Part shown: in pieces, positions 1-52,781 of the stretch | How positions within the stretch are numbered: position 1 is the stretch's first letter | How the letters are laid out: each line of letters begins with the position of its first letter | NCBI GenBank assembly: GCA_025934835.1 | Contig: JAICWL010000011.1 | Coordinates: 1 to 52,781 of the forward strand | DNA: 52,781 nucleotides | From: Fimbriimonadaceae bacterium | Lineage (GTDB): Bacteria; Armatimonadota; Fimbriimonadia; Fimbriimonadales; Fimbriimonadaceae | Direction: 5' to 3' | Made by a program: the position numbers and the translations under genes | The notes under the pieces: generated by a model | Database searches by the model: none | Told to the model about the DNA's origin: nothing | The model's input: the letters and a program-made list of their open reading frames with translations, nothing else

Positions 1-2159
1 CCAACGCGCACAGAATCTACGCTCTCGCGGTCCACGATTTCGAATCGGACTCCCTCGATGTGCTTGCCTTGGAACCTGGATTCGGTCGGCGTAAAGCTCG
101 TGGGGTAGGTGCGAACCCCCGGTATCTCGCGGCGGTTGAGATAATCGGAAAGCTGCCTGCCGTCTATGAAGTCCGCGCCGATCTGCTCGAACGGCGAATC
201 GGTGCCCCTGCCCACCGAGAAGCTGCTCGCGAACTCCATGAGGCAGAGTCCAGGGTAGAGGATAGCCGCATTCAAGCTGCGCATATTCGGCGAGGGGTTG
301 ATCCAGGGAAGGTTCGTCGAGTCGAACCAATCTCCTCGCTCCCAATCCTTCATCGCTATCACATGCAGATCTGCGCCCAAGTGCTTTTCCCCGTTGAACA
401 TCTGTGCGAGCTCTCCCATGGTCATGCCGTGGCGAACCGGCATTCCGGCCAAGTAGCCGACAAACGAGGTGTTTGCTTCGTCGAGGGTCGGGCCCTCCAC
501 CCTCGTGCCCGTGATGGGGTTGGGCCTATCCAGTACGTAAAACGGAAGGTGGGCTTTGGCAGCCGCTTCGAGTCCGTACGCCATCGTGCTCTCATACGTG
601 TAAAAGTGCACGCCGACATCTTGGATGTCATAAACCAGGGCGTCCAATCCTTCCAGCATCTGAGGCGTCGGGTGAAGCGTCTCGCCGTACAGGCTGTGTA
701 CCTCGATGCCCGTTGAGGCGTCGGTCGTGTCCCCGATTCCAGGGTGGTCCACCTGCCCGGCGAACCCATGCTCGGGCGAGAATAAACTAACGACCTTGAC
801 GCCGACCCCAAGCATTTGATCAACGTTCCGGCGTCCCTCGCGATCCATTCCGGTGTGGTTGGTGATGAGCCCAATCCGCATGCCTTTAAGCTGGGCGAAG
901 CCATCGTCCTCGAGCACATCGAGGCCCGTCAACGTGTGGGCATTGCGGTGGATCGTGCGCCGGATTCCGGAGCCGGTCATAAGCTCGTTATAGCCGGTGA
1001 GAGCAACTTTCGGCGCAACTACCCCGACCGCTGCGGCTGCTATGGTGGCGACCTTTGCACGAAGCGGCACGATGGACGGCCGCATGTGCGGGTGGACGGC
1101 ATTCGCGAGTAGGATCACGTACGACTTCGAGTAGGGATCGATCCAGATCGAAGTTCCCGTGAAGCCGGTGTGTCCGTATGAGCCGATCGGAAACAGCTCC
1201 CCACGGTTGCTGGAGTAGGGAGAATCGATGTCCCAGCCGAGGCCCCTCAGAATGGGCTGGTCCAAAGGTGTCTGCGGCTCCGTGAATTTCTCGACGGTAA
1301 GCGGGCTGAACACCCTGACCCCGTGCAGCTCACCTCCGTTCAACATCATTTGGGCGAATTTCGCCAGGTCGTCCGCAGTCGAAAATAGCCCGGCATGGCC
1401 GGCCACGCCTCCCATCGCTCTAGCGCGGGGATCGTGGACTACTCCGCGAAACGGCATCCCGGTAGCGCTGTCTACCTCTGTCGGGGCGATCCGCGGGATC
1501 AGGCTGGCAGGAGGCAAGAACATCGTGTCCTTCATGCCTAGCGGCAGATAGATGTTTTTCCTGGCGAAGTCCACGAGCGATTGCCCGCTGAGCCGCCGAA
1601 CGATTTCTCCGACCAGGATGAAGTTGGTGTCGCTGTAGATGTGCCGCGTGCCGGGCGCCGCTTCGGGCGGATCGGCGCAAGCGATCTTGATGGCAGCCTC
1701 GTAGCTGTTGAGCTCTGGCGTCAGCGGCACGTCCGGCCTGAGTCCGGAGAAATGGGTCATTAGCTCGCGAATGGTGATCGGGCTCTCGCCGCCTTGAAAC
1801 TCGGGAATGTACTCCGTGACGCGGTCGTTTAGCCGAAACTTGCCCTGCTCATACAGCTTCATCATGCAGGCGGTGGTCGCAATCACCTTCGTGAGCGACG
1901 CGCAATCGAAAATCGTGTCGGGCGTCATTTGCTCGACAGTCGGCATGACAGACCGATCACCGTAAGCCTTGCGATACACGATCTTCCCGTCGTGACCGAC
2001 GAGCAGCACGGCTCCTGGCAGCTTGCCGGCGCGGATAGCCGCTTCTATCACTTCGTCGGATGCCTGCGCGCCGGAGAACGAGCCCGTATACGAGGTCGAA
2101 TGCGACATGGCAGAGGGAAGGAGAAGCGCTCCTAGGCAAAGGCAGATCAACGCGCCCAT
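1..2159 (-). CDS. Serine hydrolase fused to NamZ-like (DUF1343) domain, 3' end cut by window edge
   Basis: Translating the minus strand from the ATG at 2159 gives an open frame of at least 719 codons that leaves the window at base 1. A hydrophobic signal peptide covers about residues 1-20. Residues ~35-390 are a class C beta-lactamase-fold serine hydrolase: Ser-Leu-Thr-Lys at 88-91, Tyr-Ser-Asp at 175-177 and His-Thr-Gly at 330-332 match the SxxK, YxN-like and KTG-like motifs. From ~410 the sequence follows DUF1343/NamZ, the exo-beta-N-acetylmuramidase family (motifs LITNHTG, SPEHG, DVGVHFYTY, DRPNPI). The pairing suggests exported turnover or recycling of peptidoglycan; that role is inferred. 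The C-terminus is not visible. A second, unfused serine hydrolase lies at 49504-51624. Confidence 0.88.
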   Translation of the reverse strand, partial: MGALICLCLGALLLPSAMSHSTSYTGSFSGAQASDEVIEAAIRAGKLPGAVLLVGHDGKIVYRKAYGDRSVMPTVEQMTPDTIFDCASLTKVIATTACMMKLYEQGKFRLNDRVTEYIPEFQGGESPITIRELMTHFSGLRPDVPLTPELNSYEAAIKIACADPPEAAPGTRHIYSDTNFILVGEIVRRLSGQSLVDFARKNIYLPLGMKDTMFLPPASLIPRIAPTEVDSATGMPFRGVVHDPRARAMGGVAGHAGLFSTADDLAKFAQMMLNGGELHGVRVFSPLTVEKFTEPQTPLDQPILRGLGWDIDSPYSSNRGELFPIGSYGHTGFTGTSIWIDPYSKSYVILLANAVHPHMRPSIVPLRAKVATIAAAAVGVVAPKVALTGYNELMTGSGIRRTIHRNAHTLTGLDVLEDDGFAQLKGMRIGLITNHTGMDREGRRNVDQMLGVGVKVVSLFSPEHGFAGQVDHPGIGDTTDASTGIEVHSLYGETLHPTPQMLEGLDALVYDIQDVGVHFYTYESTMAYGLEAAAKAHLPFYVLDRPNPITGTRVEGPTLDEANTSFVGYLAGMPVRHGMTMGELAQMFNGEKHLGADLHVIAMKDWERGDWFDSTNLPWINPSPNMRSLNAAILYPGLCLMEFASSFSVGRGTDSPFEQIGADFIDGRQLSDYLNRREIPGVRTYPTSFTPTESRFQGKHIEGVRFEIVDRESVDSVRV

Positions 2160-2190
2160 CGAATTCAACTTACCCGTTGAAACGCGAAGA

Positions 2191-2216
2191 GGGCGCCCGG
2201 CATCTGCCGGGCGCCC
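2191..2216 (-). terminator. Hairpin terminator of the small secreted protein gene
   Basis: A perfect 10-bp inverted repeat (GGGCGCCCGG / CCGGGCGCCC) around a 6-base loop lies 34 bases past the stop of the minus-strand gene ending at 2251. A modest pyrimidine run (CTCTTC) follows on the minus strand. It insulates that gene from the serine hydrolase gene starting at 2159. Confidence 0.6.
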
Positions 2217-2250
2217 GAGGAGCAGTGGCTAGGGACGTCGTGCGGAGCGC

Positions 2251-2658
2251 TTAGCGGCCCCGGTGAGATCGGTCGTTTCGGTCGTTGCGATCCTTCCGAT
2301 CGTTCCCGTTGTTCCGGTCGTTCCGATAGCTTCGGTCGTCACGGTCGCGTTGGTCGTAAGAGTTTCGGTTTCGACTGTCGTACCGGTTGTCCCACGACCT
2401 CTGACCGTTTTGGTCCTGCTCGTAGCGGTATGCGGAGTAGCCAGCGCCAGCCGCACCCAAGATTCCGAGCGTGTCGTTGTGGGTGATCAGCCCGAGGACG
2501 CCGAGGGCAGCCGAGCCGATACCTATGTTCTTCCACTGGTTCTGCATGCTCTGGCGATGGTTGCCGTAGTCGTGCCGATCCGCCGAGGAGGTCGCAGGAA
2601 GCGCGATCGCCGAAGCGATAGTTGCCAGACCGATGATTTTCAAGAAGCTGCTTTTCAC
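2251..2658 (-). CDS. Small exported protein with Asp/Arg/Asn-rich tail
   Basis: The 135-residue protein starts at a GTG (2658) preceded by AGGAG at good spacing; longer ATG-initiated versions would bury the signal peptide. Residues 1-27 are a signal peptide ending LPATSSA. Residues ~40-80 form a Gly/Ala-rich hydrophobic pair of segments (GIGSAALGVLGLITH, then GILGAAGAGYSAYRYE). Residues 82-135 are almost wholly D, R, N, Y and Q. It is clearly paralogous to the gene at 3713-4033: signal end, hydrophobic core and the SAYRYE motif all match, while the tail does not. Two short membrane-inserting segments with a variable charged surface tail are plausible. Function unknown; I recognise no characterised family. 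Confidence 0.7.
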   Translation of the reverse strand: MKSSFLKIIGLATIASAIALPATSSADRHDYGNHRQSMQNQWKNIGIGSAALGVLGLITHNDTLGILGAAGAGYSAYRYEQDQNGQRSWDNRYDSRNRNSYDQRDRDDRSYRNDRNNGNDRKDRNDRNDRSHRGR

Positions 2659-2927
2659 TTTTTCTCCTGCCGGTCGGGTGGTCTTCCTCCATGTAGAGAT
2701 TGATCGCCTATTCCGGATGCTTACATCATAATTAACGCGGGTATACAGCAAATGGTTCCGACCTTTTTACGCCCTAGTTGATCCTGCAAGGCATAAAGTC
2801 CGAATGCTTAACATACTTTAAGAAATGACGTGTACATACACTAGATGTGCGAGTTAACGCGCTTAGAGAAGGGCGCAGGTAAACGTTGACGCAGGGTCAG
2901 AGTTCAGTAGGAGTGTAAACTTGGCGC

Positions 2928-3659
2928 ATGCTCGGGACCTTTGCCGCCTTGCTCACTTTGGGAGGTATGGCTGCCATCCCTTCCCAGCTCGAAGGAGTTC
3001 ACCGGATCGTCATGATGGGCGACAGCATCACCCAATTGGGAGCCAGCCCCAAAGGCTACGTCACTCTCATTTCGAACACACTCAAATCTGATTTTCCCTC
3101 GCAGCCGATCGAAGTGATCAACGCCGGAATCTCGGGGCACCGCTCCAACGATATGCTGGCGCGATTCCAGCACGACGTGCTCGATCAGAAGCCGGACCTC
3201 GCGACGATCAACGTGGGAGTTAACGACGTGTGGCACAATTTCCGGACTCCGGATTGGAGCGCTCGCGTGCCTGCGGGCAACAGTGGCAGGGGCGTCTCGC
3301 TGGACGCGTACCTTGCGAACGTGGGCAAGATGATCGATATGGCTCGCGCTGCGGGAGTGCGGGTATGGCTCGTTTCCCCGACGCTCGTGTACGAGGACCT
3401 CGACTGTGCAGAGAACCGACGCCTTAGGCAATATGCCCAAGCGGAGAAACGGCTTGCCTCCGAGAAGGGCGTCGGCTTCGTCGACTTGAACAGTTTGTTC
3501 CGGGCGACCGTGGCCGCGTATCGAAAGGGCGCCGGGCAAACGCAATTGCTCCTGACGGTGGATGGCGTTCATATGAACGACCAAGGGAACGCGCTCATGG
3601 CCGGTGGAATCCTAAAGGCGCTCGGTGTGCCGATTCCGGATACGATTTCGCCCAAATAA
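2928..3659 (+). CDS. SGNH/GDSL-family hydrolase
   Basis: A 243-residue protein with all four blocks of SGNH esterases: GDSIT (Ser33), NAGISGH (Gly70), GVND (Asn99) and DGVHMN (Asp212, His215). These are the nucleophile, the two oxyanion-hole residues and the Asp-His pair. Members remove acyl groups from lipids, polysaccharides or peptidoglycan; the substrate cannot be told from sequence. The N-terminus has a short hydrophobic stretch (FAALLTLGGMAA) that may be a weak signal peptide. The only nearby Shine-Dalgarno-like GGAG is about 16 bases upstream, so the exact start is less sure than the identity. It converges on the minus-strand gene at 3713 across a shared hairpin. Confidence 0.9.
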   Translation: MLGTFAALLTLGGMAAIPSQLEGVHRIVMMGDSITQLGASPKGYVTLISNTLKSDFPSQPIEVINAGISGHRSNDMLARFQHDVLDQKPDLATINVGVNDVWHNFRTPDWSARVPAGNSGRGVSLDAYLANVGKMIDMARAAGVRVWLVSPTLVYEDLDCAENRRLRQYAQAEKRLASEKGVGFVDLNSLFRATVAAYRKGAGQTQLLLTVDGVHMNDQGNALMAGGILKALGVPIPDTISPK

Positions 3660-3666
3660 AAGAGAA

Positions 3667-3690
3667 GGCGGGGACCAATTGGCCCCCGCC
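3667..3690. terminator. Bidirectional hairpin between convergent genes
   Basis: GGCGGGG and CCCCGCC flank a partly palindromic centre containing CCAATTGG. The hairpin sits 8 bases after the SGNH hydrolase stop and 23 bases after the stop of the convergent gene at 3713, so it can end transcription from both sides. No strong T-tract is present on either strand. Confidence 0.55.
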
Positions 3691-3712
3691 GAGTCACTCG
3701 CGAGCAAACATC

Positions 3713-4033
3713 TTAGCGGCGGTGGCGTCGCCGAGCGTGGTGCCTAAGATAGCTGTGGCGCTCTTTGATCGTGTTCTGGCTCCGCCGGTCGCCTTCGTAT
3801 CGGTATGCGGAGTAGGCCGCGCCACCCGCGCCGAGCCAAGTCATCGTACTGTTGTGGGTGAGCAACCCGTACACGCCTAGGGCGGCCGCGCCATAGCCCA
3901 GATTGCGCCACGTGTTTTTGGTTTGCTGGCGGTGCTTCATCGCGCTTTGATAGTTCGCGCTGGAAGTCGCCGGCAACGCCATGGCACATGCCATCGCCGC
4001 CGCTGCTGCAAATTTGATGTGACTTCTGTTCAT
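3713..4033 (-). CDS. Small exported protein, paralogue of 2251-2658
   Basis: 106 residues from the ATG at 4033, which has AGGAG 7-8 bases upstream. The signal peptide ends LPATSSA, identical to its paralogue. The mature protein has a short helix (HRQQTKNTWRNLGYG), then the same hydrophobic core (AAALGVYGLLTH, WLGAGGAAYSAYRYE), then a basic His/Arg-rich tail ending RRRHRR. The core is conserved with 2251-2658 while the tail differs in composition (basic here, mixed D/R/N there). Function unknown. The SGNH gene lies between the two paralogues on the opposite strand. Confidence 0.72.
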   Translation of the reverse strand: MNRSHIKFAAAAAMACAMALPATSSANYQSAMKHRQQTKNTWRNLGYGAAALGVYGLLTHNSTMTWLGAGGAAYSAYRYEGDRRSQNTIKERHSYLRHHARRRHRR

Positions 4034-4164
4034 TGAGCTCTCCTTATGCGCCGATAGGGTTCGACGTTGAACCCTACCGGTGATGCTGTACAGGTTCAGA
4101 CGGAATCCCTTTGCGGGGTGTTCTGAATGTACGGCTCGGCGCCTAGAACCTTGGAATAAATTAA

Positions 4165-4191
4165 GGCTGCCGGAGTAGTATTCCGGCAGCC
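4165..4191 (-). terminator. Rho-independent terminator of the Spy-like gene
   Basis: A 10-bp stem (GGCTGCCGGA / TCCGGCAGCC) with a 7-base loop lies 31 bases beyond the minus-strand stop at 4223. On the minus strand it is followed by the T-rich TTAATTTATT, the expected arrangement for intrinsic termination. Confidence 0.75.
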
Positions 4192-4222
4192 GCATTTGGC
4201 GAATCAGATTGTGGTAGAAGTC

Positions 4223-4870
4223 CTACGCTCTGCCCCCGCCGCGGGACTGCGCGTCAGCCTTGAAAGGTCGACCCCCGAGATCCTTCAGTTTGTCGAGCTG
4301 CTGCTGAGTAAGCACTTTGTGCAGCTCGTCGCTAAGAGTTTGGCCGTTCTTTTGAGTCGCCTCCCGGGCCGCGTTCCGATCGAGCTCGCCGCTGCGTGCC
4401 TTTTCCGAGACGCTCCGGTTCGCGTCCCGATAGGTTTCGCTCAGGCTCTTGATCTTCTCCTTCTGCGCTTCGGTGATGCCAAGCTGAGTCTGTACGTCGG
4501 GATCCAATACGGCGCGGTCGCCTTGAATCTGGATCCGGATTTGATCGAGCCGTGTGACTTGCTCGGGCGTGAGGATCCCATCGACCTGCTTCTTGAGCGC
4601 GTCGGCGCGAGCCTTCATCTCTTCAGGCGTTGGCCGCGTAGCGCCCTGGTTGCGGCGCTGACCTCGGTTCGCTTGGCGAAGATCGTTGAGCTTGGACTTC
4701 TGGTCGTCATTCAAACCTAGGTCTGTCTGGACGTCCAAACGGTTTAGTAGGCCAATGATGCTCGTGCGGCCACCACGTTGGCCGCCTCGGCCCTGTCGGC
4801 CTTGAGCGAAAGTTGCTGACATCGCGACGACGAGCACCGCGATGGCGACGGTTCTGAAAACACTCTTCAT
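4223..4870 (-). CDS. Spy/CpxP-like helical periplasmic protein
   Basis: 215 residues starting at the ATG at 4870, where a signal peptide begins (MKSVFRTVAIAVLVVAMSATFAQG). The mature part begins with a Gly/Arg/Gln-rich stretch, then four spaced helical motifs of the L-x-x-x-Q-x-x-K-L type: LNDDQKSKL, LTPEQVTRL, ITEAQKEKI and LTQQQLDKL. Such LTxxQ-like repeats with high E/K/R/Q content are typical of periplasmic Spy/CpxP chaperones and related metal- or stress-responsive proteins. Chaperone activity is inference from resemblance. It ends in a Gly/Arg tail and has its own terminator. Confidence 0.7.
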   Translation of the reverse strand: MKSVFRTVAIAVLVVAMSATFAQGRQGRGGQRGGRTSIIGLLNRLDVQTDLGLNDDQKSKLNDLRQANRGQRRNQGATRPTPEEMKARADALKKQVDGILTPEQVTRLDQIRIQIQGDRAVLDPDVQTQLGITEAQKEKIKSLSETYRDANRSVSEKARSGELDRNAAREATQKNGQTLSDELHKVLTQQQLDKLKDLGGRPFKADAQSRGGGRA

Positions 4871-5067
4871 AGGGTCTGGCTCCGATTGCCGCGCAGGCAA
4901 AAATGCCACCAAGCGGCCTCAGTGACCGTCATGACGTTTTAGAACACGCGGAGTTCACCGACTCGTCTGACTCTCTAAGAACCGGTGAACGCCGGTGCTG
5001 GAAAAGCGTCCACGCCGAAAAGAGCATCCTAAGATGCCCGCACTTGGACAAAAGGAGTGACAGTAAG

Positions 5068-5358
5068 ATGAAAGCAGTTCGCAATATTGTGGTTGGAGCG
5101 CTGTGCGCATCCCTCGTTTCGATAGCGGCCTTCGCATCCGCGAAGGATCATGACGATCACCACCGCGACCGAGACAACTATCGCCGCGACGACCATCGAA
5201 ACGACCGCCACTGGGTCAAGATCGACCGGGACGGCTGGCGCAGTCGCATGGAGCGGCAGCGCGAGGAGGAGCGCCGGGAGCGGCGGCGTGAGGAGGAGCG
5301 CCGCGAGCGCGAGCGGCGCGAGTGGGCTCGACGCCATCACGACCGCGATCGCTGGTAA
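5068..5358 (+). CDS. Small exported His/Asp/Arg/Glu-rich protein
   Basis: 96 residues from the ATG at 5068, preceded by AAAGGAG at 5051-5057. The signal peptide is residues 1-25 (ends AAFASA). The mature chain is nearly all charged: a DHDDHH-type Asp/His segment, one short ordinary stretch (HWVKIDRDGW), then a run of RREEERRER repeats likely to form a long helix, ending with an HHDRDRW segment. Histidine/aspartate clusters could bind divalent metal, but this is speculation. It is not an obvious homologue of the two small proteins at 2251 and 3713, though it shares their layout of signal peptide plus compositionally extreme tail. Confidence 0.65.
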   Translation: MKAVRNIVVGALCASLVSIAAFASAKDHDDHHRDRDNYRRDDHRNDRHWVKIDRDGWRSRMERQREEERRERRREEERRERERREWARRHHDRDRW

Positions 5359-5396
5359 TCCACAGTTCTAGCTCCAATTGCGGGGTTCGGCTCAGT

Positions 5397-5409
5397 GGGG
5401 CCGGGCCCC
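5397..5409 (+). terminator. Short GC hairpin before the GH5 gene
   Basis: GGGGC-CGG-GCCCC followed by GCTTT lies 38 bases after the stop at 5358. The stem is compact and the T-tract short, so this is a weak terminator candidate. Confidence 0.35.
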
Positions 5410-5418
5410 GCTTTGGCA

Positions 5419-5424
5419 TATCAT
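5419..5424 (+). promoter_or_regulatory. -10-like hexamer TATCAT, leaderless register
   Basis: TATCAT ends 6 bases before the ATG of the GH5 gene at 5431, and no Shine-Dalgarno sequence is visible. Transcription would start at or next to the start codon. Confidence 0.5.
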
Positions 5425-5430
5425 CGAATC

Positions 5431-6600
5431 ATGCGCGCTTGGCCCCTCCTTTTCGCCGCTGCCGGTTTCTGTTTCGTTTCCAGCCAGGCGGTCGGCGCCC
5501 AGCACCCCAACCGGAATGGTGTGCCCGCCGATCTGCTTTCGAAGCTGACCCGTGGCGTGAACGTCACAAGGTGGTTCTGCTACACGAAGCCGGACGACAA
5601 GGCTCACTTCAGGAGCTATCTCGGGGACCAGGATTTCGCTGCGTTTCGGCGCATCGGCGTGAAGTTCGTGCGCCTCTGCATCTCGCCGGACGTTGTCTAC
5701 CGCTCAGGCCACGCTCGGGGCGAGGTCATGCCCGATATCGACCGAGCGCTCGATCGGTTCAGCCGCGCAGGTATCGCCGTCATTTGGGACCTGCACGACA
5801 ACGGGCAGCTCAAATTGGACGAACCGGGCCATGACGACAGCGGATTCGTTTCTTTTTGGCAAGACATCGCGCGGCACTACCGCGGCTCGCGAGAGCGCCA
5901 AGTCATGTTCGAACTGCTGAACGAGCCGGTCTTCATGCGCAACCCGACGGTTTGGTACGCCCTGCAGCGCAGGACCGTGGCTGCAATCCGGAAGATCGAC
6001 CCCAGCCGAACGATCATGGTTTCGGGCACCCAGTGGAGCAGTCTCGACCGGTTGGCCGATCTTCCGCTCCTCCCCGAGAAGAACCTCGTGTACACCGTGC
6101 ACTGCTACGACCCGTTTCTCTTCACGCACCAAGGCGCGAGCTGGGTAGGCGACCCGCCGAAGGGGCTCCGCCAAGTTCCGTTCCCTTCGAGCCCAGAAGC
6201 GGTTGCCTCCGTGATCGATTTGCAGCCTGAACATGACCGAGCTTCAATCGAAGACTACGGACGCAAGCACTTTGACGCCAACTACCTCTGGCAAAGGCTG
6301 AGCATCGCGAAAGACTGGTCCGTCCGGAACCATTTGCCAGTCGTCCTGGGCGAATTCGGCGCGTTTCCTGCGGTCTCACCCCCCAAATCGCGCGCCAGGT
6401 GGTTTGCCGCTATGCGCAGGGCTATCTCGGAATTGGGAATCCGCAGCTCAGTCTGGGGCTACGATGACGCCTTGGGTCTCGGCCGCAGAATGGAAGGCGG
6501 CAAGCTTTGGCTAGACCCGCTAACTCTCGAGAACCTGTACGGCGTTGCCTCGAGAACCGTGCAGAGCCCGGTTCGTCGAAACATCGTAGGCGCCCGATGA
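5431..6600 (+). CDS. Exported GH5-family glycoside hydrolase
   Basis: 389 residues from the ATG at 5431, chosen because a signal peptide follows directly (RAWPLLFAAAGFCFVSSQAVGA); an in-frame ATG-less extension upstream adds nothing. The fold is a GH5 (beta/alpha)8 barrel. The acid/base motif is FELLNEP with Glu165, and the nucleophile motif is LGEFG with Glu308. Other conserved blocks are GVNVTRW near the start, WDLHDNG at 119-125 and VHCYDP at 223-228. Family members cleave beta-1,4 glucans, mannans and related polymers; the exact substrate is not readable here. The stop codon overlaps the ATG of the next gene (ATGA), so the two are translationally coupled. Confidence 0.9.
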   Translation: MRAWPLLFAAAGFCFVSSQAVGAQHPNRNGVPADLLSKLTRGVNVTRWFCYTKPDDKAHFRSYLGDQDFAAFRRIGVKFVRLCISPDVVYRSGHARGEVMPDIDRALDRFSRAGIAVIWDLHDNGQLKLDEPGHDDSGFVSFWQDIARHYRGSRERQVMFELLNEPVFMRNPTVWYALQRRTVAAIRKIDPSRTIMVSGTQWSSLDRLADLPLLPEKNLVYTVHCYDPFLFTHQGASWVGDPPKGLRQVPFPSSPEAVASVIDLQPEHDRASIEDYGRKHFDANYLWQRLSIAKDWSVRNHLPVVLGEFGAFPAVSPPKSRARWFAAMRRAISELGIRSSVWGYDDALGLGRRMEGGKLWLDPLTLENLYGVASRTVQSPVRRNIVGAR

Positions 6601-7046
6601 ACACATTTTGGAGCTTCCCCACAGTCGTCGCCGCGTTCGCGATCTTGGGCTCTTCATGCCAAGCCCAATCGAGAGGGCATTCCGCAGGCGTCTCGGCGAT
6701 GCAGGGCGTGGTCGATTCGGTGTCCGGCAACATCTTGGTCCTCGACTTATCGAGAGGGCCGGCAACGAGCCGAAGGCAAATCGACGTTAGCTCGGCCGCG
6801 TATCAGGATTCCAATGGCGAGAGCTCGAAAAAATTTGCACTCATCCCGGGCATGAGGATCCTCATCGTCGTCGATGCCAGCGCCCCACGGTACGTCCGGC
6901 CTCCCCTTGCCGGAGGCGGCCTAGCCGAGTCTCACCACGTTATTCTGCTGCCGGCCAAAGCGCTCGTAATTGAGCGGATCCTGTCCGGGAAGCCCTCGGG
7001 TGCTCGGAGATTCGGCGGTCACGCTCGTCCTCAGCGCTTCAAGTAG
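6597..7046 (+). CDS. Small exported protein of unknown function
   Basis: 149 residues, with the ATG overlapping the GH5 stop by 4 bases. Residues 1-24 form a signal peptide ending SSCQAQ; the Cys is not in a convincing lipobox. The mature part begins with a beta-rich motif (MQGVVDSVSGNILVLDLS) and later LIPGMRILIVVDA, resembling the small beta-barrel pattern of DUF5666-type domains in which a 'V-sits-on-SGN-L-V' repeat recurs; this likeness is only suggestive. The C-terminus is basic. Coupling to the GH5 gene suggests co-expression, perhaps as an accessory exported factor. Confidence 0.7.
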   Translation: MNTFWSFPTVVAAFAILGSSCQAQSRGHSAGVSAMQGVVDSVSGNILVLDLSRGPATSRRQIDVSSAAYQDSNGESSKKFALIPGMRILIVVDASAPRYVRPPLAGGGLAESHHVILLPAKALVIERILSGKPSGARRFGGHARPQRFK

Positions 7047-7081
7047 AATCTTGGCCGGAACTCGGACGCTCCAAGACCGCA

Positions 7082-7540
7082 ATGCACTACCTCACCGTTC
7101 AGGACATCCTTTGGGTCAACCTGCAGCTCACGAAGCGCGTGAACCCCTTCAATTACGCACTGCTCGAGGATGGCGTGTTCTACCAGTACGGCTACGGCGA
7201 AAGCGACGACCTGCGTTCACAAGCCGCGCGTTTTCTTACCGGGTTTTCGAAGGTCCGGCCCTTTGAGACGGGCAACGAGGCCACCGCATTTGTCGGGTGC
7301 TTTGCACTTCTAAGGATGAACGGCTTCGCCGAGAACCTCGGCGACTCCGATGCGGTACGTTGGCTGTCTGGAATTGGCGCCAGCCAAGCTAAAGCGTTTG
7401 AAGCTCTCAACTTGATTGTGGCGGACGATCCCGATTATCATCCCAGCCTTTCGCCCGACGTCCGGACAGCCGTCCGAGGCGTGATGTCAGATTATCCGGC
7501 GACTTTGGCAGCGCTGGCTCTGACACCTTCCGCTGTATAA
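7082..7540 (+). CDS. Doc/Fic-like protein with degenerate active site
   Basis: 152 residues. The N-terminus (YLTVQDILWVNLQLTK) and the block KVRPFETGNEATAF...LLRMNGF align well with Doc ('death on curing') proteins, where the block reads HPFxDGNKRTA...LxxNGF. The Fic signature is broken: the catalytic His is Arg, the Asp is Thr, and the phosphate-binding Lys-Arg pair is Glu-Ala. Only the P-F, G-N and T-A framework positions remain. No Phd-type antitoxin gene is adjacent, so this does not look like a working toxin-antitoxin pair. It is probably a catalytically inactive structural homologue with another role. The start could vary by a few codons. Confidence 0.7.
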   Translation: MHYLTVQDILWVNLQLTKRVNPFNYALLEDGVFYQYGYGESDDLRSQAARFLTGFSKVRPFETGNEATAFVGCFALLRMNGFAENLGDSDAVRWLSGIGASQAKAFEALNLIVADDPDYHPSLSPDVRTAVRGVMSDYPATLAALALTPSAV

Positions 7541-7541
7541 T
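7536..7541 (+). promoter_or_regulatory. Perfect -10 hexamer TATAAT upstream of prepilin gene
   Basis: TATAAT spans the stop codon of the Doc-like gene and lies 50 bases before the prepilin ATG at 7592. No -35 box at canonical spacing is evident, so the assignment rests on the -10 alone. Confidence 0.35.
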
Positions 7542-7591
7542 TGCGTCTGCTTCCGAACGCTTGCTCTAGCGCCGGCGTCTGGAGAATTCCC

Positions 7592-8335
7592 ATGAAGGGC
7601 CGCGCATTCACGCTCATCGAGCTGCTCGTCGTTATCGCCATTATCGCGATCCTTGCCGCTATCCTCTTCCCGGTCTTTGCGCAAGCGAAGGAGGCTGCGA
7701 AGAAGACGCAATGCCTGAGCAACACCAAGCAGATCGGGATCGGACTGTACCTGTACATGCAGGACAGCGATGACACACTCCCTATGGCTAACTACCCTGG
7801 AGCGCCAGCCTATGTCGGGCCGCCTTTTACCGTTTTCTCATGGCATAGTGGAGCAGGAAAGGCGGAGCTCTCATGGGCCGACCTCCTGCTTCCTTACATG
7901 AAGAACATCGCGGTGTTCTCCTGCCCAAGCGATGGCAGCGGACCCCTTCACGACGCGAACAACAACCCCATTCCCGGGCAGCCGCTTTCATTCGCGTTGA
8001 ACTACTACATCTATAGGCTGCCGGGTGGCGCGGTGAACTTCTCGATCACAGGCGGAACGCTCGATTCCATGACCGCTCCTGCGAGCAAGATCTTCATTGC
8101 TGAGACCGCTTCCAACTCCAACCGCGAGATCGTCCGGCCGGATCGCTTCGGAGGGTTCGAACGCCACTTGAAGGGCTCGAATTACGTTTTCGCCGACACC
8201 CACGCCAAATATCACCTGATGCCGCAGTGGTGGAAGACTGTGCCTTCGTCCGTGTGGGGCAGCCCCGAGCAGGCCTCTTTGCAGCCTTGCCCGCAATGGT
8301 TCCCCTGGGTCGCCGACGACTCCGAAAAGTGGTAA
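7592..8335 (+). CDS. DUF1559-type prepilin-like protein
   Basis: 247 residues from the ATG at 7592, with GGAG about 8 bases upstream. It begins [12 protein letters not shown], a type IV prepilin/pseudopilin leader: cleavage would follow the residue before Phe, giving an N-methylated Phe and a Glu5 (TLIEL). A hydrophobic helix follows ([18 protein letters not shown]), then [14 protein letters not shown] and MQDSDDTLP, the H-X9-DG-like architecture repeated many times in Armatimonadota and Planctomycetota genomes. It carries paired cysteines in FSCPSDG. Likely a surface or pseudopilus subunit processed by prepilin peptidase; its specific assembly system is not in the window. Confidence 0.92.
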
Positions 8336-8339
8336 CCGC

Positions 8340-10304
8340 CTAGATGGCAGCGTGCACGGCGGGCCTCTGGTCTTTGTCAGGCTCGGCTTGCCGTAGAATT
8401 TCGCGAGTCAGCGGCGCAATCTCCCCTTGGCCCGAGAGCAGGTATCGCACCAAATGGTGGATCGGACTGCCTTCGGTCCAGTTGAAATACACGTGGGGCC
8501 GCTTTCCGGTAGCGTCGCGCACATAAAGCAGAAAAGCGGCGATGGCGTTCGGTACCGCGGTGCCGTAGCCCCTGAGCACCTTGTAACCCTCGCAATCGAC
8601 GCCATGCACCTTGAGCGTGGCTGAGAATTCGGATGGGTCGGTCGTGTAGACCTCGAAGAACATCACGGGGGCGTCGTTCGGGATTTCATGGTCTTCCCTG
8701 ACCTTCTGGTCCTCGCGCCGGTACTCCACCACATTGCGCTCTTCGGGGTAATTCGCCACGATGCGGATGAGCTGATCGGAGCGGGCCGCCTCGTCTAGGA
8801 GCTTCTTCGCTTCGTCGTCCAGTTCGACGTTGTTGACTCGAAGCTCGAGGGAGCGGAACGCGCGCGACACCAAAGACACGAGCACGATCGCCGTAATGAA
8901 GAATGCCGCGATCTTGATGCCGTCCGGCCGTTCGAACACATTCGCTACCGTGGTGTAGGCGAAAACCAGCGATATCGCGCCGAAAGCGATCGTCGACCGG
9001 AGCTGCCCCTTGCGATGCACAGCGATCGTCACCGCGATGGCCGCCGAGGTCATCAGCACCAACACGCCTGTGGCGTAGGCGCCGCCTTGCGCATTCACAT
9101 CCGCGCGGAAGATCAGAGTAACGGCCACAGCGATAGCCACGTAGACCAGCACGAGCGGTCGCACGGCCCTGGCCCAATCGGGCGCCATGCCATAGCGCGG
9201 CAAGTAGCGCGGCACGATGTTCAGGAGCCCGGCCATGGCACTGGCGCCTGCGAACCACAGAATGAGGATCGTGCTGAAATCGTAAACCGTGCCGAACCCG
9301 GATCCGAAGAATTGGTGCGCCAAGTAGGCAAGCGCTCGGCCGTTGGCTTTGCCGCCGTCGGCGAACTCGGCGTGCGGTATCAGAAGGGACGTAATAAAGC
9401 TCGTCGAGAGCAGGAAGACGCTCATGATGGCGGCCGCAGTGCGCAGAAGCATCCGCGTGTTGCGGATCCTGTGATTCAGCCTCGCGCCGCTGGAATGGCC
9501 GACGCCGCGAATGAGCGGCATGACCGCCACGCCGGTCTCGAAGCCCGAAAGCCCCAGTGCCAGCTTCGGAAAGAGCAGCACCGAGATGCCGACCATCTGG
9601 AGCATGCTTCCACCGTGGCTTGTTGAAAGGGCTCGCTCCCAATGGCGAAGCGTCTCCGGATGGTTGGCGACCTCGTAGAATCCGCGCGCGACAACGACCG
9701 CGTTGAGGGACAGGTACGCCGTGACCAGCACAACCGCGATACCCACCGCTTCCCGGAACCCTTTGAGGAATACCGCCCCCAGCACGGCGATCAGAAACAG
9801 CGTCACGCCGATCCGCTCGTGTGCTATCCAAGCCGGAGCAAAAGGATTCTCGAGCACGTGAGCTGTGGCGTCCGCAGCGGAAAGCGTGATCGTGATGATG
9901 AAGTCGGTAGCCACAAACCCCAGCAGCGCGAGCACGAAAAGCTTGCCCATCCACCAGGCGAACATATGTTCGAGCATCGAGATCGAGCCCTCGCCGTGGG
10001 GACTCTCGCGCGCCACCCTGCCGTAGATCGGGAGCGCTCCGAAAAGCGTTACCAGCACGAGAATCAGGGTCGCAATCGGAGAGAGAACCCCTGCCGCAAG
10101 GGCCGCGATGCCGGGCTGGTATCCGAGGGTCGAAAAGTAATCGACTCCCGTGAGGCACATGACCTGCCACCAAGCATGTTCTCGGCCGTGCTCGGGCTTA
10201 TGATCGGCGTGAAACGGGCCGGTAGGCTCTTCCGCCTCGCCGACCATGAACCATCGCTTGAGCCTGGCGCCGATGCTTAAGTGGGAATCCGACGTCCGTG
10301 CCAA
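8340..10304 (-). CDS. APC-superfamily amino acid/cation permease with cytosolic C-terminal domain
   Basis: 654 residues. I start it at the TTG at 10304 because GGGAGG lies about 10 bases upstream and this avoids overlap with the PilZ gene that ends at 10355; an ATG at 10247 is the alternative. The core carries about twelve hydrophobic segments, beginning [24 protein letters not shown], the glycine-broken first helix typical of APC transporters. About 170 residues after the last helix form a soluble domain (from ~[13 protein letters not shown]) with no transmembrane segments, possibly regulatory. Substrate unknown. It is co-oriented with, and 50 bases downstream of, the PilZ gene. Confidence 0.8.
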
Positions 10305-10354
10305 GGCGAATTGCCCTCCCCGCAGGACTTTACCGCTTCGCGGACGAGGAACAA

Positions 10355-11023
10355 CTAGCCTACTGCGAACTGGGACCAGAGCTCGCGCTCGTGGCCGGAC
10401 ATGTACTGAAGCTGGACGCCGACGCGGAACTTGCCCTCGGCGTCGGGGTCGGCGTGGCAATAGCGTACGTCGCCGCCAAGGACCATCTTATTCTTAGCGG
10501 TCGTGAGGTGCATCTCAATGGCCGCGCCTACATCGAGCGACGCATCGGCAATCAGCCCGAGGCCCTGCTCGCTCGTATCGACGATGCGCGCCTGAATCTG
10601 GTGACCCTTGCAACAAAGCCGGCACGCGGCGCCTTCGCGCAGAAAGCGCGGCTCTTCTAGACGCGCCTCCACGGTGACGCCTCGAACGATTCTAAGAGCG
10701 ACGACGCAATCGGTAACAGCGAGTACGGTGAGGTGGGCAGCCGCCTTGACGGTCGGCGAATTCAACTCTACATAGACCTCGTCGCCGGGCCGGGGAACTG
10801 CGCTGCCACGGACCCGCACATGCAGGGTGTCCGCCAATGCATCCACGACCCAGCCGCTGAAGATCTCCGCATCGGAGAGCCGCTGCATCCGAAGCCGAGT
10901 GGATACGTAGGGTGCCAGTGAGATCATCGAGACATGTGGAGACGAGTTTGCTCCAGCCGTCATATCGGCATCTGGGGCCCCTTTCCGTAGACCCATAGCC
11001 CCGACTCTAAAACGGGTTTTCAT
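10355..11023 (-). CDS. PilZ-domain protein
   Basis: 222 residues. The C-terminal half (from ~125) fits a PilZ domain: a basic linker ([13 protein letters not shown]), then DTSEQGLGL matching the D/NxSxxG motif, then VLGGDVRYC and FRVGVQL. The arginine-rich linker plus DxSxxG is the c-di-GMP binding signature, though the classical RxxxR spacing is only approximate (R-F-L-R). The N-terminal ~110 residues resemble the YcgR-like beta-barrel that precedes PilZ in two-domain effectors. It would act as a cytosolic c-di-GMP sensor. It is transcribed divergently from DoxX, with 30 bases between starts. Confidence 0.8.
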
Positions 11024-11053
11024 TCACTGGCTGCAGTACCATTGCGAGAGAGC

Positions 11054-11485
11054 ATGGCTATGGACGACCTTCGAACGTTTTTCGATCGCTGGCGCCCCTG
11101 GGTGCTTAGCGTGTTGCGAATCATTTTGGGGTTCCTTTTCTTCGAGCACGGAGGACAGAAGCTGCTCGGGTTCCCGACGGCGATGCCCGGCCCGCCGCTT
11201 CAGATTGGCTCGATGCTTTGGGTCGCCGGCTGGCTCGAGCTGGTCGGAGGGCTGCTCATCCTCATAGGACTGTTCACGCGTCCCGTGGCTTTGATCCTTT
11301 GCGGAGAAATGGCTGTGGCGTACTTCCACCAGCACGTTAAAAACGGCTTCTGGCCCCTCGCAAACAAGGGAGAGCCCGCAGTGTTCTACTGCTTCCTGTT
11401 CCTCTACTTCCTGTTCGCCGGAGCGGGGCCGCTCAGCTTGGATGCGCTTTTCAAGCGCCCTGCCGCGGCGACTACCAGCGGATGA
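11054..11485 (+). CDS. DoxX-family membrane protein
   Basis: 143 residues from the ATG at 11054 (an ATG two codons later is possible). Four hydrophobic segments and the DoxX hallmarks are visible: RIILGFLFFEHGGQKLLGF in the first helix, GWLELVGGLLILIGLFTRPVA in the second, then MAVAYFHQHVKNGFWP. DoxX/DoxD-like proteins are membrane subunits linked to quinone redox reactions or redox stress. The 3' end overlaps the end of the convergent fabH gene by 14 bases. Confidence 0.88.
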   Translation: MAMDDLRTFFDRWRPWVLSVLRIILGFLFFEHGGQKLLGFPTAMPGPPLQIGSMLWVAGWLELVGGLLILIGLFTRPVALILCGEMAVAYFHQHVKNGFWPLANKGEPAVFYCFLFLYFLFAGAGPLSLDALFKRPAAATTSG

Positions 11486-12458
11486 GGTTCGCGCCCCATA
11501 CGAGCCCAGCGCCGAAGCCGACGGTCATCACCACCGAACCTTTGGTGAGCAAACCCTGCTCGTTCGCTTCGTAGAGCCCCAGCGGGATGGAGCCTCCGCT
11601 CGTGTTTCCGTATTTGGCCACGTTCACGAATACTCGATGGTCGGGAAGGCCCAGCCGCTTCGCCGCGGATTCGATGATGCGGAGATTGGCTTGATGCGGG
11701 ACGAAGAGGTCTACATCGTCCGGTGTCATGCCCGCCTTCTCGAGCACTTTGCAGCAGGCGTCCCCCATCGCCTGCACGGCGAACCGATACACCTCGGCGC
11801 CGGCCATGTAAACCTTGTCACGCCTCCCTTCAGCTTGAGGTGATCCGACCGGATACTTGGTCCCACCCACTTCGTAAGTGATGTACTTGCCTCCGCTCCC
11901 GTCGGCCATGAGCACGGTTTCAATCACGCCGCGGTCCGTGTCGGTCTCGCCCCGAACGACCACAGCGGCGGCCCCGTCCCCGAAAAGCACGCAGGTCGAG
12001 CGATCAGTCCAGTCCACCTGTTTGCTCAGAGCGTCCGCACCCACGACGAGAACGTTTTGCGCATGGCCGGATTCGATCATCGCCGCTGCGGTGCCAAGCG
12101 AGTAAATGAAACCGGCGCAGGCAGCGCTGACGTCGTAGGCCCCTGCGTTATTTGCGCCAAGCTCGGTTTGGAGCATGCATGCGGTCGACGGCCAGATATA
12201 GTCTCCCGTAACCGTGCCACAGACGATGAGGTCTAGCTCGGACGCTGGAATGCCCGATCTTTCTAGCGCCTCGCGGCTAGCCTCCAGAGCAAGGCTGCCA
12301 GTCCCTTCATCTCCCTGACAGATATGCCGCTCTTTGATGCCCGTGCGCTGAACGATCCATTCGTCGCTGGTGTCAACCATGCGCTCCAAGTCATCGTTGG
12401 TGAGGACCTTGCTCGGTACCGCATGCCCGACCGACTGGATGACCGCCCGCTTATTCAT
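11472..12458 (-). CDS. fabH: 3-oxoacyl-ACP synthase III (KAS III)
   Basis: 328 residues, full length for FabH. It condenses acetyl-CoA (or another acyl-CoA) with malonyl-ACP to start fatty acid synthesis. The catalytic triad is complete: Cys114 in SAACAGF, His255 in VPHQAN and Asn285 in YGNTSGG. The Gly-rich C-terminal block GFGAGLVWG is present. The ATG at 12458 overlaps the plsX stop by 4 bases, so it is the third gene of a coupled yceD-plsX-fabH operon. Confidence 0.97.
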   Translation of the reverse strand: MNKRAVIQSVGHAVPSKVLTNDDLERMVDTSDEWIVQRTGIKERHICQGDEGTGSLALEASREALERSGIPASELDLIVCGTVTGDYIWPSTACMLQTELGANNAGAYDVSAACAGFIYSLGTAAAMIESGHAQNVLVVGADALSKQVDWTDRSTCVLFGDGAAAVVVRGETDTDRGVIETVLMADGSGGKYITYEVGGTKYPVGSPQAEGRRDKVYMAGAEVYRFAVQAMGDACCKVLEKAGMTPDDVDLFVPHQANLRIIESAAKRLGLPDHRVFVNVAKYGNTSGGSIPLGLYEANEQGLLTKGSVVMTVGFGAGLVWGANLIRW

Positions 12459-13453
12459 AATCCTGTTTCCGCGCCTTCGCCGAGGATCGCCTCGCGAATG
12501 GTGTCCACCACACAGCTCTCAATTCCCCTCTGGGCGAGCAAAAGTGCATTCTTGATCGCCTTTGCGTTGCTGCGGCCGTGCGAGATGATGCACAGCCCGT
12601 TGAGGCCCAAAAGGGGTGAACCTCCGGTTTCAGCATAGTCCATCTGCTTGCGCAGCGGCGCCATCACCTTCTTAACGGGCCAGTACAGCCATTTCGCCGG
12701 CGCGTACCTCGGCACACCCTCGCGAATCGAGCTGACGATCAACTCCGCGAGCCCCTCGCTGGATTTGAGCACGACGTTCCCTACGAACGCTTCGCACACC
12801 ACTACGTCGCACGGCTTGGTGTACATATCCTTGCCCTCGATGTTTCCCGCGAACCAGTCGTGCGGCGCCAGGAGGCGGTAGGTTGCCTTTGCGAACGCGC
12901 TACCCTTACCCTCTTCCTCTCCGATGTTCAGCAGGTGCACCTTCGGATCGCGTCTGCCCATGACCCTCTCCGCATAGGCTCTTCCCATGACCGCGAAATC
13001 CACCAGGTGCTTCGGGTCGACATCGGGGCTGGCGCCCGTGTCCAAGAGCAGAAACCCTCCCTTTGGGTTCGGAAGCACGCTCGCGATGGCCGGCCGATGG
13101 ATGCCTGGCACTTGGCGCCAGGTGAGCAAGGCGGTTGCGGATACGGCGCCCGTATTGCCGGCAGAAACGAGCGCCCTCGCGCGGCCCTCCTTGACCAGCC
13201 TCGCGCACACCATCAAGCTAGAGTCCTTTTTCCGGCGATACGAATCAAGCGGCTTTTCATCCATGCCGACGGATTGAGAGGCGTGAATGACCTCGATGTT
13301 CGGTGGTCTGGAAGCAGGAAGAAGCCGCTCGATTTGGGAGCTGTCACCCACGAGAAATATCGTCGAATGGATTGCCGGAGCAGCCTCCAAAGCGCCGTCG
13401 ATCACCGCCTTTGGCGCAAAGTCGCCCCCCATGGCGTCGACCGCTATGCTCAA
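12455..13453 (-). CDS. plsX: Phosphate acyltransferase PlsX
   Basis: 332 residues beginning SIAVDAMGGDFAPK, the invariant PlsX N-terminus. It converts acyl-ACP and phosphate to acyl-phosphate for PlsY, the first step of phosphatidic acid synthesis. Other conserved blocks are SAGNTGA, LDTGASPDVDPKHL, NIGEEEGKG and CEAFVGNVVLKS. Both ends overlap neighbours by 4 bases (yceD upstream, fabH downstream), so translation of the three genes is probably coupled. Confidence 0.97.
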   Translation of the reverse strand: MSIAVDAMGGDFAPKAVIDGALEAAPAIHSTIFLVGDSSQIERLLPASRPPNIEVIHASQSVGMDEKPLDSYRRKKDSSLMVCARLVKEGRARALVSAGNTGAVSATALLTWRQVPGIHRPAIASVLPNPKGGFLLLDTGASPDVDPKHLVDFAVMGRAYAERVMGRRDPKVHLLNIGEEEGKGSAFAKATYRLLAPHDWFAGNIEGKDMYTKPCDVVVCEAFVGNVVLKSSEGLAELIVSSIREGVPRYAPAKWLYWPVKKVMAPLRKQMDYAETGGSPLLGLNGLCIISHGRSNAKAIKNALLLAQRGIESCVVDTIREAILGEGAETGL

Positions 13454-13989
13454 CGTCCGTGGCCCTCGGGAGAACGAAATCGGGCGAGATCGCCGAGCAG
13501 CGCCTCGTGATTACGGCCGTCTGGCGCGCTCGCTCCGCGGGCCTCTGCGATCGGGCAGGGCTCGTCCCATCCATGGCTGCAAAGCGGCTGGACCGGCATA
13601 GCTAGCAAGAGGCCCTGCCTCAGGAGCTGCTCGACGATTAGCGAGTTTCCCTCGAACAGCGGAAATGGCTCCTCGGCGACGATTCGCGCGTAATCTTGCG
13701 AATTGAGCGAGCTCGGCACTCCCTCGACGGGAAACTGCTCTTCGATCTCGAATTCGACGTCAGTCTCCAATGGCGAGGAACAGCGCGCGCATTCTTGCAC
13801 GGCCCGCGCGTGAAACTTGCCGGAAATGAGAAGCAGGTTGCCTGTGCTGCTCGCCTCGAGGTACCCCTCGAGCGGGCCCACGAGATCGAGATCCTCCTCT
13901 TCCGGAAGCTCGGTGCTGATGTCCACCGCAAGCTCGCGGCCCGGGTGCTGAAGCACGTCGTTCAGGTCGAGCAGATCTTCCCTTCGCAT
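13450..13989 (-). CDS. yceD: YceD/DUF177-family protein
   Basis: 179 residues from the ATG at 13989. It has the DUF177 pattern: an N-terminal half with GPLEGYLEASSTGNLLLISGKF, the cysteine pair CARCSSPL, and an acidic middle. A second cysteine pair (CSHGWDEPC) near residue 150 could join the first in binding a metal. In many bacteria yceD is followed by rpmF (ribosomal protein L32); here its stop overlaps plsX directly and rpmF is absent. YceD is linked to 23S rRNA maturation in E. coli and plants. No Shine-Dalgarno is seen; a TACAAT hexamer at 14003-14008 on this strand lies 13 bases before the ATG. Confidence 0.82.
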   Translation of the reverse strand: MRREDLLDLNDVLQHPGRELAVDISTELPEEEDLDLVGPLEGYLEASSTGNLLLISGKFHARAVQECARCSSPLETDVEFEIEEQFPVEGVPSSLNSQDYARIVAEEPFPLFEGNSLIVEQLLRQGLLLAMPVQPLCSHGWDEPCPIAEARGASAPDGRNHEALLGDLARFRSPEGHGR

Positions 13990-14044
13990 GGAATTAGGGC
14001 GGATTGTACCTGTGTCAAGTTGCACTGCGGGCCCAACGTGGCGC

Positions 14045-14050
14045 TATGCT
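14045..14050 (+). promoter_or_regulatory. -10-like hexamer TATGCT, leaderless register
   Basis: TATGCT ends 6 bases before the ATG at 14057. A TTGCAC at 14020-14025 could be the -35 with a long 19-base spacer. Confidence 0.45.
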
Positions 14051-14056
14051 GGGCGC

Positions 14057-14749
14057 ATGAGCACTTGCAAGATAGTTTGCTTCCTATTCGCGATTTTGGC
14101 CGGCGCCTCCATCGCAGGGGCGCAGAGCATTCACGTCAAGCCGACTGCAAGGCCGGACGCCGTCGCCAAGAACAAAATCTTAATTACGATGACGGTCTCG
14201 GGCCAAGAGGTCACGACGTCCGCGAAAGTCGAGACCACCGTCAAAGCGGGCCCCGATGGCACCCTCAAGTACGTGGACGAATACAAGGAATTCTCCATCG
14301 AAGTGGGTGGCGGCGCTGGCCCCGAAGTGGCCCTTTCGCCGCTCGAGGCTCAGGTGGATACCGCGGGAGAGCTTAAGCGAGCCTCCGGCGGACCGGAAGG
14401 CGCCGACCCAGCCGGACTGTTTCTTATGACGCACTTCGTTGCGCCGGACAAGGATCTAGCTCCCGGGGACAGCTATTCGCTCGACTTTCGCGCCAATGCT
14501 GCGGCAGCAATTCCGGAGCTCAAATACGAGGGAACATACATAGGGCCGGACAAGGTTGACGGCGTAGACGCCCAGAAATTCACGCTCAAGTGCACTCAGA
14601 TGAAGTCGGACGGGCTGAAAACGGACATGACTTTCTGGGTCTTGGAAAGCGGGCAGGTGCTCAAATGCTCTGGCAAATTCCAAGGGTTCTGGCTGCCGAT
14701 CGTGTCACAGTCTGCGGATGGCACCGTCGAGGAAACCGTGTCGAAGTGA
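14057..14749 (+). CDS. Exported protein of unknown function
   Basis: 230 residues from the ATG at 14057. Residues 1-23 form a signal peptide (hydrophobic core FLFAILAGASIAGA). The mature protein is beta-rich with repeated TxKVETTVKA-like and EYKEFSIEVGGG-like strands, contains LAPGDSYSLDF in the middle, and KFTLKCTQMK with WVLESGQVLKCSGKF near the end; the two cysteines may pair. The second half resembles exported proteins whose strands report 'formula-style' lipid or glycan binding, but I cannot assign a family. It is divergent from yceD, and separated by 183 bases from the proteasome operon downstream. Confidence 0.75.
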   Translation: MSTCKIVCFLFAILAGASIAGAQSIHVKPTARPDAVAKNKILITMTVSGQEVTTSAKVETTVKAGPDGTLKYVDEYKEFSIEVGGGAGPEVALSPLEAQVDTAGELKRASGGPEGADPAGLFLMTHFVAPDKDLAPGDSYSLDFRANAAAAIPELKYEGTYIGPDKVDGVDAQKFTLKCTQMKSDGLKTDMTFWVLESGQVLKCSGKFQGFWLPIVSQSADGTVEETVSK

Positions 14750-14873
14750 GTACGAAGTGTGCGGTACATCATCTGCCCAAATCCTCCAGACACGTTCATT
14801 TTATATTTACGCGTGTAAGCTAGCGACCTTTTTCGATTCGCTCGCACGTCAACACAAGGCTGGGCAAACTTGC

Positions 14874-14879
14874 TATACT
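14874..14879 (+). promoter_or_regulatory. Candidate -10 (TATACT) of the lipoprotein-dop-UBact-prcB operon
   Basis: TATACT lies 53 bases before the TTG start at 14933 in the 183-base gap after the exported protein. TCAACA at 14849-14854 is a possible -35 at a 19-base spacer. It is the only good -10 found by eye upstream of the four-gene block. Confidence 0.4.
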
Positions 14880-14932
14880 GTTCGCCAGCTAGACGAAGCG
14901 ACGCGCCGAGTGGCGCACGAGGTGATCGCAAT

Positions 14933-16279
14933 TTGAGGAATTGGGCATTCTTTCTTGTCGCCTTGGCAGCCGTCACGATCGGATGCGCAGGGCATGGCAG
15001 CTCCGCAACCAACTCGATCGGTACGACCAGCGGTGCCACGGGCACTACTGGCACTCGAGTGACGATTCCGGACAACTCCGGTGGACCGGTCGACCCAAGC
15101 TATAAAGGTGCGGGCGCAGTCGACGTCAACTTCCTCACTGGTCAGGGCCGCGACCTCGGCGAGCTTCTTGCGATTGTCAACCACGTCGTGCTTCAGGACG
15201 ACTTGGGCCCGGAAGATACGAAACTTCAGGCTGAAGTCACTCTGCGTCTAAAGGGCTTCCAGAGCCAGATAGTGCACTTGGACGTCCGCCCAGGAGGACG
15301 AGACAGCCGGCTGTTCCAGAATTACCCGCTCGAGGTCCTGCGTTTCGAGCAGGATAACGGCGGCGGTTTCTCGACGCTGCCGGCGGCGACCACCGATCTC
15401 AGTCCGGACGAGCGCGGCTTCCCGGCAACATTCCCGGCCCGCATTCGGGTGTTCCCCGGCCGCGACACGAGTTTGCCGGTGTTCTTCGACGACTCGATGG
15501 TCACGATCGAGCAAGACGGGCAGGTGTATCTGAACGCGCCGCAGTTCGAGGCGATCAACATGCCTGCGAACAACCCGCAGCTCTTGGCGTTCATCAGCGA
15601 CTACGTGATGTTCGACATTTCGGGCATGGCGGATGGCGACAAGCCGATTCTATCGAGCGGTGACCCTGCCGGGCGCATCTATTTCTCGGGCGACAACATC
15701 GCGATTTCTCAAGGCGGACAGTTCAGCAATCCGCCCGGACCGGACCGAGGAATCTTCGAAGCGCTGACGCTCGACGTCAACAATCCGATTTCTGGCTTCT
15801 ACGGTCCGCAGCAGAACCTCGGCACAGGCTCGAGCCCTGGAACCTATTCGTTGGTTACACCCGACCCAACCGACCTGACGGGCACCGCTCGCATCACCTC
15901 GCTTCAGGGAATTTGGCGGCCGTTCTCGCAGGTCGTCAGCGATTCCACCGGGTTCGTGTTCCTGACCATGCCGACGAGCGACGATAATGGCGATCAGGAC
16001 GTCGTGCTCGTTCAACATTCCGGCGACAAAGTCACGAACATGTACTTCGGGTTCGCCGACCTGGAAGCCGGAACGTTCCGTGTCTACCCGATCAAGGACG
16101 TTGTCTCCGGTATCACCGCGGGCGAGCTGACTGGAACCGTATCCAGCTACGTCACCGCTTCCGGAACGCCGACCGCCGTGCCGCACCAGGTGCGAATCGG
16201 GGCCTTCACGTTCGATCCCGGTTCTTCACTGCCTTCCGGATTCCCTAACACTGGAGCCTTCCTAGTCTTCAGAAGGTAG
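14933..16279 (+). CDS. Exported (probable lipo-) protein abutting dop
   Basis: 448 residues. The start is a TTG at 14933 placed by GAGGTGATC 5 bases upstream, a near-perfect match to the 16S 3' end. The signal sequence (RNWAFFLVALAAVTIGCAG) has a Cys at a plausible lipidation site, although the -3 residue (Thr) is unusual. A Ser/Thr/Gly-rich linker follows (TTSGATGTTGTRVT), then about 400 residues of beta-rich sequence with no catalytic motif I know. The final codons carry the dop Shine-Dalgarno (AGAAGG), and its TAG is directly followed by the dop ATG. Co-transcription with dop is therefore likely; any functional link to proteasomal degradation is inference. Confidence 0.75.
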   Translation: MRNWAFFLVALAAVTIGCAGHGSSATNSIGTTSGATGTTGTRVTIPDNSGGPVDPSYKGAGAVDVNFLTGQGRDLGELLAIVNHVVLQDDLGPEDTKLQAEVTLRLKGFQSQIVHLDVRPGGRDSRLFQNYPLEVLRFEQDNGGGFSTLPAATTDLSPDERGFPATFPARIRVFPGRDTSLPVFFDDSMVTIEQDGQVYLNAPQFEAINMPANNPQLLAFISDYVMFDISGMADGDKPILSSGDPAGRIYFSGDNIAISQGGQFSNPPGPDRGIFEALTLDVNNPISGFYGPQQNLGTGSSPGTYSLVTPDPTDLTGTARITSLQGIWRPFSQVVSDSTGFVFLTMPTSDDNGDQDVVLVQHSGDKVTNMYFGFADLEAGTFRVYPIKDVVSGITAGELTGTVSSYVTASGTPTAVPHQVRIGAFTFDPGSSLPSGFPNTGAFLVFRR

Positions 16280-17755
16280 ATGCGTCCGATCCTCGCGGGT
16301 ATCGAAACGGAGTACGGACTCATCGTCGATAACCGCGGGGCGGAGGACCAAGTCGACGATGCGACGGCCCTCGTTGCCGCTTATCCGGGCCCATGCCACG
16401 TCGGCTGGGACTACCGGTACGAATCACCGCGCGCCGATCTGCGCGGTTTCACTCTTAAGAAGCTGTCGTACGACCCCGTCGACGCCAAGTTCGATTTCGG
16501 CCGCGCTCGCCATCGAGACGAAAACGTGCGGGCAGACAGAATCTTGCCGAATGGGGCGAGGCTATACAACGATCACGGCCATCCGGAGTATTCGACTCCC
16601 GAATGCAAGCGCCTGACCGAATTAGCGAACCATGACGCATCTGGGCAGACCGTGGTGCTCCGCTGCGGGCAGGAGCGCGAGAAGCAGATCGGCGCGCGAA
16701 TCCGCCTTTACAAGAACAATACGGACTTTCATGGCGCGTCATATGGCACGCACGAGAACTACCTGATGCCGCGAGAGATCGGGTTCGAGCGGCTGTATCG
16801 GGACCTCATGCCGATGCTGGTTGTGCGCCAGGTGCTCGTCGGGGCGGGAAAGGTAGGCGCCGAGTCGGAACCTCAGGTCGCATACCAGCTTTCGCAGCGC
16901 GCGGACTTCTTCGTCGAAACCGCAAACGCAGAAACGCTTTACAGGCGGCCGATCTTTAACACGCGCGATGAGCCGCACGCCAATCCGGAGGATTGGATCA
17001 GACTGCACGTGATCTGCGGCGATGCGAACATGATCCCCTCGGCCACCGCGCGCAAGGTCGGTCTGGTCAAGCTCGCGCTGCACCTGTGCGAAAACGGCAC
17101 TGCGCCCAAGTGGAGCTTCCGCAATCCCGTGGAGGCGTTTCGAGCGATCAGCCGCGACGATTCCTTTGAGTTCCGAATCCAGCTCGAAGGCTCGAGTTGG
17201 ACGAATGCCTACGAAGTCTTCGAGTCGTATTTCGCCGCCGCCGAGCGCACTCTGGAGCTCGACGAGGATATGGCTTGGGTCATATCGAGCAGCCGCAGAC
17301 TTCTCGCGAATCTAAGAGACTGCCGCGAGAACGTGGTCAGGGAGATCGATTGGGCGGCCAAACGCTCCATGCTCGAGCAATTCATGGACTCCGAGCAGGT
17401 CGACTGGAACGACCCCGCGCTGCGGGCCTACGATCTGGAATATCACAACGTGGATCCAAGCGAAGGACTCTACGCGGCACTGGTCGAGATGGACCAAGTA
17501 GACGCCGGCCCGACGGCCGAGGAGACCGAGCGATATCTGAGCCGAGGTGCGGAAGGCGCCCGTTCGTTCGCCCGAGGGCTGGCCGTGGCCAAGTTCGGAG
17601 ACAAACTGACGAGCGCATGTTGGCGTACGATGACGTTTCGGGCCGAAAATGAACAAGTAGAAGTGGAGATGCCGCCCGATGCGAATTATCCGCAAGCACT
17701 TGAAGAGGCGGAAAGCGTAGAAAGCTTCATACAAATGTTAAGAGGTGTTTCCTAA
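16280..17755 (+). CDS. dop: Dop-like deamidase/depupylase of a UBact-proteasome system
   Basis: 491 residues, the usual size for Dop/PafA carboxylate-amine ligase-fold enzymes. Glu9 and Glu11 (GIETEYG) are the metal ligands. Asp98 in ARLYNDHGHPEYSTPEC matches the catalytic Asp. WDYRYESPRADLRGF, LYKNNTDFHGASYGTHENYL and QLSQRADFF match Dop more closely than PafA, and the segment between strands 1 and 2 is long, as in the Dop loop. Known function: Dop deamidates the C-terminal Gln of the modifier and removes the modifier from substrates. The next gene's product ends in Gln, so deamidase action is needed here. AGAAGG precedes the ATG. PafA identity cannot be fully excluded without an alignment. 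Confidence 0.92.
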   Translation: MRPILAGIETEYGLIVDNRGAEDQVDDATALVAAYPGPCHVGWDYRYESPRADLRGFTLKKLSYDPVDAKFDFGRARHRDENVRADRILPNGARLYNDHGHPEYSTPECKRLTELANHDASGQTVVLRCGQEREKQIGARIRLYKNNTDFHGASYGTHENYLMPREIGFERLYRDLMPMLVVRQVLVGAGKVGAESEPQVAYQLSQRADFFVETANAETLYRRPIFNTRDEPHANPEDWIRLHVICGDANMIPSATARKVGLVKLALHLCENGTAPKWSFRNPVEAFRAISRDDSFEFRIQLEGSSWTNAYEVFESYFAAAERTLELDEDMAWVISSSRRLLANLRDCRENVVREIDWAAKRSMLEQFMDSEQVDWNDPALRAYDLEYHNVDPSEGLYAALVEMDQVDAGPTAEETERYLSRGAEGARSFARGLAVAKFGDKLTSACWRTMTFRAENEQVEVEMPPDANYPQALEEAESVESFIQMLRGVS

Positions 17756-17935
17756 ATGGATGGAGATCGGCTGACGCGCCCTTTGGCGCCCGAGCCTGGC
17801 AAGAAGCTTGGCGACGACCAGGGACCGAGCAGGCCCCAAATCAACAAGCCCGGCGGCGACAACGAGCTCTTGAAGCGGATGAAGAAGATCGACCCGGACC
17901 AAGCGAAGCGGTATCGCCAGCGATCCGGTCAATGA
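17756..17935 (+). CDS. ubact: UBact-type ubiquitin-like (Pup-like) protein modifier, 59 residues
   Basis: A 59-residue ORF exactly fills the gap between dop and prcB: its ATG follows the dop TAA with no spacer, and its TGA overlaps the prcB ATG (ATGA). AGAGGTG at 17741-17747 is well placed as a ribosome site. The protein is hydrophilic and disordered-looking, with Asp/Gly/Pro/Lys/Arg, no cysteine or aromatic residue except Tyr53. The C-terminal third (NELLKRMKKIDPDQAKRYR then QRSGQ) matches UBact/Pup: a short amphipathic helix and a penultimate Gly before Gln. UBact is the Pup homologue described in Nitrospirota, Armatimonadota, Verrucomicrobiota and others. It would be attached through its C-terminus to lysines and target proteins to the proteasome. 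Most gene finders would miss it. Confidence 0.9.
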   Translation: MDGDRLTRPLAPEPGKKLGDDQGPSRPQINKPGGDNELLKRMKKIDPDQAKRYRQRSGQ

Positions 17936-18708
17936 GCGGTCTCGCGCCATGGCCCCGGGCCCGTGCCAGCTTCGAGGAAGTCGTTGGCTCGCGCCGAGAA
18001 TTGTTCGTACCCGCCGAAGGTTCGCAGGCGGGGTTCGAGACTCATGGCACTACCGTGCTTTCGCTACGGTTCGATAACGGCGTCCTGACATTAGCCGACC
18101 GTAGGGCCACGGCCGGCAGCCTGATCATGTATGACCAGGCGGACAAGATCATCGCGCTCGACGATCATACGGTCGTCGCGATCTCGGGGGCATTCGCACG
18201 TTCTGTGGAGGTCTGCCGGATGCTCAAACACTCGTTCAAGTATTACCGGCGCGCGGTGCTGAACGAGCTCTCGCTCGAGGGCAAGCTGACCGAGATTTCC
18301 CGAGCACTGGCCGGCAATGCGCCGATGGCCATGCAGGGCATCGGCCTATTCCTGCCGATCGTGGCAGCCTACGATCCGCAAACCGAAGAATTCGGCGTCT
18401 ACTTCTTCGACGGCGCCGGAGCGCGATTCCAGAACGGCTCTTACGCCTGTGCGGGCTCGGGCTCCGAGCGAATTCGGGGGGTCTTCGAGTACGTCTCACG
18501 CGAAAAGGGCCATTTCGAAACGCGCCCACTCGAAGACGTGCTGCTGGAAGGGCTTAAGATGCTGGATATCGCCGCCGATCTCGATTCGGCTACCGGTGGG
18601 TTCAACAAAACCCTGCCCGTGACCCGAATCCTCGATAAGTCCGGAAACCGCGAAGTGCCCGAGCAGGAGCTTCGGCACCTCACGGCCCAAGTGCTGTCGC
18701 CGGCCTGA
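17932..18708 (+). CDS. prcB: 20S proteasome beta subunit
   Basis: 258 residues. Residues 1-39 are a propeptide ending HG, then Thr40 (mature Thr1) in HG|TTVL. Asp56 (Asp17, in LADRRAT) and Lys72 (Lys33, in YDQADK) complete the active site at exactly the expected spacing. The SGS block (GSGSERIRG) and DSATGG follow family pattern. Mature length (~219) matches actinobacterial PrcB. The ATG overlaps the modifier's stop, so translation is coupled. No prcA follows: the next gene is a sugar-binding lipoprotein. Either an alpha subunit is encoded elsewhere or the enzyme is unusual; the former is the default expectation. Confidence 0.95.
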   Translation: MSGLAPWPRARASFEEVVGSRRELFVPAEGSQAGFETHGTTVLSLRFDNGVLTLADRRATAGSLIMYDQADKIIALDDHTVVAISGAFARSVEVCRMLKHSFKYYRRAVLNELSLEGKLTEISRALAGNAPMAMQGIGLFLPIVAAYDPQTEEFGVYFFDGAGARFQNGSYACAGSGSERIRGVFEYVSREKGHFETRPLEDVLLEGLKMLDIAADLDSATGGFNKTLPVTRILDKSGNREVPEQELRHLTAQVLSPA

Positions 18709-18748
18709 GGCAGACCCAGGCGCGAGGGTGATAGAATTGCGCCTGACT

Positions 18749-19798
18749 ATGCGTGCGCTTCGATCGTTGGCCCTTCTCGCTATTGTCGGCGTTGTGGCAG
18801 CCGGCTGCCACAAGGCTTCCGAGGGTCCCGCGGCCTCCGGGAGTCAAGCCAAGTCGCTGCGGGTCGTCTATATCCCGAAGAACACCGGCAATCCCTACTT
18901 CGACGAGGTCGTGCGCGGGTTCAAGGACGCCTGCACCGAGATGCACGCCGACTTCTTTACCACCGGTCCGACAACGGCCGACGCGACCTCACAGATTCCG
19001 ATCATCAACGAGCAGGTGCAGCGAGGGGTGGATGTGATCGCGATTTCACCGAATAGCCCCGACGCGCTGAACCAGGTCCTGGACGACGCCCGCAAAAAAG
19101 GAATCGCGGTCATCACGGTGGACGCGGACCTCGTCGGCAATGAAACGCACCGGGATGCCGCCGTACTTCCGACCGACTTCAGCAAGGTCGGTCCCAGCCA
19201 ACTCGACCTGCTTGGGAAGCTGGTCGGATTCAAGGGCGATTTCGCGATTCTCAGCGCGACAACCGACGCGCCGAACCAGAACGTCTGGATCGCCGGCATG
19301 AAGGCTGCGCTGAGCGGCCCCAAATACTCGCAGATGAAGCTCGTCGACATCGTTTACGGCGACGATGAGCCCCAGAAGAGCACTAACGAAGCCGAGGCAC
19401 TGCTCGCGAAATATCCGAACCTAAGCGGGATCATCTCGCCTACCAGCGTGGGCCTGGCGGCTGCCGCGCAGACCCTGAAGCTCGCAGGAAACTATCCTGG
19501 TGGTCCACACGCCAAAGGCGCAGGCATTCAGCTCACCGGCCTGAGCACGCCAAACCAGCTTGCACCGTTCGTGAAGGACGGAGTGGTCACTGCGTTCCAG
19601 CTTTGGGCCCCCTACAACGAGGGGTATTTGGCAGCGTACATTGGGGCGAAGATCAAGGACGGCAGCCTCAAGCCGGCCGCAGGCGCCAGCTTCGACACGC
19701 CGAAGCTCGGCAAGCGAGAGTTCTCGCCGAAGCTGGAAGTAACCGGCGGTCCGCTCGTCACTTTCGACAAATCGAACGTAAACCAGTACAACTTCTAG
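18749..19798 (+). CDS. Sugar ABC transporter substrate-binding lipoprotein (RhaS/LsrB type)
   Basis: 349 residues from the ATG at 18749, where a signal peptide begins and a lipobox-like VAAGC places the lipidated Cys near residue 20. The rest is a periplasmic-binding protein type 1 fold: VYIPKNTGNPYFDEVVRGF, then VQRGVDVIAISPNSPDAL, then DDARKKGIAVITVDAD, the standard phrases of the rhamnose/AI-2-like branch. No permease or ATPase gene is adjacent, so it is an orphan binding protein. TAGAAT at 18732-18737, 11 bases before the ATG, may be its own promoter, so it need not belong to the proteasome operon. Confidence 0.88.
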   Translation: MRALRSLALLAIVGVVAAGCHKASEGPAASGSQAKSLRVVYIPKNTGNPYFDEVVRGFKDACTEMHADFFTTGPTTADATSQIPIINEQVQRGVDVIAISPNSPDALNQVLDDARKKGIAVITVDADLVGNETHRDAAVLPTDFSKVGPSQLDLLGKLVGFKGDFAILSATTDAPNQNVWIAGMKAALSGPKYSQMKLVDIVYGDDEPQKSTNEAEALLAKYPNLSGIISPTSVGLAAAAQTLKLAGNYPGGPHAKGAGIQLTGLSTPNQLAPFVKDGVVTAFQLWAPYNEGYLAAYIGAKIKDGSLKPAAGASFDTPKLGKREFSPKLEVTGGPLVTFDKSNVNQYNF

Positions 19799-19870
19799 GC
19801 GGAAATATGCCGCTTCGGAAGCCAAAACCAGGCAGACTCGGCCTAAACTATAAGGTCCGGAGATGCTTGG

Positions 19871-20419
19871 ATGAGGCAGGCGGCCACCCAAACGATTAGC
19901 TACGCGCAGCGCGAACAGACGCTCTACGAACTGCTCAGCGTGGCGCCTGGCGCCGGCCGCGACCAGATACGGGCTGCCTTCCGCCGAGAAATCCGCCGCT
20001 GGCATCCGGACCTGAACGCGCACCGCAGGGATGAGGCGCTGGAGCACACCAGGGTGTTGATCGCGGCCTACAGGGTTTTGCGAGATGCGGAGACGCGTAA
20101 GCGGTACAACATCCAGATCGGGATCCTGCCGCCGATCGCATCCCGCGTGGGCGTACGCGGAGCCTCTCTGGACGTAGACCGTCCACGGCCGCTTTGGAGT
20201 CCGGATATCTCCGATTCGGCCATGTTTGTAGTCATCTCCTTGATCTGCGGAGCCATCGTGGGCGCGACTTGGCTGTACGAGCTGAATAGCCGGACTTCGG
20301 CCGAGTCATATGGAGCGGCGGACGGGGGAATTCGGCACATGATGAGCCCTTACGATCCCGCTCGCGGCAGCGGCGAGCTGATACCGGATCCCGGATTTGG
20401 AGGCGGATTCGGCTTGTGA
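19871..20419 (+). CDS. Membrane-anchored J-domain protein
   Basis: 182 residues. Residues 15-80 form a J domain: YELLSVAPGAGRDQIRAAFR, the HPD triad in RRWHPDLNAH, and YRVLRDAETRKRYN. The HPD motif stimulates DnaK-type ATPases. No zinc-finger or C-terminal DnaJ domain is present. A single transmembrane segment near residue 118-138 (MFVVISLICGAIVGATWLYEL) anchors it, with a Gly/Pro-rich C-terminus. It is a class III J-protein that would recruit Hsp70 to the membrane. The start is the ATG at 19871; an ATG at 19864 runs into a stop. Confidence 0.85.
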   Translation: MRQAATQTISYAQREQTLYELLSVAPGAGRDQIRAAFRREIRRWHPDLNAHRRDEALEHTRVLIAAYRVLRDAETRKRYNIQIGILPPIASRVGVRGASLDVDRPRPLWSPDISDSAMFVVISLICGAIVGATWLYELNSRTSAESYGAADGGIRHMMSPYDPARGSGELIPDPGFGGGFGL

Positions 20420-20480
20420 GCGAGCGAAAAGTGCAAGATCGACGCTTAGCGCTGCTGAACTTCTCGTAGGAACGTGCGTA

Positions 20481-21485
20481 ATGACGGGCATGAAGGTCGC
20501 TCGACCACTATTTTTCGCCGCCGGCTTGCTCCTGCTTTCCACATCGAGCTTCGCGCAGCTGACATCTCAGGATAAGCGCGACGTCCTCGGTGGGATCGAG
20601 CATGTGCTCACGACCGAGGCCTTTGTGCCGGGGATCGACCTCGGGAAGTGGAAGACCTTCATGGCGGCCCGGCAGCAGGACATAGACGCCTCCGATACGT
20701 CGCGTCAATTCTTGGCTGTAATCAACGGCGCGCTCCACGAATTCGGGGTCAGCCATATCATGGTCATGCGGCAGCGTCATCGGTCCCAATGGGGCGGTGG
20801 AGACGAGCTGCTTCAACAAGGACACCAAGAACCGAGCTTCGAAGAGGACGGCGTGCGCTGGCTGGACGACCAGGACGCCTACATGCGGCTCGGTGGGTTT
20901 GGACGGAACTACGATCCAGCGGAGGTCGAAGATTGGTTTCAGTCGATCGCCGGAGCGAAATCGCTCGTGCTCGATTTGCGTTCGAACCCTGGCGGCGAAG
21001 TCGACAAGATGAGGCATTTCCTCGGCTTGGTGATCCCTCCCGAAACACCGGTCGGCACGTTCGTCTCCAAGAGCATCGCAAGCGCGTACGTGAGCGCCGG
21101 CAAAGGAGACGGGCGGGACTCGGTCGCGATCGCCAAATGGACGTCGCACAAGATGAAGGCGCCCAAAGACTCGACGGCGCCGTTCAAAGGACGGATCGCA
21201 GTGCTTGTCGATCAAGATTCGGCCAGCGCCGCGGAGGTAGTGGCGAACGCGCTACGCGAGCTGAGGCATGCCCCGGTGATCGGGACGCGCACAGCGGGCG
21301 CCGTGCTCTTCTCGACGTTCGAGGGGTTGCCCCACGGGTTTAGGATTCAGTTCCCGGTCGGCGACTACGTGTCGGTCGGGGGCACACGCCTCGAAGGCCA
21401 CCCGATCGTTCCGGACGTACCGGAAGGATCAGGTGGCAACTCCGAGATCCAAGCCGCCCTGAACGCTCTGAAGGCGTCTCGCTAA
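20481..21485 (+). CDS. Exported S41-family peptidase (IRBP/tricorn-like)
   Basis: 334 residues from the ATG at 20481; the signal peptide ends SSFAQ. The S41 core is clear: LVLDLRSNPGGEVDKM, then LVDQDSASAAEVVANAL with the nucleophile Ser, then IGTRTAG. The carboxy-terminal-processing type catalytic Lys is absent after the TAG block (AGAVLFS instead of FGKG), while an early SHI motif (FGVSHIMVM) offers the His used by IRBP/tricorn-type members. There is no PDZ domain between them, so the enzyme is compact. Substrate unknown. It converges on the gene at 21482 with a 4-base overlap. Confidence 0.82.
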   Translation: MTGMKVARPLFFAAGLLLLSTSSFAQLTSQDKRDVLGGIEHVLTTEAFVPGIDLGKWKTFMAARQQDIDASDTSRQFLAVINGALHEFGVSHIMVMRQRHRSQWGGGDELLQQGHQEPSFEEDGVRWLDDQDAYMRLGGFGRNYDPAEVEDWFQSIAGAKSLVLDLRSNPGGEVDKMRHFLGLVIPPETPVGTFVSKSIASAYVSAGKGDGRDSVAIAKWTSHKMKAPKDSTAPFKGRIAVLVDQDSASAAEVVANALRELRHAPVIGTRTAGAVLFSTFEGLPHGFRIQFPVGDYVSVGGTRLEGHPIVPDVPEGSGGNSEIQAALNALKASR

Positions 21486-21781
21486 GACTTCGCGGCATTT
21501 CGGCGGCGAGTGGCCCAACCCTTTTTCGCCGCCGCACTGCGCTCGGCGTGAGTTCGGCTAGCAGCAGCCTTGTGCCCGCCCTTCCGCGAGGAAGAGGTGT
21601 CCGTCTTGTGGCCGCGCCCGGAGCCCGACTTCTTGCCGCCTCCGGTTTCCTTGTTTACCGTGGCCCAAGCGATGCGCTCGGCGTCATTCTTGTCCCCGCC
21701 TCGCTTCTCATAGCCTTGCTCGATGTGCCCGGCCATTCGCTTTTGCTTGTCCGAATACTTGCTCTTATCTCCTCTAGCCAT
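21482..21781 (-). CDS. Small basic 'plasmid stabilization'-type protein
   Basis: 99 residues from the ATG at 21781, with GGAG-like sequence upstream on the minus strand. The N-terminal half reads ARGDKSKYSDKQKRMAGHIEQGYEKRG, followed by AERIAWATVNKETGGGKKSG; this is the widespread small family often annotated, without good evidence, as plasmid stabilization protein. The C-terminal half is Lys/Arg/Ser/Ala-rich and likely disordered, ending KKGWATRRRNAAKS. High basic charge hints at nucleic-acid binding; no partner toxin is adjacent. Confidence 0.82.
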   Translation of the reverse strand: MARGDKSKYSDKQKRMAGHIEQGYEKRGGDKNDAERIAWATVNKETGGGKKSGSGRGHKTDTSSSRKGGHKAAASRTHAERSAAAKKGWATRRRNAAKS

Positions 21782-22018
21782 GGTTTCACTCCTACCTGCT
21801 CCGACCGAGCGAGGCGAGCGGCGGTTCGATCTGTTCAGGTTCGGACAGAGACAAGCGACAAAATGATGCCAGTTTCGTGGCAACGCCCGCGCCAATATAT
21901 CGTAAAAAACTACAGGAAACAGTTCTATTGGAACGCAATAATCATGCACATCATTTACATTGCAGAAGGAAAAACAGTTTCCCAGCAGCCGGCGTCAAAT
22001 GTCGGATGGAGGTTTCGA

Positions 22019-22702
22019 GTGACTAGGATGTTGCCTCGGGTTCGAAAGATTGGGATAGCGGGTTTTGCGCTTGCCTTGCTCGCCGCATCGCCGGGAGTTT
22101 TTGCGGACGTTGTGAGCCTGCAGCTCAAAGGATATACACAGCACACGGTTCTGGACGACGGCCATGGCGGTTACGCCGATTTCACAGTCAGCCAGTTCGT
22201 CCAGAAGTCTCACGGGTCCACGCCGGGACTCTATGCGGAAGTTTTCGTGACCACGCCTACCTCGGCATTCACCTACCGTGTCGTGTCGGCGGCCTCGACG
22301 ACACCAGGGGGCACCATAACGCCCGCGGGCGCGAACTTCACCGGGTCTGGTTCGGTGAACGTCAGCATGCCAGCCCTGGCCTTGGATTTCGACGTATTTG
22401 GCGGCGTAATCGGCGCGGAGACTGGCACTCTTCATGCTGAAGCTACACTGACCAAACCTCAGAGCGTGGACAACTTCCGTGGCGCGACGAGCGACTCGTA
22501 CTGGAACGCTTTCACCCACGCTTGGTACCGCACGCGAACCCGCTCTTCGGGCCGGCAAGGGTTCAACCCGAGCGGCTCAGGCAGCGTGTGGTTCGACGAT
22601 GGATCGACCGTCGAGACGCTGGTGGGCCAGGGCTCGAACGTTCAGAGCGCCTGGAGCACGTTCGGGTTCTTTACGAGCGGCGAGATCCAGATTTCGAAGT
22701 AG
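22019..22702 (+). CDS. Exported beta-rich protein of unknown function
   Basis: 227 residues. GGAGG at 22008-22012 with a 6-base spacer fixes the start at the GTG at 22019 rather than at the ATG at 22028 or far-upstream starts. The signal peptide ends SPGVFA. The mature protein alternates short polar beta strands with Gly/Ser/Thr-rich turns and contains TPGGTITPAGANFTGSGSVN and FNPSGSGSVWF; I do not recognise the family. It is followed by a strong hairpin. The 237 bases between it and the divergent gene at 21781 are AT-rich and probably hold both promoters, but no single box is convincing. Confidence 0.7.
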   Translation: MTRMLPRVRKIGIAGFALALLAASPGVFADVVSLQLKGYTQHTVLDDGHGGYADFTVSQFVQKSHGSTPGLYAEVFVTTPTSAFTYRVVSAASTTPGGTITPAGANFTGSGSVNVSMPALALDFDVFGGVIGAETGTLHAEATLTKPQSVDNFRGATSDSYWNAFTHAWYRTRTRSSGRQGFNPSGSGSVWFDDGSTVETLVGQGSNVQSAWSTFGFFTSGEIQISK

Positions 22703-22714
22703 CTAGCGAGGTTT

Positions 22715-22740
22715 GACGGGATGGCGCACGCCATCCCGTC
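22715..22740 (+). terminator. Hairpin after the exported protein gene
   Basis: A perfect 11-bp stem (GACGGGATGGC / GCCATCCCGTC) with loop GCAC lies 13 bases past the stop at 22702 and 5 bases before the stop of the convergent gene at 22745. It can serve either strand; the T-tract is poor. Confidence 0.55.
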
Positions 22741-22744
22741 GTGG

Positions 22745-23020
22745 TTACTGGGCTGGGTGACGAGTATCCGCGGGACGCGGCTCAGCCCAGCGATGGTTGG
22801 GTTCCAACTGATCGAATGACCTTGCAGCGGCCTGATGTTGCTCGATCTTGAGCACGTTCGAACGTTCGTCCTCGATCACCGTACAGCCCAAAGCTTTGAG
22901 CGTTCGGGCGATCGCATTCCGGCACTCCGGATCCAGAGTCACCGTGAACGACGTTTCCAGCGCATGGCTAAGGAGCATTTCTTCGGCAATCCGTTCGCAC
23001 GTAGCAGACGCAGATTCCAT
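22745..23020 (-). CDS. Small protein of unknown function
   Basis: 91 residues from the ATG at 23020, with a perfect AGGAGG about 6 bases upstream, good evidence that it is translated. The central segment (SFTVTLDPECRNAIARTLKALGCTVIEDERSNVLKI) has alternating strand and helix character and two cysteines; the tail is rich in Arg, Pro and His. No signal peptide or membrane segment. No family recognised. Confidence 0.65.
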   Translation of the reverse strand: MESASATCERIAEEMLLSHALETSFTVTLDPECRNAIARTLKALGCTVIEDERSNVLKIEQHQAAARSFDQLEPNHRWAEPRPADTRHPAQ

Positions 23021-23111
23021 TCGATTCCTCCTCTAGAGACTAGATTGGATTTAGTGTGCTGCGAATCCCGCCTCGAGGCCAACGATTGGGCCCAAATATG
23101 ATTTTAATACG

Positions 23112-25352
23112 TCATCTTTCGAGCGCTTTCAGCAGATTCACCAGGAGTTCATGTCCCGCGGGATTCGCTGAGATGCCCTCAGGGGTGATTCCGAGTCCCC
23201 CACAAGGGCGAAGGCATGTGACCAGCAGTCCGTCTGCCCTCGCCACAATCGGCGCCTCGGCATAGGTACGCAAGTCGACGCGATTGACGAGGGTCTCCAA
23301 CTCGATGCCCGGAAACGCTCCGGGGTCGATAACCCGGTCGCAGGACACCGGAAGCAGCCTCTCCCAACGGTCGCGAAACGGCTCTAGCCAGCCAGACTGC
23401 CATTCATATCCCGCCTCTCGCCAAAACGGGGCGGGCGAGCAACCTTCTTCGGTCAGGAGCAGAAGCAGCTTGTTTCCAGCCGCCATCCGCTGGGCAAGGT
23501 CTGCCGGCGGCGACGTCGCTATGCAGACGCCCGACTTGTGTAGCTCGATCCCTGAGAGCCTGCCGGCCGGATCGAACAGCTCGCCGGCGCTGATCGGTCC
23601 GGGCGGCACGACCCATACGGGCCAGCGGTTCCGAGCTCCCAAGAACTCGACTTCGATCGCATAGTCGCCGGGCTCGGCGCAATACCAAAGGATTTGGCCG
23701 ACCTCGATGGGCTCGAGCGCGGACGCGGTTACGGCCGGCTCTGCACCGCGGGCCAGCACTTTGCCTTCCGAGTCGAGCACGCGCCAGATCAGCCCACCGG
23801 TGACGGTCTGCTCGGAATGGACTCCCACCTTCCAGAAAATCTGGCCCGGGTAGCGATTCCAAGGATCGACCCAACCCGGCCGGTTGCCGCCATGCTTCCA
23901 TGGAGGGCGGCGCTGTGGAATTAGGAACAGGGCCAGTGGGCCGTTCCAGGTTGCGCATTCCTGCTCGGTAAATCTCGGATCGCCCCAGTCGTCGAAGAAT
24001 CCGGAAGAGCTCATAGGCGTATCGCGCCAACCCGTGTTTACCGAGCCGGAGATCTCCGGCCTCGCGCGAACCCATTCGTGCACCGTCTTGCGGATGAATG
24101 CGGCTCTGGAGCGGGTGGACTCCATGAGCTGGGCATGTCCGCTTTTCGTGGGATAGTTCGCGAACCGGCTCTCGGCAACGAGTCTGGGCAGCTCATGCGT
24201 CCAGCGAACGCCTTGCTCGTTAAGCTCGGGCATGCTCGAAGCCCAGTACGGCAGTTCGTCGCCGACGCGTGCGAGGTCACGGTGAACGTCTGCGTCGTTG
24301 AATTCTCCCAGCAGCGTGGGCATCTGCGCGCGGGGCCAGCGAGCGAGCGAATCCAGCACGAGCGGATAGAACTGCAAGTCGCAATAGGGATGGAAGTCGT
24401 AGAAGCTGCCGAACTCCCTGGGATCGCCCCCGTACATCTCTGCCCCGCCGGAGTTGTCCTTGACTAGCGGGCATCCCGTTCGATTGCGCACGAGGTCGAC
24501 GAGATACTTCCGGAAGTCGGGGCCGGTCGATTCCGAAAGCTCACAGCCTATCGTCCATGCGATGACGCTCGGGTGGTGGGCATACTGCGAAGCGATGCGG
24601 TCGACTTCCTCGGCCATTTGAGCCTGCTTCGCCGGGTCGTCGGTCGGATCCCAAATCGGAAGCTCGATCCACGCGCGCATGTTTTCCCGCTCCAGGATCT
24701 CCAGGTATCGGTGCGGCGGGACCCAGAGGCAAAACTTCACGAGATTGAATCCCAGGGCCTTGGCGGCCCGGACCTCTCGCCGGATCGTGTCTTCCGGAGG
24801 GTTCGGGTGCCCGATCTCCGGATACCAGCCCCAATGCAGCAGCCCGCGAGCGTAGAACGGCTGCCCCTCGACATACAGGTGGCTCCCGACCACTTCAACC
24901 CGGCAATCGCGCTGCGGCGGCTCCTCCCTCTCGCCCGACAGAAGCTCGACTTCCCTGTAAATGCCGCCGAAGGTGTGATAGACGTACGGAAGGAATCCGC
25001 CGGCGACGTCCCGAACCGGATACGTCGGGCCGCCGCTCTTGGTGACTCGAACCTCGACTTGCGCCGTCTTTCCGGCGGCCCGCGTCAGAGGGACTTCGAA
25101 GGCGTCCCATATCCCCAGGTGCCGCGCGGCGGGTTCACCGTCCAGTAAGACTTCCGCGGCATACGAGACTCCATGGAATAGCAGGGACGGATTGTCCCGT
25201 GGAACTTCGACTTCTGCACGGTAGACCACGGGGCCCTCGCATGACACCGGAATGTCCTGGGCCCAGGCATGGGGGACGAGCACGGGTTTCGGCTCGCTGT
25301 TATCGCCATATTCGACCGTCCAACGCGCCACAGGGATTCGCTTCGCCGACAT
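23112..25352 (-). CDS. GH2-like glycoside hydrolase
   Basis: 746 residues from the ATG at 25352; the open frame continues far upstream but that part is antisense to purM and is not coding. Domain order is that of GH2: a sugar-binding jellyroll (~20-140, GVSYAAEVLLDGEPA, GGIYREVELLSG), an Ig-like segment, and a TIM barrel with GFNLVKFCLWVPP. The likely acid/base is Glu271, in WTIGCELSES, where the usual Asn before Glu is Cys; the nucleophile is Glu350 in LLGEFND. It lacks a signal peptide, suggesting cytoplasmic action on imported oligosaccharides. The C-terminal ~250 residues include a further beta domain and an unassigned end. It is divergent from purM. Confidence 0.82.
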   Translation of the reverse strand: MSAKRIPVARWTVEYGDNSEPKPVLVPHAWAQDIPVSCEGPVVYRAEVEVPRDNPSLLFHGVSYAAEVLLDGEPAARHLGIWDAFEVPLTRAAGKTAQVEVRVTKSGGPTYPVRDVAGGFLPYVYHTFGGIYREVELLSGEREEPPQRDCRVEVVGSHLYVEGQPFYARGLLHWGWYPEIGHPNPPEDTIRREVRAAKALGFNLVKFCLWVPPHRYLEILERENMRAWIELPIWDPTDDPAKQAQMAEEVDRIASQYAHHPSVIAWTIGCELSESTGPDFRKYLVDLVRNRTGCPLVKDNSGGAEMYGGDPREFGSFYDFHPYCDLQFYPLVLDSLARWPRAQMPTLLGEFNDADVHRDLARVGDELPYWASSMPELNEQGVRWTHELPRLVAESRFANYPTKSGHAQLMESTRSRAAFIRKTVHEWVRARPEISGSVNTGWRDTPMSSSGFFDDWGDPRFTEQECATWNGPLALFLIPQRRPPWKHGGNRPGWVDPWNRYPGQIFWKVGVHSEQTVTGGLIWRVLDSEGKVLARGAEPAVTASALEPIEVGQILWYCAEPGDYAIEVEFLGARNRWPVWVVPPGPISAGELFDPAGRLSGIELHKSGVCIATSPPADLAQRMAAGNKLLLLLTEEGCSPAPFWREAGYEWQSGWLEPFRDRWERLLPVSCDRVIDPGAFPGIELETLVNRVDLRTYAEAPIVARADGLLVTCLRPCGGLGITPEGISANPAGHELLVNLLKALER

Positions 25353-25396
25353 TGCCACCGAGTTTGCCCGATTCGTGACCGATATCGGCACGGGGG

Positions 25397-25402
25397 TAAC
25401 CT
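25397..25402 (+). promoter_or_regulatory. -10-like hexamer TAACCT, leaderless register
   Basis: TAACCT (TANNNT type) ends 7 bases before the purM ATG at 25410. No Shine-Dalgarno is present. Confidence 0.4.
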
Positions 25403-25409
25403 GACCGTC

Positions 25410-26447
25410 ATGCCCGAAGAGCTGACCTACCGGGATGCCGGTGTGAACATCGACGAAGCGGAACGGGCGCTCCGGGGTGTCGTCGGGGATATCCAGGCGA
25501 CCTATGACCAGAACGTTGTGGCGGGAGTTGGCAGTTTCGGCTCGCTCTACAGAGCCACGTTCGATGGAATCGAAAAGCCTCTGCTCGTGAGCAGCATCGA
25601 TAGCATCGGGACGAAGACGCGCGTGGCCGCGATGGTGGGCGATTACGGCGGGCTGGGGTACGACATCGTCAACCACTGCGTCAACGACATTCTTTGCCAG
25701 GGCGCGAAGCCGATCTACTTTCTCGATTACTTTGGGAGCTCGCGGCTCGAAGCGACCTTGTTCGACAAGATTGTCCGCAGCATGGCCCAAGCGTGCCAAG
25801 AGAACGAATGCAGCCTGATCGGCGGTGAGACCGCCGAGCTCCCGGATGTGTACCACCAGGATGAGATCGACGTCGTCGGCAGCATCGTGGGAGTTGTGGA
25901 TTTCGACCGCAAGCTGCCCCGCGGCAAGATGAAGCCGGGCGACGCCCTCGTGGGGATCGCCAGCAACGGGCTGCACACGAACGGCTACTCGCTCGCCAGG
26001 CGAGCGCTGTTCGAGGTCGGCGGCCTGTCCGTGCGAGACGGCGTGCCGGGGCTCGGGACGCGCATCGGAGAGGAGCTGCTGCGGCCGCACCGCTCGTATC
26101 TCCACGCGGTTTACCCGCTCTTGCAAGACACCGAAGGAATCTATGCGGTGTCTCATATTACGGGTGGCGGGTTGTATGGCAACTTACCGCGGGTGATGCC
26201 TTCGGACGTGCGCGCGGTGGTCGAGCGACGAACTTGGACGCCGCTCCCAATTTTCCAGCTTATACAAAGCGCGGGGAACATTCCGGATGCCGAGATGTAC
26301 CGCGCGTTCAACATGGGCGTCGGCATGGTGCTTTTCGTCGACCGCTTCAACGCCCCGGCCGTCGTGCAGCGCCTGCATTTGGCGGGAGAGTCGGCGGCCA
26401 TTATCGGCAATGTGGAAGCCGGCCCCCGGGACGTGCAAATCGTCTGA
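25410..26447 (+). CDS. purM: Phosphoribosylformylglycinamidine cyclo-ligase (AIR synthase)
   Basis: 345 residues from the ATG at 25410, full length for PurM. It closes the imidazole ring in the fifth step of purine synthesis, using ATP. Hallmarks are YRDAGVNIDEAERA at the N-terminus, GVGSFGSLY, SIDSIGTKT, VNHCVNDILCQGA, SLIGGETAELPDVY, SNGLHTNGYSLAR and HITGGGLYGNLPRV. The other pur genes are not nearby. A short GAGAGG/CCTCTC hairpin overlaps its stop codon. Confidence 0.97.
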   Translation: MPEELTYRDAGVNIDEAERALRGVVGDIQATYDQNVVAGVGSFGSLYRATFDGIEKPLLVSSIDSIGTKTRVAAMVGDYGGLGYDIVNHCVNDILCQGAKPIYFLDYFGSSRLEATLFDKIVRSMAQACQENECSLIGGETAELPDVYHQDEIDVVGSIVGVVDFDRKLPRGKMKPGDALVGIASNGLHTNGYSLARRALFEVGGLSVRDGVPGLGTRIGEELLRPHRSYLHAVYPLLQDTEGIYAVSHITGGGLYGNLPRVMPSDVRAVVERRTWTPLPIFQLIQSAGNIPDAEMYRAFNMGVGMVLFVDRFNAPAVVQRLHLAGESAAIIGNVEAGPRDVQIV

Positions 26448-27004
26448 GAGGGTTCCTCTCGGTCCGTGCTTTGCTTGGTAAACGGGGCGTTTTCGGTGGT
26501 TTTCCGGGCATTTTTTGTTGCCTGCTCTTAGGGTCGCGGCGAACTTTGAGAGGGAGTTCGTTTCGCAATTTTTACTTTTCGTTTTCCCTTAGGGTCACGG
26601 CGAACCTTGCGAGGTGAGTTCGTTTCGCAATTTTCACTTTTAGTTTTTGGCTGTCGATGTTTTTGCCATGGAGGAGGGGTGGGCCGCTTGCGGGCGTGGG
26701 CACAGGTAGTTAGTACAAGCCGAAGGCCCCAGTTGTAACAGGCTTTTTTCAGAACTTGGCAAGAATTGCGGGGCATTTAGCTTGGGACTTCATGAGTGCT
26801 TCGCCGAGCCAGGGCGCCTGGGCCGGATGAACGCGCTGCTGAAGCAGGCCCTCCCAAAGGGCGTGCGGCCCCATTCCGGGTCGGTCCCGGCCGGGTAGAT
26901 GATCGGGTGTCGATCCCACGGTCTGATCCGCGATGGCGCTCTGCGGCTCTGATTGACCGAGAGCCGACACCGGCGAGCGGCGTAGGAATCGCTCCCGGCT
27001 CGTT
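26448..27004. other. 557-base gene-free region
   Basis: No ORF here has a credible start, ribosome site or family match. Contents in order: a small hairpin at the purM stop (GAGAGG 26446-26451 / CCTCTC 26455-26460); the 61-bp tandem repeat listed separately; a GC-rich purine tract near 26670; a TTTTTT run at about 26744-26750 after a CCCCAGTTGTAACAGG segment; then ~250 bases of GC-rich sequence with several short inverted repeats, for example GGGTCGGTCCCGGCCGG. A 73-codon minus-strand frame at 26749-26970 has no ribosome site and is not called. The last 250 bases could encode a structured RNA or be the remnant of a repeat element; this is a guess. Confidence 0.55.
26527..26648. repeat. Two-copy 61-bp tandem repeat with hairpin and T-rich half
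   Basis: Unit 1 (26527-26587) and unit 2 (26588-26648) both run CTTAGGGTC(G/A)CGGCGAAC... then GAGTTCGTTTCGCAATTTT(T/C)ACTTTT. They differ at a handful of positions and one indel. Each contains an inverted repeat (CGAACT/AGTTCG in unit 1; CGAAC/GTTCG plus CCT/AGG in unit 2) followed by a T-rich run, so each could fold as a terminator-like hairpin. Changes within the arms of unit 2 partly compensate each other. Confidence 0.75.
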
Positions 27005-27250
27005 CTAGGAGGCGGCCTTCGCCGGAAGCATCGGGCAGGTCGCGTAGACCCGTCGGGAATGCGGATCGACGCTCACGGTCACCTCGCGCTCCAGCCGCGA
27101 GCCACGAAGCTCGCTGAGGTACACGCGCCCGATGCATGGCGACTCGGAAAGCTTCTGCAGGTAGGCGCTCAGGTCCGAAATTTCGTCCGGCGTCAGAACG
27201 ATCTCGACGTCGTTAAGGCTCCTATTTGTTTCGTAATCGACAATTCGCAT
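27005..27250 (-). CDS. Small protein of unknown function
   Basis: 81 residues from the ATG at 27250; the longer ATG at 27331 is not supported. The sequence has one strand-helix pattern: MRIVDYETNRSLNDVEI, then LTPDEISDLSAYLQKL (a helix with an LTPDE cap), then VYLSELRGSRLEREVTVSVD. Two cysteines are present. No signal peptide. Divergent from hisC. Not recognised. Confidence 0.6.
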   Translation of the reverse strand: MRIVDYETNRSLNDVEIVLTPDEISDLSAYLQKLSESPCIGRVYLSELRGSRLEREVTVSVDPHSRRVYATCPMLPAKAAS

Positions 27251-27399
27251 CCGTGAATCCCTGCTGCCTATGACTACCGGAGAGGCTGCCTGAAAGGTTT
27301 CTGCTTTAGGTCTTCCGGTATCGGACAACAAGCCAAGACGCCGCGCGGGTGACGTCGTTCACCGTAAGGCTGCGGTTCCAGGCTTACGACCTATCCGGC

Positions 27400-27405
27400 C
27401 ATAAT
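27400..27405 (+). promoter_or_regulatory. -10-like hexamer CATAAT, leaderless register
   Basis: CATAAT ends 7 bases before the hisC ATG at 27413. No Shine-Dalgarno is present. Confidence 0.5.
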
Positions 27406-27412
27406 CTGTACC

Positions 27413-28522
27413 ATGAATTCAGTTCGGCCGAGCGTGCTCGCAATGCGCCCCTACTCGCCGGGAAAGCCGGCCGAGGAGCTTCAGCGCGAGCTCGGCCTCG
27501 ACCGCATCATCAAGCTTGCGAGCAACGAAAACCCCCTTGGGCCCTCGCCGAGGGCCGTCCAAGCTGCAAAAAGTGCTGCCGAAAGGATGCATATCTACCC
27601 CGACGGCTCTGCGTACGAGCTCAAGCAAGCTGTTGCCCGGGCGACCGGAATGCCGGCGAGCAGCATTATCGTGGGGAATGGCAGCGACGAGCTGATTCAC
27701 CTTCTCGGCCTCATTCTTCTGGGCTTTGAGGACGACGAGGTGCTCATCGGCAATCCGACGTTCGTGCGATACGCTGCGGCCGCGCATCTCGCACCGTGCA
27801 AGCTCGTCGAGGTTCCTCTCGACGCGAGTGCCCGACATGATCTGCCGGCCATGTCGAGGGCTCTGACGGACAGAACCAAGCTGGTTTTCATCGCGAACCC
27901 GAATAACCCCACGGGCACGCTGGTTCGGCGTCCGGAAGTCGACCGCTTCGTGCGCGATCTTCCTCCGCAGACATTACTGGTGCTGGACGAGGCGTATTAC
28001 GAATTCGCCGCGCATGTGGAGGATTTCCCACGGTCGACGGACTACATCCTCGACGGGGCGAACGTCATAGGGCTCAGAACTCTCAGCAAGGCATACGGGA
28101 TGGCCGGCCTGAGACTCGGCTACGGATTCGGCCCGGATTGGGTGAGCGATGCGATCGACCGAGCGAGGGAGCCTTTCGATGTGAACTCGCTCGCGCAGGC
28201 CGCCGGAATCGCGGCGCTAGAAGACACCGACCATGTGGCGCGCACCGTCGAAAACAACCGGCGGGGTCTCGAGTTTCTGGCAGCGCTGTTTCGGGAAGTC
28301 GGCGCGAAGCCGTTCGAGAGCTATGCGAACTTCCTATTCGCCGATCTAGGAAGGCCGGCGCGTCCGGTTTTCGAAGCTTTGCTCGAACGAGGAGTCATTG
28401 TGCGGCCCGGCGACGTGCTCGGCAACCCGAACTGTTTGAGAGTGAGCGTGGGAACACAAGAGGAAATGGAGATATTCGCGAAAGAATTTCGCCGCATTAT
28501 GCGGCCGGCGGTGGCGCATTGA
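27413..28522 (+). CDS. hisC: Histidinol-phosphate aminotransferase family, possibly aromatic aminotransferase
   Basis: 369 residues, full length for a class I/II PLP aminotransferase of the HisC branch. Signature blocks: RPSVLAMRPYSPGKPAEEL and LASNENPLGPSP near the N-terminus; FIANPNNPTGT at 159-169; Asp192 and Tyr195 in LDEAYYEF; and RTLSKAYGMAGLRLG with the PLP-binding Lys226. HisC homologues often also transaminate phenylpyruvate or hydroxyphenylpyruvate. Because its stop overlaps aroF, a role in aromatic amino acid synthesis is as likely as one in histidine synthesis; sequence alone does not decide. Confidence 0.88.
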   Translation: MNSVRPSVLAMRPYSPGKPAEELQRELGLDRIIKLASNENPLGPSPRAVQAAKSAAERMHIYPDGSAYELKQAVARATGMPASSIIVGNGSDELIHLLGLILLGFEDDEVLIGNPTFVRYAAAAHLAPCKLVEVPLDASARHDLPAMSRALTDRTKLVFIANPNNPTGTLVRRPEVDRFVRDLPPQTLLVLDEAYYEFAAHVEDFPRSTDYILDGANVIGLRTLSKAYGMAGLRLGYGFGPDWVSDAIDRAREPFDVNSLAQAAGIAALEDTDHVARTVENNRRGLEFLAALFREVGAKPFESYANFLFADLGRPARPVFEALLERGVIVRPGDVLGNPNCLRVSVGTQEEMEIFAKEFRRIMRPAVAH

Positions 28523-29565
28523 TCATTGTCATGAAGTCGGGCAGCAGCCCGCAAGAAGTCCAGGAAGTCAGCGACCGGCTAAGCGAACTCGGCTACATGG
28601 TGAACCCGATCTTCGGCGTCGAGAAGACGGTCATCGGCGCCGTGGGTGGCCCCGAACTCGATAAGATCGAGGCTGCGGACCAGCTTAAGGCGTACACGGG
28701 CGTCGAAGACGTGATCTTCATTACGAAGCCTTATAAATTCGTGGCGCGCGAATCGCGCAAGGCGAACACGGTCATCGAAGTCGGAGAGGTGAAGATCGGC
28801 GGGCCAGAAGTGGTGATGATGGCCGGCCCGTGCACCGTGGAAAGCGAGGAGCAGCTCTTCAAGACCGCCGAAGCGGTGGCCGCCTCGGGCGCGAAGGTGC
28901 TTCGCGGCGGGGCGTATAAGCCGTCGACCTCGCCCTACTCGTTCCATGGCATGGGCGTGGCGGGCCTAGAGCTCCTTCGAGAGGCAGCGCGCCGATTCCA
29001 TCTGAAGATCGTCACCGAGGTGATGCACGTACGCAAAGTCGACGAGGTGGCCGAGTACGCGGACATCCTTCAGATCGGCACCCGAAACATGCAGAACTAT
29101 GAGATCCTGCGCGAGGTAGGGCAGCTCCGCAAGCCGGTCATGCTGAAGCGCGGCATGACGGCCAAGCTGGAAGAGTTTTTGCTCGCCGCGGAGTACATCG
29201 CCAGCGGAGGTAACGAGAACATCCTTCTTTGCGAGCGAGGCATCCGCACGTTCGAGCCCTACACACGCAACACGCTCGACCTCTCGGCGGTGCCTGCGCT
29301 TCGTTCGCTGACCCATCTTCCCGTCGTCGTAGACCCTTCACAGGGCACGGGGCGGCGCGAGTTGGTGCCTCCGATGTGCAAGGCCGCGGTGGCGGTCGGC
29401 GCCGACGGCCTGCTGGTGGAAGTGCATCCGAACCCGGATCACGCGATCAAGGACGGCGCGCAGAGCATCACGATCTCGGCATTCCAAGAAATGATGCCTG
29501 AGCTGCGGGCAATCGCCGGAGCGATTGGGCGCTCGATGCAGAGTGACGCGTCGCCGGTCGGCTAG
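28519..29565 (+). CDS. aroF: DAHP synthase, type I-beta, with N-terminal regulatory domain
   Basis: 348 residues. The start is the TTG at 28519 that overlaps the hisC stop (TTGA); the protein then begins [17 protein letters not shown], as in Thermotoga-type enzymes. Residues 1-70 form a ferredoxin-like (ACT-like) domain used for tyrosine/phenylalanine feedback control; residues ~85-348 are the (beta/alpha)8 core. Conserved catalytic blocks include [40 protein letters not shown] and DPSQGTG. It makes the first committed compound of the shikimate pathway from PEP and erythrose-4-phosphate. Confidence 0.95.
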
Positions 29566-30872
29566 CCGCCCTGTAGCGCGGCCAGCTTCGGCTCCCGTTC
29601 CGACTCCGGCAGGGTTTCGTCTAGCGGCAATCCGACTTTTCGGTAGATCGCCACGAAGATGGGCGAGGCCATCATGGTCGTGAGGATAGCCATCAGCACC
29701 AAGATCGTGTAAAGCCTCTGCGTGATGACGCCTTGCGCAAGGCCGATGTTGATGATGATCAGCTCCATTAGCCCGCGAGAGTTCATCAGCGTGCCGATTG
29801 CCCACGAGTCGCGCCAATTCTCTCCACTCGCCCTTGTGGCGAACGTGCATGCGAGTCCTTTGCCGGCGATCGCGAGTACGGACACGAGCCCGGTGACCAT
29901 CCAAAGCTCGGCCGAATCGAGCCGTCCGATGTTCGCATTCAAGCCGGAGTAAACGAAGAAGAACGGCAGGAGCACTCCGACGGTCAACGGCTCGAGCTTG
30001 GCTTTCAGCTCCGTGGCGAAGCGCCCGCGCGGCATCGAGACGCCGGTTATGAACGCACCAAACACCGCGTAAATCCCGATTGCGTCGGTGTAGTAGGCGG
30101 CCATGTAGAGGATCGTCACCACCAACAGGAACAGGTTCATGGACATCCCGTCCTCTCGCTCGACGACTTTGGCCAGCTTGGCAAAGATCGGGCGGCCGAA
30201 TCCGATCATTAAAGCGCCGAATGCCAACCCTCCGCCGATCGCGTATATCGCGTAGGTGTAGCTTCCCTTGCTGAATGCCAGCACGATGGCCAGGATCGAC
30301 CATGCGGCGGCGTCATCCGTTGCGCCCGCGCCGAGGGCCAAGGTGCCCATAGTGGTGCCTGCGATGCCACGCTCGATGATGATCCGAGCCAGCATGGGGA
30401 ACGCGGTGATGCACATTGCCGCGCCCATGTAGAGCGCTTGGCTTTCCGGGCTGATTCCGTTCGCGAAGAACTCGTATCGATTCCCCACGACTAGCGAAAG
30501 GCCCGCACCGAGAATGAACGGCATGATGATGCCGGCCAACGACACGGAGATTGCGCCCTTGGCACGATGCCGGATCAGGTCGATGTTGAAGTCGAGCCCG
30601 ACCATGAACATGTAGAAAACGAGCCCGAGCTGGGCGATAACGTACAGAACCGACATCGAAGCGCCCGCGGACTTCGGAGGAAACAGCCAGGCCTCCGCTT
30701 TCGGGGACAAAATGGCGAGCACCGACGGCCCCAGCAGCACGCCTGCCACCATCTCCATGACGACTTGCGTCTGCCCCAGAAACCGGTTGCCGAGCCAGCC
30801 AAGGCCGCGACATACGAGGAGCACCAGCAGAAGCTGGAGCATGAACCGGCACATCAGATCGACGTCGGACAT
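29562..30872 (-). CDS. Cation:proton antiporter (CPA2/KefB-like)
   Basis: 436 residues from the ATG at 30872, where a TAGAAT hexamer lies 7 bases upstream; an ATG at 30881 is 3 codons longer. About twelve hydrophobic segments are seen, with the CPA2 landmarks LGPSVLA, QLGLVFYMFMVGLDF and GAGATDDAAAW, whose paired aspartates (D-D) form the ion-binding site. The latter motif corresponds to the GxxxDDxxA element of electrogenic Na+/H+ and K+/H+ exchangers. No TrkA-N domain follows, so it is a bare transporter. The ion is not predictable. It converges on aroF with a 4-base overlap. Confidence 0.9.
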   Translation of the reverse strand: MSDVDLMCRFMLQLLLVLLVCRGLGWLGNRFLGQTQVVMEMVAGVLLGPSVLAILSPKAEAWLFPPKSAGASMSVLYVIAQLGLVFYMFMVGLDFNIDLIRHRAKGAISVSLAGIIMPFILGAGLSLVVGNRYEFFANGISPESQALYMGAAMCITAFPMLARIIIERGIAGTTMGTLALGAGATDDAAAWSILAIVLAFSKGSYTYAIYAIGGGLAFGALMIGFGRPIFAKLAKVVEREDGMSMNLFLLVVTILYMAAYYTDAIGIYAVFGAFITGVSMPRGRFATELKAKLEPLTVGVLLPFFFVYSGLNANIGRLDSAELWMVTGLVSVLAIAGKGLACTFATRASGENWRDSWAIGTLMNSRGLMELIIINIGLAQGVITQRLYTILVLMAILTTMMASPIFVAIYRKVGLPLDETLPESEREPKLAALQGG

Positions 30873-30879
30873 GGGTCTC

Positions 30880-30885
30880 ATTCTA
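30880..30885 (-). promoter_or_regulatory. -10-like hexamer TAGAAT, leaderless register
   Basis: On the minus strand TAGAAT ends 7 bases before the antiporter ATG at 30872; no Shine-Dalgarno is present. Confidence 0.45.
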
Positions 30886-31007
30886 AGCGAAACTCGCCAC
30901 ATTTGTGCGACTAATCCGTGCTCCGCCGCAAGGGCGTTGGGCCTAGAGCCTGAACGGACGCGCGCCACGCCGTGTTTCTCGTAGAACAAGTCGTTAGGCG
31001 AGTCGAA

Positions 31008-32144
31008 ATGAAGAAGTCAGGACTGCTGCTGGTTGTTATCGCGTGCTTCGTGGGTGTTTTCGCGGCTCTGCGCGTAGATCGCTGGCTGCAACAGCGAGGA
31101 GACCTGGGGATCCTCGGATCGGATACCCCGGACGCCTCGCTGTTCCATGTCGTCGATCAGCCGAGCACTCTGCCGACGCCGGTCGACTTTCGCGTCGCCG
31201 CGAAGAAGGTCATGCCGTCGGTAGTGAGCATCGATCGGTATTCGCGCGTCGCGCGTGGATTCTTCGACACCGAGGGCACGGTCGCCGAGACCGGCCAAGG
31301 CTCGGGCGTAATCCTCAGCAAAGACGGATTGATCGTCACGAACAACCATGTCGTGCAAGACGCCGTGCAGGTCAAGGTTCGCCTGCCGGATAAGCGCACA
31401 TTCGTAGCGAAGGTGCTGGGCAAGGATGCCCGAAGCGATTTGGCCGTCATCAAGATCGAGGCTTCAAACCTGGTACCGATCGAGATCGGCGACAGCAACT
31501 CGATCGCAGTCGGAGAATGGGTTCTGGCAGTGGGCAACCCGCTCGGATTCGATAATACGGTCAGCGTGGGCGTCGTGAGCTCGCTCAACCGAGATTTGCC
31601 GGTAGGAACCAGCGGCTTGGTCAATGCCATCCAGACCGATGCGGCGATCAACCCGGGCAACTCGGGCGGCGCGCTGTCCGATTCGCAAGGCAGGCTGATC
31701 GGCATCAATTCCGCGATCGCCAGCCCAAATGGGGGCGGTGTCGGCATCGGCTTCGCGATCCCCGTCGACCGCGTGAAGACGGTCGTGAGCGACATCGTGA
31801 AGCTCGGATACGCTCGCTACGCAGGGCTGGGAGTGAGCTTCAACCCGCAGTACGATGGAGCGTTGGGCGATTCCGACATGCGTGACCAACTGGCGCAGGC
31901 TACAGGTTCGACGGACATTCCGCAAACCGGAATCATCGTGCTGCAGTCTTCGGGCGCCGCGCAGGAGTCCGGCATTCGGCAGTACGATGTGATCGAGGCG
32001 ATCGACGGGCAGCCGATCGAGACCAGCTTTGAGCTCAACAAGGCACTCATCAACCGCAAGCCGGGCGAAGCCGTAAACGTGAAGTATTGGGATCGCGGCC
32101 AGGACAAGACGGCCAAAGTGGTGCTCCAGGAGATTCACTCATAG
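31008..32144 (+). CDS. HtrA/DegP-family serine protease with one PDZ domain
   Basis: 378 residues from the ATG at 31008, chosen because a signal anchor follows (KKSGLLLVVIACFVGVFAALRVD). The chymotrypsin-fold protease has a full triad: His114 (TNNHVV), Asp144 (ARSDLAVI) and Ser219 (NPGNSGGAL). A single PDZ domain spans ~295-375 (GIIVLQSSGAAQESGIRQYDVIEAIDGQPI). The layout fits DegS- or single-PDZ HtrA proteins that act in the cell envelope on misfolded proteins or cleave regulatory factors. It lies divergent from the antiporter gene, with the two starts about 135 bases apart. Confidence 0.93.
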   Translation: MKKSGLLLVVIACFVGVFAALRVDRWLQQRGDLGILGSDTPDASLFHVVDQPSTLPTPVDFRVAAKKVMPSVVSIDRYSRVARGFFDTEGTVAETGQGSGVILSKDGLIVTNNHVVQDAVQVKVRLPDKRTFVAKVLGKDARSDLAVIKIEASNLVPIEIGDSNSIAVGEWVLAVGNPLGFDNTVSVGVVSSLNRDLPVGTSGLVNAIQTDAAINPGNSGGALSDSQGRLIGINSAIASPNGGGVGIGFAIPVDRVKTVVSDIVKLGYARYAGLGVSFNPQYDGALGDSDMRDQLAQATGSTDIPQTGIIVLQSSGAAQESGIRQYDVIEAIDGQPIETSFELNKALINRKPGEAVNVKYWDRGQDKTAKVVLQEIHS

Positions 32145-32183
32145 CGGCTGCAGGCATTGTCGCCTGTTCGATTATCCGGGGAC

Positions 32184-32212
32184 CTGACGGGCCGGAAAAA
32201 ACGTCATATAGT
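32184..32212 (+). promoter_or_regulatory. Promoter of the R3H/AAA ATPase gene
   Basis: CTGACG (-35) and TATAGT (-10) are separated by exactly 17 bases, ending 42 bases before the ATG at 32255. This is the most canonical two-box promoter found in the window. Confidence 0.5.
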
Positions 32213-32254
32213 ATTGAATCGTCCTCTCGGGACGTTGGATCTTTGCACAACTAA

Positions 32255-33871
32255 ATGTCGCTTCATACAGACGGCTTAACTCAGCTTCTCGACGTGCTGC
32301 CAGGTGTCGTCCGCGAGCGTTTGGAAAGCGCGGAAGGGCTCGACAATCTCATCGAAGTCGTGATGGACTACGGTCGGCCCGCCGAAGCCAGGTACCTGGA
32401 TCGGGTCGAAAGGTTTCCCGAAATCATCGTCTTCGAAAAGGACATCGACTACGTCAGCAAGTCCATAGGCGAGTTCGGCTCTGACAACCGAGCGGGTATC
32501 GAGCGCACGCTCCACCGTATTTCCGCTATTCGCAATCGAAACGGAAAGATCATCGGTCTCACTTGCCGCGTTGGCCGGGCTCTCGAAGGCACGATCGACA
32601 TCATCGACGACATCGTTCGCTCCGGCCAGTCGATATTGCTTCTGGGCAAGCCGGGCATAGGCAAGACCACCAAGCTGCGCGAGGTAGCGAGGGTACTCGC
32701 GGATGAGGTCGGGAAGCGCGTTGTGATCGTGGACACCTCGAACGAGATCGCAGGCGATGGAGACATTCCGCACCCAGCGATCGGCTCCGCGCGGCGCATG
32801 CAGGTGCGCTCTGCGCCGGACCAGCACAACGTTATGATCGAGGCGGTGGAGAACCACATGCCCGAGGTCATCGTCATCGACGAAATCGGCACCGAGGCGG
32901 AAGCCGCCGCAGCGAGAACTATCGCCGAGCGCGGCGTACAGCTCGTTGGGACGGCGCACGGCCAAACCCTCGAGAACCTGATGCTGAACCCGACTCTCGC
33001 GGACCTCATCGGGGGCATTCAGGCGGTGACCCTTTCGGATGCCGAGGCACAGCGCAGAGGCACTCAGAAGACGGTCTTGGAGCGGAAGGCGCCGCCGACG
33101 TTCGATGTGGTGATCGAACTGCTCGATTTCGATCGGCTGGCGGTCCACCACAACGTCCAGAAGACGGTGGATATGATTTTGCGCGGAGTGCCGCCCCGGC
33201 CCGAAATCCGGGTTCGAACAGGCGCGGGAGTCGTAGAGGTCGTTCAGTCTGAGAAGACCGCCGACCTGGCCGAGCCTGGCTTCAATCAGAGATTTCCGGC
33301 TCTGGCCCGCACGAAGAGCCCCGATAGGGCCACGAACGGCAAGGTCACCCAGAATCGCAGCCACGATGGGCCACCGCAAAAGCAGGAAAGCCAAGGGCTA
33401 TTGCGCATCTTCCCTTACGGCATCGCCCGAACGCGCCTCGAGCGCGCGATTCGGGAGCGCCGGGTGCCCGCTTTCGTGACAAATGACATCAACCAAGCCG
33501 ACGCGGTTATGGCCATTCGGTCGACATACCAAGCGAAGCCGAAGAAGCTCCGCGAGCTGGCCGGGCGGCCGATGAACACGGTGGTGGTGAAGTCCAACAC
33601 ATTCAGCCAAATCGCGACGGCGCTGGACGACCTTCTGCGCCAGGCGAACGGAGGAGCGCCTGCGGCGGTGGAGGATTCGGTTGCCGCGGACGAAGTGCAG
33701 GAAGCCGTGGAAGTGGTGCTGCAGTCGGGGAAGCCTTTCGAGCTTTCGCCCCAGCCCGCGCCAGTGCGCAAAATCCAGCACCAGATGGTCGAGGCACGGC
33801 GCCTCGCGAGCGAGAGCGTGGGTGAGGACCCGAATCGAAGGATCCGGATTCTGCCGACCAGACTGGGTTGA
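32255..33871 (+). CDS. Ycf45/SpoIIIAA-like AAA ATPase with R3H domain
   Basis: 538 residues. The ATPase core spans ~80-280: Walker A GKPGIGKTT at 131-139, Walker B VIVIDEIG, and sensor-like VGTAHGQTLENL. The second part (from ~395) reads RIFPYGIARTRLERAIRE and later KSNTFSQIATALDDLL, then a C-terminal R3H-like stretch (PFELSPQPAPVRKIQHQMV...LASESVGEDPNRRIRI). This two-part layout matches the Ycf45 family of nucleic-acid-binding ATPases, related to sporulation ATPase SpoIIIAA. Its cellular role is not established; ssDNA/RNA binding is inferred from R3H. Confidence 0.88.
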   Translation: MSLHTDGLTQLLDVLPGVVRERLESAEGLDNLIEVVMDYGRPAEARYLDRVERFPEIIVFEKDIDYVSKSIGEFGSDNRAGIERTLHRISAIRNRNGKIIGLTCRVGRALEGTIDIIDDIVRSGQSILLLGKPGIGKTTKLREVARVLADEVGKRVVIVDTSNEIAGDGDIPHPAIGSARRMQVRSAPDQHNVMIEAVENHMPEVIVIDEIGTEAEAAAARTIAERGVQLVGTAHGQTLENLMLNPTLADLIGGIQAVTLSDAEAQRRGTQKTVLERKAPPTFDVVIELLDFDRLAVHHNVQKTVDMILRGVPPRPEIRVRTGAGVVEVVQSEKTADLAEPGFNQRFPALARTKSPDRATNGKVTQNRSHDGPPQKQESQGLLRIFPYGIARTRLERAIRERRVPAFVTNDINQADAVMAIRSTYQAKPKKLRELAGRPMNTVVVKSNTFSQIATALDDLLRQANGGAPAAVEDSVAADEVQEAVEVVLQSGKPFELSPQPAPVRKIQHQMVEARRLASESVGEDPNRRIRILPTRLG

Positions 33872-33893
33872 ACGAGCCGGGCGAGCGATATCC

Positions 33894-33899
33894 CATAAT
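33894..33899 (+). promoter_or_regulatory. -10-like hexamer CATAAT, leaderless register
   Basis: CATAAT ends 5 bases before the methyltransferase ATG at 33905. TTGAAC at 33868-33873 is a possible -35 with a long 20-base spacer. Confidence 0.5.
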
Positions 33900-33904
33900 C
33901 TCGC

Positions 33905-34600
33905 ATGTTCACCGAAACTGCGGCCTTCTACGACGCCGTGTACTCCTTCAAGGACTACGCGCGCGAGGCAGAGGAACTGCACGAGGTCATTCAGGCGAGG
34001 TATCCGGCGCGCACGCTCCTTGACGTCGCCTGCGGAACGGGCAAGCACCTCGAACAGTTTCGGCGCAGCTATGAGGTCGAGGGCGTGGACCTGGATCCCA
34101 ATTTGTTGGCGATCGCAGCCGAGCGAGTGCCCGGCGTCGCTTTGCACGAAGCGGATATGCGCGACTTCGACCTGGGAAGACGGTTCGGAGTGGTCACCTG
34201 CCTTTTCAGCTCGATCGGTTACGCGCGCAGCGTCGAAGGATTGCGGTCGGCAGCGGCTGCCATGGGTCGCCATGTCGAGCCGGGCGGACTCTTGATCGTC
34301 GAACCTTGGCTGACTCCGGAGGGCTTCCTGCCGGGCCATCTCGGCTACCTGTTCGTGGACGGGCCCGAGCTCAAGATAGCCCGCATGAACAGTTCCGAGC
34401 GCAAGGGCGACTTAAGCTCGATGACCTTCGAGTATCTCATCGGCTCGGGCAAGGGGATAGAGCGCCGAGCCGAGGTCCACGAGCTCGGACTGTTCACCAT
34501 CGACCAGCACTTGGAAGCATTCCGGGCGGCAGGTCTTTCGCCCGAGCATCAGGACGGCGGCCCGATGGGCCGAGGGCTGTATATATGCCGGCGGAATTGA
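33905..34600 (+). CDS. Class I SAM-dependent methyltransferase
   Basis: 231 residues. Motif I is LLDVACGTGKHLEQF (~38-52), followed by VEGVDLDPNLLAIA (motif II acidic residue), then DFDLGRRFGVVTCLFSSIGYA, and PGGLLIVEPW (motif post-II). These give a complete Rossmann-like SAM-binding fold. The C-terminal third shows no substrate-specific motif beyond MTFEYLIGSG. The target cannot be deduced. It converges on folE2, with 12 bases between stops. Confidence 0.92.
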   Translation: MFTETAAFYDAVYSFKDYAREAEELHEVIQARYPARTLLDVACGTGKHLEQFRRSYEVEGVDLDPNLLAIAAERVPGVALHEADMRDFDLGRRFGVVTCLFSSIGYARSVEGLRSAAAAMGRHVEPGGLLIVEPWLTPEGFLPGHLGYLFVDGPELKIARMNSSERKGDLSSMTFEYLIGSGKGIERRAEVHELGLFTIDQHLEAFRAAGLSPEHQDGGPMGRGLYICRRN

Positions 34601-34612
34601 GATTGCGCGCGC

Positions 34613-35410
34613 TTACTCTTTGTCCCGCTTCACGTACGCATAGGCGTTGTGGTCGTGGATCGATTCGTGGTTCTCGACTTCGATCTCGTACGAGCGGATG
34701 AGCGGGTTCTTGTCGAAGGCCAGGGCCACTTCCCTGACCATGTCCTCCACGAAGCGCGGGTTGTCGTACGCCTGCTCGGTGACGAACTTCTCATCCGGCC
34801 GCTTGAGTAGCGGATAAAGCGGCGCCGAGGCTGCGGCCTCGATTGTGTCGATGACTTCCTCGAGCCAAAGGAGACCGTTTGGCCGCACGTGCACGGTGAC
34901 GTACCCGCGCTGGTTGTGGGCGCCGTAGGATGATATCTCGCGGGAGCACGGGCACAGCGTCGTCACGGGCACGGTCAGGTAGAGCTGAAAATCCTCCTGC
35001 GCACCGCCCGTTGCGATGAAGCCGCAGTCGTATCCCATCATGCCGGTCTTGCCGGTTACCGGGGCGGCCTTCTCTCGGAAGAACGTGAATCGCACCTCCA
35101 GGTGAGAGATCTCGGCGTCGAGGCGCTCGCGCAGGCGCAACAGAATCGTCGGGATCGTCTCCGCGCTGAGGTCGTGATTGTGCTCGCCCAGAACCTCGAC
35201 GAAGCGGCTCATGTGGGTGCCCTTGTACTCTCGCGGAAGATCGACGGTGAGCGTGAACACGCCGACTGTTTCCTGCATGCCGTTATCGCGCTCGCGGACG
35301 TAGATCGGGTACTTCACATTCCGCACGCCAACCTTGTCGATCGGGATGTTGCGCTGGTCCCGCTTGCTTTGCATGTCGGGCATTGTCGCGATGCTCGCAG
35401 TCGTGCTCAT
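34613..35410 (-). CDS. folE2: GTP cyclohydrolase I, FolE2 type
   Basis: 265 residues from the ATG at 35410; starts at 35428 and 35383 (MPDMQSKRD, as in many homologues) are also possible, and no ribosome site decides. It makes 7,8-dihydroneopterin triphosphate for folate synthesis. FolE2 landmarks include SKRDQRNIPIDKVGV, VDLPREYKGTHMSRF, TVPVTTLCPCSREIS (with the active-site Cys) and YGAHNQRGYV. FolE2 replaces zinc-dependent FolE and uses other divalent metals, which suits zinc limitation. Confidence 0.93.
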   Translation of the reverse strand: MSTTASIATMPDMQSKRDQRNIPIDKVGVRNVKYPIYVRERDNGMQETVGVFTLTVDLPREYKGTHMSRFVEVLGEHNHDLSAETIPTILLRLRERLDAEISHLEVRFTFFREKAAPVTGKTGMMGYDCGFIATGGAQEDFQLYLTVPVTTLCPCSREISSYGAHNQRGYVTVHVRPNGLLWLEEVIDTIEAAASAPLYPLLKRPDEKFVTEQAYDNPRFVEDMVREVALAFDKNPLIRSYEIEVENHESIHDHNAYAYVKRDKE

Positions 35411-35596
35411 AGTCGCTCTGTGGGTCATCCTGGTTCACGCGGGCCGAGGGCCGGTCGTTAGTACCGTCGCCCGATTGCACCGAAAGGTTGGCCCGTGTCT
35501 TCCTACGATGAGCCCTGCGACTTGATTCGCGATGCGGGCCGGCTCGGAGTTGCCATCCTCGCATGCGCTATCGAGCCAACCTTGCGGCGCATCACC

Positions 35597-35602
35597 CATA
35601 AT
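35597..35602 (+). promoter_or_regulatory. -10-like hexamer CATAAT, leaderless register
   Basis: CATAAT ends 6 bases before the oxidoreductase ATG at 35609. This fixes that ATG in preference to an upstream in-frame start at 35495. Confidence 0.5.
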
Positions 35603-35608
35603 CGGCAA

Positions 35609-36601
35609 ATGGATCACCTGCGGTGGGGCATCATGGCGACCGGGAGCATCGCTCGCCAATTCGCCGGCGGATTGAAGGAATCGAAAACCGGCGAGCTTGT
35701 GGCCGTGGGATCGCGAGCGGTGGAGTCGGCGAAGAATTTCACCAAAGAGTTCGGCGGCAAGCCGTACGGCTCGTACGACGACCTGCTCGGCGACCCCAAA
35801 GTGGACGCCGTCTATATAGCCACGCCGCATCACATGCACTACGAGTGGACTATTCGCGCTTCGGGGGCCGGAAAGGGGATCCTATGCGAAAAGCCGTTCA
35901 CGCTGAACGCCCTCGAAGCCCAACGAGCCCTGAACGAGGTTCGCAAGAACAAAGTTTTCTTCATGGAAGCGTTCATGTATCGATGCCACCCGCAAACAAG
36001 GAAGGTTCTCGACCTAGTTCGGCAAGGTGAGATCGGCCGAGTTCAGATGGTGAACAGCGAGTTCGGTTTCCACGCCGGCGCGGGCTGGTCCAACTTCCGA
36101 ACGGATGCCACGGTCGGCGGTGGCGCGCTAATGGACGTCGGCGTGTATCCGCTGTCCTTCTCGCGGATGATTGCCGGCGAGGAGCCGAACCGGCTGAACT
36201 ACTCGGCGCAACTCGTCGGAAACGGGTACGACGCGTCGGGCTCCGGGAGCCTGGGATTCCCCGGAGGAATGACCGCCCATTTCGGCACTGCGGTGCATTT
36301 GAGCATGCAGAACGACACCCGAATCTACGGGGAGGCGGGCATGATCCTGCTCGACAGCGCATGGAAGGTTTCCAGAGGGTCCAAGATTCGCATCCTACGC
36401 AAGGATAAAGAGCCTGAGATACTGGACATGGGCTCAACGAACGACGAGCTTTACGGGTACGAAGCCGACGCCGTGGCCGAGTTCTTCGAAGCCAGGGAGT
36501 GCCCCTACATGGCCTGGGACGACACACTCGGAAACATGAAGTGTCTCGACGCCCTCAAGTCGTCGGCCGGCATCGTGTTCGCCGCGGAGACGCCGGCGTG
36601 A
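35609..36601 (+). CDS. Gfo/Idh/MocA-family oxidoreductase
   Basis: 330 residues. The Rossmann dinucleotide fold starts at WGIMATGSIARQFAGGL; the catalytic-site marker is CEKPFTLN at ~96-103, with Lys following EKP. IATPHHMHYEW and GGGALMDVGVYPLSF (the conserved Asp/Pro area of the second domain) fit NAD(P)-dependent sugar or polyol dehydrogenases. It resembles dimeric dihydrodiol dehydrogenase-like enzymes. Substrate unknown. Its stop overlaps the next gene (GTGA), and both products act on carbonyl compounds. Confidence 0.9.
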   Translation: MDHLRWGIMATGSIARQFAGGLKESKTGELVAVGSRAVESAKNFTKEFGGKPYGSYDDLLGDPKVDAVYIATPHHMHYEWTIRASGAGKGILCEKPFTLNALEAQRALNEVRKNKVFFMEAFMYRCHPQTRKVLDLVRQGEIGRVQMVNSEFGFHAGAGWSNFRTDATVGGGALMDVGVYPLSFSRMIAGEEPNRLNYSAQLVGNGYDASGSGSLGFPGGMTAHFGTAVHLSMQNDTRIYGEAGMILLDSAWKVSRGSKIRILRKDKEPEILDMGSTNDELYGYEADAVAEFFEARECPYMAWDDTLGNMKCLDALKSSAGIVFAAETPA

Positions 36602-37509
36602 ATTACGGCACGGTCGAGCACTGTCCACTTCCGGTCTCTCGAATCGTCATGGGCTCGACTATGCTTCGAGCCGACGATCTCGGATACTCGTTCGAGCTCC
36701 TGGACGCCTACAGGGAGGCGGGAGGCAACGCCATCGACAACAGCGCCGTGTATGGGCCAGGCATCGCCGAGGCGCTGAAGGCATATTACGAGGCGCGTGG
36801 CGAAGATGCGCTAGTGCGCCTGGACAAAGGCAATCACCACTCGGCATCCGGCGACGAAGGAAGGCGCGTCACTCGCCAGGATCTGGACCACGACGTGCGC
36901 CTGAACCTCCGAGGCCAGGGAGTGTCCTATTCTGACTTCTACCTTCTCCACCGGGACGACGAGCGGGTGCCGGCAGCCGAGGTCGTGCAGTGGCTGAACG
37001 AGCAAAAGGAATTGGGCAGGGTGCGAGCGTTCGGCGTTTCGAACTGGAAGACGCACCGGATCACCGAGGCGAACGATGCCGCGCGAGAGCGGGGCTTGCA
37101 GCCGCTGTCCATTTCCAGCTCGAACCTTGCCCTGGCAAAGCCGAACGAAGCGATGTGGTGGGAGGCCCATAGCGTCGACGCGGCCGAGAGAGAGTGGTAC
37201 GCGCAAACTCGATTCCCGCTGTTCTCCTGGTCGGCCGGCGGCGGCGGGTTCTTTGCGCGGGTCAAGTCCCCGGATATCGACCGCGTATATCAAAATGCCG
37301 GCAATGTGGCGCGGCGAGAGCGAGTCGAGCGACTCGCGTCGGACCTCGGGCATACGCCAAGTCAAATTGCTCTCGCGTGGACTTTGTGCCAGCCGGCGAA
37401 CGTGTGGGCGCTCGTCGGACCGCGTACGGTCGAGCAGGTGCAAGAAGCCACCGCTGCGTGCGATATCGTGCTCGATTCGAAGCAGATCGCCTGGCTGGAA
37501 TCCGGTTAG
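36598..37509 (+). CDS. Aldo/keto reductase family protein
   Basis: 303 residues from the GTG at 36598, which overlaps the upstream stop by 4 bases. AKR active-site residues are visible: Asp and Tyr in NAIDNSAVYG, Lys in VRLDKGNH (slightly atypical context), and His in FYLLHRDD. GVSNWK and later SQIALAWTL and VGPRTVEQV match the AKR cofactor-binding end. The Arg/Lys-rich middle (SASGDEGRRVTRQDL) replaces a usual loop. It probably reduces a sugar-derived carbonyl, paired with the oxidoreductase upstream. It converges on the DUF2752 gene with a 4-base overlap. Confidence 0.82.
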   Translation: MNYGTVEHCPLPVSRIVMGSTMLRADDLGYSFELLDAYREAGGNAIDNSAVYGPGIAEALKAYYEARGEDALVRLDKGNHHSASGDEGRRVTRQDLDHDVRLNLRGQGVSYSDFYLLHRDDERVPAAEVVQWLNEQKELGRVRAFGVSNWKTHRITEANDAARERGLQPLSISSSNLALAKPNEAMWWEAHSVDAAEREWYAQTRFPLFSWSAGGGGFFARVKSPDIDRVYQNAGNVARRERVERLASDLGHTPSQIALAWTLCQPANVWALVGPRTVEQVQEATAACDIVLDSKQIAWLESG

Positions 37510-37979
37510 CGGACGGCGCTTGCGATGGCGCGCTCCGCACCGGTGGCGAAATGCGGCGTGAGCGCCATTCGGCAAAGGCCAAAAGTTAGAAAGGCCACAG
37601 CGAACAGCCCGACGGCCCAATTCAGGCGCCTCGATTCGGTGCGCAGCCTCGCACCGCGCAAGCAACCGATAATCGCAGCGATCGCTGAGGCCGTGAATGC
37701 GGCGTACACGATCGGCCCGAGCGGATGCGCATGGAAAGCAAGCGCGAAATCTCCGTGCAGCAGCGCCGACCAGCTCGTGGTCAGTCCGCAACCGGGGCAT
37801 GGCCTGTCGAAGAAAAGCACGCTCGGGCAAGGAGGAAGGCCGAGCTCGGTGTGTGTTCCGTGGCCGTCGGCGCTGGGATGAAGGAATAGGCCGACCGTCG
37901 TAAGCGATGCCCAGAGTCCGAACCAAAGCGCCTGGCCGCTCAGGTTCCTCCGGTTCGGTTCGGGCTCGAATAGATTCAT
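37506..37979 (-). CDS. DUF2752-family membrane protein
   Basis: 157 residues. Three hydrophobic segments surround the family signature PCPGCGLTTSWSALLHGDFALAFHAHPLGP; the two cysteines plus the His pair are invariant features of DUF2752. The function is unknown. Its ATG at 37979 overlaps the truB stop by 4 bases. Confidence 0.88.
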   Translation of the reverse strand: MNLFEPEPNRRNLSGQALWFGLWASLTTVGLFLHPSADGHGTHTELGLPPCPSVLFFDRPCPGCGLTTSWSALLHGDFALAFHAHPLGPIVYAAFTASAIAAIIGCLRGARLRTESRRLNWAVGLFAVAFLTFGLCRMALTPHFATGAERAIASAVR

Positions 37980-38833
37980 GTGGCCTCAGCAGGTATCACG
38001 CATTCCGGACGCAATCGGTTTCCATCGACCCGAGCCACGCTGAAAACCGCGCCAGCCGGATCGAGCAGAGCCACCAGCCCAACGCTGTTCGCCGAGTTCG
38101 AGAGGTCCCGTCCTTCGCGTATGGCGTGGGTTTCCTCGGGCCCGAGGGCTATGCTCGGCATGGGTTCCAAGGCTTGCTTCAGCGGCATCAGATCGGCGGA
38201 GCCCGCGGCGTCCAGATCGACTGCGTCGCATAGTTCGAACTTGCCGACCCGGGTTCGCTCGAGCGCCGATAGGAACGCGCCGCAACCCACAGCTTCACCC
38301 AGGTCGTGCGCGAGCGACCGGACGTAGGTGCCGCCCGAGCACACGATTCGAGCCTTCGCGAAATCTTCGCCCACTTCGAGCAGGTCGAAATTCGAGATGT
38401 GGACCGTTCGGGGCTCGCGGCGTATTTCCCGGCCTTGGCGAGCGTAGGAGTACAGCGGCTTGCCACCCACCTTGACCGCGCTGTGCATCGGCGGAAGCTG
38501 CTGAATAAGGCCGAGGAACTGTGGAAGGCTGGCATCGAGAGCGCCCCGCAAATCGCCAGGGCACGGCCGAGGCTCCGACGGCTCGCCCTCTGAGTCGTAG
38601 GTCGTGGTGGAGCGCCCGAACCGGATCTCGGCAAAATACTCTTTGGGCTCGAGCGGGAGGTACTGCAGGAAGCGGGTGGCCGGCCCGACCGCCACGATGA
38701 GGAGCCCGGTAGCCAAGGGATCGAGCGTGCCGGCATGCCCTACGCGGCGCGTGCCCAACTTGCGCCGCATGATATTGACGGCGTCATGAGAGGTGATGCC
38801 CTTCGGCTTGTGGATCAGGAGGATCCCAAGCAC
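37976..38833 (-). CDS. truB: tRNA pseudouridine(55) synthase
   Basis: 285 residues. The catalytic Asp38 sits in GHAGTLDPLATG, and LLIHKPKGITSHD, YDSEGEP and GTYVRSLAHDLG follow. TruB makes pseudouridine 55 in the T-loop of tRNAs. The C-terminal portion is a compact PUA-like end. It overlaps nrnA by 19 bases, and the nrnA-truB order is widely conserved. Confidence 0.96.
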   Translation of the reverse strand: MLGILLIHKPKGITSHDAVNIMRRKLGTRRVGHAGTLDPLATGLLIVAVGPATRFLQYLPLEPKEYFAEIRFGRSTTTYDSEGEPSEPRPCPGDLRGALDASLPQFLGLIQQLPPMHSAVKVGGKPLYSYARQGREIRREPRTVHISNFDLLEVGEDFAKARIVCSGGTYVRSLAHDLGEAVGCGAFLSALERTRVGKFELCDAVDLDAAGSADLMPLKQALEPMPSIALGPEETHAIREGRDLSNSANSVGLVALLDPAGAVFSVARVDGNRLRPECVIPAEAT

Positions 38834-39831
38834 GTCTTGAGCTTCTCCACGAGCAAACTCTGCGCCTCAGCCATCGGCAGGTCGAACGTGCATCCGGCCG
38901 CGTTGACATGCCCGCCACCACCGAATGCGCGTGCCACGGAAGCTACGTCGAACTCGCCCCGCGAGCGCAGGGAGCACCGGATCTTGCCCGCTTTCGGCTC
39001 GCGAAGCAGGGCGGATATCTGCACCGAGGTGATGAACAACATCTCGTTCACGAACCCCTCGGTGTCCTCGTCCCGCGCGTGCGCCTCCTCGAAATCCTGG
39101 ATCGTCAGCGCGCTCCAGGCGATCTGGTCGTTCGATTCGAGGCGCATAGCCTCCAACATCCTGCCGAGCAGCCTCACTGAAGCCAGCGACTTGCTTTGGA
39201 AAATCTCCTCGGAGACGGCCGTGAGATCGCCTCCGAGGTCCAGAAGCGCGGCGGATATCACCATCGATTCCGGGGTCGTGTTTCGGAACCGGAACGAACC
39301 CGTGTCGGTAACGATGCCGGCCAGCAGACAGGTGGCCATGGCGGGGGTGATCGCAGCGTCGAGATCCCGAAGCAGCCGGTACAGGATGACCGCTGTCGCG
39401 GGGGCGGAAGTGTCGATCACGCGAAGATCGCCGGGAGCCTCGTGTGGCACATGATGATCGATGACGATCACCCTCTCGCACGGCGCAAAGTACGGCGCCG
39501 TGTTTCCTAGGCGATCGCTCGAGTCGAGGTCGAGCAGGATTCCGAGGTCGTGCTTTTCCTCTTTGGGCTGCTGGCGGAGTCTATCTACACCCGGCAAAAA
39601 GCGCAGGTTGCGGGGCGGCACGTGGTGGCAAACGACCTCGTTTTGGACCCCGATCTGATCCAAATAGTGAGACATGGCGAGCGCAGAGCCCAACGCGTCG
39701 CCGTCCGGGTTGAGGTGAGTGCCGATGAGCACCGAGGATGCCCCCTCGATTTCTCGGCGAACAGCCGCAACCAATTCAGGAGAGATAGATCCTTCCTGTC
39801 TCGAAGGCTGCATAGACCCCTTAATGATCAT
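38815..39831 (-). CDS. nrnA: DHH-family oligoribonuclease / pAp phosphatase
   Basis: 338 residues as called from the ATG at 39831, which overlaps the end of the upstream glycosidase by 11 bases; the ATG at 39813 with AAGGGG just before it is an equally good start. The DHH domain shows THLNPDGDALGSA, LDLDSSDR, and IDHHVPHE; the DHHA1 domain ends in GGGGHVNAAGC. NrnA degrades short RNA fragments and dephosphorylates 3'-phosphoadenosine 5'-phosphate. Its neighbour truB is typical for this gene. Confidence 0.93.
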   Translation of the reverse strand: MIIKGSMQPSRQEGSISPELVAAVRREIEGASSVLIGTHLNPDGDALGSALAMSHYLDQIGVQNEVVCHHVPPRNLRFLPGVDRLRQQPKEEKHDLGILLDLDSSDRLGNTAPYFAPCERVIVIDHHVPHEAPGDLRVIDTSAPATAVILYRLLRDLDAAITPAMATCLLAGIVTDTGSFRFRNTTPESMVISAALLDLGGDLTAVSEEIFQSKSLASVRLLGRMLEAMRLESNDQIAWSALTIQDFEEAHARDEDTEGFVNEMLFITSVQISALLREPKAGKIRCSLRSRGEFDVASVARAFGGGGHVNAAGCTFDLPMAEAQSLLVEKLKTCLGSS

Positions 39832-42800
39832 CCATTGTACCGAAAGGCTGGACGGGCGCCGGACTGGCGCCCTGGGCAGACGCGGTCAGCAGCGCCGATG
39901 CTTCGACCGGCTTCTTGGGGAAGCCCGGCCCCGACCAGAAGACGTGCAGCGAGTTTGCACCGCCGGCATCGAAAAACTCGATCCGAATCGGATGGAGTCC
40001 CGCCTTTAGCGGCACTTCGCCACTAGCCTCCTGGTAGGCATGTGGACCGTCGTTGTCCACCACCAGCCGGTCGCCGATCCATAGCTTGCTGCCGTCGTCC
40101 GAGCCGGTCCAAAACGTATAGATGCCGTCTTCAGGCACCTGAACGTATCCAAGAAGCTGCACGGCGAAGCGTTCGGCGCGGTGCTGCACCGCATCCAGGT
40201 CCGCTGTCTGCGCGATTCCTGTTCTCGTCGGAGTCATCGGGCCGAATGTGGGCATCGATTCGAACTGGCCCTCGAAATACGAATAGCGAAGTCCCGGCGC
40301 CAGGCCGGTCGCCGAGACCGGATCGATGAACCTTGCAGACTCGAGCGTGGCAACCAGAGGCTCGCTCACGCGCCCGTCCGGCCAAACCTCGACCGCCTCG
40401 ACTTTCGTGTCCGCCGTGATCTTCACCGGACCGGAATACGCAGGCGAAGCCGCATTCGGCGTCGAGCCGTCGAGCGTGTAGTGGATCTGCCCCACGCTAG
40501 AGCGGGAGACGAGCTCCAAGTCGTAGGAGCCCACGAACAGCCGCTGAGGAGTTTTCAGGGCCGGACGCGTGGGTGTTTGGAACAAGTGGTCTCTGTCCTC
40601 GAACGGCCCTGGCTCGTACGCTTTATGAAGCCAAAGCGCCACCGCCTTCGAGTAGCTCAGATCGGGATGAGCCCTCCATGTCCAGACCATCGACAGCGTC
40701 TTCGTCGTTGGCGCCAGCTCGATGACGCCGTTCGACACGGCTGTCGGCGTGCCGTCGGCCTTGGCCGCGGATACGTCGAGAAACCACGGCACATGGAAAA
40801 CGATTTTCGAAGGAGGCGTTCTCCAAGTCGGCGAAATCTCCAGCACCCCATGGTCGGCGGCGCAATGCAGCTTGTAATCGATCGAGCCGAACGTGCTCGC
40901 GCCCCTCTGGACGGTTACCGTTTTGCCGGGAGCCACCCAGTCCGGAGCGAGCGCTGAAGCGAGATGGAGCTCATCCCCCTGCTCGCGCAGAAGCATATTG
41001 CGAACGAGCTCGTTGTAGCGGGCTGCGAACCAGCCGTGCGGCGGCATATTGCCGTCCGGGTCGCGGTCGCCCCATGGCCGAATCGAAGTCTCGAACCCGG
41101 CGTGCGTGGAAGAGGTATGGACGAGCGTGCTGTAAAGGTCCTCGACCACTTTCAGCTGCTCGCCGCGAGCGAGCAGCGTTTCGGTGACCTGAAACGTGTC
41201 GTAGTCGTGGAGATAGTTCGGGTCGTACGGCGTGCCGTCGATGGCCGCGCGCTTGGCCTTCCAGGCATTCGGGCCCCAAGTCATGATCCCCTCGCGATAC
41301 TTGTACTCGCGCTCCATGTTCACGGTGCTCGCCACCCAGGGGTTGTCGGGTGGCAGCACGCCGAACGGGTAAACGCCGCCAGAAGCGTTCTCCCAGTCGT
41401 TGCCGGCGAGCGGATCGTCCATTCCCGGCGGAATATAGCCGTCCGCCTCATCTGCCAGAATCGCGAGCCGCGCCAGGAACACCTTCAAGAAGCCGTCGTA
41501 GAGCGACTTGGCGCGGGCAGCGCCGGCCTCGTCACCCACGGCACGGCAGAGGTTCTCCGCTTCCCGCAACCCAAGGAGCGCCCAAAGGTTATGGCTCGTG
41601 TAGTGGCCGTTGATCAGCTCGTTGTCGTAGGGGCCGGCGACCGGCCACAGACCGAGCGGATCTTTCGAGGTGAACTGAACAAATTCGTCCAAGTGGGGCG
41701 CGATGGCCGGGTGCACTTCCTTGGCAAAGTCCAAATCGCCCGTAGCGCGGAAGTGCGCGCCGATCGCCCATAGCGACTGCCCCCAGTCATCCGGCTGCCG
41801 GCGCAGGAAGCCCACAACTTGGCCGCCTGGCCCGCGGACCAGATACTTTTCGACCGTTTCGCGGGCGATCGAGGGTAGGTTCAGCAGGTCGTAGGAATGA
41901 GCTATGAACGACGTGTCGCGCGGATAGAAATAGTGATATTGGAACTTGTTGACGGTCTGGGTGAAGTGCGTGCCGTCGGCTTCGATATCTCGCGCGATGA
42001 GATCGTATGCCAGGCTGGCGTGCATCGTGTCGGTCACTTTCGGGTCGCTCACATCGACCGACATCGCCTTTGCGAAAAGGCTTTCCCAGAAAGAGACGAC
42101 CCGCCTGAAGGTCACGTCGTACGACATATCCCGGAGCGGCTCCGCAAGCTCGCGCCGGATCGGCACGAACGGCATCCTCAGGTCGACGCTTCGCGATTCT
42201 CCCGGTTTCAGGTCGAAGTCGTACCGAACCCCGGCCGTGCCCGGATTCGTGGTCGGCGAGCCGCTATAGAAGTACAAGACATGCCCATTGCGTTCCGCGG
42301 CTCCCTTGGCCAGCGTCACCGCTCCCGGCGCCATATAAGCTCCGAGGTTCATGAACTTCGCCTGATACCAGGGCCTGCAAGGCATCGACGCTCTGCCGAA
42401 CTTTCCTGGAGGAGCCCAGCGCGCAGCTAGCGCCGCATGGGCCGGCTTCTTGCCGCCGTTGACCAGCTTGATTCGGATGAAACCGAGCAGGTCCTCCCGA
42501 GGGTTCAAGCCTGGCGGCGCCGCAAATGTTTCGACCGAATACCGGATGGAGTCGCGTTCGAATCCGTATTCGAAAATCGGCAGCGAGCCCCGAAACAGCG
42601 TCTTGATGCGCTGATTCACCGGCTGCATGACGTTTCCTGCCGCCAGCTCGAGCTCACCGAAGCCGCTGTTGAGCGCGCCGTCGTAGGTGAGCTGAAACGC
42701 CTGCGGCGCATCTTTGAAGCCGACTTCGTCGCTGGGCACCAAGTACCACGAGAATGGCCCGCGGGCCTCGACTGCCAAGCCCGGAGGCGCTGGAGCTTGG

Positions 42801-42862
42801 GCTAGAGCAAAGCAGAACGACGCGGCCACGGCAAACGCCGCCATCCCTCGGAATGCAAGCAT
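39821..42862 (-). CDS. Exported multidomain glycosidase with chitobiase-like and PA14 modules
   Basis: 1013 residues from the ATG at 42862, where a signal peptide begins (AAFAVAASFCFALAQA). Residues ~25-290 are a beta-sandwich N-domain; ~300-700 form an (alpha/alpha)6-barrel-like catalytic region with HYFYPRDTSF, DDWGQSLWAIG and AGPYDNELINGHYTSHNLW; then a region with TWGPNAWKAK. From ~790 there is a chitobiase C-terminal-type segment (IHYTLDGSTPNAASPAYSGP), and the last ~140 residues are a PA14 domain (GIYTFWTGSDDGSKLWIGDRLV). Amylo-alpha-glucosidase or trehalase-like families use this barrel. Substrate unknown. TACTTT lies 8 bases before the ATG. Confidence 0.82.
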   Translation of the reverse strand: MLAFRGMAAFAVAASFCFALAQAPAPPGLAVEARGPFSWYLVPSDEVGFKDAPQAFQLTYDGALNSGFGELELAAGNVMQPVNQRIKTLFRGSLPIFEYGFERDSIRYSVETFAAPPGLNPREDLLGFIRIKLVNGGKKPAHAALAARWAPPGKFGRASMPCRPWYQAKFMNLGAYMAPGAVTLAKGAAERNGHVLYFYSGSPTTNPGTAGVRYDFDLKPGESRSVDLRMPFVPIRRELAEPLRDMSYDVTFRRVVSFWESLFAKAMSVDVSDPKVTDTMHASLAYDLIARDIEADGTHFTQTVNKFQYHYFYPRDTSFIAHSYDLLNLPSIARETVEKYLVRGPGGQVVGFLRRQPDDWGQSLWAIGAHFRATGDLDFAKEVHPAIAPHLDEFVQFTSKDPLGLWPVAGPYDNELINGHYTSHNLWALLGLREAENLCRAVGDEAGAARAKSLYDGFLKVFLARLAILADEADGYIPPGMDDPLAGNDWENASGGVYPFGVLPPDNPWVASTVNMEREYKYREGIMTWGPNAWKAKRAAIDGTPYDPNYLHDYDTFQVTETLLARGEQLKVVEDLYSTLVHTSSTHAGFETSIRPWGDRDPDGNMPPHGWFAARYNELVRNMLLREQGDELHLASALAPDWVAPGKTVTVQRGASTFGSIDYKLHCAADHGVLEISPTWRTPPSKIVFHVPWFLDVSAAKADGTPTAVSNGVIELAPTTKTLSMVWTWRAHPDLSYSKAVALWLHKAYEPGPFEDRDHLFQTPTRPALKTPQRLFVGSYDLELVSRSSVGQIHYTLDGSTPNAASPAYSGPVKITADTKVEAVEVWPDGRVSEPLVATLESARFIDPVSATGLAPGLRYSYFEGQFESMPTFGPMTPTRTGIAQTADLDAVQHRAERFAVQLLGYVQVPEDGIYTFWTGSDDGSKLWIGDRLVVDNDGPHAYQEASGEVPLKAGLHPIRIEFFDAGGANSLHVFWSGPGFPKKPVEASALLTASAQGASPAPVQPFGTMDDH

Positions 42863-42870
42863 ACATATGC

Positions 42871-42876
42871 AAAGTA
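42871..42876 (-). promoter_or_regulatory. -10-like hexamer TACTTT before the multidomain glycosidase
   Basis: On the minus strand TACTTT (TANNNT type) ends 8 bases before the ATG at 42862. It lies within the 37-base gap shared with the divergent DinB-like gene. Confidence 0.3.
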
Positions 42877-42886
42877 CCCCCAGAGC

Positions 42887-42892
42887 CATAAT
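42887..42892 (+). promoter_or_regulatory. -10-like hexamer CATAAT, leaderless register
   Basis: CATAAT ends 7 bases before the DinB-like gene ATG at 42900. No Shine-Dalgarno is present. Confidence 0.5.
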
Positions 42893-42899
42893 CCGGGAC

Positions 42900-43379
42900 A
42901 TGTCCGAGCACCGTGCGTTTTCGCTCGCTTGCGCCACGCTGCTTCGCGAGGCTTGCGAAGGGATCGAGCCCGGCAAGAGCGGCACGTGGTTCGTTCAAGG
43001 CAAGGAAGGGCTTTTCGACGCCCTCGATTCTGTCGACGCCGCGCAAGCGTCGAAACAGGCTTGCCCAGGATGTTCGAGCATCGCAGCTCACGCCAATCAT
43101 GTGCTTTACATGCTTCGCGGCGCGGCGACTGCCCTGGGTGGGCCCGCGCCCGAAGGAACCTGGGAATCGACTTGGAGCGTCCAGAGCGTAAATGAGCGCG
43201 AGTGGAACGAGATTCGCAGAGCAATCCGGGAGCAGGTCCGAGGGCTGCTGCCCTGGTACGAGTCCGGAGCGCCTTGGGGGGAAGATTCGGAGCTCACAAT
43301 CGGCGCTCTCGCGCTCCTGCCTCACCTTGCTTACCACCTCGGGGCGATCCGGCAGCTTCTGGGGGCGAGTGGCGGATGA
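42900..43379 (+). CDS. DinB-like four-helix protein
   Basis: 159 residues from the ATG at 42900. It appears all-helical with a conserved early His in AAHANHVLYML and a late His in LPHLAYHLGAIRQL, matching the DinB/YfiT-like four-helix bundle fold, where His residues bind a metal and bacillithiol-linked transferases belong. The thiol-transfer function is inference from the fold. It is divergent from the glycosidase, separated by just 37 bases. Confidence 0.7.
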   Translation: MSEHRAFSLACATLLREACEGIEPGKSGTWFVQGKEGLFDALDSVDAAQASKQACPGCSSIAAHANHVLYMLRGAATALGGPAPEGTWESTWSVQSVNEREWNEIRRAIREQVRGLLPWYESGAPWGEDSELTIGALALLPHLAYHLGAIRQLLGASGG

Positions 43380-43380
43380 T

Positions 43381-43518
43381 GGAGTTTTGGAATGTTGGAG
43401 TGCCGGAGCGGAACGGGTGGCGCCGAACGGTGACGAGTGTTGATCTCTATACCGCACACCGAACGGCCCGCACCTGGCACCCTGCACCTAGAACGCTACA
43501 CCGAGCAGCCAACACCGA
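43381..43518. repeat. Degenerate short tandem repeats (8-bp GGA and 7-bp CACC types)
   Basis: GGA recurs at 43381, 43389, 43397 and 43405, an 8-base period (TTTTGGAA, TGTTGGAG, TGCCGGAG). From 43456 to 43518 nine consecutive 7-base units fit the pattern ACACCGA, ACGGCCC, GCACCTG, GCACCCT, GCACCTA, GAACGCT, ACACCGA, GCAGCCA, ACACCGA. No gene lies here; the 224 bases from 43380 to 43603 are otherwise plain. Confidence 0.6.
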
Positions 43519-43603
43519 AAGGTGAAGCGTGGCGGGCCGGGCGGTATCATCTCTTCCGGAGGGCAAACGGCCATGGGCGCCGTGCCAGAGCGGTGTCGGG
43601 GCT

Positions 43604-43951
43604 GTGAGTAGGCGGACGGTTCGAGGAAATCGGGATGCGGTGGGCTCCGGCTTGGGGCTTATCGTGTTCCTCGGCGGCATCGCGCTCCTGCTGCTCACAT
43701 TCAAGCTGGCTTACGACATGTTCGCCGTGCCTGCCAGGGACGTTCTCAAGCTTCAGGCCGACAAGACCCTCGACATCGCAGGCACCGGGAGCTCCCTGAC
43801 GAATCTGATTTTCCGGGTGCTTCTCCTGTTCGTCATGGCGCTCGTATCTTCATTCATAGCAAATCGCGGGGTGACGATGTATGCGGCCTCTGGCCCGCAC
43901 GACGTGGCCGTGACAGAGGAAACCCCGGCCGACACGAGCGCGGCTACTTAG
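43604..43951 (+). CDS. Small two-helix membrane protein
   Basis: 115 residues if started at the GTG at 43604; the GTG at 43640, with AGGA 11 bases upstream, would give 103. Two transmembrane segments are clear: LGLIVFLGGIALLLLTFKLAY and LIFRVLLLFVMALVSSFIA. Between them a polar stretch contains ARDVLKLQADKTLDI. The C-terminus is acidic and Thr/Ala-rich. Family unknown. The 3' end overlaps the convergent propeller gene by 8 bases. Confidence 0.65.
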   Translation: MSRRTVRGNRDAVGSGLGLIVFLGGIALLLLTFKLAYDMFAVPARDVLKLQADKTLDIAGTGSSLTNLIFRVLLLFVMALVSSFIANRGVTMYAASGPHDVAVTEETPADTSAAT

Positions 43952-45251
43952 GTGTCTGCGGCGAGAAGGTGGGGTTGCCGTAATCTCCCGAGCTCTTCGA
44001 GATGTCCTTGATGTCCGAGCCGTCCTTGTTCATCGAGTAAAGCGAGCGCTTGCCCCGCTTGTCGCGATGGACTAGCACAATGCGGGTCCCGGTCGGATCC
44101 CAGGCAGGCTCGTAAACCTCTCCGGGAGCGATATTCGCGGCCGAATGCAGCCCAGCCGGTTGATTCGGCATGGTGACCAGGGCCTTCGGAGTGAACCCTC
44201 CGCCGGTCGGATCGAAAGTGCCGGCAACTAATAGAAGCGTCGACCCATCCGGGCTGATCGCGGGCGAGCCGAATGCCTGTCTGTCGTCCTTCGAAGCTCC
44301 GATGATCTGAATTCCCTTCTGCTGCTGCGTTGGATCGAAGTCGGCGACCATATGCCGGAACGGCGTCGTGATTCGGTTCCCCTTACGGAACTCCGGTGGA
44401 ATCGACTGTGGGTCCGGCCATGCGAAGCCCTGCAATGCGTACACGATATCACCCGTCTTCGGATTCACCGCGAAGTCGATATGATCGCCAACTGCGGCCA
44501 ACATCGGCGACTTGTAGTGGTCGCCATCGGGCGTCATGTCCTGAATGACGAGCGCCTCGCCACTGTCTCGCTCCATGATCGCGGCGATATATTTCTTGCC
44601 TTTGCACCACCGAGCAATGCGGAAGCTGTTTCCGAGATTCTTGTAAGCCGCCCCGAATTGTCCCTCTACGCCTTCCTCGCCCTCGTCACCGTTCCCTGAA
44701 GATTGCGTGATCTCCTTGCTGACCGGGGGCAGCATCTGCGGCGCGGTCTTCTTGTCGGTATCAAAGGCAAAGATCACGCCTCCGGTGGTCAGGAGGGCCT
44801 CGGCGTTCGCGTCAGGGGAGCCGACCGTGGGAAACGTGGGGTTGTGCCTTGCGCGAGTGCCGCCGGGCATCGGTTCGGCCGAATCCTTCGTGGGGTCCCA
44901 GCGGAACAGGTTGTAGTTGTGGTGCTCACGGTCCGACGTGAAGAAAAGCTTGTTGCCGTCCGGCTCCCAAGTCGGATACTCGTCGCGGGCGCCATCCACC
45001 CACCCCTGGTCTTCGACTTTGGAGCCGTCGGGCTTGAACACGACTACTCTCTGCCCATGGTCCAAAAACTCGACTGCCGCGATCATGCCCGCCGTATCGG
45101 CTGTTTCGATGCGCCCATAGTCGCCGTGCAGGCTCTGCCAGTACCGAAACCCGATAAACAGCGCCGCCAGCACGAGAGCCAAGACGGCGGTGCGAACGAG
45201 CAGCTTGTGAACGACCTTGGGCTGATGCGACGAAGGATTGGTGGTTGCCAT
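43944..45251 (-). CDS. Membrane-anchored TolB-like beta-propeller protein
   Basis: 435 residues. A transmembrane anchor near residues 20-40 (VRTAVLALVLAALFIGFRYW) is followed by repeated propeller blades of the TolB/WD40-like kind: PTWEPDGNKLFFTSDREHHNYNLFRWD, PAISPDGSTLLLVAG and PAWDPTGTRIVLVHRDKRGKRSLYSMN. These 'S-P-D-G-x-x-L/I' turns are diagnostic. It likely binds a protein or ligand at the cell surface. No Tol or Pal gene is nearby. CAGAAT lies 4 bases before the ATG. Confidence 0.82.
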   Translation of the reverse strand: MATTNPSSHQPKVVHKLLVRTAVLALVLAALFIGFRYWQSLHGDYGRIETADTAGMIAAVEFLDHGQRVVVFKPDGSKVEDQGWVDGARDEYPTWEPDGNKLFFTSDREHHNYNLFRWDPTKDSAEPMPGGTRARHNPTFPTVGSPDANAEALLTTGGVIFAFDTDKKTAPQMLPPVSKEITQSSGNGDEGEEGVEGQFGAAYKNLGNSFRIARWCKGKKYIAAIMERDSGEALVIQDMTPDGDHYKSPMLAAVGDHIDFAVNPKTGDIVYALQGFAWPDPQSIPPEFRKGNRITTPFRHMVADFDPTQQQKGIQIIGASKDDRQAFGSPAISPDGSTLLLVAGTFDPTGGGFTPKALVTMPNQPAGLHSAANIAPGEVYEPAWDPTGTRIVLVHRDKRGKRSLYSMNKDGSDIKDISKSSGDYGNPTFSPQTPK

Positions 45252-45262
45252 CGTGATTCTGT

Positions 45263-46174
45263 TCAGGCTAAACGCGCGCCAGGGACGAGACGTGCCCCAT
45301 TCGCGAAGTCCTTCCCGGTCATCCTCTTTTTACCTTCCGGCTGAACTTCGAGCAGTTCCAGCGACCCGGCTCCGAAAGCGACGACCAGACCGGGCTTGGC
45401 GGCGATAACCGTTCCCGGCTCGCCCGACTCGCTTCGAAGCCGTGCGGACGATATGCGGAGCTGCCCGAGATCGGTCCGCAAAAACGCGCCGGGCGAGGGC
45501 GTGAAAGCCCGGAAGCGATCGTACTCGCTCTTGGCTTCACCCAGCACCTGGAGCTCTCCCTCCGCCTTCTGGAGCTTGGGCGCGAGCGTGGCCTCGGCAT
45601 CGTCCTGCCCGCGGCGCGGGTAATCACCGGCTGCGATGCGCGGAGCCCAGCGCACCGCGAGATCGCGCGCCACGAGTGCCAAACGATCCTGAAGCTCGCC
45701 GTAGGTGTCGTCGGGCCCGATGGGGATCCGCGAAACGTCGATCATATCGCCCGTATCCATCCCCTTGTCCATTTGCATGAGCGTGACGCCCGTTTCCTTC
45801 TGGCCGTCCATGATGCACCGCTGAATCGGCGCCGCGCCGCGGTATTTCGGGAGGATCGAGCCGTGGAGATTGATGCCGCCCCTCGGAGCGGAGTCCAACA
45901 CCGCCTGAGAGAGAATCTGGCCATAGCTGGCGACAAACAAGAAATCCGCTCCCGTTGCCCGCAGAGCCTCCACGAACTCGGGACTCCTGGCTTTTTCCGG
46001 GCTCGCGCACGGCAGGCCCAACTCTTCCGCCGCAAGGCGCACGGGCGAAGCAGCAAGCCGAAGCCCCCTGCCGGACGGCCGGTCCGGCTGCGTGACAACC
46101 AGGCAGACCGAGCCTGCCAGCGCGCGCAGCGTGGGAATACCGAAAACCCCGGTTCCGAAGAAAGCGATCTTCAT
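45263..46174 (-). CDS. fmt: Methionyl-tRNA formyltransferase
   Basis: 303 residues. FFGTGVFGIPTL begins the Rossmann-like formyltransferase domain; the catalytic block NLHGSILPKYRGAAPIQ contains the Asn/His pair, and GVTLMQMDKGMDTGD follows with the conserved Asp. The C-terminal tRNA-binding domain closes the protein. It formylates initiator Met-tRNA. Its stop-start distance to def is 10 bases, forming the usual def-fmt pair. Confidence 0.96.
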   Translation of the reverse strand: MKIAFFGTGVFGIPTLRALAGSVCLVVTQPDRPSGRGLRLAASPVRLAAEELGLPCASPEKARSPEFVEALRATGADFLFVASYGQILSQAVLDSAPRGGINLHGSILPKYRGAAPIQRCIMDGQKETGVTLMQMDKGMDTGDMIDVSRIPIGPDDTYGELQDRLALVARDLAVRWAPRIAAGDYPRRGQDDAEATLAPKLQKAEGELQVLGEAKSEYDRFRAFTPSPGAFLRTDLGQLRISSARLRSESGEPGTVIAAKPGLVVAFGAGSLELLEVQPEGKKRMTGKDFANGARLVPGARLA

Positions 46175-46184
46175 AGGGCCGGCT

Positions 46185-46721
46185 CTACTCCTCGTCGACT
46201 GTCGCGTTATCGGGGTCCATCCAGTGAAGCGTGGCCGGGTCGACCGTATCGATAAACAAGATGCCGTCCAAGTGATCGATCTCGTGCTGCACCACGCGCG
46301 CGGGCATTCCCTCCAGCTCGTAAACCAGCTCTCTTCCTTTGCGGTCTTGCGCCTCGACCTCGACCACGAGCGCTCGCTTCACGTTGCCATAGAGGCCCGG
46401 GATGCTGAGGCAGCCTTCCTGACCGATCTGCTCTCCGGCGGCGCGAACGATGCGGGGATTGATGAGCGCGGTGGGCCGCATCCCCTCCGGCGCTACCACG
46501 ATAACTCGATGCAACATGCCAATCTGCGGAGCGGCTAAACCCACGCCATTCGCGCGCTTCATGATGCGCAGCATGTCGTCGATGAGCAGGATCGTCTTCT
46601 TGGAGATCTTGACGATAGGCTGGGCCCTCTGCCTCAGAACCGGCGCTGGAATTTTGTAAATGGGCCGGTCGGGAGTTCGAACATACAGCGGTTTGAACTC
46701 TTCCGGAACCACGATCTCCAT
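46185..46721 (-). CDS. def: Peptide deformylase
   Basis: 178 residues from the ATG at 46721, preferred over a far-upstream ATG because it follows a CATAAT hexamer at 7 bases and matches family length. All three motifs are intact: GVGLAAPQIG, EGCLSIPG (Cys104) and HEIDHLDG (His146, Glu147, His150), which bind Fe/Zn and remove the formyl group from new proteins. It is upstream of fmt in the same operon. Confidence 0.96.
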   Translation of the reverse strand: MEIVVPEEFKPLYVRTPDRPIYKIPAPVLRQRAQPIVKISKKTILLIDDMLRIMKRANGVGLAAPQIGMLHRVIVVAPEGMRPTALINPRIVRAAGEQIGQEGCLSIPGLYGNVKRALVVEVEAQDRKGRELVYELEGMPARVVQHEIDHLDGILFIDTVDPATLHWMDPDNATVDEE

Positions 46722-46728
46722 AGATGAG

Positions 46729-46734
46729 ATTATG
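46729..46734 (-). promoter_or_regulatory. -10-like hexamer CATAAT, leaderless register
   Basis: On the minus strand CATAAT ends 7 bases before the def ATG at 46721. No Shine-Dalgarno is present. Confidence 0.5.
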
Positions 46735-46749
46735 TCGCGTAGCACAGGA

Positions 46750-47568
46750 TCATCCCTTAAGGGCGCCCGCCAACATTGTTTCATGGATCTTCTCGCGGAA
46801 AATCCAATACACGATAAGCACGGGAACCATCACGATGACGAGCGCGGCGAACAGGGCGCCCCAGTCGCTTTGGTAATGCTCCACCATAACGAGGTTCGCG
46901 ATCCCCAGAGGCAGCGTGCGGTTCTCGTCGCTCGAAATCAGAACAAGCGCAAGCGAATACTCGTTCCAAAGGCCTATGGCGTTGAAGATCCCCACGACGA
47001 TGAGGCCGGGCTTGGCGAGCGGCAGCATCACTCGCCAAAACGCCAGCGAGTGGCCGCAGCCGTCCATCATAGCCGCCTCGTCGAGCTCGCGAGGCAACGT
47101 TTGAAAGAACGCCGTCATGACGAACACCGTGAACGGCAGAGAGTAAGCCACGTATACGGCCGTCAGCCCGATCTTGGTGTCCAGCAGGTTCAAGCGCTGC
47201 ATGAGGAAGAACAGCGGCACGATGGCTAGGAACTGCGGCACCATGAGCCCACCCAAGAACGTGCCGAACAGCAGCTTGGAGCCCGGAAACGGATACCTCG
47301 CGAAGATGTAAGCCGCCATCGCGCCGATGGGCAGCAACACGACGAGCGTAGCGACCGTGATCAGCAGGCTGTTCAGGAAGTAGTGCGCGATGCCCGCCTT
47401 TTGCCACGCGTGCGCGTAATTCTCGAAGTGCGGCGTACCCGGCAGCCCCCACGGCGTCGAGAAGATCTCCGGGCCCGATTTAAGCGAGGTCAGCACCATC
47501 CACGCGAGGGGCAGCACGACCGATAGCGCAAAGAGCGCCAGGGCCAAGCCGACGAGCGCCTTCTTCAA
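46750..47568 (-). CDS. ABC sugar transporter permease (MalG/CUT1 type)
   Basis: 272 residues with six hydrophobic segments. The EAA loop is ELDEAAMMDGCGHSLAFWRVMLPLAKPG, the contact site for the ATPase. PLAWMVLTSLKSGPEIF at the N-terminus and WNEYSLALVLISSDENRTLPLGI near the C-terminus are typical of MalG-type permeases. The ATG at 47568 overlaps the MalF-type gene's stop by 4 bases. Confidence 0.95.
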   Translation of the reverse strand: MKKALVGLALALFALSVVLPLAWMVLTSLKSGPEIFSTPWGLPGTPHFENYAHAWQKAGIAHYFLNSLLITVATLVVLLPIGAMAAYIFARYPFPGSKLLFGTFLGGLMVPQFLAIVPLFFLMQRLNLLDTKIGLTAVYVAYSLPFTVFVMTAFFQTLPRELDEAAMMDGCGHSLAFWRVMLPLAKPGLIVVGIFNAIGLWNEYSLALVLISSDENRTLPLGIANLVMVEHYQSDWGALFAALVIVMVPVLIVYWIFREKIHETMLAGALKG

Positions 47569-48485
47569 ACCGCCACGCCCGTCGGATCCTTGCGGTAAAG
47601 GCGCATCACCAATCCACTGAGCGCCATAACGACGATGAAATTCGCGACTGCCAGCGCAGTGGCAAAGCCAAACTTGCTGTCCACGAAGGCTCGCTCGTAT
47701 AGATACGTCAGCATCACCTCGGTCTTACGGTCCGGCCCTCCCTGCGTCATAAGGAACACCAGCGCGAAGATATTCACTGCGTGGATGACGATGTACACCA
47801 CGGACACGCGCATGACCGCCCAAAGCTGCGGCAAAGTGATCTCGCGAAAGCGCTGGAAGCCCTTGGCGCCATCGAGGGTGGCCGCCTCTTGAACCTCGCT
47901 CGGAATGCCGCGGATCCCCGCGCTGAGAACCATGATATAGAAGCCGACTCCGTACCAAACGTAAGCGATCGCCACAGCCGGCAGGGCGGTGGAAGCCGTT
48001 GCCGCGATACCTTCCGAGGCGAGCTTTCCCAAGCCGACAAGCTTGAGCACCGGAGTCAGCAAACCAAATGACGGGTTGTAGATGAACTGCCACAGCACCG
48101 CGACCACGACGAGCGAGATCATTTGCGGAAACAGGTACACGCTCCGCATCCCTTTGGAGATGCGTCCCTCACCTTGAAGCGCGTGCGCCACCAGCATGCC
48201 CACTCCCAGGAAGAGCGCTCCCGCGCCGACGAGGATGAGAAGGTTGTGCTCCAGGGATAGCCAGAAGACGTTGTCCGTGAAAAGGTCCTTGAAGTTTTGC
48301 AGGCCGACGAAGTTTTTCTGGTCCGAAATTCCCCGCCACTCGTACATCGAGAACTGGAACGCCTGAATCACCGGGAGCACGACGAACAGTCCGTAAAGGG
48401 CTACGGCCGGCGCCAGAAACGAGGCGATGAACAGCGCCCGCCCGCGGTTCCGGGATGATTGCGGTCGGATTCGGTTCTGAGCCAT
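47565..48485 (-). CDS. ABC sugar transporter permease (MalF/CUT1 type)
   Basis: 306 residues. Six hydrophobic segments, with an N-terminal ASFLAPAVALYGLFVVLPVIQAFQFSMYEW and the EAA loop EVQEAATLDGAKGFQRFREITLPQLW. The pair with the next gene forms the channel of a CUT1 importer. No binding protein or MalK-type ATPase gene is adjacent. The upstream GH26 gene suggests that the substrate is a manno-oligosaccharide; this is inferred from context. Confidence 0.95.
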   Translation of the reverse strand: MAQNRIRPQSSRNRGRALFIASFLAPAVALYGLFVVLPVIQAFQFSMYEWRGISDQKNFVGLQNFKDLFTDNVFWLSLEHNLLILVGAGALFLGVGMLVAHALQGEGRISKGMRSVYLFPQMISLVVVAVLWQFIYNPSFGLLTPVLKLVGLGKLASEGIAATASTALPAVAIAYVWYGVGFYIMVLSAGIRGIPSEVQEAATLDGAKGFQRFREITLPQLWAVMRVSVVYIVIHAVNIFALVFLMTQGGPDRKTEVMLTYLYERAFVDSKFGFATALAVANFIVVMALSGLVMRLYRKDPTGVAV

Positions 48486-48521
48486 CTTCGCCGATCCATT
48501 TTAACCAGACGGTGGCAAAAC

Positions 48522-49439
48522 CTACCGGACCCGAGGATCGCCGTAGGCTCGCTTTATCGCCGCATCGTCATTCGATCGGAATACAAGGTCGTCCCAGCAC
48601 ATGAACCAACTCCAGGGCTGCGCGCGCAGCTCCCTCGGCGTGGGGAGCAAGCCCATCTCGGAGAGGGCGAGCGGCTTGCCGGCCGCGAGGGCATCCATGC
48701 GGTCGAACCATTCTTGCGGGTAGACCTCGGGCCGCCCCTCAAGCGGGTAGATGTCGGCGCCAAGGATGTCCACCTTTTGCAGGCCCGGATAGTACGCCTC
48801 CACGCCCGGCCAGGGCCGGTCGGTGGTCCAGGCCCACAGGAGGTTGTGCAGCCCGTGGTGGCGGACGAATCGATCGTAAATCATGTCCCACAGCGCCAGA
48901 AACCGCGCCGGCTTGCCGCCCCACCAAAACCAGTCGCCGTTCATCTCGTGATACGGGCGGAATATGATCGGGATGTTTGTGCTTTGCAGCGATTGAAGAG
49001 CCTCCGCGAGGCGGTCGACATGCTCCTCCCAGACCGTATGGAGCGGCGCTCCCGGCTCGAGAATTTCGTCCCAATCCTTGTCGGTGATCTTGCAGATAAC
49101 ACCGCCTTGGAAGTCGCAAGGCTCGCCCACTGTTGGGCTTGCCTGATGGTACGTCAGCACGATGATGCGACTCGCGGCGTGGTTTTCCTCAATCTGCTCG
49201 ATGAGCTCCGGCCGATACTTGACGTTGTCGGTGTCGTGCCGCTCGTCGGAAAACCCCCATTCGCCTCCCCAGATCGTGGGGTACCGGCCCGTGAGCCTCT
49301 CGATGCGCTCCGACGGCTCGGACATATGCCACATCTGGTTGTGCTGGCCGGAAAGTGTGACTTTGCCTTGAAGCTCGTAGAGCCGGGAAAGGAGGTCAAG
49401 GGCCTCGGGCGAGGCGAGAGGGTCGACTGGATCGTTCAC
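48522..49439 (-). CDS. GH26 beta-mannanase-like hydrolase, no signal peptide
   Basis: 305 residues from the GTG at 49439, the only start after an in-frame stop near 49507. The GH26 barrel shows SGQHNQMWH, TIWGGEWGFSD, the acid/base block IIFRPYHEMNGDWFWWG (Glu165) and the nucleophile block PLALSEMG (Glu261). Family members cut beta-1,4-mannans. The absence of a signal peptide and the co-directional ABC permease genes suggest that short mannan oligomers are imported then cleaved inside the cell, but a truncated N-terminus cannot be ruled out. Confidence 0.85.
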   Translation of the reverse strand: MNDPVDPLASPEALDLLSRLYELQGKVTLSGQHNQMWHMSEPSERIERLTGRYPTIWGGEWGFSDERHDTDNVKYRPELIEQIEENHAASRIIVLTYHQASPTVGEPCDFQGGVICKITDKDWDEILEPGAPLHTVWEEHVDRLAEALQSLQSTNIPIIFRPYHEMNGDWFWWGGKPARFLALWDMIYDRFVRHHGLHNLLWAWTTDRPWPGVEAYYPGLQKVDILGADIYPLEGRPEVYPQEWFDRMDALAAGKPLALSEMGLLPTPRELRAQPWSWFMCWDDLVFRSNDDAAIKRAYGDPRVR

Positions 49440-49503
49440 GCTTTCCAGTAGACCCGGCTCGCTGAACCACCGAGAGCTGCGGACGCGCCGGAGCCGAGGG
49501 CCG

Positions 49504-51624
49504 CTAGTTGCCTACCGAGGCGCCCTCCGGCTTCTTGAACCCGCTTGGGAAATACGCCCAATGCGGATAACTGCTCGTCGGGGTGTATTTCTGGATACGG
49601 AAAACCTGAACGTGGAATCCGGTATCCACAGTCACAAGCCGGTAGGGCATTTTGGTATCCCCAACCTTTCGGTAATCCGAGAACAGCCAAACAGACGGCG
49701 CGTCACCCTGCTCCCTTCGCAGCACGAGATTGGTCCGCTCGGAGACGAAGTCCAGAATCCGCGAGCCGTTCTTCGGAGTGCGCGAGAGAACCCACACCGG
49801 CTCCCTGCCCAGCGTCGTCTCCGCCAAGATCTCGCTGTGGTCGTAATCGCTCGGAGTATCCGCGCCTCGCAGCAGTGCCGATTCGACCTGGTTGTCCACG
49901 GCGGCGGGCCCCATAAGAGGATCGAGCCGAGAAAACGTGGTGGCGGCCCCACCCGAGTCACCGTTCACACCAATGAGCTGCTCGCAGATCCGCTTGCCCA
50001 TCGCGTCGTCAATTTCGAATTCGGCGAAGCTGTCCGGAGGCGTGGTGAATAGCAGCCCGCTGCCCGAGATGCCCTCTTGCAAGTACCGCACGGTATATCG
50101 GCCCACATAGGTTCGCTTGTCCGCGGATCCGCCGGTCGCAACTGCGATCCGCCTCTCTAGCTCTTTCGCACCCGGCCCCAGCTCGACTATCGGGTGCTGA
50201 CGCCAGACCTCGGCCATGCCGTCTCTCGTCACTTCGGCCAAAGGCTCCGCGGGGTGCATCAGGCTGTAGTCGTCATCGCGAAAAGTAATCGACAGCTTCT
50301 CATTGTTCGGGCTCGCCGTGTGATAGGTGCGCTCGCCTACACGATTTAGGCGGATCGCCTTACCGCGGTCGAACATCGCCCACAGCGAAAGGCTGGATCG
50401 CCAAATTCTGAGCAGATGCGAATCCGTCCGATCCACGTACACGCCAACCTCTTTGCCGTACTGTCGCTGCCACTTCATGTCGGGCTTGCCCACGAGACGG
50501 GTGAGAATCGTTGCGGCGGCAGCGAAGTTTCCGCCCCGCCCGGCATTGTTCGTCAAGATCGCAATTCCCAAATGGCGGGAGGGCACGAGCGCTACATAGG
50601 CCTGGAAGCCCGGTAGGAATCCGTCGTGCCATATCACTGGCACGCCGTAGCGATCCTGAATCATCCAGCCGAACCCGTAGCGATCTTCGTCGTCCCACTG
50701 GATCCGCGGCTTGTAGACTTCCATCAGGCCCTTCTTGGAAATCAGCCGCTTGCCGTCGATCTGACCCCCATCGAGGTGGAATTGGAGCCATCTCGCCATG
50801 TCCCGCGCACAGCTCTTGATCGCGCCTGCGCCGCCGATATTCAGGGCGTCGATCCGGTCGTCGTGCTTCACTTTGCCGTCTGTCGGATCGAACCACGTCC
50901 CGACTGCAAGTCGGCTCTGGTCCAACGAGTCGAGAGGAGCCACGGTTGTGGACGTCATACCGAGGGGCTCGAAAACGTGCGTTCGCAGGGCTTCGTCCCA
51001 GGTCTGTCCGAAGGCCTTGCCCGCTACTTCCGAAGCGGTATGCACCAGCACGTTCGAGTACTGGGCGTTCTCGCCGTACGGGAACGTCGGCTCGTCGCTT
51101 GCCAGAAGTTGGATGCATTCGTCCGCGGTCAGGGAACCCGATGCCCAAGCGAGGTCCGTGCGTGGGAGCCCGCTGCGGTGGCACATCAGGTCGGCCAAAG
51201 TCATGCTGCGATCCGCTACCGGATCCTTCAAGTGGAAGAACGGCAGGTACTTCCTGGGGGGATCGCTGAGCGAGAGCTTGCCCTGATCCGCCGCCATGGC
51301 GAGCAGCACGCCGGTGAACGCCTTGCTGCACGAAGCGAGCTGGAATAACGTATCGGGAGTGACGGGCAGCTTCTTGTCCGGATCGCGATACCCGAACCCG
51401 CGCATCATCGCCACCTTGCCGTCCTTCACGATGACGACCGCCATGCCCGGCACCTTCAGCGCCGAGCGCTTCGCGTCGATCTGCCTGGCGATATCGGGCA
51501 GCGCCGCCTGGAGCTGCTCCTGGGTCAGGTCCGGCAAAACCGTCGGGTTCTTATGGTCCTGAGCCGGCCCGATCACCGCAGCGGCGGCAAGAGGCAAAAC
51601 GGCGATTACGCGGGAGAGGGTCAT
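49504..51624 (-). CDS. Exported serine hydrolase (beta-lactamase/PBP4*-like)
   Basis: 706 residues. The signal peptide is near residues 1-22. The class C-type core has Ser98 in SCSK (98-101) and Tyr189-Ser-Asn in QYSN, as in penicillin-binding proteins and esterases such as EstB; HDGFLPGFQ at ~350 replaces the KTG box. A C-terminal region from ~400 contains no known catalytic motif, with many aromatic and charged residues, and may bind the substrate. Peptidoglycan or beta-lactam targets are plausible, but the true substrate is unknown. The start at 51624 is supported by TATGAT 7 bases upstream. Confidence 0.85.
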   Translation of the reverse strand: MTLSRVIAVLPLAAAAVIGPAQDHKNPTVLPDLTQEQLQAALPDIARQIDAKRSALKVPGMAVVIVKDGKVAMMRGFGYRDPDKKLPVTPDTLFQLASCSKAFTGVLLAMAADQGKLSLSDPPRKYLPFFHLKDPVADRSMTLADLMCHRSGLPRTDLAWASGSLTADECIQLLASDEPTFPYGENAQYSNVLVHTASEVAGKAFGQTWDEALRTHVFEPLGMTSTTVAPLDSLDQSRLAVGTWFDPTDGKVKHDDRIDALNIGGAGAIKSCARDMARWLQFHLDGGQIDGKRLISKKGLMEVYKPRIQWDDEDRYGFGWMIQDRYGVPVIWHDGFLPGFQAYVALVPSRHLGIAILTNNAGRGGNFAAAATILTRLVGKPDMKWQRQYGKEVGVYVDRTDSHLLRIWRSSLSLWAMFDRGKAIRLNRVGERTYHTASPNNEKLSITFRDDDYSLMHPAEPLAEVTRDGMAEVWRQHPIVELGPGAKELERRIAVATGGSADKRTYVGRYTVRYLQEGISGSGLLFTTPPDSFAEFEIDDAMGKRICEQLIGVNGDSGGAATTFSRLDPLMGPAAVDNQVESALLRGADTPSDYDHSEILAETTLGREPVWVLSRTPKNGSRILDFVSERTNLVLRREQGDAPSVWLFSDYRKVGDTKMPYRLVTVDTGFHVQVFRIQKYTPTSSYPHWAYFPSGFKKPEGASVGN

Positions 51625-51631
51625 CGAACGC

Positions 51632-51637
51632 ATCATA
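51632..51637 (-). promoter_or_regulatory. -10-like hexamer TATGAT, leaderless register
   Basis: On the minus strand TATGAT ends 7 bases before the ATG at 51624. It supports that start over the ATGs a few codons upstream. Confidence 0.5.
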
Positions 51638-51681
51638 CAGTCGACAGGCTGGAAAAGCAACTTCTGGGCCGCTCGGCTCCA

Positions 51682-52179
51682 TCATGCGAAAAGTTCTGCC
51701 TGGGCTTCTCTTCGTTCCAGATCGAGGAGAAATTTCTTTCGGTCCAACCCTCCGCCATATCCCACGAGGCGCCCACTCGAGCCGATCACCCTGTGGCACG
51801 GAACCACGATCGAGATCGGGTTCCTTCCGTTTGCCAGCCCAACGGCACGGGCTGCCGCAGGATTGCCCACGCGGCGCGCGAGCTCGCCATAGCTGATCGT
51901 TTGTCCGAAGGGGATGTTCAGCAACTCGCTCCACACGCGCCTTTGAAACTCCGTTCCGTCCATGCGCAGCGGTAGGTCGAATTCCGAACGTCGCCCGGCG
52001 AAATACTCTTGTAGTTGCTCGGCTGCCGAGCGCAGCACGGGCGACGAGTCATCCCTCGTCCAACCCATTTTGGCCGCCGCTTGCTCTCCGCCGTGCATGT
52101 AAAGCGCAGTAAGCTCGCCCGCCTCGGAGGCTAGCAGAAGCGTCCCGATCGGGCTTTCGACAGTTGTGAAGAGAGTCAT
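51682..52179 (-). CDS. ogt: Methylated-DNA-[protein]-cysteine S-methyltransferase
   Basis: 165 residues from the ATG at 52179, with GGAGGAAAGAAG just upstream. The active-site block is [10 protein letters not shown] with Cys128; the helix-turn-helix area reads [26 protein letters not shown]. It transfers methyl groups from O6-methylguanine to its own Cys. The start overlaps the alkA stop by 4 bases, so the two repair enzymes are made together. Confidence 0.96.
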
Positions 52180-52781
52180 CTTCTTTCCTCCAGGCTCCGC
52201 CACAGATGCATTGCCGCGTACGCCCGCCATGGGCGCCATGCTTCGGCGATCGCGAGGATCGCCTTTGGGTCGTCCGTGCCGAGTGCGTGCCGCACCCCAA
52301 GGTCTCCGTGCGGAAACGCGTCCGGCCAGGCCAGGCACCGCATCAGCACGTATTGTGTTGTCCACTCGCCGATGCCGGGCATCGCGCGCAGAACCGCGGC
52401 AGCCTTCTCCGGGTCCGAGCCCGGCCGAAGGAGAAGCTGTCCCTCATCGACCGCTCGAGCGAGGCCGACGATCGTCCTCGCTCTGGCCAGCGGCATGCCG
52501 ATCGCCGCGACCTGCTCGGGCGCCAAGCCCGCGACGGCGCAGGCTGTCGGCGCTAGTCGCTCGAGGCCGGCGAACGGCGTCTCGATCGGTTCTCCGAACG
52601 CCTCGGCGAACCTCGCTGCCAGGGTGGTCGCGCCGGCAACGCTCACTTGCTGGCCAAGAATCGCTCGAACCGCAGTTTCGAAGCCGTCGAATGCGCCAGG
52701 CACCCGCAGGCCCGGGCGACCTTCCGCCAACGAGCCGAGTGCCTCCAGAATGCCGCACGGCTCCGCGTCCAGATCGAAAAC
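52176..52781 (-). CDS. alkA: AlkA-type DNA-3-methyladenine glycosylase, 5' end cut by window edge
   Basis: At least 201 residues are visible; the frame is open to the right edge, so the N-terminus (and any Ada-like fused domain) lies outside. AILGQQVS marks the first helices, [18 protein letters not shown] is the helix-hairpin-helix, and FPHGDLG carries the catalytic Asp of the HhH-GPD superfamily. It removes alkylated purines from DNA. It is coupled to ogt (ATGA overlap). Confidence 0.9.

Follow-up and report, generated by a model that had tools for sequence, protein, structure and literature searches.

Does a short run of genes in a Fimbriimonadaceae genome encode a proteasomal tagging system, and are the remaining parts of that system present in the same genome? 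The question was raised by the first-pass annotation of the window (the whole stretch of DNA that was analysed, 52,781 nucleotides). It had placed dop, a 59-residue Pup/UBact-like modifier and prcB at 16280-18708 without gaps, and had read them as a ubiquitin-like degradation system outside the actinobacteria.

The core in the window and its partners in the genome

The coordinates proved exact (Table 1): the dop stop codon abuts the UBact ATG, and ubact and prcB overlap by four bases. The dop ATG is itself abutted by the stop codon of another gene, X, which makes the gene run one longer on the upstream side. Chance is excluded for the three genes originally described by the E-values of their Pfam matches to Pup_ligase (Dop; 459.9 bits, E=1.3e-137), UBact (76 bits, cut-off 27.8; E=1.9e-21) and Proteasome (PrcB; 78 bits, E=9.7e-22). 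A simple scan of positions 13900-20500 found no sigma-70-like promoter.

Table 1. Genes of the run and the gene preceding it, in window positions
Gene (product)	Positions	Strand	Remarks
Y (predicted exported protein, 230 aa)	14057..14749	+	upstream of X
X (predicted lipoprotein, 448 aa)	14933..16279	+	heads the X-dop-ubact-prcB run; putative TTG start; Cys18 at 14984-14986
dop (deamidase/depupylase, Pup_ligase family, 491 aa)	16280..17755	+	Asp98 at 16571-16573
ubact (59-residue ubiquitin-like modifier)	17756..17935	+	C-terminal YRQRSGQ; Gln59 at 17930-17932
prcB (proteasome beta subunit, 258 aa)	17932..18708	+	predicted propeptide 1-39; Thr40 at 18049-18051

The modifier was assigned to UBact by two curated models, both above cut-off: PF20513, with the score given above, and NF033388 (ubiq_like_UBact; 80.6 bits, cut-off 35). 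Its C-terminal tail is kept, as had been noted from the letters alone, and reads KRYRQRSGQ. Unlike actinobacterial Pup, it thus ends in Gly-Gln with no Gly-Gly before the last residue (S-G-Q), and it matched no Pup model of Pfam or NCBIfam. Pup was ruled out on these grounds; judged by the models, the modifier is UBact. The tail YRQR[ST]G[EQ] recurs in nearly all aligned rows, and the last residue, counted separately over the 20 distinct rows of the modifier's own family, is Q in 14 and E in 6. UBact was present in 100 of the 201 genomes of a phylum draw.

The window enzyme carries the E-T-E-Y-G motif and Asp98, the latter aligned with the nucleophile region of solved Dop. It scored 377.9 bits with the NCBIfam Dop model TIGR03688 (equivalog cut-off 492.3) and 280.4 bits with the PafA model, both below cut-off; by sequence it is a better fit to the Dop model, yet lies beyond what this equivalog covers. 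Its nearest solved chain was Dop, with which it aligned from residue 6, and with solved PafA it aligned only from residues 86-87 (Dop-loop region). The motif after the aspartate is NDHGHPEYSTPE in the window enzyme versus IDAVGSHLEYATAE in a second Pup_ligase protein, encoded on contig C99 of the same genome; differences between Dop and PafA in this motif are given in a passage of PMC7947786. In a midpoint-rooted tree of 62 rows, the window enzyme fell on a side with 28 Dop and no PafA rows and the C99 protein on a side with 33 PafA and no Dop rows. Since the rows had been labelled by profile score, the tree is a consistency check. PafA is ruled out as the identity of the window enzyme by model scores, tree and motif; assignment to Dop is supported by the tree, the motif and the Dop-loop region. 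Its closest named relatives, among the best 80 of 223 in a scan of named genomes, belong to MAGs titled Armatimonadetes, Fimbriimonas and Fimbriimonadaceae.

PrcB has its catalytic residues Thr40, Asp56 and Lys72, which correspond in the mature subunit to Thr1, Asp17 and Lys33. The alignment puts residue 40 opposite residue 1 of mature PrcB chains of solved structure, the nearest solved chain is a bacterial PrcB, and the score with TIGR03690 was 123.3 bits (below the cut-off of 191.9). The catalytic residues that the first-pass annotation had claimed for Dop and the beta subunit are therefore present. Its broader claim of a ubiquitin-like degradation system outside the actinobacteria is supported by the UBact models, by the tree, motif and loop region of Dop and by the catalytic residues of PrcB.

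The annotation had also pointed to the rest of the genome (190 contigs, 94.9% complete) for PafA, Mpa/ARC and PrcA. Homologues of all three were found, on three other contigs. The one further Pup_ligase gene, on C99, encodes a protein with close scores for PafA (301.4 bits, below the equivalog cut-off) and Dop (280.2 bits). Among solved chains Dop matched it best (233 bits) and PafA next (195 bits), so its name as PafA rests on model scores, motif and tree. Two further proteasome-family genes lie on C29 and C99. The C29 protein is probably PrcA, its best model being TIGR03691 (61.8 bits, E=6.3e-17; cut-off 139.05) and its best solved matches PrcA chains (E=2.4e-8), with the pocket Lys48 in register. 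The PF00227 gene on C99 had been a candidate for the missing alpha subunit, which was located on C29 instead; it is HslV (249.7 bits, cut-off 137). The one strong ARC/Mpa match, on C76, scored 446.9 bits with the proteasome ATPase model, below the equivalog cut-off, and had Mpa as its nearest solved chain. For Dop, PafA, PrcB, PrcA and ARC alike, the right model scored best, yet all five remained below the NCBIfam equivalog cut-offs.

The run X-dop-ubact-prcB, together with the pafA, prcA and arc homologues on the three other contigs, would very probably form a UBact tagging and proteasome system with all its parts. Homology with the Pup system suggests how the steps would run. Using Asp98, Dop would deamidate Gln59 of UBact to Glu, and PafA would join this Glu to lysines of target proteins, from which Dop may be able to remove UBact again. 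The tag would be captured at the N-terminal part of the ARC ring, after which the target would be unfolded by the ATPase. For docking on the PrcA ring, whose pocket lysine is retained, ARC would use the two hydrophobic residues at its very end in place of a penultimate tyrosine. PrcB would cut its own propeptide at Gly39/Thr40 and then degrade the target.

UBact-proteasome systems were reportedly described by Lehmann et al. 2017 (doi 10.1016/j.bbrc.2017.01.037), a work cited in PMC5751360 and PMC12751074. The present system shares with them the UBact family, the homologues of Dop, PafA, PrcA, PrcB and ARC, and the position of dop before and prcB after ubact; the dop-ubact-prcB core by itself is a further member of this already described family. 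With the actinobacterial Pup-proteasome system (Mpa/ARC, Dop, Pup, PrcB, PrcA, PafA) it has in common the enzyme set, the deamidase/ligase pair and the order dop-modifier-prcB.

More unusual features, absent from the first-pass annotation, are the broken-up operon, gene X and the ATPase tail.

Gene X at the head of the run

The best 80 of the 223 Dop relatives from the scan of named genomes served as named loci for a comparison of neighbourhoods. They comprised 28 loci with X, five Fimbriimonadales-like loci without it (L187, L191, L193, L201 and L207) and 47 others, sorted by gene content, identity and title, the titles being MAG labels that are not always consistent. Among these best 80 of 223, X was found in 28 of the 31 Fimbriimonadales-like loci with sequence upstream of dop and in none of the 47 others. 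X is missing from L191, L193 and L207 despite sequence upstream of dop; L187 and L201 start inside dop and are uninformative. In the phylum draw of 201 genomes, all 32 UBact-bearing Fimbriimonadaceae genomes contained full-length X, on the dop strand and 1.5 to 3.7 kb upstream of UBact. No full-length match was found outside Fimbriimonadaceae in this draw, an absence only as good as the first look, since at most the eight best first-look candidates were scored per genome. Weak matches in 28 genomes outside the family (below 30 bits, within the first 128 model positions) were left uncounted.

The TTG start of X is putative because it was picked by comparison with relatives. Downstream of it, a hydrophobic segment is followed by a lipobox-like stretch, recognised by eye, whose Gly-Cys is invariant in the alignment of 28 rows, and X is therefore a predicted lipoprotein. 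It had no Pfam match, no NCBIfam match above cut-off and no solved relative. The predicted structure (pLDDT 82.4) consists mostly of strands, and no convincing solved relative of it was found. Searches of a 5.8-billion-protein set, with the 7996 most-word-sharing candidates scored, returned 14 and 17 relatives, which are hypothetical proteins where named and contain no Pfam domain. Two genomes, G085 and G092, have a second copy elsewhere (~172 bits). On this evidence X is a predicted lipoprotein family of its own, and a new one.

X-dop-ubact-prcB is likely an operon headed by X. Whether X contributes to UBact tagging is another matter, and we see an even chance that it is a mere neighbour of dop, kept with it in a conserved stretch of chromosome and without a role in tagging. 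General synteny has to be taken seriously as an alternative to a functional link because a divergent cluster near X on the opposite strand, fabH-plsX-yceD, is also conserved in 8 of the 10 loci compared. Furthermore, the other products of the run are expected in the cytoplasm, unlike a lipoprotein, which X is predicted to be. A mere neighbour is less easily reconciled with the constant position of X just upstream of dop, on the same strand, in each of the 32 genomes mentioned above, or with the distance of its stop codon from the codons of the Dop GxETEYG motif, which is 8-46 bases in 28 of the 30 loci measured (133 and 149 bases in the other two). Nor did the 10 loci compared have any gene downstream of prcB in common. 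In the Fimbriimonadaceae genomes G181 and G185 (1.5 Mb), the searches for UBact, Pup_ligase, the proteasome family and X were all negative. This joint absence speaks for a link as well, but these are only two small genomes, and general genome reduction can explain the loss.

X offers a concrete and removable candidate for a connection between UBact tagging and the cell envelope. Close to it among known systems are the Pup-like systems of Plesiocystis and Rhodopirellula, in which, as a passage of PMC2588565 describes, a Pup-ligase-family gene also stands beside the gene of an envelope protein. In those systems, however, the same passage gives the ligase itself transmembrane segments and leaves the proteasome genes unlinked; in the window, prcB sits in the run, and the predicted lipoprotein X is a protein distinct from the Pup-ligase-family enzyme.

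Y is a possible further member of the neighbourhood. In 6 of the 80 named loci (best 80 of 223), a relative of Y lies either ahead of X or immediately before dop. Weak DUF6263 matches, below cut-off, were seen in such relatives but not in Y itself.

The ATPase tail and proposed docking on the proteasome

We collected 131 ARC frames with scores above 400 and a stop codon inside the available DNA, leaving out frames cut by contig ends, and obtained 100 distinct tails. Groups follow the record titles, except that L224 (titled Acetothermia) was counted with Armatimonadota; the rows L130 and L158 come from fragmented genomes without a UBact match. None of the 100 distinct tails had a tyrosine in its last four residues. 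The last-but-one residue was V in 50, I in 49 and M in one, and the last residue I in 71, V in 18, M and L in four each, and N, H and T once each. The linker before this hydrophobic pair is variable. ARC of the window genome ends in ARKNVM, unlike the actinobacterial GQYL, with which both intact control tails terminated (2/2); a third actinobacterial ARC (L341), a short frame flanked by transposase, was excluded as a control. On the side of the alpha ring, the pocket lysine of PrcA was present in 112 of 112 distinct rows, in the register of the solved-chain alignment.

For mycobacteria, a penultimate tyrosine is named as the main docking determinant in a passage of PMC8755798, and GQYL is required to open the proteasome according to a passage of PMC12288473. 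Coupling of ARC to PrcAB is accordingly not secured here, since mycobacterial Mpa depends for this opening on a tail that ARC does not have. With tyrosine missing from the last four residues of all 100 tails, and with the components of the system unlinked in Fimbriimonadaceae, it is conceivable that ARC stays undocked, that UBact tagging is regulatory and weakly coupled or not coupled to the proteasome, and that PrcAB works with another partner. We consider this improbable. The tail is far from random, with V or I at the penultimate position in 99 of 100 and I, V, M or L at the end in 97 of 100 behind a linker that varies, and the lysine that would receive it is retained throughout. Moreover, the same tail occurs in loci in which arc still lies in one run with prcB and prcA. 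A hydrophobic pair that stays fixed while the linker before it varies resembles a docking motif of a different type, and docking through it is the reading that we prefer. The tyrosine-free tail is a directly testable case against the penultimate-tyrosine docking rule for proteasomal ATPases.

A reading that joins the tail with gene X goes further, and we advance it tentatively, as possible but rather doubtful. UBact proteasomes might be docked in a way undescribed for bacterial proteasomes, the ATPase ring entering the alpha-ring pockets by a tyrosine-free [V/I][I/V]-COOH tail (Armatimonadota, Poribacteria, Nitrospirota). In Fimbriimonadaceae, in addition, the tagging half might have been rewired so as to belong to an envelope operon with the new lipoprotein family at its head, with tagging and proteolysis answering to the state of the cell envelope.

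Scattered genes in Fimbriimonadaceae

Outside the Fimbriimonadales-like group, 34 of the 47 loci (best 80 of 223) have arc-dop-ubact-prcB-prcA-pafA in a single run and in this order. The titles of these records include Armatimonadetes, Chthonomonas, Poribacteria and Nitrospira. The Fimbriimonadaceae locus differs from this usual UBact locus in that it is without arc, prcA and pafA and has the predicted lipoprotein gene X in the place of arc. All 28 X-bearing loci of the best 80 contain dop, ubact and prcB and none contains arc, prcA or pafA.

The same separation was observed in a draw of 61 Fimbriimonadaceae genomes, of which 56 have UBact, 59 a Pup_ligase gene, 55 PrcA and 56 a strong ARC match. 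In all 56 UBact-bearing genomes a Pup_ligase gene lies within 3 kb of UBact on the same strand, and 50 of the 56 have a second full-length Pup_ligase gene elsewhere. This pafA shares a contig with the core in 7 of 50 genomes, at least 263 kb away. For prcA the corresponding figures are 10 of 53, with a smallest distance of 19 kb, and for arc 17 of 53, with a smallest distance of 13 kb; prcA and arc share a contig in 13 of 51 (smallest distance 7.4 kb). The dop-ubact-prcB linkage is thus kept in Fimbriimonadaceae, with pafA, prcA and arc apart.

That assembly breaks merely simulate the split of an intact operon is scarcely credible, although the window genome is fragmented and most relatives have the modules on different contigs (core and pafA in 43/50, core and prcA in 43/53, core and arc in 36/53), because seven Fimbriimonadaceae genomes have all four modules on one contig, with the core 263 kb to 1.85 Mb from pafA, 334 kb to 1.05 Mb from prcA and 77 to 903 kb from arc (along the contig, circularity ignored), and because neither prcA nor pafA follows prcB in any of the 28 X-bearing loci (best 80 of 223), 24 of which have at least 4.1 kb of sequence 3' of prcB.

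The eight PafA rows from Fimbriimonadaceae form one clade (support 1.0), joined by those of two Fimbriimonadales relatives (0.927 and 0.983); on this ground re-acquisition of PafA from elsewhere was rejected. Because the dispersed PafA groups with its sister-family counterpart, rearrangement of an inherited operon is the best reading of the scattering from these sequences. In G191, of the same order and another family, dop-ubact-prcB-prcA-pafA is intact and arc lies on another contig, which suggests that arc was the first gene to leave the operon.

In the actinobacterial Pup system, by contrast with the scattering here, gene order is rigidly conserved according to a passage of a 2012 review (PMC3511204). 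A passage of PMC2588565 (2008) states that homologues of Pup and PafA neighbour each other in every lineage. Among the matches listed in a search of an open-access library of papers, which does not cover the founding UBact paper, titles and abstract starts mentioned neither scattered genes nor X nor the ATPase tail. New are the gene scattering across Fimbriimonadaceae, the predicted lipoprotein family heading the run and the ATPase without a tyrosine tail across UBact systems. The scattering is a natural test of which linkages are obligatory: dop, ubact and prcB stay together, and ligase and ATPase need not.

Some loosening of the operon is seen outside Fimbriimonadaceae too. Of the 13 loci among the 47 without the full order, nine reach a contig end (L210, L211, L212, L215, L217, L223, L228, L230 and L245) and L249 has a tandem duplication. 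In L202, L225 and L227, pafA was not seen despite at least 3 kb of sequence 3' of prcA, and in some genomes outside the family, such as G027, G041 and G045, dop and pafA lie on different contigs.

Gene Y and the surroundings of X and dop

In two relatives, L191 and L193, dop is directly abutted by Y, which encodes a predicted exported protein and in the window lies upstream of the predicted lipoprotein gene X. The arrangement in L191 and L193 gives the impression that X was inserted between these two genes. Members of the X family also occur apart from dop, as an extra, distant copy in two genomes, G085 (171 bits) and G092 (173 bits). The minus-strand cluster of fabH, plsX and yceD beside the X-dop-ubact-prcB run is kept in 8 of the 10 loci compared.

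Coordinates of the features discussed
Feature	Location	Strand
fabH, plsX, yceD	window 11472-14025	minus
Y	window 14057-14749	
Second X-family copy	G085:C1:388293-389390	
Second X-family copy	G092:C1:1256676-1257773	
pafA, small gene, Y, dop	L193 3158-7383	
Tandem ubact-prcB-prcA sets	L249 7515-13215	
Paired UBact matches, genus g31	G013:C4:768105-768378	
Paired UBact matches, genus g31	G079:C30:12142-12415	
GGDEF (diguanylate cyclase) gene	L285 1-822	
HslV gene	G000:C99:54094-54606	

Tagging enzymes and modifier genes

In L193, from the Fimbriimonadales MAG TGS_ARM1, pafA is followed in series by one small gene, then Y, then dop. The UBact tail pattern had no match in 13.4 kb of this locus: the enzyme genes stand side by side with the modifier not nearby within that stretch. 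Nine phylum-draw genomes, several of them fragmented, gave a Pup_ligase match but no UBact match (G005, G006, G030, G053, G086, G132, G139, G158 and G163).

Two phylum-draw genomes of one genus (g31) each hold an adjoining pair of UBact matches, and the Nitrospira locus L249 contains two ubact-prcB-prcA sets in tandem, the first followed by short pafA-like pieces and the second by a full pafA.

Neighbours of arc and pafA

A GGDEF gene directly precedes arc in L285, and its relatives lie before arc in 4 of the 7 family loci compared; L301, L304, L306 and L307 are the other loci concerned. On contig C99 of the window's genome, accD immediately adjoins pafA. An HslV gene lies ~5 kb from pafA on the same contig, and this genome therefore has both HslV and a proteasome.
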